Translations under genes and position numbers: made by a program
Shown: one piece after another, positions 1 through 34,289 of the stretch
Layout: the number at the start of each line of letters is the position of its first letter
Numbering within the stretch: position 1 is the stretch's first letter
The notes under the pieces: generated by a model
The model's input: only the letters and a program-made list of their open reading frames with translations
Database searches by the model: none
Told to the model about the DNA's origin: nothing
Source: a virus
DNA: 34,289 bases
Strand: one strand, 5' to 3'
Virus record (IMG/VR): IMGVR_UViG_3300031726_000028
Span: 1-34,289 of that record

Positions 1-313
1 ACCGGTTCGCCACCATCAGCGTGCTGGCCACATTCGAGGACGCCAGCTCCGGGCCGACGTTCGACTTGCTGGTCAGCTGGGCCAGTCCGCCGCCCAGCAC
101 GAACTGAGTGGAGAAGTCGGTGGTGATCGCCGATCCGGTCACCGCGAACAGGCACCGGATATTGAAGGTCTTATTGGCGGCGAAGGGCAGATTCACGAAG
201 TCGGCGTCATTGGTGAGGGTCAGCGAAGTGCGGTTCTCGGTGGCCGCTTTCCGGTACACCTTCACCGGGATGATGTCCGAGGCGAGGATCGTCTCGCCCG
301 CAAGCTGCGGCAT
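1..313 (-). CDS. Partial phage tail/structural protein (N-terminal 104 residues)
   Basis: Runs off the left edge; only the first 104 residues are visible, starting MPQLAGETILASDIIPVKV. An AGGAGA ribosome site lies 6 nt before the ATG, 9 nt beyond the TAG of the 927-residue minor tail gene, so it continues the tail operon. The visible part is polar and beta-rich (RTSLTLTNDADFVNLP, then TFNIRCLFAVTGSAITTDF). This type of start is familiar from proteins encoded after the large minor tail protein in actinobacterial siphoviruses, where they are usually called minor tail proteins. The exact role cannot be told from the fragment. Confidence 0.75.
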   Translation of the reverse strand, partial: MPQLAGETILASDIIPVKVYRKAATENRTSLTLTNDADFVNLPFAANKTFNIRCLFAVTGSAITTDFSTQFVLGGGLAQLTSKSNVGPELASSNVASTLMVANR

Positions 314-322
314 GGTCTTCTC

Positions 323-3106
323 CTAGATGGCGTAGACGGCGGGCTGGAACAGTTCGACCACCGTGTTGATCGTCTGCGCTTTCACGACCCCGTTCACGGA
401 GCGGGTGATCGACGAGAACGTCTGCGGGCTGGACGTTCCCGAGATCGCACCCACCGAGATTTCCTCACCGGCTAGCCGGAACAGCATGGGCATCTCGGCC
501 GGGTCCGTCGTCCACAGCGGGCCGGACGGTGTGGCCACCGACATGGACGTGGCCGACGAGCTGACCCCGGCCGCCAGAGTCGAACCGTCGCTCGAGTACT
601 TGCTGGCCGTCGAACTGGCCGCCGCCACGTAGACGCCAGGACGCCACGGTGACTCCGGCGAGCACTTGAACACGATCCGGCGCTTCTTCTGGTTGATCGT
701 CTCCGTCGTGCCCTGCACCAGCTGGGACACGTCACCGGGGGCGGTGCTGAGCGCGGGCGGGCTGGACAGGACGATCCGGTCACCCAGGTCCAGGCCGGCC
801 AGCGCGGCCGTCACCGCCGCACTGGTGTACTCCAGGCCGATCTCCACGGCCGGGAAGCGGGCCTCGTCCACGGTCCCCAGATGCACCCGCCACGACGCCT
901 GGTCGGGTAGATCGTCATCGCGGGCGACGTTGATCGACAGCGAGTCGTCGTAGGTGCCGACCCCCAGCGGCGGCGCGGCGGTCGAGAGGGTCCCCGACTG
1001 GAGCGTGTAGCGGGCCGACGAGCCGCCCGGCCGCGAAACCGTCACGTCATTGCGGGTGTTCGCATCATCCTCGGTCGGGACCAGCCCGGGCGGCAGCGAG
1101 CCGTACGGGAACGTGGCGCCCGCCGCCTGGTTGTAGAGGCTGGTGCGCGGCCGGTACGAGATCCCCAGCACCGCCCGCGACTCGCCCAGGATCCCCATGT
1201 CCGTGCCCGCGCACTCCTTCAGCAGGTCCAGCAGGTTCAGCGGCGTCTGCGGGCCCATCGCCGCCGTGTCGTCCAGGTCACCGAAGCCCTGGATCGCCAC
1301 CGACTGCTCCCGGCACAGGCGCTGGATCCGCCGGCCCGCGGTCTCGCCGACGTAGGCGTTCAGCTGCACGACCTCGGGCGACGAGAACGCGCTGATCGCC
1401 GACTCGACGGTGATGTGGCCCACCGCGACGTCCTGGTGCGAGAGCTGCACGTTCATCCGCACCCCGGTACAGCGCAGCACGGTGTTGCTCGACAGCGTGC
1501 CCGAGTTGGTCAGCCCGACGTTCGCCCCGATCGGCATCGTCGTCATCCGCCACGCGACGGTCGAGCCGGTGCCGTCCAGTTCGATCGACATGCGCAGCGG
1601 CTGGCCGTTGATCCCGAACGCCACCGCCCCGGACGTCATCAGCTGCGTACCGTCGAAGTCGTAGGCGATCAGGGTGAGAGCGCCGCCGGTGTTGTAGAGC
1701 AGGTCCCAGCGCTGCGCGGTGCCGGCGGTGTAGATCCGGCAGATGACCTTCGTGTCGATCGCACCGCCGGCCGGGACGCTGAGCAGGAACCGGACCTGGA
1801 TGTCGCCGGTGTTCGAGGCCGTGGGCAGGTTGGCGCTGAACGCGGTGCCGTTGAACTCGGGGATCGGCAGGCTGGCCACGAAGTCGCTGTTGGTCGCCAG
1901 GTTCGGGGTGCTGGTCGCCGTGTTGATCGTCATCGGCAGGACACCGGACACCGCTGAGGCCAGCACGGTCGAGCCCACCACGTCCTCGCACGGCCAGTAG
2001 GCGCGCAGGTTCGGCAGGGCGCCCAGCGTGCGGCGCAGCAGGGACTGCACCGGAGACACGCCCTGCCCGAGCCGGCGCATCACACCGGCCGCCTCGATCG
2101 CCATGAAGACGTCGCGGCCCGCGGTGTCCCAGGTCTGCGGCCAGGAGGAGACCTCGCCCCAGAAGCGGATGTCGCGGTTCGTCAGCGCCACCGAGCCGTT
2201 CAGCGTCCACAGTTTCGACGTCGAATCAGTGAACGAAGTGGCGCCCTGGGCCTGGGCGGTGAAGTCGGGGTTCGCGACAACGGTGCCACCGATGCTGTTG
2301 CGCACCTGGGCTGCGTACACGCGGCCGCGGATGATCGACCCGAAGACCGTCGAATCCGGGTTGTCCAGGACCCGCAGCGGTGCCGAGCCACTGAAGATGC
2401 TGGTGGTGCCGGCGAGCGTGCGAGTGTTCAGCAGGGTCCAGGTGCCGTTGATCGTATCCGAGGTGTAGTAGCTGTACACCCGGTTTCCTGCGCCGTCGTC
2501 GACGTCGAGGGTTACCCGGATCGCGCCGCGGCCGGTGGTGAACGGGACCGGCACCTGGGACGAGGCCGCGGTGATCGCCGTGCCGTCCGTGCTGGTGTAC
2601 AGGTTGAATGTCCCGTCGCCCCCGAACAGCACCTGGTACGACCGCTGGTTGCCGGTCTCCGTCCACTTGCCCACCAGCTCCATCGACTCACGCCACGAGT
2701 CGAGGTCGGCGTCGAACCGGATGTCGATATCGCCGGTGATGTCTAGCGCTGCCGCATCCGGCGTGCTGACGTAGGCACCGGTCACCGGGGTGTTCCCGGT
2801 CTCCGCGTTGATCACCAGCCATGAGGTGGGCGAGTCGACAGTCAGCTGCAGCGGGGCGTTGCGCCCGATCTGCCCGTAGTACTGACCGACCGGGTTGCGG
2901 GGTGAGTACTTTCCGCTGCGGTTGTCCAGGGTCAGTGTCGCGGTCGACGGCTCAGTGGTGGACGACTCGTCGGGGCGGCCCCGGTTGATGACCACATCGT
3001 CACGCCCGCGCACATCCGAGACGAGGTTGGTCGCCATCTCGGTGAGCGTGCCGGTGCCGAAGTCCAGGAACGCCCGCAGTGGGTAGGGCTCGGTGGGGAA
3101 CGCCAT
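323..3106 (-). CDS. Minor tail protein (distal-tail/baseplate type with two LamG-like regions)
   Basis: A 927-residue protein directly after the tape measure gene, which in siphoviruses is the place for distal-tail and tail-tip proteins. The N-terminus (about 1-90, LRAFLDFGTGTLTEMATN, then LTLDNRSGKYSP) resembles distal tail domains. Residues about 115-290 look like a LamG/concanavalin-like beta sandwich (ALDITGDIDIRFDADLDSW, WTLLNTRTL). A second such region follows at about 365-590 (LRAYWPCEDVVGST, then DIQVRFLLSVPAGGA). Such domains often bind glycans, so host-surface contact is a reasonable inference. It starts with a TGATG one-base overlap on the tape measure stop and ends with TAG just before the next tail gene. 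Family level is sure; the receptor is unknown. Confidence 0.85.
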   Translation of the reverse strand: MAFPTEPYPLRAFLDFGTGTLTEMATNLVSDVRGRDDVVINRGRPDESSTTEPSTATLTLDNRSGKYSPRNPVGQYYGQIGRNAPLQLTVDSPTSWLVINAETGNTPVTGAYVSTPDAAALDITGDIDIRFDADLDSWRESMELVGKWTETGNQRSYQVLFGGDGTFNLYTSTDGTAITAASSQVPVPFTTGRGAIRVTLDVDDGAGNRVYSYYTSDTINGTWTLLNTRTLAGTTSIFSGSAPLRVLDNPDSTVFGSIIRGRVYAAQVRNSIGGTVVANPDFTAQAQGATSFTDSTSKLWTLNGSVALTNRDIRFWGEVSSWPQTWDTAGRDVFMAIEAAGVMRRLGQGVSPVQSLLRRTLGALPNLRAYWPCEDVVGSTVLASAVSGVLPMTINTATSTPNLATNSDFVASLPIPEFNGTAFSANLPTASNTGDIQVRFLLSVPAGGAIDTKVICRIYTAGTAQRWDLLYNTGGALTLIAYDFDGTQLMTSGAVAFGINGQPLRMSIELDGTGSTVAWRMTTMPIGANVGLTNSGTLSSNTVLRCTGVRMNVQLSHQDVAVGHITVESAISAFSSPEVVQLNAYVGETAGRRIQRLCREQSVAIQGFGDLDDTAAMGPQTPLNLLDLLKECAGTDMGILGESRAVLGISYRPRTSLYNQAAGATFPYGSLPPGLVPTEDDANTRNDVTVSRPGGSSARYTLQSGTLSTAAPPLGVGTYDDSLSINVARDDDLPDQASWRVHLGTVDEARFPAVEIGLEYTSAAVTAALAGLDLGDRIVLSSPPALSTAPGDVSQLVQGTTETINQKKRRIVFKCSPESPWRPGVYVAAASSTASKYSSDGSTLAAGVSSSATSMSVATPSGPLWTTDPAEMPMLFRLAGEEISVGAISGTSSPQTFSSITRSVNGVVKAQTINTVVELFQPAVYAI

Positions 3107-5352
3107 CAGCTGCGGCCTAGAGCTACCTGGACGTTGCCGCCGCCCTTGACCCGGACGGCCTTACGCATGATCGCGACGAGGAGGTCATCCATCTGTGAGC
3201 CCCCCGAGTCGATCTCGATGGACACCACCGCAGAGCTGCCACCGGCGCGGACCTGGCTCATGCCCGCGAACCGGCCGGTCTTGAGCCGCTCGACCGCGGC
3301 CTGCCCGCCGAGCCGGGCCACGTCGGCCGCGCTGAACACGTTCTCGCCGTTGGACAGCATCGCCGGAATGGAATCCGACGTGCTGGTGCCCGGGCCGCGA
3401 ATGGGGCCACCGGCAGCGTGGGCGCCGGGGGCCGTACTACCGGACGTCGTGCGGATCGTGTTGATGCCGATGGTGACGTTCTTGCCCTCAAGCGCGTTGA
3501 TCTGCCGCTGATAGCTGCGTAGGTCGCGCTCGGCCTGGGCCAGCGCGCGCTTGTCGTTCTCGGTCTTGACCTTCTTGCCCTTGAGGGTGTTGATCTTCGC
3601 CTGCGCCCGGTCGATCTCGCGTCGGAGGACGTCGGTCTTCGACGAGTTCAGGGACTGCTGGATCCGGCCCGCCGCGTCGCGCGCGTCGTTGGCCATCTTC
3701 ACGAAGCTCTTCGCCATCGGAATGTGCAGCTTCTCGGCGTACTTCGCGATCGGCCCGATCAGATCGGCGAACGCGTTCAGGAGCCTGGAGACCATGTCGG
3801 CCGCGGCCTGGTAGACGAAGCTGAACCCTTCGATCAGCAGGCCCAGACCATCGAGCAGGGCACCGACATACGGGCCGGCCAGCCGGATGAACGCAGCCCC
3901 CACGATGCCGATCACCGAGATCACGGCGACGATGTACGGCTGCATCCGGATGAACGCGTCGCCGACCCGGTCAAGGAACGGCTGCACGTGGGGGCCGACC
4001 GACTTCACGAAGTCGGAGAACGCGCCCTTGATGTTGTCGACGGCCCCCTTCGCCGCGTCCATGGGGCCGGTCAGGGAAGGGAACTTCGCCCCCAGGTTCG
4101 AGATCCAGGTGCCCGCCGACTTGAACGCGGCCGTCAGCTTCCCCCAGTTCATCACCACGAGGGTGATCGCACCGCCGAGCGCGATCAGCCAGCCGCCCGT
4201 CGCGATACCGATCACGATGGACAGGCCGGCCACGGCCGTGCGGATCTGGTTGATCGTGTCCATGTGGGCCTGCGCGTACTTCAGACCGTCGCCGAGCATC
4301 CGGAAGCCCTTGCCGGCGGCCTCGCCCGCAGACTTCATCTTGTCGAACGCCTTCTGCACGTCGGCAGCCGAGATCCGGTCGATCAGCCCGTTCAGCTTCC
4401 CCAGCGCCCACTGCGCGGCGTCGTCGAAGTTCTTGAAGCTCACCTTCGAGATGCGCCCGGCCATGTTCGCCAGCGAGATCCCCACAGCCGTCACATACGG
4501 GGCGAGCCGCTTGTAGGCATCCGCCGCGTCCCCGGCGACCTGGGCGATGACCTTCTGCCCGGACGCCGAGTTCGCCCACTTCAGCGCGAAGCTCGCCGCC
4601 TGGTTCGTCGACTTCGCGATCGAGTCCATCGCCGAACGGATCGCCGGGAAGTTCGCCTTCACAAACGCCTGCGCCAGCGGCTTCAAGCCAGCCGACGCCA
4701 GCTTCCCGACCGCGGTCGTCTGCTTCGTCCACGCAGCAGTGATCGGGCTGATCGACTTCAGCATGGCCGGGCCGGCGGCCACCACGGTTGCCTTCACCAG
4801 CAGGATGCCGGCAGCCAGCGGCACCAGCGCGGCCGCGGCCGGCGCGATCGCCTCCGCGTAATGAACCGTGGCGATCGCCAGCTTTGCGACCGCTATGCCG
4901 CCGGTGACGGCGACGCTGGCCAGAGACGCGAGCGCACCGACACCCTTCACCGCGCCGAGGGCGGCCGAGCCCAGCGAGGTGCCCAGCTTCCCCATCGTGC
5001 CGCTGAGATGGTTGGTGTCCTTGTCGACCTTCTTCGTGGTCTCACTGGTCTTCTTCTCGGCGACGTCGAGCTTCTCGACCTTGTCCTTGGCCTCGTCGAC
5101 CTTCACGGACGCTGCGTCCATGACCTTGCTCAGATTCAGCTGGGCGGCCGACAGTTTGGCCGAGGCCTCACGCGCCTGCAGTGAGCCTTTCTCGTATTTC
5201 GTTTCCGCGTCGGTCGCCCGCTTGGTGGCTCTTTCCACCCGCAGGTTCGCGGCCTCGATCTTGAGGGCCGTCTCCTGCGCGGCCCGGGCCATCTTGTCGA
5301 ACCCCGAGTTGTCGCCGTGGGAGGTGATATCGAATGACAGATCGTCAGCCAT
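3106..5352 (-). CDS. Tape measure protein
   Basis: A 748-residue protein that sets tail length and is ejected with the DNA. The N-terminal 20-115 region is a long charged helix rich in K, E, A and D (a probable coiled coil). Hydrophobic Ala/Gly/Val stretches follow at about 128-200, 370-405 and 470-515. A second charged helix lies near 590-630, and the C-terminus is Gly/Ser-rich (ARLGGQAAVERLKTGRF, motif common near the end of actinophage tape measures). It follows the frameshifted chaperone pair, as the family always does. At about 0.15 nm per residue, a known rule for tape measures, the tail would be near 110 nm. Start is ATG at 5352, three bases after the TAG of the chaperone extension. 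Confidence 0.93.
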   Translation of the reverse strand: MADDLSFDITSHGDNSGFDKMARAAQETALKIEAANLRVERATKRATDAETKYEKGSLQAREASAKLSAAQLNLSKVMDAASVKVDEAKDKVEKLDVAEKKTSETTKKVDKDTNHLSGTMGKLGTSLGSAALGAVKGVGALASLASVAVTGGIAVAKLAIATVHYAEAIAPAAAALVPLAAGILLVKATVVAAGPAMLKSISPITAAWTKQTTAVGKLASAGLKPLAQAFVKANFPAIRSAMDSIAKSTNQAASFALKWANSASGQKVIAQVAGDAADAYKRLAPYVTAVGISLANMAGRISKVSFKNFDDAAQWALGKLNGLIDRISAADVQKAFDKMKSAGEAAGKGFRMLGDGLKYAQAHMDTINQIRTAVAGLSIVIGIATGGWLIALGGAITLVVMNWGKLTAAFKSAGTWISNLGAKFPSLTGPMDAAKGAVDNIKGAFSDFVKSVGPHVQPFLDRVGDAFIRMQPYIVAVISVIGIVGAAFIRLAGPYVGALLDGLGLLIEGFSFVYQAAADMVSRLLNAFADLIGPIAKYAEKLHIPMAKSFVKMANDARDAAGRIQQSLNSSKTDVLRREIDRAQAKINTLKGKKVKTENDKRALAQAERDLRSYQRQINALEGKNVTIGINTIRTTSGSTAPGAHAAGGPIRGPGTSTSDSIPAMLSNGENVFSAADVARLGGQAAVERLKTGRFAGMSQVRAGGSSAVVSIEIDSGGSQMDDLLVAIMRKAVRVKGGGNVQVALGRS

Positions 5353-5354
5353 CG

Positions 5355-5788
5355 CTATTTCACCCCCTCACGAATGTCGTTGATCGCGTCGGCGTACAGG
5401 GTGAAATCCCAGAGGGTCAGCCGGTCCACATCCCAGGGTTTAAGCCCTAGATGGCGGGCGAAGTCGGCGAGGTAGTCGGTTCGGAGGTCTCCGAGGAATC
5501 GTCCGCCGTAGCGGGCGAGCCGCTCGGCGACGGGGCCGGGGGGACCGCATCAGCCCCGTCGCCCTCGTCGACGATCTGGAAGTCGTCGGAGTCGAACTGG
5601 CCGAGCTGCTCCCAGGACAGGAGCGCCGGGTCCACCCTGCGCACCGCCCAGAAGATCCCCGCGCGAACAGACCTCGTATCCGACCAGTCCTTTATCTGCT
5701 GATGGACCTGATCCTCGACGAACTCGATCTCTGCGAAGATCGGCTTCTCGACCATCGGGAATTCACGGCCCTGCCAAACGAACTTCAC
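5355..5788 (-). CDS. Tail assembly chaperone, long form made by minus-1 frameshift (gpGT-like)
   Basis: Predicted 144-residue product: residues 1-84 are shared with the short form, then the ribosome slips back one base on C CCC CCG and reads 60 more residues to a TAG at 5355-5357. The extension reads GPVAERLARYGGRFLGDL and later WDVDRLTLWDFTLY, a well-formed sequence that has no start of its own and exactly fills the space up to the tape measure gene. This is the conserved gpG/gpGT strategy of siphovirus tails: both forms bind the tape measure protein and recruit tail tube subunits. The slip site, the coding extension and the position are seen directly; expression level is not. Confidence 0.85.
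5447..5788 (-). CDS. Tail assembly chaperone, short form (gpG-like)
   Basis: The unshifted product has 113 residues. It starts MKFVWQGREFPMVEKP on a GTG at 5788. Residues 1-70 look like a compact domain (AEIEFVEDQVHQQIKDWSDT), and after the slip site the zero-frame tail turns into low-complexity Pro/Ser/Thr, as expected for an out-of-frame or spacer end. It lies between the gp10-like protein and the tape measure, the fixed place of this gene in siphoviruses. No strong Shine-Dalgarno is visible, so translation is probably coupled to the gene upstream, which ends 8 nt earlier. Confidence 0.85.
   Translation of the reverse strand: MKFVWQGREFPMVEKPIFAEIEFVEDQVHQQIKDWSDTRSVRAGIFWAVRRVDPALLSWEQLGQFDSDDFQIVDEGDGADAVPPAPSPSGSPATADDSSETSEPTTSPTSPAI
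5537..5543 (-). promoter_or_regulatory. Minus-1 ribosomal slippery site C CCC CCG
   Basis: On the minus strand the zero-frame codons are GTC CCC CCG (residues 82-84 of the chaperone). The heptamer C CCC CCG fits the canonical X XXY YYZ pattern, so both tRNAs can re-pair after a one-base backward slip. Reading on in the minus-1 frame gives 60 codons that end at 5355. This is the only run of this kind in the gene and it sits just where the sensible protein sequence changes frame. Confidence 0.85.
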
Positions 5789-5795
5789 GCGGGAA

Positions 5796-6248
5796 TCACA
5801 CGCCTTTCAATGCTTTTCTCTTGGCCGCCTGCGCGCGGGCACGCAGCGTCGGCAATTGCGCTTTCATCGGTTCCGTGAACCACCCCGGCGGCACCGACTG
5901 GAAATGCAGCGGGCCGCGACCATAGGTCAGGTGAGCGACCCGGCCACGGTTGATCGAACCCGGGTTCTTCACCGCGTTCTTGCCCGCCACCAGCCGCAGC
6001 TGGTAGTAACCGCGGGCCCGGGTCGACTTGCGGTTGATCCGGGTGCCGGCCACGACAGCAGCCAGGCCACCCCGCTTCGGCAAGCGATCGGCGCCACCCC
6101 GGGCCGCGGCCTCCAGCAGCGGCGCGGACCCTTCGATCGCGTCCCCCACGGCCCGGGTGACCACGTCCTCAGCGGACGCCTTCGCCAACCGCGCCGCCAG
6201 ATCCTCGAAGACGCGGACACCCTGCGAGAAGTCGACCTCAACCGCCAT
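5796..6248 (-). CDS. HK97 gp10-like neck/tail-completion protein (putative)
   Basis: 150 residues. The C-terminal half has the pattern familiar from actinophage HK97-gp10-like proteins: RGRVAHLTYGRGPLHF then VPPGWFTEPM, where a His/Tyr-Gly stretch is followed by PGWFT and a final helix (AQLPTLRARAQAAKRK). The N-terminal helix (FEDLAARLAKASAEDVVTRA) is typical too. Proteins of this family join head and tail or complete the tail. It is encoded downstream of the major tail protein here, a little away from the usual place before it. It overlaps the preceding gene by 11 bp and starts with ATG. The call rests on pattern and neighbourhood. Confidence 0.6.
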   Translation of the reverse strand: MAVEVDFSQGVRVFEDLAARLAKASAEDVVTRAVGDAIEGSAPLLEAAARGGADRLPKRGGLAAVVAGTRINRKSTRARGYYQLRLVAGKNAVKNPGSINRGRVAHLTYGRGPLHFQSVPPGWFTEPMKAQLPTLRARAQAAKRKALKGV

Positions 6249-6600
6249 CGAGCGCCTCCCTCAGCTTCACCGAGATCAGCAGCGCCGACGGCGACGGCCG
6301 GTCCTGCAGCGTCTTGCTGAGCTGCTCCGAGGCCGTGCACCGATGACAGCGCCCGGCGAGCTCGGCCACGTACCGTTCCTCGTTGCCCGGGTCCGTCGTC
6401 TCCTCCAGCGGGTGCGAGCAGCCCGGGCACAGGGCCGCCTCGTAGGCGACCAGATCCAGGGCGGCCTTCCGGTCCTCCTCCAGCCACTCCGGGACACCGT
6501 CGACCCGCACGCGCCCCAGGAAGATCGTGACCGGGACACCCCACGCCCGGGCCGCCTGGATGACCGCCCGGTGCGAGGGGTCGGCGACATCCAGGGCCAC
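6238..6600 (-). CDS. Small zinc-ribbon-like protein between major tail protein and gp10-like gene
   Basis: 120 residues, GTG start 6 nt after the major tail gene stop. Residues 58-61 (CPGC) and 84-87 (CHRC) form two CxxC knuckles 22 residues apart, a likely zinc site. The N-terminal part (SHRAVIQAARAWGVPVTIFLGRV) looks globular. Small cysteine-knuckle proteins of this kind occur next to tail genes in several actinobacterial phages, but I do not recognise a defined function. It could act in tail assembly or be non-structural. Confidence 0.7.
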   Translation of the reverse strand: MALDVADPSHRAVIQAARAWGVPVTIFLGRVRVDGVPEWLEEDRKAALDLVAYEAALCPGCSHPLEETTDPGNEERYVAELAGRCHRCTASEQLSKTLQDRPSPSALLISVKLREALDGG

Positions 6601-6606
6601 CGGCGG

Positions 6607-7086
6607 TTAGGCGACGGTGGCGCGCTGGTTCGGCTGCGGCGACACGAAGAACGGCACCTCGTACTTGTGCAGCTCGTTCGGCGCCGGGTCCAGGTCCTTC
6701 ACCCCGCCGCACTGGCCCGGGTACACCTCACACGCCTGGCTCGTCGCCCACGCCGTGCTCGAGGTGATGTCCCGGCGGACCACGATGTTCGTCGCGAACC
6801 CGTAGACCAGGGTGTTGTAGACGGTGTCGGATCCCGTCTGCTTCTTCAGCCGCAGCGCGGTACCAGACAGGGCGATACGGCCCGGCAGTTGCGTGGTGTA
6901 CGTCGAGTTGATCGCGGACGTGTCCACGGTGCCGGTGTCCGGCTGGAAACCGATCAGGCCATCCGGAGTCACCAGGGAGGACAGGTCCACCCCGGCGTTC
7001 AGCTCGGCCACGGTCGGGGAAGCAATGTTCGCGATGGTGGGCACGCTGTAAATACGAGTCCGCCCGTCCGCAATTGAGTCGGCCAC
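6607..7086 (-). CDS. Major tail (tube) protein
   Basis: 159 residues, GTG start with an AAGGAG ribosome site. The sequence is beta-rich and resembles actinophage tail tube subunits: TRIYSVPTIANIASPTVAELNAGVDLS at the start, a central TGTVDTSAINSTYTTQLPG, and RRDITSSTAWATSQACEVYPGQCG near the end. These tube proteins polymerise around the tape measure. The position before the chaperone genes supports the call. It is preceded by an HNH endonuclease gene, a common insertion point for mobile endonucleases next to abundant virion genes. Confidence 0.88.
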   Translation of the reverse strand: MADSIADGRTRIYSVPTIANIASPTVAELNAGVDLSSLVTPDGLIGFQPDTGTVDTSAINSTYTTQLPGRIALSGTALRLKKQTGSDTVYNTLVYGFATNIVVRRDITSSTAWATSQACEVYPGQCGGVKDLDPAPNELHKYEVPFFVSPQPNQRATVA

Positions 7087-7101
7087 GGTTCGCTCCTTAG
7101 G

Positions 7102-7521
7102 TCAGGCCGCCCATGACGGCACTTGGTCTTTCGCTTCCCGTCGGCGTGCGCGACGGTCGTTGACTTTTTGCGTGACTGGCTCCAGATGCCAGGGATTCAC
7201 GCAGGCTCGGTTCTCGCAGAGGTGATCAATCACCAGCCCCGTCGGGATTTCTGCCCGAAAGAATTGGTATGACCACCGATGCGGTAGGTGGCTCTGACCT
7301 CGCGCGGGGTTGAACTTGATTCCGTAGCCGTCGGGGCGAAGACGCCACCAGATCCAGCACCCCTTCGTGCCCTTGCTGACGTGAGCGAAGAACCGCTCAT
7401 CAACAGTCGGCGGCACCGGTGTGGGCGTGCCCTTGAGGTACCAGCGCTGATAGTGGAAGTAGCACCAACCGCGTGCCCGATGACGTCGCAGGCAGCCTTT
7501 GACTGAACACGTACCCTGCAT
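7102..7521 (-). CDS. HNH homing-type endonuclease (HNH_3-like) with N-terminal zinc knuckle
   Basis: 139 residues. C5, C10, C20 and H23 form a zinc knuckle typical of phage homing endonucleases. The nuclease core at 81-115 shows H81 (PHRWSYQFF), then IDHLCENRACVNPWHLEPV with the Asp-His pair D99-H100, Cys 102 and 107, N109 and H112: the ββα-metal fold. The final basic tail may bind DNA. The gene sits between a small head-tail gene and the major tail gene with 15 nt to the latter, so it interrupts the late operon without disrupting a reading frame. An AAGGAG ribosome site lies 8 nt before the ATG. A nested hairpin lies 40-75 nt upstream. Confidence 0.9.
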   Translation of the reverse strand: MQGTCSVKGCLRRHRARGWCYFHYQRWYLKGTPTPVPPTVDERFFAHVSKGTKGCWIWWRLRPDGYGIKFNPARGQSHLPHRWSYQFFRAEIPTGLVIDHLCENRACVNPWHLEPVTQKVNDRRARRREAKDQVPSWAA

Positions 7522-7560
7522 CGCAGGTCTCCTTCTCGCGGCAATCGAGTGGGTGACTCA

Positions 7561-7596
7561 GGGACCGCTCGGAGCTCGTAACTCCGATGCGGTCCC
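7561..7596 (-). promoter_or_regulatory. Nested hairpin between gene 7605-7958 and the HNH gene
   Basis: Arms 7561-7568 and 7589-7596 pair over 8 bp (GGGACCGC/GCGGTCCC). Directly inside, 7569-7574 and 7582-7587 pair over 6 bp, with one bulged base and a 7-nt loop. It starts 8 nt after the upstream stop. No T-run follows, so it is not a classical terminator. It could be a processing, attenuating or translation-control element of the HNH gene. No clear pairing to that gene's ribosome site is visible, unlike at the other endonuclease genes. Confidence 0.55.
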
Positions 7597-7604
7597 GCTC
7601 TGTC

Positions 7605-7958
7605 TCAGGTGTCGTTCTCGCCGTCCTTCGGCGGCGTGCTGGCCTTCTTGGACGGCTTCGGGGGCGGTTCTTCCTCGGGGGCTTCCGGGAGCAGCCACCC
7701 GGCGTCGGCGGCGCCCTTGATGGCGTCCGGGTGGTTCGGGAAGTCGTGCACCGCACCGGTCACCGAGTGCGTGAGCGACACCCACTGGGTGTCGGCCGCG
7801 GCATCGCCCCGGGGTGGAACGAACGGCGTGGGCGCCGGCGCGTCGACCTTCACCCAGCCGCGCGCCTCGTAGAACTCGGCCACGCCCGGCTCGTCCGGGA
7901 ACTCCACCGGCCCGGAACTGATCGCCTTGTTCTCCATGAAGATCATGAGGTCAGCCAT
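7605..7958 (-). CDS. Unknown phage protein with acidic/Pro-Lys tail
   Basis: 117 residues from the ATG at 7958, which overlaps the previous gene by 16 bp; an upstream extension in the same frame is Arg-rich shadow sequence. It starts MADLMIFMENKAISSGPVEF. A motif pair FYEARGWVKVD and MASGWFG-like counterpart DAIKGAADAGWLLPEAPE suggests two short related helices ending in GW. The last 25 residues are low complexity (EEEPPPKPSKKAS). It sits in the head-tail joining region. I do not recognise the family. Confidence 0.65.
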   Translation of the reverse strand: MADLMIFMENKAISSGPVEFPDEPGVAEFYEARGWVKVDAPAPTPFVPPRGDAAADTQWVSLTHSVTGAVHDFPNHPDAIKGAADAGWLLPEAPEEEPPPKPSKKASTPPKDGENDT

Positions 7959-8269
7959 TCGCCTGTGACGCCGGTCAGGGCGCCGCTGAACGCGACAGCG
8001 ACCAGGCCGTTTGAGCCAGCCAGCGTCTGAGGTACCCGGATGAACCGTTCCTCCGTGGACGCCATAGCGATGGCCAGCACGGCCGCGGCGGTACCGGACG
8101 GCGTGGTTCCGGGATCGGTCCACGTGATCGTGGTCGTTGTGCCCGTGGTCTTGATGTGCAGGATCAGGTCGTCGGCCGGCGCGACGGTCTCCGACGACAA
8201 CGGGACCGCCATCGCCGAGACGGTTCCGCCGGGCGTGGACCCGATCGCCTTCACTGCTGGTAGCGCCAT
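7943..8269 (-). CDS. Small beta-rich structural-type protein
   Basis: 108 residues starting MALPAVKAIGSTPGG on an ATG at 8269 with a GGAGAT ribosome site 6 nt upstream; the longer in-frame start at 8314 overlaps the tail terminator and lacks a ribosome site. The sequence is Thr/Val/Ala-rich with alternating beta patterns (ILHIKTTGTTTTITWTDPG, RFIRVPQTLAGSNGLVAVAF), like small phage virion proteins. It lies between the tail terminator and the major tail protein, so a head-tail junction or tail role is likely. No family recognised. Confidence 0.65.
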   Translation of the reverse strand: MALPAVKAIGSTPGGTVSAMAVPLSSETVAPADDLILHIKTTGTTTTITWTDPGTTPSGTAAAVLAIAMASTEERFIRVPQTLAGSNGLVAVAFSGALTGVTGEWLTS

Positions 8270-8280
8270 GCTGGATCTCC

Positions 8281-8715
8281 CTAGGTTCTCTGGGCTTGGA
8301 CGTAGACCGACCACTTGACGGCCGCGTTCGAACCGAGGGCGGTGTCAGCCTCGATCAGCTCGAAATCCCCCGTGGGGATGGCCTGCAGCACACCGGCCAC
8401 ACCCAGGTCCGCGGCGAGGCGCACCGCGTGCTCGGCGGCCGCGTACGCCAAGCACGCGGCCTCCGTTGCGGCCTGCTGGGCGTCCGGGCCGTTGATGGTG
8501 AACGAGAACGTCAGGGTCACCGTGTACTGCTCCAGCGACGTGGCCAGCGTCATGCTGTCCAGCTTCGACGTGCCCCGGGCGTCGCCCACGCACAGCACCC
8601 GGGGTGTGGTGATCGTCTCCGTGGTGATCGGCCCGTAGATGACCTCGACGTCCGGCAGCACCGACGCCAGCAGGACGACCAGTGCGGCCTTCACCGCCGG
8701 GACCGTCGTGGTCAT
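8281..8715 (-). CDS. Tail terminator protein (putative)
   Basis: 144 residues. It begins with a helix (VPAVKAALVVLLASVLPDV), followed by a beta strand and a conserved-looking core VLCVGDARGTSKLDS and LEQYTVTLTFSFTINGPDAQQA. After a helix rich in Ala comes the end LQAIPTGDFELIEADTALGSNAAVKWSVYVQAQRT. The overall plan matches actinophage tail terminators, including the PTG turn and the final V-x-A-x-R-T strand. These proteins form a ring that stops tail tube growth and docks to the head. It follows the connector gene directly (stop and start share one base), as expected. Confidence 0.7.
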   Translation of the reverse strand: MTTTVPAVKAALVVLLASVLPDVEVIYGPITTETITTPRVLCVGDARGTSKLDSMTLATSLEQYTVTLTFSFTINGPDAQQAATEAACLAYAAAEHAVRLAADLGVAGVLQAIPTGDFELIEADTALGSNAAVKWSVYVQAQRT

Positions 8716-9548
8716 TACGCGAAACCCGGGGCGCGCAGTGAGTTGTACGCGGCGAACTCCAGCGGGGTCAGCGTCCCCGCAGAGTTGAAGATGGCCTCCT
8801 GTGCGGACACGTCATCCAGATACGGGTGTGCGGCCTGCTGCGAGGACTGCCACATCCGCTGGACCCCGTTCAGGGCCACTTTCCGGGCGATCCTGGGCGG
8901 GTCCGCGTAGCCGGCCACCGTCGTGACCACCACGTTCTGCCGGCCCCACAGCCACGGGCGCGGGGACTGCTGGCCGCCCCGGCGGATGATCCCCGCAGCG
9001 AGGTCCGCCGTGTAGTCGGTGGCCGCGAGGGTGATGCCGGATTCGACGATGGTCCTGATCGAGATGAGCGGGGTGTGGGTGAGCGGCAGCGCCGAGCACC
9101 CGCCGTCGAAGGTTTGCATCTTCGTCGCCCGGGCGATCGTGCGCCCAAGGTCGTCCTGAACTGCGCCGCACGCCACCGTGCACAGCCACCTGAGCTGCTC
9201 CAGGTCGGCGGCGGTGATGATGACCCCACCGGCGCGCATGTGGCTGATGGCCTCGTCGGTGTCGATGAACGAGTTCGCGACCTGCTCGACGGTGAAGTTG
9301 CGGCGGATCACCACCGGCACGCTGGATACCGACGCTGACCAGACCTCCTGATGGAGGCCGGATTGCACCGTCGGATAGACCACGTAGTACTCGCCGGTCA
9401 CCCCGTGCTGCACGCTCGGGGCGATCCCCGCAGTTCCGTCCGGCAGGGTCACCGCGTACGTCGGCAGCGAGTCCGCGTCGACCGCGACACCCGAGGCGTT
9501 CGTCAGGTTGATCGAGCGGGTCTTCGAATCGCCGAGGTCGATCGGCAT
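8715..9548 (-). CDS. Head-tail connector (HK97 gp6-like) with an added N-terminal beta domain
   Basis: 277 residues from the ATG at 9548, which has an AGGAGG site 7 nt upstream and overlaps the previous stop. Residues about 110-277 look like a gp6-like connector: helices around ADLEQLRWLCTVACGAV, the beta part SALPLTHTPLISIRTIVES and DYTADLAAGIIRRG, then VVVTTVAGYADPP and a helix VALNGVQRMWQSS. Residues 1-95 are a separate beta-rich domain (VDADSLPTYAVTLPDG, TGEYYVVYPTVQSG) that in related phages can be a separate small protein. Connectors close the portal and receive the tail. The gene is unusually far (over 5 kb) from the capsid gene. Confidence 0.75.
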   Translation of the reverse strand: MPIDLGDSKTRSINLTNASGVAVDADSLPTYAVTLPDGTAGIAPSVQHGVTGEYYVVYPTVQSGLHQEVWSASVSSVPVVIRRNFTVEQVANSFIDTDEAISHMRAGGVIITAADLEQLRWLCTVACGAVQDDLGRTIARATKMQTFDGGCSALPLTHTPLISIRTIVESGITLAATDYTADLAAGIIRRGGQQSPRPWLWGRQNVVVTTVAGYADPPRIARKVALNGVQRMWQSSQQAAHPYLDDVSAQEAIFNSAGTLTPLEFAAYNSLRAPGFA

Positions 9549-11515
9549 CAGGGACCTCCTTCGATCTGGGCTGCGGTCCGGGTGCCCGGCTCGATGGATG
9601 CGCCTGCGCGGGTGCCGGGTGCTGCGCCGGGGGACGAGTGCAGGCCCGGTGCGGCGCCGGGACCGGAACGACCGCCCGGGGCCAGACCGGCGCTCGTGCG
9701 GGTGCCCGGCTCGATGCCGCCCGCCTTCGGGGCCGGGCCGATCGTCGGTTCCGCCCGCGGTGTCAGCAGCCACGCCCGGGCCGCGTCAGGTGGCCGCTGC
9801 GGGGCGACCAAGGACAGGACGTCGGTGCGGCGTTCGATCGGCGGCGGAGGCAACTGCCGCCAGGTGCTGATCCGGGCCAGGTCCGGCAGGCGCACCGCGG
9901 GGGCGGTGATCAGTCTCGGGACCGGCGGGACGTCGAGGGTGTCAGCGGTCGATCGGGTCAGCAGGGACGGTGGTGCTGTCGTCGACCAGAGGGCCCGCCC
10001 GATCGTTGCCGGCGGCGGTGAAGCGGACGGCTGAAGCGGTGTGACGTCGCGAGCGAGCGCCACGGTCGGCGCCGGCGCCGGGTAGGCGATGGAGCCGGCC
10101 CGGGCCACGAGCGGCACGGTCGGGCTGTCGGTGTTGACCGGATCCGCCGTCGAGCGGGTGACGATGGCCGGCGGCGCAGTGGTCGCCCAGAGCGCCCGGT
10201 TGACGATCGGTGCGGCCGGGTTGGACGAGGCCTGCAACGGGGTGACGTCGCGGGAGACGAGGACGGCCGGGGCGGGTGCGGCGAGCGGGCTGCTCGAGGT
10301 CACCCGGGCGACCAGCGGAGCCGTCGGGGTGTCAGCGGTGACCACCGGGTCAGCAGTCGGGCGGGTGAGGATCGGGGCCGGGGCCGGACGCGCCAGGATC
10401 GCCGCAGCCGGACTGACGATGGTCGGGGGCTCCAGTACCGCCGTCTCGGTGGCCGAAGCGACGACGAGCGGGGCTGCGGCGGCGCGGGGTGGTGCGATCG
10501 GGGCCGGGGCGACGAGCGTGACCGGCAGCGTGGTCGAGGCGACTGCCGGATCGGCGGTCGAGCGAAAGAGGATCGCGCCCGGCGCACTGTAGGCGGGCCG
10601 GCCGGAGGATGGCGCCAGGAAGGGCGGCGGGCTGGCCGAGGGCTGCAGGGCGGTGACATCCCGGCTGGCGGCCAGGAACGGCTGAGGTGCCCCACCCGGC
10701 CCGGCGAACGCGCCGCCGATGTTCAGGACCGGCAGCGACGCCGGGACCAGGACGGCCGGGACGTCCCGGGACGCGAACAGCTCATAGGTGGACTTGAACT
10801 GTGAGCGGTCCCGGCCCCAGATCCGCCACGGCCGGCGGACCTCAGCCTGTACGGCGTCCGGCGCGGGGCCGCTGGCCGAGGCCAGCAGCTCGATGCCCAG
10901 CAGGGTCCACGTCTGCCCGGTCGGGGCGGTGATCCCCAGCGTCTGCGAGGCGGCGGTGGCCGCCGTCTGCCACGCGTAATAGGCGACGTACTGGGTGGGG
11001 GACTTGTCGTGGATCCCGTCCTCGGTCGGGGTGGCCGAGGTCGTGTTGTAGGTGCGGCTGGCCGGTGACACCGCCGCGAAGTCAGCGTTCAGCCAGGAGA
11101 CGACCGAGTTCGCGGCGGTCGTCGTGATCGTCGAACTGGGCGCGCCCGTGCCCGTCTTCGTGCCATTGGTCGCCGGGGAACCGGCGAGCGTGGCCCCGGT
11201 CCACCGTTCCACGATCATCGAGTGGAACCCGGCCGTGCCCGTGGTCGCCGCCGACACCGTCATCGACGTGGCCGTGGTCACGGTCGTCGTCGACAGCTTC
11301 GCGTAGCAGTGCGATGCGCTCGTGTCGGTGAGCTGCGCGGTGTACGTGTGGCCGTTCGTGTCCGTCGGGGTCCCGCACACGGTGGCCACGGCCTCAGCGG
11401 CCGACTTCACCACGATGATGTCCCCGGCCGCCGGGGTGAACGACGACGTGGTGAGGGTCGTCAGGTCCGAGGCCGTGGAGACGACCAGGAACGAGGCAGC
11501 GAGGGTTATTGCCAC
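9548..11515 (-). CDS. Large accessory virion-type protein: beta domain plus Ala/Pro tandem repeats
   Basis: 655 residues, GTG start overlapping the previous gene by 10 bp. Residues 1-212 are a beta-rich domain clearly related to the protein encoded just upstream (both share TTSSFTP, DIIVVK/DVIVVK, ATNGTKTGTGAPSS, YVAYYAWQ and QTW(T/S)LL), so the pair arose by duplication. Residues about 250-530 hold four Ala/Pro-rich repeats of 67-69 residues. Residues 595-655 are a Gly/Pro array with PGTRT and PGAAPG. Repeats like this usually form extended stalks or linkers. Position among head genes suggests a decoration or fibre-like virion part, but that is inference. No named family recognised. Confidence 0.75.
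   Translation of the reverse strand: MAITLAASFLVVSTASDLTTLTTSSFTPAAGDIIVVKSAAEAVATVCGTPTDTNGHTYTAQLTDTSASHCYAKLSTTTVTTATSMTVSAATTGTAGFHSMIVERWTGATLAGSPATNGTKTGTGAPSSTITTTAANSVVSWLNADFAAVSPASRTYNTTSATPTEDGIHDKSPTQYVAYYAWQTAATAASQTLGITAPTGQTWTLLGIELLASASGPAPDAVQAEVRRPWRIWGRDRSQFKSTYELFASRDVPAVLVPASLPVLNIGGAFAGPGGAPQPFLAASRDVTALQPSASPPPFLAPSSGRPAYSAPGAILFRSTADPAVASTTLPVTLVAPAPIAPPRAAAAPLVVASATETAVLEPPTIVSPAAAILARPAPAPILTRPTADPVVTADTPTAPLVARVTSSSPLAAPAPAVLVSRDVTPLQASSNPAAPIVNRALWATTAPPAIVTRSTADPVNTDSPTVPLVARAGSIAYPAPAPTVALARDVTPLQPSASPPPATIGRALWSTTAPPSLLTRSTADTLDVPPVPRLITAPAVRLPDLARISTWRQLPPPPIERRTDVLSLVAPQRPPDAARAWLLTPRAEPTIGPAPKAGGIEPGTRTSAGLAPGGRSGPGAAPGLHSSPGAAPGTRAGASIEPGTRTAAQIEGGP
9938..10663 (-). 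repeat. Tandem protein-level repeats, about 67 residues (200 bp) each
   Basis: Within the 655-residue protein the anchor R-S-T-A-D-P (one copy R-P-T-A-D-P, the last R-S-T-A-D-T) recurs at residues 318, 385, 454 and 521, a period of 67-69 residues. A second anchor RDVT(A/P)LQ recurs at 285, 422 and 489 (137 = 2 x 68, then 67; the missing copy near 352 is degenerate). A third element R-A-L-W-(A/S)-T-T-A-P-P occurs at about 440 and 507. Copies differ enough to be old duplications, though 422-470 and 489-525 are close and may recombine. Confidence 0.8.
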
Positions 11516-12207
11516 GCCAGGGTCCCGAACTGGTCAGGGTCGGTCCCGGCCGGCGGGGTGCCGGTGTCGAGGATCTCCACCGCCAGCAGCGACCAGGTCT
11601 GACCGCCGGGCGCGGTCAGACCGACCGTCTGCGAGGTGGCCGACGCAGCGTTCTGCCACGCGTAATAGGCGACGTAGCTGCTGGTCCCCGACTTGTCGTG
11701 CAGGCCGTCCTCGACGGGCGTCGCCGAGCCGCTGTTGTAGACCCGGCCGGCCGGCGAGTTCGCCGCCCAGTCACCGTTCAGCCACGACACCGCCGAATTC
11801 GCCGTCGTCGTCGTGATCGACGAGGACGGTGCGCCCGTGCCCGTCTTCGTCCCGTTCGTGGCCGGGGTGCCGGCCAAAGCCGCGCTAGTCCACTGCTCGA
11901 CGACGATCGAATGCCAGTTCCCTGACCCGGTCGGGGTCACCGTCACACTCATCGACGACGCCGTGGCCGCGACCGCCGTCCAGATCCCCACCCAGCAGTG
12001 GGAGGCCGAACTGTCGGACGCCCACAGCGTGTAGGTGTTCGAGTTCGTGTCGATGGGTGTGCCGTAGGCCGAGGGCCCGGACGTGTCCTCGATGATCCCC
12101 TTGACCACGATCACGTCCCCGACGCCGGGGGTGAACGAGGACGTGGTCAGCGGGTCCAGGTCAGGGCCGACGCCGTTGACGTTGAAGGAGTTCGCGAGCG
12201 TCGGCAC
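11506..12207 (-). CDS. Beta-rich virion-type protein, paralog of the domain in the 655-residue protein
   Basis: 233 residues, GTG start. Nearly the whole protein aligns by eye with residues 1-212 of the next gene (shared TTSSFTP, NGTKTGTGAPSS, VSWLN, DG(L/I)HDKS, YVAYYAWQ, GGQTWSLLAVEIL), but without the repeat tail. The alternating Thr/Ser/Val pattern fits a beta sandwich, of the kind seen in phage appendage and adhesion proteins. It probably works with or beside its longer paralog. No defined family assigned. Confidence 0.75.
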   Translation of the reverse strand: MPTLANSFNVNGVGPDLDPLTTSSFTPGVGDVIVVKGIIEDTSGPSAYGTPIDTNSNTYTLWASDSSASHCWVGIWTAVAATASSMSVTVTPTGSGNWHSIVVEQWTSAALAGTPATNGTKTGTGAPSSSITTTTANSAVSWLNGDWAANSPAGRVYNSGSATPVEDGLHDKSGTSSYVAYYAWQNAASATSQTVGLTAPGGQTWSLLAVEILDTGTPPAGTDPDQFGTLAWQ

Positions 12208-12225
12208 CGGCCACCCCGCTCAGGA

Positions 12226-12513
12226 CTAGACGACCCCGACGACCTGTTTGGCGTTGAAGAAGAAGTCGTTCGCCGCGGCCTGCGTGGCCTGCGCGGTCGC
12301 CACCTGCCGCAGCTTGTCCAGATCGGTCATCGTCGCCCGCAGCAGGGTGATGTCCCCGGCGTTGTAACCGAGGCCGGTGAAATAGGCGTCCGGTTCGGCG
12401 TCCAGCCACGCCTTGAAGATCTGGACCTTCGCGAACGTGTCCCGCAGGGTCGTGGCCAACTGCCCGACCCGGGCATCGACGTCGGTCTTCAGCGCTGGGT
12501 AGCCGACGGCCAT
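12226..12513 (-). CDS. Small helical protein of the accessory head block
   Basis: 95 residues from the ATG at 12513, which overlaps the previous TGA by one base (TGATG). The sequence is mainly helical: PALKTDVDARVGQLATTLRD, a middle DAEPDAYFTGLGYNAGDI, and ITLLRATMTDLDKLRQVATA. The end FFFNAKQVVGVV is hydrophobic. Similar short proteins occur near structural genes of actinobacterial prophages, but I know no function. The in-frame extension to 12687 overlaps the previous gene and reads as Arg/His-rich shadow. Confidence 0.7.
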   Translation of the reverse strand: MAVGYPALKTDVDARVGQLATTLRDTFAKVQIFKAWLDAEPDAYFTGLGYNAGDITLLRATMTDLDKLRQVATAQATQAAANDFFFNAKQVVGVV

Positions 12514-12770
12514 CAGTACCGCCCTGGGAGACCGACGAAGATCACGACGAGGTTCGGATCGCTGTTGTTGGTGCGGATGTTGTCGGCGAGACCATCGAGG
12601 ATCGAGTGCGAGTTGTCGGAGTGATCGACCTGCACCGAGCCGCCAATGGTGCTCACCACGTTGTTGTCCGAGTCCAGGACCACGCACGAAGATGCGCTCG
12701 CGCCCCCGAAATGCGTCCCGTCACCCGCCGGGCCGACGCTGGTGATCAGAGCGAATGCCTTGTTGCTCAC
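12513..12770 (-). CDS. Small unknown protein of the accessory head block
   Basis: 85 residues, GTG start with an AAAGGGA ribosome site 7 nt upstream, 12 nt after the previous stop. It begins MSNKAFALITSVGPAGDG and contains a short beta-rich stretch (SCVVLDSDNNVVSTIGGSVQ) and an aspartate/asparagine-rich part (DHSDNSHSILDGLADN). No family recognised. Its strong ribosome site suggests good expression as a virion-related product. Confidence 0.65.
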   Translation of the reverse strand: MSNKAFALITSVGPAGDGTHFGGASASSCVVLDSDNNVVSTIGGSVQVDHSDNSHSILDGLADNIRTNNSDPNLVVIFVGLPGRY

Positions 12771-12782
12771 GCGATTCCCTTT

Positions 12783-13319
12783 CTAGCTGATGAGGGTGCA
12801 GGAGAAGCGATTGACCTTGACGGTGTTCGACGCGGACGACGTGCCGAACGTCGCGCACACACCGACCTCCGAAGCGGCCGTCGTGTTGATCGTGACCGTG
12901 CGAAGAGCCAGGGTCACCGGCATGGCCTGAGCGGCCGAGAATGTCGTCAGGCTCGTCCCGAGCGCCCACCAGCCAGCGCCCTGGATCGACCCGGTTGCCC
13001 CGACCGAGCGCACCCGGCCCACCCACTCGGCATGCCACGGGAACGAGGCGGCAGCACTGCCGGTGGCGATACCCGTGCCCACGGCCAGCGTGATCGTGGC
13101 GACCGTTCCGTAGAAGAACCCGAAGGCGAGGGTCGGCGTGCCGGTGGTCGAGTACTCCCCGTCCACCTCGAGGCGAATCTCCGAGCCGGTCTCCAGGATG
13201 TTCGCCGGGAGGATGATGCCCGGCGCGGTACTGATCGATTGCAGGGTGGTGAACGTGCCGAACGAAGCGCCGTCCAGGATGTGCAGCGGCGGGATCGGCG
13301 CCTGGTAGTAGGTGCGCAC
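12783..13319 (-). CDS. Beta-rich virion-type protein
   Basis: 178 residues, GTG start with an AGGAGG ribosome site. The start MRTYYQAPIPPLHI resembles that of the 151-residue protein two genes upstream (MRTLYTAPG), so they may be distant paralogs. The body is a run of beta-strand patterns (SEIRLEVDGEYSTTGTPTL, VATITLAVGTGIATG, RTVTINTTAASEVGVCATF), as in jelly-roll decoration or fibre domains. Role inferred only from position among head genes. Confidence 0.65.
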   Translation of the reverse strand: MRTYYQAPIPPLHILDGASFGTFTTLQSISTAPGIILPANILETGSEIRLEVDGEYSTTGTPTLAFGFFYGTVATITLAVGTGIATGSAAASFPWHAEWVGRVRSVGATGSIQGAGWWALGTSLTTFSAAQAMPVTLALRTVTINTTAASEVGVCATFGTSSASNTVKVNRFSCTLIS

Positions 13320-13322
13320 CGG

Positions 13323-13586
13323 CTACTCCTCCTTCGCCACGTCGCGCACCACGTCCGCGAGGGTGTGCCGGGGCGACGACACGTACTGGCCGCCGCCCAG
13401 CTCCTGACCACCCGGCTCGCCCGGCTCCAGAACCCGGTCGCACGGGCAGGAGTCGAGACGCCGGTCCGGGCCGTCAGGGTTGCGCAGGGAGACGTGCTGG
13501 ATCACACACACCCCGGAATCGAGGTAGTCCATCACCGCGTCATGCGCGGCGATCACTGCCAGCACCTGCTCGGGCGACGCCACCAT
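13323..13586 (-). CDS. Small unknown protein
   Basis: 87 residues from ATG at 13586, overlapping the previous TGA by one base. It starts with a helix (SPEQVLAVIAAHDAVMDYLDS), has cysteines C27, C47 and C49 (DSCPCDRVL, possibly metal-binding or just chance), and ends with RHTLADVVRDVAKEE. It lies 3 nt before the next gene's start. No family recognised. The much longer in-frame reading to 14255 covers other genes and has shadow composition. Confidence 0.65.
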   Translation of the reverse strand: MVASPEQVLAVIAAHDAVMDYLDSGVCVIQHVSLRNPDGPDRRLDSCPCDRVLEPGEPGGQELGGGQYVSSPRHTLADVVRDVAKEE

Positions 13587-14041
13587 CAAGCGCGCTCGAA
13601 ATACATGGTGGCGGTGCAGTTGACCGCGGCCGGGGCGGTCACTCGGATCGCGAAGCCCTGTGAAACCACGCTGTTCGGCTCCTGGCCCGGGGTGAACGGA
13701 ACGATCCCCGTGCCGCCGTAGACCGGCAGGGTGAACGTCTCGAACGGGGTCAGGACTGTGCCCTCGACGGTGTAGTTCGTGGCCGCCGTGAAGCCGGCAG
13801 TGACGACGGTGCCGCCGACCTGCAGCACGGTCACCGTCGTGTTCGTGCCCGCACCCGCCGCGGTGAACGTGCACAGGTCGATCTTCGCCGGGACCGCCGT
13901 GGACGTCGCACCGTCGAAGCTGATGCTGTACCGCAGCCAGTTCACGCCGAACTGGGCCGGGGCGGTGACGCTGATCACCGTCTTCGCCGTCGCCGCGGTC
14001 AACGCCGAGGAGACCCCCGGGGCCGTGTAGAGAGTGCGCAT
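13586..14041 (-). CDS. Beta-rich virion-type protein
   Basis: 151 residues, ATG with an AGGAGA site 5 nt upstream. Rich in Thr, Val, Ala and Gly with alternating strands (AKTVISVTAPAQFGVNWLRY, TVTVLQVGGTVVTAGF, NCTATMYFERA). This looks like a single beta domain. The N-terminus MRTLYTAP is shared in pattern with the 178-residue protein downstream. Probably a capsid decoration or appendage protein; this is inference from location and composition. Confidence 0.65.
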   Translation of the reverse strand: MRTLYTAPGVSSALTAATAKTVISVTAPAQFGVNWLRYSISFDGATSTAVPAKIDLCTFTAAGAGTNTTVTVLQVGGTVVTAGFTAATNYTVEGTVLTPFETFTLPVYGGTGIVPFTPGQEPNSVVSQGFAIRVTAPAAVNCTATMYFERA

Positions 14042-14065
14042 GAAATCTCCTCAGAAGTCGGCCGG

Positions 14066-14413
14066 TCAGGCCGTCGTGTACTTCGTGGCCTGGAACGTGA
14101 ATGAAGGCGTGGTCCCGCCGATCGTCCAGACCAGCCGGTAGAACGGCGCCCGGATCGGGAACTGCTTGATCGTCCGGGTCGGACCGGTCGTGATCGAAGC
14201 GAACGCGTCGGCCGTGGTGTCGACCTGGCCGAAGTTCGTGCCGTCCATCGACCACTCCACCGAGAACAGCAGCGTCGGGGACGTGCCGGACGCGGCGGTC
14301 ACCTCGACCAGCAGATTCATCTGCAGGCCCTTCTCGGATGCCTGCGCACCCGAGTTGCCCGTCGTCGTGCGGGCCGCGCTGGTGACCGCTACCGAGGGGT
14401 CGTTGTAGGCCAC
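14066..14413 (-). CDS. Beta-rich virion-type protein (decoration candidate)
   Basis: 115 residues, GTG start 3 nt after the previous stop. It contains the pattern GLQMNLLVEVTAASGTSPTL, then LFSVEWSMDGTNFGQVDTT and PFYRLVWTIGGTTPSFTF, as in small Ig-like or jelly-roll domains that report 'measured versus expected' repeat strands in phage decoration proteins. It is the second gene after the capsid gene once the endonuclease is removed, the usual place for decoration proteins. Identity not proven. Confidence 0.65.
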   Translation of the reverse strand: MAYNDPSVAVTSAARTTTGNSGAQASEKGLQMNLLVEVTAASGTSPTLLFSVEWSMDGTNFGQVDTTADAFASITTGPTRTIKQFPIRAPFYRLVWTIGGTTPSFTFQATKYTTA

Positions 14414-14416
14414 CGG

Positions 14417-14641
14417 TCAGCCCCGGGTCTCGCCACGGGCCGGCGATGGCTGGTCGTCGACGTCGTAGTGCACGGTGATCGGCTCGAACATCTGCTCGCG
14501 GCCCTTCAGCAGCGGGTGGCCGGCGCGCACGCGGGTGACACCGCCGAACACCGAGATCGGGACGCCGTCGAGTTCCGTGGCGAACGATTCGCGGGCAACG
14601 AAGATCTCGCCGTTGGGATCTGGCTTGCGTGGTGGTGCCAT
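14417..14641 (-). CDS. Small capsid-adjacent conserved protein
   Basis: 74 residues; the ATG at 14641 is preferred over the adjacent in-frame GTG because a GAGGAG site lies 6 nt upstream. The sequence has APPRKPDPNGEIFVARESF, then DGVPISVFGGVTRVRAGHPL and EPITVHYDV. Proteins with this pattern are found beside the major capsid gene in actinobacterial phages, but their role is not known to me. Only the LAGLIDADG gene separates it from the capsid gene, so the endonuclease probably inserted between them. Confidence 0.7.
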   Translation of the reverse strand: MAPPRKPDPNGEIFVARESFATELDGVPISVFGGVTRVRAGHPLLKGREQMFEPITVHYDVDDQPSPARGETRG

Positions 14642-14644
14642 CAC

Positions 14645-15094
14645 TTACTCCTCAGGTGATTTGCGCCAGCGCTTGCGGCAGGTAATGCATTGCCTGCCGG
14701 TGCGCCCCGCCATGCGATAGGTGTTCGCCTCGTCGTAGGGATGACCTTGAGGACAATGCGTCCGTTGCCCTTTCGGGCCGCGACATTCGGCGATGACCGC
14801 GAGAACCTCGTCAGCCTTGGCCCCGCGCCTTTCGCCAAGCCATGGGCGGACGAGAGCTATGAACTCTGCGACATGGGCGGCGTTGGAGATCGACCAGCGA
14901 TAGAGCGTCTTATGTCCATCCTGACGAGGCTCGACGCTGACAGCACCCCTACCGATAACGGCACAGAATCGATCTACGACATCGCGGTCGGTCATGCCGA
15001 CAACCACTTCGGCCGAAGTCTTACCTCGAATGCCAAGCCAGCCTTCACCTTCAAAAACCCCGGCCGCCCATGCAATTTCTTGTGCTCTATCCAT
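14645..15094 (-). CDS. LAGLIDADG homing endonuclease
   Basis: 149 residues. Residues 8-21 (AWAAGVFEGEGWLG) are a LAGLIDADG-type helix with the acidic metal ligand in FEGEG. One such motif means the enzyme should act as a dimer. Residues about 113-140 (CPQGHPYDEANTY, then CITCRKRW) form a likely zinc knuckle seen in other phage endonucleases. The gene lies between major capsid and a small capsid-adjacent gene, and ends 3 nt before the start of the latter. It has its own leader with a structured, potentially masked ribosome site (CCGGGAGA, 7 nt from ATG). Base composition is slightly more AT-rich than its neighbours. Confidence 0.85.
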   Translation of the reverse strand: MDRAQEIAWAAGVFEGEGWLGIRGKTSAEVVVGMTDRDVVDRFCAVIGRGAVSVEPRQDGHKTLYRWSISNAAHVAEFIALVRPWLGERRGAKADEVLAVIAECRGPKGQRTHCPQGHPYDEANTYRMAGRTGRQCITCRKRWRKSPEE

Positions 15095-15169
15095 TTTGAA
15101 TTCTCCCGGAATGCGGACGGCCCGTGCCGGGAGACACGGGCCGTCCTACCTGCGGTGTACGGCCGCAGG
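15095..15169 (-). promoter_or_regulatory. Structured RNA leader of the LAGLIDADG gene: SD versus anti-SD hairpin
   Basis: In the minus-strand RNA, 5' to 3': a 7-bp hairpin (arms 15169-15163 and 15155-15149, 7-nt loop); 2 nt; a perfect 12-bp hairpin (15146-15135 with 15126-15115) whose 8-nt loop is TCTCCCGG (15134-15127); 5 nt; the ribosome site CCGGGAGA (15109-15102); 7 nt; ATG. The loop is the exact complement of the ribosome site over 8 bases. The two pairings could form a strained pseudoknot or be exclusive alternatives. The same layout, with different stem sequence, precedes the HNH gene at 21384. Confidence 0.85.
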
Positions 15170-15186
15170 ATGCTTATTGAATGGCC

Positions 15187-16710
15187 CTATTGCACGACCA
15201 ATACGCGGAAAGCGTTGGCGTCGAGGACCTTCGCCATGTTTCTCCAGAACGCAAAGAATCCTCTCTGTCCGGTCGGGAACCTATTCGTGGCTCCGAATAG
15301 ATGCGGGATCAACTCGATGTCCATCCCGATCCGGTCCACAATCTTGTAGTAGCGCCAGTCTCCCAGCACGGCGATCTTCTGTGCGGTCACCTGCGTCGCC
15401 GACAGCGCCGAGCACTCGTTCGCCGCGTAGCCGAGCAGCTCCGCGCCGGTGTTGCCGCCGCGGGGCACGTTGTTCTGCAGACCCTGAGCCAGGTAGACCC
15501 ACAGGTTCGCGCCGCCCGCCGTGTCGAACTGGCGGATCTTGTTGAACTGGGCGCGGTTGGCGACCCACTGGGCGCGCGGGCGGAACCGCGGGCCGAGCGC
15601 GTTCTCCATCGCGTACAGATCACCGACGGCGAGCGTGGCCACGGCGCCGGTGGTGACTGTGGTCGTCGCGCCGGTGATGACGCCGGAGGGGGCGTTAGTG
15701 CCGGTACCGGTCGAGAACTGGGTGGCCTCCAGGTCGTCCTTCGCGTCCTGGATGAGCCCGGCCAACTCCTGCTGGATCTGGCCCCAGTCCTGGGTGAGCT
15801 CGATGCTGACCGGCACGAAGCACTGCGCTCGCACCGTGGTCAGGGTCGGCTGCGCCAGGGTCGGGGAGTTGTCCGTCGCCTCCAGACCTTCAGTGGCGTA
15901 CGAGGCGGTGACGCCGGCGCTGGTGACGCCACGCCACTCGTTGGTGCCCGAGATCTGCTCCACGTTCGCGATCGCCCGGTACGGATTCACCGACAGGTTG
16001 CTCGTGGGGATGATCGTCGAGTCCAGCTGGTACGGCACCGCGAAACCACCCGAGGCACCCGTGCCCACGGACAGTGCACGGGTTGCCTCGACGGCCCGGG
16101 ACTCGCCCGGCGTCAGGTTCGCGAAGCCGGCCGAACCGCGCATCGCGGCCGACATCAGCTTCGTGAACGCCCGCTGGTAGTCCTTCGACCCGGTGACGAG
16201 GATGCGGCGGGCCAGGTCCTGCGCCTGCCAGTCCTCGTCGTCAGCGCGGCGCAGCAGCTTCGTCACGTGCTGCTGGGCGCGCGCCTGGTCGCCGCCGACG
16301 TGCTCGACGGCCGGGAAGTGGGAGATCTCCACGGCCCGCATGGCCCGCTCGCACATCTCGCGCCCGGCCCGCTGCGGATCCAGCGGGTTGAAACGCACCT
16401 CCGAGAGGTCGTACACCTCGGACTCGGACATCCGGGAGATCAGCGGGGTCGCCCGCGGCCGGTTGCGCAGACCGCCGATGTCCGCGCCGTTCTCCCGGGC
16501 CTGCGGGTCCTGGGCGACCTGGATGATCCGGGCGTCCCGGGCCTCCAGCTGCGCCAGCACGCCCTCGTGCTGCTCCAGCTCGGTGTTGTTGCGGTCCCAT
16601 TCCTCCTGCACGTCCGCCGGGAACGACTCGTCCCGGAACTCGTCGTGCTGCTCCTGGATCCAGCGCCGCAGTTCAGCGACCCTGTCAATCCTTTCCTGCC
16701 GGGTCATCAT
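15187..16710 (-). CDS. Major capsid protein (HK97 fold)
   Basis: 507 residues. Residues 1-65 form a charged helical region (ERIDRVAELRRWIQEQHDEF, then NNTELEQHEGVLAQLEARD) typical of the HK97 delta/scaffold domain that the protease removes. The rest is an HK97-fold capsid: SGGFAVPYQLDSTIIP, the E-loop/P-domain region, TQDWGQIQQELAGLIQDAKD, FSTGTGTNAPSGVI, and near the end IAVLGDWRYYKIVDRIGMDIELIPH and GQRGFFAFWR. Start ATG 16710 overlaps the protease stop (ATGATG). A GAGGGG site lies upstream. Directly after its stop come two hairpins that belong to the endonuclease leader. Confidence 0.95.
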   Translation of the reverse strand: MMTRQERIDRVAELRRWIQEQHDEFRDESFPADVQEEWDRNNTELEQHEGVLAQLEARDARIIQVAQDPQARENGADIGGLRNRPRATPLISRMSESEVYDLSEVRFNPLDPQRAGREMCERAMRAVEISHFPAVEHVGGDQARAQQHVTKLLRRADDEDWQAQDLARRILVTGSKDYQRAFTKLMSAAMRGSAGFANLTPGESRAVEATRALSVGTGASGGFAVPYQLDSTIIPTSNLSVNPYRAIANVEQISGTNEWRGVTSAGVTASYATEGLEATDNSPTLAQPTLTTVRAQCFVPVSIELTQDWGQIQQELAGLIQDAKDDLEATQFSTGTGTNAPSGVITGATTTVTTGAVATLAVGDLYAMENALGPRFRPRAQWVANRAQFNKIRQFDTAGGANLWVYLAQGLQNNVPRGGNTGAELLGYAANECSALSATQVTAQKIAVLGDWRYYKIVDRIGMDIELIPHLFGATNRFPTGQRGFFAFWRNMAKVLDANAFRVLVVQ

Positions 16711-17531
16711 GACCGGGCCCCTCTCTGACGGTTCGGGTTACGGACGACGACCAGCTGCGGCCCCGAGGAGCTGCTCGCGGCGTCCCGAACCGGGGTGAGC
16801 TTCCGCTCGGCGCCGGCGGGAGGTGCGTTATCTGGCACTGCGGGCATTGCTGACCCGAGACCCAGGAGCTCGCGCACCCGGTCCGGGTTGTTCTTGAAAC
16901 GGGCGAGGATGAACTCGTCCGTCATGGAGCGGATACCCGCGCTCGCATCGGCGTAGGCCGGGAACGTCACCGGCCCGAACTCGCTCACCCGTGCCTCGCG
17001 GATCGTCCGCTCCGGGATGCCGGCCGGATTGGTGTCCGACACCCCCGGCTCCATCGAGAAGTCCTCGCGCAGCACCGAGAAACGGAACGACGCCCCGTAC
17101 AGGCCCGCACGCAGGCCCGGGACGAGGTCACGGTTGTAGGACGTGTCCAGCAACTGCACCTCGTAGGCGGCGCCGACGTCGTCCTCGCGCAGGTCCGTGA
17201 TCGGGCCGAGCGGCTTGTCCCCGACCTGCGGATCGCGCCCGTGCTGGAACAGGACCCGCATCGAGCCGCGCTGGTCGCGCATCGTCTTCTTGAACGCCCC
17301 CGGCGCGATCCGCTCCATGAAATTGCCCTCGAACATGGAGTTGATCTCGGTCCACCGGTCGAACGTCGCGAAGTGCCCGACCAGGAACTCCGGCTCCGGC
17401 GGCTCGGGTGGGGCGCCGGCCGGGTCGTCCGGCTCACCCGGCGACGTCACCGTCACCGCGCGCAAGGCGATCCCCGGGTACGAGGCCCGGTAGAGCATCT
17501 CCTTCGGCGGCGCGAACAGCAGTTCAGGCAT
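16707..17531 (-). CDS. Prohead protease (HK97 family, S78-like)
   Basis: 274 residues. Key parts of the fold are visible: FLVGHFATFDRWTEI, RIAPGAFKKT, the catalytic His in VLFQHGRDP (H97), the Ser in YGASFRFSV (S148), and REARVSEFGPVTFPAY with a nearby Glu (E179 or E184) as the third residue. The C-terminal 60 residues (from about 215) are Pro/Ser-rich and probably disposable. The enzyme cleaves the capsid N-terminal domain during maturation, acting inside the prohead. It lies between portal and capsid, 6 nt after the portal stop. Confidence 0.93.
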   Translation of the reverse strand: MPELLFAPPKEMLYRASYPGIALRAVTVTSPGEPDDPAGAPPEPPEPEFLVGHFATFDRWTEINSMFEGNFMERIAPGAFKKTMRDQRGSMRVLFQHGRDPQVGDKPLGPITDLREDDVGAAYEVQLLDTSYNRDLVPGLRAGLYGASFRFSVLREDFSMEPGVSDTNPAGIPERTIREARVSEFGPVTFPAYADASAGIRSMTDEFILARFKNNPDRVRELLGLGSAMPAVPDNAPPAGAERKLTPVRDAASSSSGPQLVVVRNPNRQRGARS

Positions 17532-17537
17532 CGTCGC

Positions 17538-18971
17538 TCACTTCCCGACCGGCAACTTCGTGGTGCCGGTCCCGTTGAGAGCCGGAATCGCAGCCGGCGG
17601 CGGTTGGCCCGTGCCGGGCATCTGCAGTTGCACGCTGAACAGGCCCGAGTGGACGAGCAGGCCCCAGTCGCCGGCCAGCAGGGCCGCGCTCACCGAGTCG
17701 GGGGTGTAGCCGGCGTCGACCAGCGAGCGCATGGTGGCCGCCTCGAGCTGGGCGATCTCCGCTGCGTCCTTCTCGTCCTCGCGCAGGAACGGGACATCGC
17801 GGGTGTCGTACCAGAGCCGCGTCGCCCCGGGCGGTTTCTTACTCATCAGGACCGCGATCGAGCCGGCCACGTTCTGCCACAAGGGGTGCATGGTCGCGTC
17901 GGCCATCCGGCGGCGGGCCATCGCATAGTTGCCCTCGTTCAGGCTGCTGCCCTGCAGCCCCTCGGACAGCCCGACCAGCACCGGCGGGGTGCCGGCCGCC
18001 GCGGCGATCCTCGTCTCACCGGCGCCCTGCACCTCACGGAACGTCATCGTCTGGAAATCCGACCCGACGACCGTGACGTCCGCACCGCCGCCGATGTGCA
18101 GGCGCTTGTAGGCGTTCTCCAGCCCGGCGTTCTCGGCGTCCATCAGCGCCTTGAACTCCATCACCCGGGCCTTCTGCATCGTCTCCGGGTACTTGATCAC
18201 CATGTTGACCGTGGCGCCGTTCTCGAAGAACTTGCGCTTGTGCGTCGTCATCAGGCCGTCGGCCTGGACCTCGCGGATCACCGGGGTCAGCCACGACATG
18301 CCCCGCCACCGGGCCAGCGGGTCAGGGATCGGCGCGAAGTGCGAGACCTCCTCGAGGCCGAACGCCACCGGCTCGATACCCGAGCCGTAACCGCCCTCCG
18401 TGTACACGTAGCCGGTCTTGCGCCAGCCCACCTGACGGCCGCGGACCATCCGCGGCTCCATAGCCACGTCAACCCAGTCCGGGCGCATCCGAACCAGTTC
18501 CTGGCCGCCGTCCCCACCGATGCGCGCAAGCGGCGTATCCACGAACTGGTAGCAACTGCCGGCCAGGTCGGCGTCCTGGATCATCCTGGACAGCAGATCC
18601 TGCGTGGTGCCGCCCACCCAGGGCGTCTCCAGCAACTGCAGGGCCTGAGTGCCGAACAGCTTCGACGGGCGGCCGTCCAGCATGTTCTGCCACTGGAACC
18701 GGATCGTCGAGAACACGTGCTGGCGCAAGGCCATGCACGCGAACACCACAGGGTTGGCGCCGAACGACTGCGCGGCCAGCCCTAGGTAATCCGTCGCGGC
18801 CGGCTCGACGTCGATGGAACCGTCCACCATCGTCTGGCGCAGGCCCGTCAGCGAGTACGTGTTCCCGTTGTAGCCGAAGCTGTTCGCCCACGAGACGTAG
18901 TCGTCCATCGAGAAGCGCTGCTCTTCGGGCTGCCGACCGCCGAACAACCGCAGCCAGGATGGGAGGTTCAC
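17538..18971 (-). CDS. Portal protein (HK97 family)
   Basis: Predicted 477 residues from the GTG at 18971 (GTGA overlap with the terminase stop); an in-frame ATG at 19028 would add 19 Arg-rich residues inside the terminase gene. Typical portal segments: NPVVFACMALRQHVFSTIRF, then PWVGGTTQDLLSRMIQDADL, SHFAPIPDPLARWRGMSWL, TTHKRKFFENGATVNMVI, and GTPPVLVGLSEGLQGSSLN near the channel. The dodecameric portal sits at one vertex and is the gate for DNA and the dock for terminase and connector. Confidence 0.93.
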   Translation of the reverse strand: MNLPSWLRLFGGRQPEEQRFSMDDYVSWANSFGYNGNTYSLTGLRQTMVDGSIDVEPAATDYLGLAAQSFGANPVVFACMALRQHVFSTIRFQWQNMLDGRPSKLFGTQALQLLETPWVGGTTQDLLSRMIQDADLAGSCYQFVDTPLARIGGDGGQELVRMRPDWVDVAMEPRMVRGRQVGWRKTGYVYTEGGYGSGIEPVAFGLEEVSHFAPIPDPLARWRGMSWLTPVIREVQADGLMTTHKRKFFENGATVNMVIKYPETMQKARVMEFKALMDAENAGLENAYKRLHIGGGADVTVVGSDFQTMTFREVQGAGETRIAAAAGTPPVLVGLSEGLQGSSLNEGNYAMARRRMADATMHPLWQNVAGSIAVLMSKKPPGATRLWYDTRDVPFLREDEKDAAEIAQLEAATMRSLVDAGYTPDSVSAALLAGDWGLLVHSGLFSVQLQMPGTGQPPPAAIPALNGTGTTKLPVGK

Positions 18972-20446
18972 TCGAAGAACCCCCAGACGCCGTCGTCGCG
19001 GACCTCGGTCAGTGCCTGATGGGCCCACGTCACCGCATTCACGCCCGAAATGTCGGCGTCAGCGTCCGCCGACAGCTTCTTGCCCCACGCCCAGCCGCCG
19101 TCACCGACGTCCCGCTTCACCGCCGCGTCGATCGCGTCGGTCAGTTGCTGCTGGCCCGGATGGCGGATCGTGTCGTTCTCGAAGGCGTCCTGCAGGCCTG
19201 AGCAGGCCGCGACCAGATCCGACAGGCCCCGGACCACGGGGAAGATGCCCTCGTCCCGGAACGCCGCCACCAGCGCCTTGTTCAGGACCAGCTTGTCGCC
19301 GACGATCGCCGGGCGGACCACCTTGCCGTCGACGATGTCGAACAGGTCCTGTTCGTCGACCATCTTCACCACCTGGGCAACCAGCCAGTCCGTGCCCGGC
19401 TCGTTGCGGGCCAGCTCGATGTGAGCCAGCCCGTCAGCGCGCCGGCCGGCCACAGCGACCGCTGCGGTCCGGCGGTCCGGTGAGATGTCGATGCCGATCG
19501 TGATCGACCCCACGATCAGCGAGTAGGGGTCGCAGCGGGCCGCCCACAGCACCGGGGTGATCGGCTTGTTCCGCAGCAGCGCCGCATCCCAGATGCCCAG
19601 CTGCTCGCGGCCGAACTTCTCCGGCGTGCCCGACATCAGCCGGCGCAGGTTCGCGATGAACGCCTCGAAGATCCGCTTGCCGTACGACGGGTTCGCGGCC
19701 TTCCACTGCGCCCGGTCGTCCAGGTCGTAGACGTCGCGGCCCTTCGCGTCCTTCCCTGACGCGGTCGCGCACCATTCCATCCAGCACAGCGACGGATCGC
19801 CGCCGGCCCGGCCCCGGTCACGCACATCGCGCAGCACGTCCGAGTCGGCCATGCCCGCCGACGAGGTGTAGATGATCTGCGGGTTGGGCCGCGTGGCCAT
19901 CGTCGGGACGAGAGCGGCGATCTGATCGCCGTCCAGGTCGTACGCCTCGTCAAGAATGATCTTGTCGCCGGTGAAACCACGCCCCGACGCCTTCGACCGG
20001 GCTACGAACTTCAGCCGCTGGCCGGTGACGAGCTCGATCGCCTCGTCACCGTTCGCCGTCGTCACCCGGGCCACCAGCGGCCACAGGTCCGGGGCACCCT
20101 GCAGCAGGGTCCGCATCCGCCGGAACGCCTCGGCCGCCGTCTTGAACTCGTGCGCCGACCACAGGATCAGCTCGACCTCTTCGACGAACAGCCAGTACAG
20201 GGCCAGCGCCTCCAGCACCGTGCCCTTGCCGTTCTGCCGGGGCACACACAGGGCCGCCTCGAACGCCGCCAGCGTCCCGTCAGCCCGCTCACCGAGGATC
20301 TCCTCCAGCACCCACGCCTGCCACGGGTCCAGCAGCAGGCCGGCCCGGGCCGCGAGGTCCACCGCCTCCTGGCCGCCCGACGAGGCGCGGGCCGGCGACG
20401 AGTGGAACGTCGGGCGGATCAGCTCAGGCGCCGCGGCGAGCAGCAC
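18968..20446 (-). CDS. Terminase large subunit
   Basis: 492 residues, GTG start. The ATPase domain has a Walker A variant PRQNGKGT (69-76), an adenine-binding Q motif region before it (LDPWQAWVLEEIL), and a Walker B KIILDEAYD with D166 and E167, then the coupling motif YTSSAG (193-198). The nuclease domain begins at SITIGIDISPDRR (D320 as first metal ligand) and continues to conserved Asp residues near GDGGWAWGKK. It translocates DNA into the prohead and cuts it. It follows the small subunit with a 23-bp overlap. Confidence 0.95.
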   Translation of the reverse strand: MLLAAAPELIRPTFHSSPARASSGGQEAVDLAARAGLLLDPWQAWVLEEILGERADGTLAAFEAALCVPRQNGKGTVLEALALYWLFVEEVELILWSAHEFKTAAEAFRRMRTLLQGAPDLWPLVARVTTANGDEAIELVTGQRLKFVARSKASGRGFTGDKIILDEAYDLDGDQIAALVPTMATRPNPQIIYTSSAGMADSDVLRDVRDRGRAGGDPSLCWMEWCATASGKDAKGRDVYDLDDRAQWKAANPSYGKRIFEAFIANLRRLMSGTPEKFGREQLGIWDAALLRNKPITPVLWAARCDPYSLIVGSITIGIDISPDRRTAAVAVAGRRADGLAHIELARNEPGTDWLVAQVVKMVDEQDLFDIVDGKVVRPAIVGDKLVLNKALVAAFRDEGIFPVVRGLSDLVAACSGLQDAFENDTIRHPGQQQLTDAIDAAVKRDVGDGGWAWGKKLSADADADISGVNAVTWAHQALTEVRDDGVWGFFE

Positions 20447-20840
20447 GCCTGGCCCTCAATTCATCCAGAGCCGTGCTTGCGCCGGCCGTCGAGCCCTTCG
20501 TGGCCAGTTCCAGGGCCGCCCGGTACTCCCGCCCCAGCGCGGCCGTCTGCGAGCCCGTGTGGCGCCCGGCGTCCAGCTGCGCGGCCATGTACAGGGCCAG
20601 CGCACCCTCGGCCGTCTCCACCTTGCCGGCGGCCGTCAGGGTCGTGCGTGTGGCGTCCGTCAGCGACCCGACCGGGATCGTGGCTAGCGCGAGGGCCGCA
20701 CCGGACAGGGCGGGCACCGATTTGACCGTGCGGTCGCGGCGATCGCGCGGCGAGCACGACTCGCACATCGTGCGCTTGCGGCCCGGGCCCTCCTGGACCG
20801 GCAGCGTGGCGTGGCACTTCCTGCAGTCCACCGCGACCAC
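20424..20840 (-). CDS. Terminase small subunit (putative), with zinc knuckle
   Basis: 138 residues, GTG start (GTG at 20831 is an alternative). N-terminal C6-x2-C9 and C26-x2-C29 make a zinc knuckle, followed by a basic stretch (RDRRDRTVKS). The remainder is helical (LTAAGKVETAEGALALYMAAQL, then ALGREYRAALELATKG and STALDELRARRAARR). This plan is familiar for actinophage small terminases, which recognise the packaging site. The overlap with the large subunit supports the call. DNA specificity is unknown. Confidence 0.75.
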   Translation of the reverse strand: MVAVDCRKCHATLPVQEGPGRKRTMCESCSPRDRRDRTVKSVPALSGAALALATIPVGSLTDATRTTLTAAGKVETAEGALALYMAAQLDAGRHTGSQTAALGREYRAALELATKGSTAGASTALDELRARRAARRGA

Positions 20841-20973
20841 CGCCAGACATCACACAGCGTGATTGCCGCCAATGGCAATCCGGGTTTCGTGGGTCCAGAA
20901 ACGGCAGACAGAGGCGGTCGTCTACCATGATCCACTGCGGCTCTGACCCGCCCCCCACGCATCTGACCTGCGC
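20841..20973. other. Intergenic stretch before the terminase genes (packaging-site candidate)
   Basis: 133 bp between the HNH stop and the terminase start, one of the few non-coding gaps. It holds a perfect 7-bp inverted repeat GATTGCC/GGCAATC (20861-20867 and 20874-20880) and a C-rich run near 20949-20956. Packaging sites of cos phages often lie immediately before the small terminase gene and beside an HNH gene, so this is a place to look for cos. I see no proof of cleavage or of a good promoter here. Confidence 0.4.
20861..20880. repeat. Perfect inverted repeat upstream of terminase genes
   Basis: Arms GATTGCC (20861-20867) and GGCAATC (20874-20880) with the 6-nt centre GCCAAT. It begins 20 bp before the GTG of the small terminase. 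It could be an operator, a packaging-protein site or an RNA hairpin in the 5' leader. Confidence 0.6.
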
Positions 20974-21384
20974 TTATGCCTGCTCGCGTAGGTGCTCACG
21001 CTTACAGTCGCGGCAGTAGCCGCGAGCAGGCACCGCATGGCAGCTCGAGCACAGCTTGAAGGCGTTCACGTTGCGTGACCGAAGCACGGGCGTTGCTTGC
21101 GCCCTCGGCTGGCGACTGCGACCAACGTAGCCACGCACGCCCTTGGCGTTGTTGCACCTGAGGTGGGCGATCTGCAGGTTGCCGTCCTCGTGCGTCCCAC
21201 CTGCCACGCGGGGCACGATGTGGTCCACGGTGGCCGCGTCGTCGCTCTCGTACACGGACAGGGCTGGGTCGATGGGCTGATGGCAGATGCCGCAGGTCCA
21301 GCCGTCTCGTTCACCGATCCGGATCTTGTGGGCCACTGTCCCGACTCGGGGCAGTCCAGTTCCGGGCATGCGTCGTCCACTCAT
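20974..21384 (-). CDS. HNH endonuclease with C-terminal zinc knuckle
   Basis: 136 residues. HNH core: TCGICHQPID (C31, C34), ATVDHIVPRVAGGTHEDGNL (D54-H55, N69), then AHLRCNNAKG (H74, C77, N79). A second cysteine pair set CSSC and CRDC near the C-terminus probably binds zinc. The start has an AGGAGA site 7 nt upstream of ATG, inside a structured leader nearly identical in layout to that of the LAGLIDADG gene. HNH proteins beside terminases can help cos cleavage (HK97 gp74), but the leader suggests a mobile homing gene. Both roles remain possible. Confidence 0.88.
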   Translation of the reverse strand: MSGRRMPGTGLPRVGTVAHKIRIGERDGWTCGICHQPIDPALSVYESDDAATVDHIVPRVAGGTHEDGNLQIAHLRCNNAKGVRGYVGRSRQPRAQATPVLRSRNVNAFKLCSSCHAVPARGYCRDCKREHLREQA

Positions 21385-21460
21385 GTTGATCTCTCCTGGA
21401 ACGCGAACAGCCCCACACCAGGAGATGTGAGGCTGCTCTGACTCGGGGAGCTACCCCGAG
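21385..21460 (-). promoter_or_regulatory. Structured RNA leader of the HNH gene: SD versus anti-SD hairpin
   Basis: In the minus-strand RNA, 5' to 3': a 7-bp hairpin (21460-21454 with 21448-21442, 5-nt loop); 6 nt; a 10-bp hairpin with one G-U pair (21435-21426 with 21417-21408) whose 8-nt loop is TCTCCTGG (21425-21418); 8 nt; the ribosome site CCAGGAGA (21399-21392); 7 nt; ATG. Loop and ribosome site are exact complements. Compared with the copy at 15095-15169 the stems are different in sequence, and the loop/SD pair carries a matching C-to-T and G-to-A change, so pairing is kept. Confidence 0.85.
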
Positions 21461-21480
21461 GTGGTGGTCATGGTCTCAGG

Positions 21481-21855
21481 TCACCACGCACGGGTGGTGA
21501 CCAGCTTCGACTTGCTCGCTGCGGGCGCTCGCACTCGTCCGCGCTTGGCGTTGAGGTAGCGCGCACCACTGCGGTCTGAGCAGCGGCTGTGCTCAGCCTG
21601 CGTGTTGCTCAGCGCGTTGATCTGCGCGTCACTCCACCCGAGCCGGCGCGCCTGGTCCCTGCCCACGATGTGCCCCACCACGAGCGACCGCGGGTTGACC
21701 CGCCTCGTCCCCGGCAGGTACCGCTTGGCCCCGTAGTCGATGGCCCCACCACAGCGTGCGCACGGTAGGCCTGCGCGGATGTGGTGCTGCCGGATGGTGG
21801 TGCGCCACGCTGCTGTGCTGAGCAGTGGGTCTGTGCCCTTGCTGGCCCTGCGCAT
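21481..21855 (-). CDS. HNH endonuclease
   Basis: 124 residues. C32-x2-C35 (CARCGG) precedes the core RSLVVGHIVGRDQARRLGW, where GHIV supplies the catalytic His, then SDAQINALSNTQAEHSRCSD with the Asn and the second His, a pattern common to phage HNH proteins near terminases. The C-terminus is basic. The start codon directly follows a hairpin that contains its own ribosome site. Two HNH genes in a row before terminase is unusual; one may be the packaging helper and the other a mobile gene. Confidence 0.85.
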   Translation of the reverse strand: MRRASKGTDPLLSTAAWRTTIRQHHIRAGLPCARCGGAIDYGAKRYLPGTRRVNPRSLVVGHIVGRDQARRLGWSDAQINALSNTQAEHSRCSDRSGARYLNAKRGRVRAPAASKSKLVTTRAW

Positions 21856-21892
21856 CGGAGGTCACCTCCGTGCGGACGCACCTGTGGTGCGT
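21856..21892 (-). promoter_or_regulatory. Leader hairpins masking the ribosome site of the HNH gene at 21855
   Basis: In minus-strand RNA: a 7-bp hairpin ACGCACC/GGTGCGT (21892-21886 with 21882-21876, 3-nt loop), 5 nt, then CGGAGG (21870-21865), TGA, CCTCCG (21861-21856) and at once the ATG. CGGAGG is the only good Shine-Dalgarno and is fully paired in the 6-bp hairpin that abuts the start codon. So translation should need the hairpin to open. Confidence 0.75.
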
Positions 21893-21907
21893 TGATCGTG
21901 ACACGGT

Positions 21908-22138
21908 TTAGCTCTGGCCTGCAAGAACGCGGTCGAATGCGGCCCACAGCGCGTCGTGTTCGGCGACCTGCGAGGGGGTGCGCATCTCGACTTGGAGGTC
22001 GTAGACGTCCTTGGCGTGGAACTCGAGCGGTCGCGCGCCGGGCTGGATGGGTGTGATCCGGCCGCGCTGGACGAGCTTGCGCAGGTGGTCGCCGCGGATG
22101 CTCAGCACTGCCGCCGCCTCGCCGCTGGTGAGCTTCAC
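21908..22138 (-). CDS. Small helix-turn-helix DNA-binding protein (excisionase/MerR-like)
   Basis: 76 residues, GTG start in a GTGA overlap. Residues 3-35 (LTSGEAAAVLSIRGDHLRKLVQRGRITP) fit the winged helix-turn-helix of excisionase/MerR-type small proteins, followed by the wing RPLEFHAKDVYDLQVE and a short helix. It stands at the border between early and packaging genes, so it may regulate the late genes or assist at the packaging site. No integrase is near, so excisionase activity is unlikely in this window. Confidence 0.7.
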   Translation of the reverse strand: MKLTSGEAAAVLSIRGDHLRKLVQRGRITPIQPGARPLEFHAKDVYDLQVEMRTPSQVAEHDALWAAFDRVLAGQS

Positions 22139-22284
22139 CGAGACCGATCCTCAGCGTCGAGGGCGGCGTGCACGCACCGCCAGATGAGGGCGTTCAACTG
22201 GACCGCTGGCATGTTCACCAAGCCGTCCCCGGGCAGCATGCGGATCTGCTCGTACACCGCGTCGTAGGCGGCTTGGTGACGCAT
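22135..22284 (-). CDS. Very small unknown protein (49 residues)
   Basis: ATG at 22284 overlaps the previous TGA by one base (TGATG), and the TGA at 22135-22137 overlaps the next GTG. Sequence reads MRHQAAYDAVYEQIRMLPGD, then NMPAVQLNALIWRCVHAALD and ends DRSR. An AAGGAG site lies 12-17 nt upstream. The exact fit of both junctions and the GC-rich third codon positions make it a real gene. It looks like a short helical protein. No family recognised. Confidence 0.7.
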   Translation of the reverse strand: MRHQAAYDAVYEQIRMLPGDGLVNMPAVQLNALIWRCVHAALDAEDRSR

Positions 22285-22472
22285 CACGCTGTCGCTCCTT
22301 CCTGGTCAGATTCGTGAGTCTTTTCGTACTGGTCGATTCGCGCGCTGGAGTCCTTGATCATGCCGTCCAGGTCCCTCAGGTGTGCCTTCGCCTGCATGCG
22401 CATCTGCTTGTAGATCTCGTGAAGGTGAAGCGCTGCCTTGTACTGCTTTTCGTTGCCCAGCAGGAACGTCAT
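22284..22472 (-). CDS. Small helical protein
   Basis: 62 residues from the ATG at 22472 (ATGA overlap, GAAGGAG site upstream). MTFLLGNEKQYKAALHLHEI, then QMRMQAKAHLRDLDGMIKDS and an acidic end. It is predicted almost all helical, possibly a coiled coil, and has no cysteines. No function recognised. The in-frame extension to 22520 lies within the preceding gene. Confidence 0.7.
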   Translation of the reverse strand: MTFLLGNEKQYKAALHLHEIYKQMRMQAKAHLRDLDGMIKDSSARIDQYEKTHESDQEGATA

Positions 22473-23218
22473 GCCGTCGCTCCTTCTTGGTCGCGGAACC
22501 GGTGCGCCAGCACCTTGCACAGCACCTGGTATTCATCCGGCGAGTACTTCCGCGCACATCGCCAGCAGACCACCGTGTCGCCGTAGTCGTGCATCGTCCC
22601 GATCGCACCGCACCGGCACGGGATCCCGTCCAGTTTCGTCGGTGCCGCCCGCCACGGTGCGAGGGCGTGCGCTCTGGAGGCGAGGTCGTCGGCTTCGGCG
22701 AGGACAGCGGCCACGGCTTCGTCCCCGGCGGCCGAGTTGTGGCCGGCGCGCAGGGACTGGATGTTGGCCACCAACCAGGTCGACGAGCGGTAGACGATCC
22801 GCCAGTCAGGGATGCCGTCGAGGTGCGGTCCGTGGCGTCCCATCCGCGTCGCCAGATCGTCAGCAGTCTCGACCAGATGGTCCCGGATGTCGGACCGCAG
22901 CGACATGACCGCCGCCAGTTTCTCCGCTTCCGGGTCGTCGATGTCCGAGCTGCCACCACCGGACGTCCACCCGCTCACCGACGGGTACGCCAACCGGACG
23001 TGTTCCCACATCCAGGGCAGGCCGTGGTTGAGCCGGCCGGGCTGTCCGTGGCCTTCCCTGGCGCCGTAGTGGTCGGCGAGGCGTTGGCCGTCGCGGGCGC
23101 AGAGGAGTTGGAGGACGGCGGCGCTGTCGCAGTTGCGGGCGACGCACGGGTCGGGTGTTGGTGTGGCGGTTGGTGGGCCGTCGAGGGCGTCGAGGTCGCG
23201 GCGGGTCGGGTGGTTCAT
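22469..23218 (-). CDS. Unknown protein with two cysteine regions (zinc ribbon)
   Basis: 249 residues, ATG in a TGATG overlap. The N-terminus has CVARNC (residues 25-30) and a nearby C40. Residues about 200-221 are a zinc ribbon: CRCGAIGTMHDYGDTVVCWRC followed by ARKYSPDEY. Between them is a helical middle (LAAVMSLRSDIRDHLVETADDLA). Similar proteins, with a C-terminal ribbon, are common in actinophage early regions, where they may be DNA-binding. No defined function. Confidence 0.75.
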   Translation of the reverse strand: MNHPTRRDLDALDGPPTATPTPDPCVARNCDSAAVLQLLCARDGQRLADHYGAREGHGQPGRLNHGLPWMWEHVRLAYPSVSGWTSGGGSSDIDDPEAEKLAAVMSLRSDIRDHLVETADDLATRMGRHGPHLDGIPDWRIVYRSSTWLVANIQSLRAGHNSAAGDEAVAAVLAEADDLASRAHALAPWRAAPTKLDGIPCRCGAIGTMHDYGDTVVCWRCARKYSPDEYQVLCKVLAHRFRDQEGATA

Positions 23219-23619
23219 CAGATGGTCCCCGCCCAGCCGAAGTTCGGGTGGATGCGCTCACCATCGAGGCGGCCCCACAGGTGCAGGCAGTTCGGCCGGA
23301 TGTTGATGTGCTCGGACGGTGGCGCGAACACCTGCATCGCCCAGCCGGTGTCACCCCACACGCCGTGGTGCAGCTCGACCAGCTCGTAGTAGTCCGGGGC
23401 GCGCACACCTGCTGGCTGGATGGCGATGGAGGCGTGCAACCAGATGGTTTCGTCGTCCTCGTCGATGGTGGACGACGTGATGATGACCGAACGGAGGCCG
23501 TCGGAGCGGATGAATGTGACGCCGCATGGGCCGGGGCCGGGCTGAGGGATGCCCCAGCGGTCGCGGCCGAGTCGGCGGCGGATGGCGAGGACGTCGTAGT
23601 CGTAGGCGGTCTCGGTCAC
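23218..23619 (-). CDS. Conserved phage protein (DUF7694-like)
   Basis: 133 residues, GTG start. The C-terminal motif EHINIRPNCLHLWGRLDG followed by HPNFGWAGTI, and the centre WLHASIAI and YYELVELHHGVWG, match a conserved phage domain that I associate with DUF7694. No activity is known for it. The protein lies just downstream of the putative origin gene and overlaps its end by 4 bp. Confidence 0.7.
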   Translation of the reverse strand: MTETAYDYDVLAIRRRLGRDRWGIPQPGPGPCGVTFIRSDGLRSVIITSSTIDEDDETIWLHASIAIQPAGVRAPDYYELVELHHGVWGDTGWAMQVFAPPSEHINIRPNCLHLWGRLDGERIHPNFGWAGTI

Positions 23620-24299
23620 GATGCCTCCGATCGGGCAAGACCAGCGGCGAGGATAACCCGCTCCTGCATTCCGGTTACCTCTTCTGGAATTCGGGCCAGG
23701 AATGCGGCTCCGAGGTCTGGATATTTAGCGAGGAATTTCTGTGAATTGGCGTAAACGACGGAATTCGCAGGTGAGTTAATCCCTAAAGGTGATTTGGTTC
23801 CTGTATTTGTTCCTGGTTGTTCCTCAGTTGGGTAACCCCCCGTAGGGGGGTTACCTCCTCGGGGGTAGGTTTCGCCTACCCCTGGCGGTAGGTTTCCCCT
23901 ACCCGAGGGGTAGGTTTCCCCTACCGACTCCGGTAGGTTTCCCCTACTCGGCTCAGCCAGCAGGGCGAGGCTATAAACAGCGTTGCGGCCCTGAGTTGCG
24001 GGCGTCTCAAGAATTACCGCACCAGTGTTCGTGAGCGGGCGCATCGATTCTTTGACGGCCTGGAAATCAGCTGCCCGCGTCTTTCGGGATTCAATAGCAC
24101 GCATTGATGAATCCGTTCTGGCCGGTTCATCCGGCGTTCTTCTCCCCAGGGCGTAGGCCAGCTTCTCGCGGCCACCCCAGTACTGCGGAGGCGTGTCCTC
24201 GTCCATCGACACGAGCGCCATGAACACGAGCAGCCGGAACGACCGGTCAGGCAGATGCACCCACCGGGCGTAGGCCAGCTTCACGTTCCCCAGGCCCAT
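23616..24299 (-). CDS. Putative replication initiator, lambda O-like, with the origin inside its gene
   Basis: 227 residues from the ATG at 24299, which has a GGGAGG site 4 nt upstream. The N-terminal part (MGLGNVKLAYARWVHLPDR, then FRLLVFMALVSMDED and REKLAYALGRR) looks like a winged helix-turn-helix of phage replication initiators. A middle linker of short Gly/Pro peptides (RGNLP and VGETYP alternating) is the translation of four DNA iterons. The C-terminal 65 residues follow (ANSQKFLAKYPDLGAAFLAR). The plan is that of lambda O: DNA-binding domain, origin repeats in the linker, AT-rich DNA, and a helicase-loading end. The frame is open upstream to 24575, and a start at 24512 would add a cysteine-rich domain. 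Confidence 0.7.
   Translation of the reverse strand: MGLGNVKLAYARWVHLPDRSFRLLVFMALVSMDEDTPPQYWGGREKLAYALGRRTPDEPARTDSSMRAIESRKTRAADFQAVKESMRPLTNTGAVILETPATQGRNAVYSLALLAEPSRGNLPESVGETYPSGRGNLPPGVGETYPRGGNPPTGGYPTEEQPGTNTGTKSPLGINSPANSVVYANSQKFLAKYPDLGAAFLARIPEEVTGMQERVILAAGLARSEAS
23721..23830. other. AT-rich segment next to the iterons (candidate unwinding element)
   Basis: 46 of 110 bases are G or C (42 %), against roughly two thirds for the surrounding genome. It directly follows the iterons in the direction of the initiator gene and encodes part of the C-terminal domain. In lambda the origin has the same order: iterons, then AT-rich DNA, inside gene O. Confidence 0.65.
23831..23855. repeat. 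Perfect palindrome between iterons and AT-rich segment
   Basis: GGTAACCCCCC (23831-23841) and GGGGGGTTACC (23845-23855) with a 3-nt centre. Eleven perfect base pairs. It is the strongest dyad in the origin candidate and separates the four iterons from the AT-rich DNA. Confidence 0.85.
23864..23947. repeat. Four iterons (origin of replication candidate)
   Basis: Copies of GGTAGGTTTCCCCTACC start at 23864 (one changed base, TTTCG centre), 23887, 23909 and 23932 (last base lost). Spacing is 23, 22 and 23 bp, about two helical turns, so all face the same side. Each copy is a 6-bp dyad GGTAGG/CCTACC around a 5-nt centre. Because spacing is not a multiple of three, the copies are read in different frames (RGNLP, VGETYP), yet stay identical: selection is on the DNA, not the peptide. 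Confidence 0.9.
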
Positions 24300-24532
24300 C
24301 GAACCTCCCTCATATCCGTAGCTGCTGTGAATCTGGCACGCGCACAACCGATTCCGCCACGACCTCGTCCACAGGCCGGTGGCCGAAATGCCCTTGCCTG
24401 TGGATAACCTGCGGGCCGGGGTGGTGCAGTGCTCGTGGAACCGCCACGCCCCGCACTGCGGGCAGCGTGAGACGTCGTCGTCGCGGGGTTTCCACTTGGC
24501 CAGCAGGGACATCCAGCCGACACGCCCGGGCC
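24300..24532 (-). other. Stretch before the initiator gene: in-frame cysteine-rich extension and DnaA box
   Basis: 233 bp without a separate gene. The initiator frame stays open here. From an ATG at 24512 it would read MSLLAKWKPRDDDVSRCPQC, then RFHEHC and RLCACQI, a possible zinc site, with very high third-position G/C over the first 35 codons, so it is probably translated. No stop separates it from the initiator, hence either a 298-residue protein from 24512 or two starts in one frame. The segment also holds a perfect DnaA box. Confidence 0.5.
24399..24407 (-). promoter_or_regulatory. DnaA-box-like sequence TTATCCACA
   Basis: Exact match to the bacterial DnaA consensus on the minus strand. 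A second near match, TCGTCCACA (8 of 9 to the TTGTCCACA form common in high-GC actinobacteria), lies at 24365-24373 on the plus strand. Two boxes alone can be chance, but they sit 450 bp upstream of the iterons in the same gene frame. Confidence 0.45.
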
Positions 24533-24997
24533 TCACGTCTTCGCTCCCGGCCACGCCATCCCGTACCGCGCCCACCGCCCGGTCATGACCTCCGCGTGCG
24601 TCCTGACCCTGATGCGGGCGCCGGGCAGCACGTCCACCTCCAGGTGCTCGACGACGGGTTCGAGCAGCCGCTTGCAGTCGCAGCGTTCACAGGCGTGCCG
24701 GCACTGGTGGTGCCAGATCATCGGGTGGTCGCAGCGGCTACAGGACCCTGGCGCACCGGGCACGCGCTCGCCGACCGACCCGCGTTCCTGCTCAGCCCAC
24801 GCGGCCTCGCAGGCGTCGTCAGCGCCGGCCGGGCAACCGTTGGGCCAGCCGCTGGACTGTTCGGGGATGAGCGCGTACCCGAGGTCAGCGCCGGTGAGGA
24901 TGCGGTCGTAGACGAGTTGGGCGCGCAGGGTCTGCCAGTCGGTTTCCACCTGCTGTGCGGCCTCGACAACGCCGAACAGGTCGAGTTGGATCGTCAT
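24533..24997 (-). CDS. Cysteine-rich protein with N-terminal QLDLF clamp-binding-type peptide
   Basis: 154 residues from the ATG at 24997, with an AGGAGG site 8 nt upstream; the in-frame extension to 25081 covers the previous gene. Residues 4-8 are QLDLF, the consensus pentapeptide that binds the bacterial sliding clamp. Residues 84-110 (CSRCDHPMIWHHQ then CRHACERCDCKR) make a dense cysteine/histidine cluster, probably two zinc ions. The C-terminal part (EHLEVDVLPGARIRVRTH) is beta-rich. Such proteins are frequent in actinophage early operons. A replication-associated role is inferred from the peptide and neighbours. Confidence 0.7.
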   Translation of the reverse strand: MTIQLDLFGVVEAAQQVETDWQTLRAQLVYDRILTGADLGYALIPEQSSGWPNGCPAGADDACEAAWAEQERGSVGERVPGAPGSCSRCDHPMIWHHQCRHACERCDCKRLLEPVVEHLEVDVLPGARIRVRTHAEVMTGRWARYGMAWPGAKT

Positions 24998-25173
24998 CCG
25001 CCGGCCTCCTGCTTCGATTTTTCGACGAGTGCCCGGAAGTCGGCGGGCGGCGGGACGGCATGGCACGGGCACGACGCGCATCCGGTGCAGGCGTGTGGTC
25101 CGGGCGTGTCTTTGGCTGCCTTGCAGTTGAGGGACAGCCAGCGCATCCGTGGTTCGTCGTCCCGCCCGGCCAT
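24994..25173 (-). CDS. Very small cysteine-rich protein
   Basis: 59 residues from the ATG at 25173 (TGATG overlap), ending in an ATGA overlap. MAGRDDEPRMRWLSLNCKAA is followed by CTGCASCPCH, a compact four-cysteine plus histidine cluster, then a short helix FRALVEKSKQEAGG. Likely zinc-binding. No family recognised. Confidence 0.65.
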   Translation of the reverse strand: MAGRDDEPRMRWLSLNCKAAKDTPGPHACTGCASCPCHAVPPPADFRALVEKSKQEAGG

Positions 25174-25406
25174 CAGCCGATGCCGCCTTTCGCGTGGGCG
25201 TAGAAGTACCCGGCCCAGAAGTGCGCGAAGCACTGGTCTTCGTGGCTGAGTTCGCTGTGCGCGATGACGTTCTGCGCCTTGGCGCAATCGTCCGCGTCGG
25301 CCGGGTTGAACCGGACGATCTCGCGTTCGGTGTGGTCTTCGAAGACGAACACCGTGTCGTCGCCGAGCTTCTGGATGAGGTAGTCGCCGCTGGGTAGCCG
25401 GGCCAT
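25173..25406 (-). CDS. Small conserved phage protein
   Basis: 77 residues from the ATG at 25406 (TGATG overlap). MARLPSGDYLIQKLGDDTVF, then VFEDHTEREIVRFNPADAD and a C-terminal helix with one cysteine (HEDQCFAHFWAGYFYAHA). The pattern is a beta hairpin followed by a helix; short proteins like this are widespread in actinophages with no known role. Confidence 0.7.
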   Translation of the reverse strand: MARLPSGDYLIQKLGDDTVFVFEDHTEREIVRFNPADADDCAKAQNVIAHSELSHEDQCFAHFWAGYFYAHAKGGIG

Positions 25407-26122
25407 CAGCTTTCCTTCCGTCGTGCGAGTTCCGGGCATCCGGGCTGATGCGTGCCGTCCTCCGACCACCCGCATTCGGGGCAGCCGGTCATCGGTGCGA
25501 GAGGCGGTTCGACCTCGTGGATGAGGTCGAGCGCGTCGGCGTCGCAGTGCGTGCACCCGTCGTCGCCCTGCTCGTAGGCGTGCCGGTCGCCGTCGGCAGG
25601 CTCGTAGCTGGGCTCGGCCCTCGTGCCGCAGTCAGGGCAGAGGTACTCGCCCTCGAAGATGACCTGCACCATCAGGTTCGTCTTGAACCACCGGGCACAG
25701 TCGATCAGTTCCGCGTTGCTCTTCATGCTCCCGAGGCCGAACCCGACGTACTGAACGGCCAGTTGCAGCGCGTCCCGCCACACCTCGTAGTCGCTCGGCC
25801 CGACCTCGGCGGTGACCATCTCGGCGTGGGCTTCTTCGCGGCCGATGCGGACACCGCGCGCGAATGCCTTCGTGTACTCCGATTCAGGGACCATCGGCAT
25901 CGGCGGCGGCTTCCCGGCGAGATCAGCCTCGAGCTTCTGAGCGCTCGTGAGCCCGGCACGGTAGCCCTCGTCCCAGAGGTCGACCGACCCGGACTTCGAC
26001 CGATACGCCTCGATGGCGGCGCGCATCGCCTCATGGGCGCTCCATCCGGCCGTAGACGGGGACACGCCGTACCAAGCCTCCAGAGCGACATAGACAGCCT
26101 CGTCACTCACCTCGTAGCCCAT
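25406..26122 (-). CDS. Unknown protein with C-terminal zinc ribbons
   Basis: 238 residues, ATG in a TGATG overlap. The N-terminal two thirds are helical (AVYVALEAWYGVSPS, then AFARGVRIGREEAHAEM). From about residue 161 come CPDCGTRAEP, CTHCDAD, CPECGWSEDG and a last C near PGCPEL, so up to two zinc ribbons. I do not recognise the family; a DNA- or RNA-binding role is plausible from the ribbons only. Confidence 0.7.
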   Translation of the reverse strand: MGYEVSDEAVYVALEAWYGVSPSTAGWSAHEAMRAAIEAYRSKSGSVDLWDEGYRAGLTSAQKLEADLAGKPPPMPMVPESEYTKAFARGVRIGREEAHAEMVTAEVGPSDYEVWRDALQLAVQYVGFGLGSMKSNAELIDCARWFKTNLMVQVIFEGEYLCPDCGTRAEPSYEPADGDRHAYEQGDDGCTHCDADALDLIHEVEPPLAPMTGCPECGWSEDGTHQPGCPELARRKES

Positions 26123-26244
26123 CAGTTCTCACCCCGGCAGGCCGCGCACCAGTCGTACGACAGCGCGAGGTCCTCGCAGCAGTGCGCGCGCATGGTGGCC
26201 AGGTACGCCTCGTAGTCGGGGTGGGCGAGCACGGCGGCGGTCAT
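26122..26244 (-). CDS. Very small cysteine-containing protein (40 residues)
   Basis: MTAAVLAHPDYEAYLATMRA then HCCEDLALSYDWCAACRGEN. ATG at 26244 in an ATGA overlap; stop overlaps the next ATG by one base. Two cysteine pairs (CC and CAAC) could bind zinc. The perfect junctions support reality. Longer in-frame start at 26343 runs into the previous gene. Confidence 0.6.
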   Translation of the reverse strand: MTAAVLAHPDYEAYLATMRAHCCEDLALSYDWCAACRGEN

Positions 26245-26462
26245 GCGCTGGCCTTCTTCCTGCTCGGGCGTTCGGTTCCCCGGTAGATGGACCGGCTGAT
26301 GCGGTCCATGACCACCTCGTGGCCGGTCTCCCCGACGTGCCACTTCACCTGGGCGAGGGCATCAGAACCCTGTGTCTCCCAGTCGCAGTCGATGTACTGG
26401 CACGCGGCCTGCGGGAACAGCTGCATCGAGATAGCCATGGTGGCCTTGAATTCCTGGACCAT
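26241..26462 (-). CDS. Small C2H2-like zinc-finger protein
   Basis: 73 residues from the ATG at 26462 (TGATG overlap with the clamp gene). Residues 21-45 read CQYIDCDWETQG then DALAQVKWHVGETGH: C-x4-C followed by H and H spaced as in a C2H2-like finger. The rest is RISRSIYRGTERPSRKK, basic. A DNA-binding accessory role is possible. Not otherwise recognised. Confidence 0.65.
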   Translation of the reverse strand: MVQEFKATMAISMQLFPQAACQYIDCDWETQGSDALAQVKWHVGETGHEVVMDRISRSIYRGTERPSRKKASA

Positions 26463-27265
26463 CAGCTTTCCTCCGTTGCGGTTTCGAAGATTTCGCCGGT
26501 GGCCAGATCCACAGCCCGCAACCGCCGGTCCCACGCCCCACGCCACGCCGACGCCTGAACCACCTGCTCGTCGCTGGGCTTGATCGGCATCAGCGCCCCC
26601 ACGAACGATTCGCCCACGGTGATGCACAGCGCCCCACCGTCGGCGGCCGTGGGCATGATGGTGATCGGTGCGTCGTAAACCGCGCTGGCCGTCTTGAACA
26701 GGGCCAGCAGCCGGCCCGACGTGTGCAGCGCGTACGCCGACCCGGAACCGGCTTTCGCGTGGATGCCGCCGACGAGACCCAGGATGTTCGGGAACGTTTT
26801 CTCGGTGGCGACTCTGGGCCAGGTGACTTCCTTGCCGGGGAACAGCCCGGCCGTGTCCGTCATGGTCATGTACCGGTCGGTGAGCCTGATCCGCAGGTCG
26901 TCGTCCCCGGCGTCGTCGTCTTTCTCGTTCTTCGACTTGAACATGGCGAGGATCTCGGTCACCTGCGTGATGGTGAGGTCGATGGCGATTCCGTCGTCCT
27001 CGTACGTGTTGTCCCAGATGGAGATCGCGGCGAGGCCGACCGAGTACCGGTTGGTGGCGACGGCAAGGATGTTGTCGCGCTGGATGTGCAGCCGGACCCG
27101 TTGCAGGACGGGCAGTTCCTTGTCGGGGCTGGCGTGCACGACGACGGAGCGCAAGGCGTTGCGCAGGTCGCCGGTGCCGACGCCGAGTTCGGTGCGGACG
27201 GTGCCGATGTCGGGGGGTGGGAGCATCGCCGCCAGTTCTTCGGCGGTCTCCGGGTCTTTGATCAC
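26462..27265 (-). CDS. DnaN-like sliding clamp (putative)
   Basis: 267 residues from the GTG at 27265 (GTGA overlap, AAAGGA site). Segments resemble a beta clamp: LRNALRSVVVHASPDKELPVLQ then DNILAVATNRYSVGLAAI (compare the 'ATD-RYR-L' segment of DnaN), LFPGKEVTWPRV (a 'G-x-FPDY' like spot), GRLLALFKTA and the end FVGALMPIK. Clamps encircle DNA and hold polymerase. The protein is shorter than bacterial DnaN (about 370) so it may have a reduced domain number. Its neighbour carries a QLDLF peptide. The call is by pattern only. Confidence 0.6.
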   Translation of the reverse strand: MIKDPETAEELAAMLPPPDIGTVRTELGVGTGDLRNALRSVVVHASPDKELPVLQRVRLHIQRDNILAVATNRYSVGLAAISIWDNTYEDDGIAIDLTITQVTEILAMFKSKNEKDDDAGDDDLRIRLTDRYMTMTDTAGLFPGKEVTWPRVATEKTFPNILGLVGGIHAKAGSGSAYALHTSGRLLALFKTASAVYDAPITIMPTAADGGALCITVGESFVGALMPIKPSDEQVVQASAWRGAWDRRLRAVDLATGEIFETATEES

Positions 27266-28245
27266 GGGATCGGGAGTCCTTTCGTGGTGGGCGGTTCCAT
27301 GGGCAGAGCCATCTGCGTTCCGTCGACGGCAGTTCGTAGTTGCCTCTTGGGCGTTTCGGTAATCGCCTGATGCGCGTGGCTGCATGCCTGGCATCGGGTG
27401 CAGCTCTTTTTGGATGTCGGACCCTGGCAGTCGGCGCAGACGCCGGCGTTGCGGGCGAGTCGCTTGCCGCGCGAAGCGGCTGCCTGGCATTCCCGGGAGC
27501 AGTACGAAACCTTTTTCACCCAGGATTTCGGCTTGCGGAACTGGGCGCTGCACTGGATGCAGGCGACGATGGCTGTTGACAGGATGTGACGGCATTCCTT
27601 GGAGCAGGCCCGCGAGGATGTCGAGGGTGCGGTGAACGTCTTACCGCAAGCCTGGCATGCCTTTTCGAACGTCCGGCCCGTGCGCCTGCGATTGTTCGCG
27701 CATTCGGATGAGCAGTACTTCCGGGTGGTTCCCGGGTAGACATCGAATCGCTTGCCGCAATGACCGCATTCCATGGTGCTCATGCGGGTGATGCGGTTCG
27801 TTTGATACACCCACAGGTGCGTTCGAGGGAACGGGTCGGCGCGCACGACGCGGGCAGAGACCTCGGTGACCTGGCTGTCATCGACCCAGACGACCCCGGT
27901 CAGTGCGTCACTGACGAGCTTGACCATGTTGTCGACGTCACGGCGCTGGCGGGTGGCTGTGAAGAACACGGCGAACAGTCCATATCCGCACTCCGAGTCC
28001 GCGCTCCATCCGCGCGGCAGCCGTTGACGAGTTGCTGCGGCCAGCACTCGCTCAGCGGTTACCGTGTCCTTCGGCGTGTACGCGTGGCCATTGACGACAC
28101 GGGCACGGGCCTTGCTCTTCGGATCGCCGTCGTGACGGAACCTGACGATCGTGTCCCCGGCGCAGTCGATCTCACGCAGAAGCCGCCACATGACTTCCGG
28201 CTCGTCGTCGACCTCCAGCGGCAGGGACCACTCGCGGGCGGTCAT
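27262..28245 (-). CDS. RusA-type Holliday junction resolvase with a long zinc-motif extension
   Basis: 327 residues, ATG in an ATGA overlap. Residues 30-150 are RusA: DPKSKARARVVNGHAYTPK, then RQRRDVDNMVKLVSDALTG with D103 and D105, and VWVDDSQVTEV with D122/D123, the metal-binding aspartates. RusA proteins normally end soon after. Here residues 160-288 add four CxxC units (ECGHCGKRFDVYPGTTRKYC, ACQACGKTF, ACIQCSAQF, VCADCQG), each followed by a C-x3-C or C-x2-C, the type seen in mobile endonucleases. The tail QMALPMEP resembles a clamp-binding peptide. RusA cuts Holliday junctions during recombination or packaging. Confidence 0.85.
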   Translation of the reverse strand: MTAREWSLPLEVDDEPEVMWRLLREIDCAGDTIVRFRHDGDPKSKARARVVNGHAYTPKDTVTAERVLAAATRQRLPRGWSADSECGYGLFAVFFTATRQRRDVDNMVKLVSDALTGVVWVDDSQVTEVSARVVRADPFPRTHLWVYQTNRITRMSTMECGHCGKRFDVYPGTTRKYCSSECANNRRRTGRTFEKACQACGKTFTAPSTSSRACSKECRHILSTAIVACIQCSAQFRKPKSWVKKVSYCSRECQAAASRGKRLARNAGVCADCQGPTSKKSCTRCQACSHAHQAITETPKRQLRTAVDGTQMALPMEPPTTKGLPIP

Positions 28246-28526
28246 GGTTCCATCCCCGCATCGGCGAAGACCTCAGCCACGAACACCTTGTAGAGCTCCC
28301 GGTACCGCTCGCCGTTCTCGTCGCACAGGACCTTCACTGCCCGACGTTGCGCCATGGCCCGCAACCGGTCGCGCTGCCTGTGCTCGGGCGCGGCCTTGTG
28401 ACGCCGGTCGTATGCCGCCTTGGCCGCAGCGCAGGCGGCGCACGGCTTCTCGGCGTCCAGCTGGTGGCGTGAGTAGCCGCTCGGCGTGCCGCATCGGGCG
28501 GACCTCGGGCGTCCAGGGCCGCTCAC
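28242..28526 (-). CDS. Small conserved phage protein with CAAC motif
   Basis: 94 residues, GTG at 28526 in a GTGA overlap. Contains RCGTPSGYSRHQLDAEKPCA followed by CAAAKAAYDRRHKA, a motif common in mycobacterial and streptomycete phages. One CxxC plus an upstream cysteine and histidine could bind zinc. The C-terminal half is a basic helix region ending in an amphipathic helix (YRELYKVFVAEVFADAG). Function unknown. Its end overlaps the RusA start. Confidence 0.7.
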   Translation of the reverse strand: MSGPGRPRSARCGTPSGYSRHQLDAEKPCAACAAAKAAYDRRHKAAPEHRQRDRLRAMAQRRAVKVLCDENGERYRELYKVFVAEVFADAGMEP

Positions 28527-28669
28527 GGTCCCGCCGTCCAGGCCGGCGGGGTGAGTGTCGGGTTCGGGTACGGCCCACTTCCGGCGGCCACGTTGCTGAT
28601 GGCCAGTTCGTAGCAGAGCAGCAGCAGGGCCAGGACGGCGACGAGGGCGAGACATCTGGTGAGGGTCAC
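28523..28669 (-). CDS. Very small membrane or secreted protein (48 residues)
   Basis: GTG at 28669 and TGA at 28523 each overlap their neighbours by 4 bp (GTGA). Reads MTLTRCLALVAVLALLLLCY, then ELAISNVAAGSGPYPNP and a Pro-rich end. Residues 6-24 are a clear hydrophobic segment, so it is a single-pass membrane protein or has a signal peptide with a nearby cysteine (C6, C19). Function unknown. Confidence 0.7.
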   Translation of the reverse strand: MTLTRCLALVAVLALLLLCYELAISNVAAGSGPYPNPTLTPPAWTAGP

Positions 28670-29286
28670 GGCGTCTCCCCGTGCTCGAACCGGGCCGTTG
28701 AGCCAGCCCGATAGGCAGACCAGACGGACTGCGGAGTGTTCACGCGCCAGGTCGACTGGCCGAGTATCCGATCAGCCGAAGGCGCCTTGGTGATGTCCCA
28801 TCCGATCGGATACGGGAGCCAATACGGTCTATCGGGGTCCGATGTCATCCGAAATGCGAGCCAGAATGTTTCCCGCCAGAAGACTTCCCCCCTGTCGGGG
28901 TAGCAAGTCCAGTGGACATATCCCGACTCCTTATCGGCTCGCCGTGCGAGCCGATCGAAGTCGGGGATTGGGCGCACAGCCTGTTTCGGCATCGGGCCGA
29001 GGACGAGGACCGCCCTGTCCAACTCCAAGGCGGTGGCTGCGATAAGCGACGCATCGAGCCGATCGGCACTTCCCTTGACTTCCACCAAGTAACTCTTGCC
29101 GTCGTCCGGATTGGGCAGATCGAAATCCGGCAGATATGGCCTGCCGCCAACCACATAACCCTGTGCCTCGTACTGCCACGGAATCTTCAGTGCATCGAAG
29201 AAGACAGCCCACCTGGCCTCAAGCCGGGACCTGAAATGGCAACCCGCGTAGCTCGTCTCGATTGCCTTGATCGCTGGCTCAGCCAC
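28666..29286 (-). CDS. Phage nuclease-like protein (PD-(D/E)XK fold, Vsr/TnsA-like)
   Basis: 206 residues, GTG start. IETSYAGCHFRSRLEARWAV gives the first helix with a conserved Arg-Leu-Glu (E in SRLEAR), then WQYEAQGYVVGGRPYLPDFD supplies the PD-x(n)-D and YLVEVKGSADRL the E-x-K: the core PD-(D/E)XK motif. The rest (ELDRAVLVLGPMP, then IGWDITKAPSADRIL) is less typical. This conserved family is very widespread in actinophages. It may cut host or recombination DNA; the exact target is unknown. Confidence 0.8.
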   Translation of the reverse strand: MAEPAIKAIETSYAGCHFRSRLEARWAVFFDALKIPWQYEAQGYVVGGRPYLPDFDLPNPDDGKSYLVEVKGSADRLDASLIAATALELDRAVLVLGPMPKQAVRPIPDFDRLARRADKESGYVHWTCYPDRGEVFWRETFWLAFRMTSDPDRPYWLPYPIGWDITKAPSADRILGQSTWRVNTPQSVWSAYRAGSTARFEHGETP

Positions 29287-29572
29287 GGTGGCTCACCCCC
29301 GCAGCCCGCGCGAGTTCGGCGTCCACGATCCGCCACGCGCCCACGCAGCACCCGATGAAGCAGGCCGCCTCGAACGACGCCCACCCGACGTGCCCGGCCA
29401 TGGCTTCGTGTGCGGCCCACGACACCTGCACGAGCGCGCCCAGCAGCCACCACCACAACTGGTCGATGCACCGGTATCGGCGGTGGAGGACGACAGCCAG
29501 CACGAGGGCCATGTAGCCGCCGTAAAGCCAGATGTGCCAGAGGAGGTAGGTGACCATCGACAGGTAGCTCAT
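29279..29572 (-). CDS. Small multi-pass membrane protein
   Basis: 97 residues from the ATG at 29572, GGAGG site upstream (in-frame extension to 29623 is inside the previous gene). MSYLSMVTYLLWHIWLYGGY then MALVLAVVLHRRYR, LWWWLLGALVQVSWAAH, and FEAACFIGCCVGAWRIV give three or four hydrophobic segments. Late regions often carry holins, but this one stands in the early block and no lysin is nearby, so it is not called a holin. Function unknown. Confidence 0.75.
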   Translation of the reverse strand: MSYLSMVTYLLWHIWLYGGYMALVLAVVLHRRYRCIDQLWWWLLGALVQVSWAAHEAMAGHVGWASFEAACFIGCCVGAWRIVDAELARAAGVSHRG

Positions 29573-29832
29573 GGCTTGACCTCCACGTATTCGGCGACCA
29601 GACGGGTGAGCGTGTCGGCGCACGTAGCCCGGTCGTGCGTCTGGAGGTAGCGGCGTGCTGGCTCATATCGTTCGGCGAGGTCGACCAGCAGCTCGCGCGG
29701 ATCCGACCCGCAGCCCACGCAGACTCCGCCGCCACGAGCGGCCGGATCGTCGATGGCGAGGTGGCCGTCTCGGGCGACACAGGGCGTCATCCACGTCTTG
29801 GCCCGAGGGCAGTCGATGTCGTCGCGGCTCAC
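29569..29832 (-). CDS. Small conserved cysteine-containing phage protein
   Basis: 87 residues, GTG at 29832 (GTGA overlap). DCPRAKTWMTPCVARDGHLA then CVGCGSDPRELLVDLAERYE and RATCADTLTRLVAEYVEVKP. Cysteines C8, C17, C37, C40 and C66 suggest one zinc knuckle. The pattern is frequent in streptomycete and related phages with no known function. Confidence 0.7.
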   Translation of the reverse strand: MSRDDIDCPRAKTWMTPCVARDGHLAIDDPAARGGGVCVGCGSDPRELLVDLAERYEPARRYLQTHDRATCADTLTRLVAEYVEVKP

Positions 29833-30134
29833 GTGTGCCTCACCGCCGACTCGATGGCCTCGAGTAGAGCCACCAGTGCCTTGAGGTACAGCGCGGACGC
29901 TCGCTCGGTGAATCCGATGCTCACCAGTTCCTCGCTGCCGACTGCCATCTCGTCGAGGACACCAGCCAGCGGCCCGGTGATGTCGGCCCACTCGAAACCG
30001 CTGCCGCCGATGCGCACCCGGTAGTCGCGGCACACCTGCGCGCACTCACGGATGCGGTCCGGGTGCAGGACGGGCGTCACGTACGGCTCGGCACCGGCCA
30101 GCTGGGGGATGCCGTCGTAGATGCTCTCAGTCAC
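29829..30134 (-). CDS. Small unknown phage protein
   Basis: 101 residues, GTG start overlapping the previous stop. MTESIYDGIPQLAGAEPYV, then HPDRIRECAQVCRDYRVRIG with two cysteines, and a helical C-terminal half (LAGVLDEMAVGSEELVSIG, ASALYLKALVALLEAI). No family recognised. Confidence 0.65.
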   Translation of the reverse strand: MTESIYDGIPQLAGAEPYVTPVLHPDRIRECAQVCRDYRVRIGGSGFEWADITGPLAGVLDEMAVGSEELVSIGFTERASALYLKALVALLEAIESAVRHT

Positions 30135-30498
30135 GGTCGGTCACCTCGTTGGCGAACTCGAGCAGGACGTCCGCGTGGCACGGCTGGTCGAGCGGGCACC
30201 AGCAGGCGAGGTCGCGGCCCGCCAGCTCGGCCACGACCGCCCCCCGATCGCTCAGCAGGTGGTAGCCGATCTCAAGCTCCTCGAACAGGCGCACGCAGTC
30301 AGCCAGCGCTGCATCTCGGCTGCGGAACGGCCCGTAACCGTCGTACATCACGCCGTTGTCGTCAGTCGGCATCCATGTGCCGTCGGGCTTGGCGACGGCA
30401 CGGTAAGGGTTGCCCCACTTGCTCGGCCGCCCGACGTAGATCGCACCCTCAGGCATGCGCCAGCCCTTCGTCCGCTGGCGCTGCACTCTCTTGGCCAT
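30127..30498 (-). CDS. DUF4326-family protein
   Basis: 123 residues from the ATG at 30498. Hallmark segments: RVQRQRTKGWRMPEGAIYVG followed by RPSKWGNPYRAV, and the C-terminal GRDLACWCPLDQPCHADVLL followed by EFAN. These define DUF4326, whose members are found in phages and bacteria; a nucleotide or nucleoside metabolic role has been suspected from fold but is not proven. The cysteines in CWCP...PCH may bind metal. Confidence 0.85.
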   Translation of the reverse strand: MAKRVQRQRTKGWRMPEGAIYVGRPSKWGNPYRAVAKPDGTWMPTDDNGVMYDGYGPFRSRDAALADCVRLFEELEIGYHLLSDRGAVVAELAGRDLACWCPLDQPCHADVLLEFANEVTDRD

Positions 30499-30848
30499 CA
30501 GCTGTCCTTGTCTACGGTCGGGTCGAACGTGGGCTCGCACGGGTCGGGGAGGTCGGCCAGCCGCTCGTCCGGGCCGTCACGGTGGCGCTCGGGGATCGAG
30601 TCGCCAGATCCCACGCGGCGCCGGACGTCCTCATCGACGCCCTCGGCGTAGTCCTTATCGAAAGTGCGCTCGACTGCCGACGCCGGGCACCAGTCGCGAC
30701 CGATGTCGGTGAGGTTCGACCTCAGGCCGAGGTAGGCGAGCCGCTCGACAGCCTCAGCCGTGAAGGTGTGCGCCGTGTCGTGCTGCCAGCAGTAGAGGCT
30801 CAGCAGCACCACGCCGTCACCGTGGACGGTCACCAGTTGGGCGCTCAC
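30498..30848 (-). CDS. Unknown protein with acidic C-terminal tail
   Basis: 116 residues, GTG start in a GTGA overlap. The N-terminal part is a beta-then-helix unit (VTVHGDGVVLLSLYCWQHD, then FTAEAVERLAYLGLRSNLTD). The last 50 residues are rich in Asp, Glu, Arg and Pro and look disordered. No family recognised. Confidence 0.65.
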   Translation of the reverse strand: MSAQLVTVHGDGVVLLSLYCWQHDTAHTFTAEAVERLAYLGLRSNLTDIGRDWCPASAVERTFDKDYAEGVDEDVRRRVGSGDSIPERHRDGPDERLADLPDPCEPTFDPTVDKDS

Positions 30849-31591
30849 GGCTGCACCTGCCGCCGCCGGAGTTCCGCCTCGATCTCGGCGTCGGTCGGCT
30901 CCAGGTCCTCATCGGTGGGGTCGCGCCGGGCGTCGAGGTGATCCTGCTCGTTCTGGTGTGCGGGCTCCGGGATGTCGAGCTCCAGCCCGAACGACTCATC
31001 AGCCGGCGGATCCGTGGGGTCGCTCGGCACCTGCGCGGGATTGAGCGCAGCAATGACCGCGGTCACCTCGTCCGCCGTAAGGTCCGCCGCCGACTTGAGC
31101 GGGTGCCGGACCACGTTCTTGCAGTAGGCCAGCCGCTCGGTCTTCCCGGTGATCCCGGCCGTGTTGAACGCGAACACGAGGGCATCCATCGGCGACGGCG
31201 CGGGCCCGGTCAGCGGCTCGACCACGTACGGCGCGCGTTTGCCCCGGGTCACCGCCAACTGCACCTCAAGGCGCCGCGTGATCCCCGACATGTGGCTGAC
31301 CCGGATGCCGCCGACGTCCTGACCGCCGAACTTCACGGCCGGGTCCCGGTACAGGGTCATGCGCTTGCCGATGTACGCCTGCGAGTCGGGGCCCCACGCG
31401 AAAACCATGATGCGGCGGACCGTTTTGGACGGCTTGAACGGTTGCGGGTGCTCAGCCACGAACACACTCACCGGCTGCTCGTCGGTCTTGCCCACGCGCA
31501 CGTCCGTGATCGTGAACGTGCGGGGCCCGGCGAGCATGTCCTCTGCGTTCATCTGGTCGGAGCGTGGTGCGATCGAATCGGTCATGTCCAT
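30845..31591 (-). CDS. Conserved phage protein, partner candidate of the exonuclease
   Basis: About 248 residues from the ATG at 31591 (a second ATG lies two codons later). Conserved features: NAEDMLAGPRTFTITDVRVG, then VRRIMVFAWGPDSQAYIGKR followed by MTLYRDPAVKFGGQDVGGIR, then VSHMSG, LAVTRGKRAPYVVEPLTG and a helical end (ADLTADEVTAVIAAL). The last 60 residues are acidic. Orthologs recur next to exonuclease genes in actinophages. An ssDNA-binding or recombination role is inferred only from that. I do not see a RecT or Erf motif. Confidence 0.7.
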   Translation of the reverse strand: MDMTDSIAPRSDQMNAEDMLAGPRTFTITDVRVGKTDEQPVSVFVAEHPQPFKPSKTVRRIMVFAWGPDSQAYIGKRMTLYRDPAVKFGGQDVGGIRVSHMSGITRRLEVQLAVTRGKRAPYVVEPLTGPAPSPMDALVFAFNTAGITGKTERLAYCKNVVRHPLKSAADLTADEVTAVIAALNPAQVPSDPTDPPADESFGLELDIPEPAHQNEQDHLDARRDPTDEDLEPTDAEIEAELRRRQVQP

Positions 31592-31794
31592 TGGGGTCGC
31601 GTCTCCGGGTTGTTGTCGGCCCACCACTGGTGAGGCCGGTTAGCTCGATTAAGTTGCGGGTTCCATTCCGGGTACGCGCCGTAAAGCCACTCTCCTACAT
31701 GGCTTATCGTCCGCTGGTACCCCCGCACGTACCACCGACTGTGAGTCTCCGATGCCCGCAACCGGGCCCGGTTCAGCGCCTGCTCCCACGTCAT
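31582..31794 (-). CDS. Small basic unknown protein
   Basis: 70 residues from the ATG at 31794 (TGATG overlap with the exonuclease stop). MTWEQALNRARLRASETHSR then WYVRGYQRTISHVGEWLYGA and an Asn/Trp/Pro-rich end. Rich in aromatic and basic residues. It sits between the exonuclease and its possible partner. Function unknown. Confidence 0.65.
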   Translation of the reverse strand: MTWEQALNRARLRASETHSRWYVRGYQRTISHVGEWLYGAYPEWNPQLNRANRPHQWWADNNPETRPQWT

Positions 31795-32858
31795 CAGTGG
31801 ATCTCCATCGCGTCTTCGAATATCCGCTCGACCCATCCGGGCGGCGGGAGTGCGTCGAGGCCGATCGCGTTCGGTGGTCCAGGCCACACGCCGGTCGCCT
31901 GACACTGCGCGAACACCTCAAGCGCGAGCCGGTTTTCGTACCGGCCGATCCAGGTCAGCCGCTCGTCGTGCTCGACGACGCTCACGAAATACGGGGGCTG
32001 CTTCTCGACGAATAGGTCGAAGAACCGCACGGTTTCGGCGAGGCCGAGGGCGAGTGCACCGTCCATCGCGGTCGCGCTTTGCCGGTGGTAGCCGTAGTTG
32101 TAGACCTTCTTGGACATGTCCAGGTCGGGTGAGCACGACTCGGCTGTCTTCACGTCCACGATGAGCATCGCCTTGCCGGGTGCTGGCTTGTCCGGCAGGT
32201 AGTCGACGAGGATCCGCCGCCACACCTGCGTCTCGGCGTCGACCCAGAACAGCGCCATCTCAGCGCGGCCCGGTTGACGCAGCAGCCGCCCCGCGTAGTC
32301 GTGGGCCAGCAGCGCATCGGCCATGGCGCGCGCCTGCTCGTGCTGCTCGGGTGTCACCGGGATGCGGCGCGCCTCCCGCTGCTCGGCCAGCCAGGCTTGC
32401 GCAGCCTTCGTCCGGTAGCTGTCGAACTCCTCGGGCCGGACGGCGATCTCTTCGCCCTTGCCGAGCGCCAGTTTGTGGACGCAGTGCCCGAGGTCGAACG
32501 CATCGCTGGTCTTGGTCACGCCGTTGTCGACGTCGTACCGGTAGCGCGCTGGACTCCCGGGCGGCATCAGCTTCTTGACGCCCGAGTTCGACAGCGAACC
32601 GCCGGGCACCGGGTCGGCGAAGTAGACCTCCGGCGCGAGATCGTAAACACCTGGCTCGGTGATCTGGAACGGCGCGGCGAGCACGGGCTGGACGACGACG
32701 GGTTTCGGGCTGTCACCGGCCAGACGCGCCTCGTGCAGCGCTTCCTGTGCCGGGGACCGCTCGGACGTGAACTCGCCCGGTGCGGCCTCGGTGGCCAGCG
32801 TCTCCAGCACGTCGGCGTTGGCCGGCGCGGCTGGCCTCACGACTCGACTCCGGGGCAT
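31794..32858 (-). CDS. RecE-like PD-(D/E)XK exonuclease
   Basis: 354 residues from the ATG at 32858; longer in-frame starts lie in the WhiB gene. Residues 1-60 are Ala/Pro-rich. The domain starts SLSNSGVKKLMPPGSPARYR, then the FDLGHCVHKLALG helix with H128, VWRRILVDYLPD with D219, MLIVDVKTAESCSPD with D235-x-K237, and YHRQSATAMDG with Q260: the order expected for the RecE/YqaJ-type exonuclease. Such enzymes resect double-strand ends for single-strand-annealing recombination and work with a partner annealing protein. Here the downstream conserved protein is the candidate. Confidence 0.88.
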   Translation of the reverse strand: MPRSRVVRPAAPANADVLETLATEAAPGEFTSERSPAQEALHEARLAGDSPKPVVVQPVLAAPFQITEPGVYDLAPEVYFADPVPGGSLSNSGVKKLMPPGSPARYRYDVDNGVTKTSDAFDLGHCVHKLALGKGEEIAVRPEEFDSYRTKAAQAWLAEQREARRIPVTPEQHEQARAMADALLAHDYAGRLLRQPGRAEMALFWVDAETQVWRRILVDYLPDKPAPGKAMLIVDVKTAESCSPDLDMSKKVYNYGYHRQSATAMDGALALGLAETVRFFDLFVEKQPPYFVSVVEHDERLTWIGRYENRLALEVFAQCQATGVWPGPPNAIGLDALPPPGWVERIFEDAMEIH

Positions 32859-33163
32859 CAGGCTCGCCCCGCCGTCTCGCGCTCTTTCGCCCGGGCCCGC
32901 AGAACCCGACGTTTCTCCGACCGCCGCTGGTCCTCGGTCGTCGCGCCCCAGATCCCGAACTCGATGTTCTCGGCGAGCGCGTAGTGCAGGCACTGGTAGA
33001 CGACCGGGCACTGCTGGCACCACGCGATGGCCTTGCGCGCCTGCAGCTGGGCCTCAGCGCTGATGCCGATGGGATAAAACAGCTCGGGATCCAGTTCGCG
33101 GCAGAGACCGGACTGCATCCAGTGCTGGCCGCCCCGGTTGGATGTTCCGTCGGTGTAGCTCAT
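32858..33163 (-). CDS. WhiB-family transcriptional regulator
   Basis: 101 residues, ATG in an ATGA overlap. Four cluster cysteines C21, C49, C52 and C58 (CREL, then CQQCPVVYQCL), the GIWG turn at 70-73, and a basic C-terminus (RRSEKRRVLRARAKER) define WhiB proteins, which bind an iron-sulfur cluster and act with the vegetative sigma factor. The family occurs only in Actinobacteria and their phages. In phages they can repress host whiB genes (as for mycobacteriophage TM4), a possible role here. It is among the first genes after the right edge. Confidence 0.93.
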   Translation of the reverse strand: MSYTDGTSNRGGQHWMQSGLCRELDPELFYPIGISAEAQLQARKAIAWCQQCPVVYQCLHYALAENIEFGIWGATTEDQRRSEKRRVLRARAKERETAGRA

Positions 33164-33303
33164 GAGCGCGGCCCCGGCTTCGGGCGGTCGTCCTCGGCGT
33201 CGAGTAGTGCCTCGATCGCGCCGTAGGCCCGGGCCGCCGCCTGCATCAGCTGCGTCATCTGGATCTGGCTGCGCTCCAGCACCTGCCGCTCGGCCGGGGT
33301 CAC
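33160..33303 (-). CDS. Very small helical protein (47 residues)
   Basis: GTG at 33303 in a GTGA overlap, stop overlapping the WhiB ATG by 4 bp. Reads MTPAERQVLERSQIQMTQLM, then QAAARAYGAIEALLDAEDD and a Pro/Lys end. One long amphipathic helix. Function unknown. A reading to 33453 would go through the next gene and is Arg/Pro shadow. Confidence 0.6.
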   Translation of the reverse strand: MTPAERQVLERSQIQMTQLMQAAARAYGAIEALLDAEDDRPKPGPRS

Positions 33304-33446
33304 AGGATCACCCAGGCCAGCGCGAAGCCGACGACGATGCCGACGACGAACGCAGCCGACATCCAGCGCAGGAACAGGCCGCCGAGCTCGACCATCTCCC
33401 ACTGCTCCGGGGTGCGGTCGTCGGGGTCGCGAGGCAGTCCGAACAT
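33300..33446 (-). CDS. Very small membrane protein (48 residues)
   Basis: ATG at 33446 (one-base overlap) to TGA at 33300 (overlap with the next GTG). Reads MFGLPRDPDDRTPEQWEMVE, then LGGLFLRWMSAAFVVGIVV and GFALAWVIL. A single C-terminal hydrophobic segment with an acidic N-terminus suggests a tail-anchored or type-II membrane protein. Both junctions fit the operon pattern. Function unknown. Confidence 0.7.
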   Translation of the reverse strand: MFGLPRDPDDRTPEQWEMVELGGLFLRWMSAAFVVGIVVGFALAWVIL

Positions 33447-33658
33447 CAGCCACTCACCGCCGCGCGCTCGCCGATGCCCAGCAGCTGCGGCACGCGCACC
33501 GGGTCGTGCACGGCGTCCGGTTCGATGGCGTGCCGTTGCGGTTCGTCGTAGTGCAGGTCCAGCCGGTCAGCGAACAGGACCGCCGGGTACGAGGCGGGGT
33601 GCTGCTCGAAGACCAGTTGGGCGAACAGCGGGTTGCAGGACAGGACGTGGGCGCTCAT
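33446..33658 (-). CDS. Small unknown protein
   Basis: 70 residues from the ATG at 33658 in an ATGA overlap (an ATG three codons earlier is inside the previous gene). MSAHVLSCNPLFAQLVFEQH, then PASYPAVLFADRLDLHYDEP and HDPVRVPQLLGIGERAAVSG. No recognised motif or domain. Confidence 0.6.
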   Translation of the reverse strand: MSAHVLSCNPLFAQLVFEQHPASYPAVLFADRLDLHYDEPQRHAIEPDAVHDPVRVPQLLGIGERAAVSG

Positions 33659-34161
33659 CGCCCGCACCCGCTGTCACAGTCCTCGGTGCACGGCTGGCCG
33701 ACCGCCATGCGCTCCAGCGCCGCATCGGACGCGGCCGCCCAGATGTCGGTGAAGCCCATGCCCTCGGCGAACGCCTTCACCTTCGGCGCGCCGTACTGCT
33801 CGTACGGGGCGCTCTCCATGGCGGACACCACGTCGTCGCGGCCAGCGAGCCAGGCCATCTCGCCGAGCTTGTCCACCGACCGGCTAGCGCTGATGCCTCG
33901 GTGGTCCTGGATCTTCCCGATCGCGAACTCGAGGTACGCCCGAGCGGCCGGGATCAGCTTGTCGCCGGTGAGCCTCGCCTCACCCCAGCTTTCCTCGGTG
34001 GCCTCCGGGCGGAGGGGAAGGCCACCGTCGCGCGCCTCCGTGAACGAGAGCGCGTCGGCCAGCACCTCCTGCCGGAAGCCGAACACGTCGTCTTCCTTGA
34101 TGGCGTGGAAGCGGGCGACGACCTCGGCCGCCGTCCGGGTTGCTCTATCCTGTGCCTGCAT
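33655..34161 (-). CDS. Unknown protein, first gene after the right edge
   Basis: 168 residues from the ATG at 34161, with an AAAGGA site 7 nt upstream; the in-frame extension to 34275 is Pro/Gly-rich and crosses the poly-G tract. Mostly helical: RTAAEVVARFHAIKEDDVF, then LIPAARAYLEFAIGKIQDHR and VDKLGEMAWLAGRDDVVSAM. It ends with a cysteine cluster CTEDCDSGCGR. No family recognised. A strong leader hairpin lies 15-45 nt upstream of the start. Confidence 0.7.
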   Translation of the reverse strand: MQAQDRATRTAAEVVARFHAIKEDDVFGFRQEVLADALSFTEARDGGLPLRPEATEESWGEARLTGDKLIPAARAYLEFAIGKIQDHRGISASRSVDKLGEMAWLAGRDDVVSAMESAPYEQYGAPKVKAFAEGMGFTDIWAAASDAALERMAVGQPCTEDCDSGCGR

Positions 34162-34176
34162 TGCTGTTCCTTTCGT

Positions 34177-34206
34177 GGTGGCGCACCCGGTCTGGGGTGC
34201 GCCACC
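34177..34206 (-). promoter_or_regulatory. Strong leader hairpin upstream of the first gene
   Basis: Arms GGTGGCGCACCC (34177-34188) and GGGTGCGCCACC (34195-34206) are perfectly complementary over 12 bp around a 6-nt loop. It ends 15 nt before the ATG of the 168-residue gene and just before its AAAGGA site. There is no T-run, so it may be an mRNA 5' stabiliser, an attenuator, or the end of an upstream unit. Confidence 0.7.
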
Positions 34207-34240
34207 CCTGCGGTTGGCGGGTGGATGCTGGGGGGTGGGC

Positions 34241-34289
34241 GGGGGGGGGGGGGGGCCCCCGCCCCGCCCGGACACGGGGTAATCGAACC
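34241..34289. other. Poly-G tract and GC-only stretch at the right edge (probable sequence limit)
   Basis: Fifteen consecutive G at 34241-34255 are followed by CCCCCGCCCCGCCC. Sequence of this kind is typical of a read or contig end and can arise as artifact. The last 20 bases are ordinary but too short to interpret. No feature can be trusted beyond about 34235. Confidence 0.5.

Follow-up and report, generated by a model that had tools for sequence, protein, structure and literature searches.

RNA hairpins are known to sequester the ribosome-binding sites (RBS) of T4-type homing endonucleases, e.g. I-TevI, segB and mobE (PMC2988022, PMC3014915). The homing endonuclease gene seg43, an insert in Aeromonas phage 25, has a very stable hairpin immediately before its SD (PMC2988022). 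Two other kinds of phage leader share traits with the one studied here. The SAS/ESAS elements of Cluster K mycobacteriophages, and an analogue in Cluster EF, consist of a conserved RBS sequence, with an upstream inverted repeat in about half of the cases (PMC3203893, PMC7302621). In the T4 gene 32 leader, and in H-type pseudoknots that hide the SD, a pseudoknot in a phage leader is linked to translation control.

The DNA analyzed here, hereafter the window, is a whole virus record of 34,289 bases, whose minus strand holds most genes. Two endonuclease genes of the window are each preceded by a leader made of two hairpins, P1 and P2, and an SD:

21442..21460, minus strand: P1 hairpin of the HNH leader, 7 bp, CTCGGGG (21460-21454) with CCCCGAG (21448-21442), loop TAGCT (21453-21449); sequence and covariance model match
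21405..21438, minus strand: P2 hairpin of the HNH leader, 13 bp, 5' arm GAGCAGCCTCACA (21438-21426), 3' arm TGTGGGGCTGTTC (21417-21405)
21425-21418, minus strand: P2 loop of the HNH leader, TCTCCTGG, the anti-SD
21392..21399, minus strand: SD of the HNH leader, CCAGGAGA, complementary at every position to the P2 loop TCTCCTGG
20974..21384, minus strand: HNH endonuclease gene led by the module, 136 aa (PF01844, E 3.2e-11)
15149..15169, minus strand: P1 hairpin of the second copy, CCTGCGG with CCGCAGG, loop CCGTACA (15162-15156); covariance model match of 83.7 bits
15115..15146, minus strand: P2 hairpin of the second copy, GGACGGCCCGTG with CACGGGCCGTCC, loop TCTCCCGG; fold z-score -4.9, no shuffle equally stable
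15102..15109, minus strand: SD of the second copy, CCGGGAGA, complementary at every position to the P2 loop TCTCCCGG
14645..15094, minus strand: LAGLIDADG-like endonuclease gene led by the second copy (leader 15169-15094), 149 aa (phrog_5046, E 1.6e-23)

In the HNH leader, P2 is followed by the linker GCGTT, the SD, 7 nt and the ATG at 21384 (minus strand). The initial annotation had assigned 10 bp to this second hairpin, but its stem has 13, two of them G-U. The same order of elements in the two leaders, which it had also proposed, is borne out by the sequence, by the covariance model and by a brute scan of both strands of the window for a hairpin with an 8-nt loop/SD match and a correctly spaced start codon, which returned these two places only. 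The compensatory change that it had noticed, C to T in the loop and G to A in the SD, is real: both TCTCCCGG/CCGGGAGA and TCTCCTGG/CCAGGAGA are exact complements. The HNH leader has a fold z-score of -5.2, with no shuffle equally stable, and its predicted duplex energies are -14.6 kcal/mol for loop:SD vs -7.4 for anti-SD:SD. In the most stable fold, the P2 stem runs on into the loop, in competition with the SD pairing.

The LAGLIDADG-like label derives from relatives annotated as LAGLIDADG/HNH endonucleases and from a sequence motif; the 149-aa protein had no match in Pfam. Its gene is an insert that separates the major head protein gene (15187-16710) from the gene that follows. A relative of this protein is encoded in Mycobacterium phage LittleE (our locus L309, 1150-1683), on the opposite strand and within the region that the major capsid gene covers. 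That capsid gene is annotated with a putative group I intron; this is another mode of occupying the capsid locus. On the upstream side, the HNH leader adjoins a second HNH-like gene (21481-21855, minus strand, 124 aa, phrog_338), whose SD lies inside a 6-bp hairpin, CGGAGG-TGA-CCTCCG, just 5' of the start codon; this is another kind of SD hiding than capture by the P2 loop.

About 125 leader-gene pairs were gathered from IMG/VR contigs and actinobacterial genomes. The pattern TCTCCYGG...CCRGGAGA...ATG was found at 118 or more IMG/VR loci; among the pattern loci listed, about one third had long stems flanking the loop, preceded by a P1, and about two thirds had no P2 stem. A covariance model, R1, was built from 30 leaders, leaving out the HNH copy of the window, and it recovered that copy with 49.4 bits (E 8.4e-10); across contigs, its E-values were as low as 1e-20. 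There is usually one copy per contig, and two in the window and a few others. In a scan of genomes, four true copies were found, all in Streptomyces, plus one chance match. Streptomyces matches to R1 below about 40 bits, which are mostly ordinary terminators, were left uncounted; true copies occurred, alongside such weak terminator-like matches, in about 10 of 394 Streptomyces genomes, and in 6 of the 395 genomes of a class-wide sample, the reference genome not being counted and weak terminator-like matches again being present.

At its curated gathering scores, Rfam 15 (HEARO included) had no match in the window nor at the leaders of 13 loci; weak matches by E-value at the window locus were judged meaningless. 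A blastn search of named phages with the consensus gave only chance matches and, where Xkcd426 ends, a plain hairpin. The module is absent from the nuclease loci of Wofford, Jada, GAL1, WinkNick, Coruscant and LittleE, so that not every endonuclease gene of actinobacteriophages has the leader, and it was not significant in phiScoe45 and Jflix2. That the system is undescribed, as first suggested, agrees with the Rfam result and with the literature searched, in which we found no description of the leader; one may exist beyond the literature covered. Sequence comparison supports well that these structured RNAs, 5' leaders from viruses and prophages of actinobacteria, make up one family.

Covariation, which had been set beforehand as the test, was overwhelming over the collected family, by shuffles as well as by permutations. 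Among 96 distinct aligned copies, 98.4% of the P1 and P2 cells were paired (77.1% after shuffling), with 344 double changes vs 79 and a covariation score of 0.537 vs 0.137 in shuffles. Changes on both sides were seen for 17 of the 19 P1/P2 pairs, and all 7 positions of P1 covary. When pairing partners were slid by 1-3 columns, paired cells dropped to 42-59%.

The pairing between loop and SD varies in the same concerted manner. Family SDs are of the CCRGGAGA type and variable, and dozens of loop/SD pairs were found, e.g. TCTCCCGG/CCGGGAGA, TCCAAGG/CCTTGGA, GTCCTCAAG/CTTGAGGAC, CCAGAGATG/CATCTCTGG and TCCCTAGG/CCTAGGGA. In a second scan that fixed GGAG alone and left the loop and the rest of the SD free, 6 or more consecutive loop nucleotides were complementary to the SD region in 82 of the 95 distinct matches, with many different sequences. 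We then compared each P2 apex, taken as a fixed window (an earlier version, with over-extended stems and short loops, was weak), with its own SD and with those of other copies. The mean match was 7.57 nt with its own SD, reaching at least 6 nt in 98% of cases, vs 4.8 nt and 26% with the others; the maximum of 10,000 permutations was 5.29. The 5' side of P1, used as a control region, showed no cognate effect with the SD in the permutation test. Since the match with the own SD lies beyond all permutations, the loop-SD pairing is maintained by compensation. On average, the loop:SD duplex is predicted at -14.6 kcal/mol vs -8.4 for anti-SD:SD, and it is the stronger one in 95 of 99 copies.

By this covariation, the P2 loop pairs outside its own hairpin, as in an H-type pseudoknot. 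The geometry is compatible with such a fold: the linker between P2 and SD is mostly 4-6 nt, the P2 stem has 11-14 bp, and stem 1 would be about 12 bp long. A loop-SD helix of 8 bp that uses up every loop nucleotide, set on a stem of 12-13 bp, is sterically tight, so that only about 6 pairs probably form at once. We consider it probable, from these sequence patterns, that the leader of the cassette hides the SD in this way and throttles translation of the cargo. The P2 loop would capture the SD 4-6 nt beyond the base of P2, and the resulting H-type pseudoknot would hide the ribosome-binding site; cargo translation would then be lowered, or timed and delayed within the phage operon. That the pairing is repressive is inferred by likeness to the RBS hairpins of T4.

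The role of P1 calls for another explanation. A P1-like hairpin was present in all 129 copies examined, with a stem that varies freely and a loop which, in about 119 of them, is U plus a 4-nt palindrome (among the 129: GAUC 73, AGCU 35, GCGC 6, AAUU 4, GUAC 1). SD sequestration does not explain this palindromic loop, which may possibly form a kissing dimer or the site of a dimeric protein. We also considered that the P1 loop might supply the stop codon (TGA/TAG/TAA) of the upstream gene, and rejected this: most of the upstream ORFs whose GC3 looks coding stop short of P1, in another frame than its loop. As the upstream gene ends before P1, a simple melting of the leader by its ribosomes is not evident.

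The genes led by the module are mostly nucleases. Among 124 led proteins scanned, 74 matched HNH, smaller numbers matched HNH_3, endonuclease VII and GIY-YIG-type domains (MUG113/T5orf172), and one matched TnpB; a purpose-built HMM recognized HNH in 83 of 125. Together, five types of nuclease (HNH, endonuclease VII, GIY-YIG, LAGLIDADG-like and TnpB) make up about three quarters of the led genes. Nucleases are usually a small share of phage genes, from which we infer that they are enriched behind the leader. Conversely, 75 of the 106 HNH-like ORFs in the collected loci carry it, a proportion that is no estimate for phages at large because the loci were picked for the leader; the HNH-like ORFs without it are mostly small (about 95 aa) and of another HNH type. 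The initial proposal that the module accompanies homing endonucleases irrespective of fold holds for these five types, but not as an exclusive association: roughly one led gene in four is no recognizable nuclease. The search for the module before non-endonuclease genes, suggested at the same time, found 10 connector-like genes (by a weak match), 3 XRE regulators, 4 glycosyltransferase-like genes, 1 HicA-like gene and genes of unknown type.

Some of these cargoes deserve mention. The TnpB-like gene (L236:585-1892, OrfB_IS605 E 2.6e-25) has a leader, within the region L236:503-1892, with loop CCCCGAGA and SD side TCTCGGGG; on the same contig, a second leader precedes a Zn-finger ORF. The connector-like proteins (75-81 aa, with an HWPADDP-type motif and a weak head-tail connector match) were found in L191, L208, L215, L224, L230, L245, L251, L273, L281 and L060. 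L215 also contains sequence resembling a capsid-protease fusion gene of Rhodococcus phages.

Comparison of related phages indicates that leader and gene travel together. As for a free-standing homing endonuclease cassette, the insert is missing at the same site in relatives: L291-L293, whose head protein is 81-94% identical to that of the window, have neither the leader nor the LAGLIDADG-like gene, and hold a plain strong hairpin there. At this same site, the leader is followed by an unrelated HNH gene in L093. Likewise, L227 and L048 have the leader and unrelated ORFs at a place where the flanking genes of L253 overlap as TGATG. In L023, L024 and L211 (L199 being related), flank and leader are nearly identical and the cargo is different. 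In L279 the leader is followed by an ORF of 9 aa; its relative L198 has an HNH gene at this place. Given that uninserted relatives lack the leader and that L279 has the leader and no HNH gene, the leader comes in together with the cassette and can persist once its cargo is gone. The insertions are clean, falling between the upstream stop and the downstream start codon. Leader and adjoining ORF would form one cassette, placed between stop and start codons, and carrying mostly nuclease genes of several folds, plus other accessory phage genes. Of the two origins first envisaged, a shared mobile module or a convergent one, the shared module, gained together with its gene, is retained; convergence is not, one homologous family being likelier because the P1 loop class, the P2 base, the linker and the order are conserved.

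Could these leaders be explained otherwise? GC-rich phages commonly contain hairpins and SD complements, and the TCTCCYGG...CCRGGAGA...ATG pattern occurs in IMG/VR also without stems, but the covariance model E-values down to 1e-20, the shuffles, the slides and the permutations refute a chance origin, to which we give practically no credence. That P2 is mainly an intrinsic terminator of the upstream gene, which attenuates the cassette while loop-SD pairing is secondary or cooperating, deserves more attention. P2 stems do look like actinobacterial terminators, most weak Streptomyces matches to R1 are plain GGCCC-type hairpins, and the relatives without the LAGLIDADG-like insert have their plain strong hairpin at that very place. 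However, P2 is followed by GCATT or GCGTT and the SD, with no U tract; the SD, mostly 4-6 nt away, leaves no room for a promoter, so that cargo expression would depend on read-through. Nor does termination account for the cognate covariation of loop and SD, or for a P1 with a fixed loop class, and we judge it improbable as the main function. We find it quite improbable, too, that the leader is kept as a recombination boundary at the DNA level, where homologous exchange swaps phage cargo. The near-identical flanks and leaders of L023, L024 and L211 with differing cargo, and the clean insertion between stop and start codons, speak for this reading, but stems and loops have diverged with compensation, which is not expected under selection for DNA identity.

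The other alternative concerns P1, which would be the sensor of a switch responding to a ligand, a protein or an RNA: its loop would bind a dimeric factor or kiss an RNA, and so control the capture of the SD by P2. P1 is indeed present in every copy, with a near-constant loop on a variable stem, and plain sequestration has no need of it. Against this stand the lack of a common metabolic theme among the led genes and of a candidate factor, and the usual presence of a single module per contig; we hold such a switch to be possible, if on the unlikely side. Sequestration of the SD by the P2 loop remains our preferred reading. It could be extended, as a tentative and rather speculative idea, to one RNA lock placed on unrelated mobile cargo (the five nuclease types including TnpB, regulators and capsid accessory genes), with a common release signal read by P1, cargo being exchangeable behind the leader without harming the phage.

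The leader represents a family of structured RNAs whose covariation is unusually strong and which is missing from Rfam and from the literature searched. It ties translation control to gene mobility, as it arrives with unrelated inserted genes and is absent where the gene is absent, and a common safety lock of selfish phage genes becomes a testable idea. It also provides a handle for locating inserted cassettes, unannotated ones included, in actinobacterial phages.

Among known systems, SAS/ESAS differ by a 13-bp RBS sequence of the GGGATAGGAGCCC type and upstream inverted repeats of 17 bp, which the leader does not have. SAS is a fixed sequence in multiple copies, whereas the SD of the leader varies with its loop and the leader is usually in single copy. 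An identity of the two was discarded: the ESAS of TM4 has no loop complementary to SAS (by 5 nt or more) and no significant match to R1. The T4 gene 32 pseudoknot is located far upstream and is a nucleation site for protein binding, whereas in the leader the SD itself would be one strand of stem 2. We also set aside an identity with the seg43 leader, whose loop (region of ATGATAAAAT) is not complementary to its SD, GAGGAG, and which has no P1. The closest likeness is with the T4-type leaders (I-TevI, I-TevII, I-TevIII, segB and Aeh1 mobE), where phage homing endonucleases have, at their translation start, an RNA structure able to hide the RBS (PMC2988022, PMC3014915). As in these, the structure of the present leader is predicted, from covariation, to pair with the RBS of a nuclease gene. 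In the T4-type leaders, however, the SD lies inside the stem of one hairpin and late promoters are involved, while here it lies 3' of P2 and would be captured by the P2 loop. The leader is further distinguished by its additional upstream P1, by forming one homologous family, by its association with several nuclease folds and with non-nucleases, and by its occurrence in actinobacterial phages. By analogy, it probably acts like the RBS hairpins of T4, but with a different architecture, a single homologous family and a different range of cargo.
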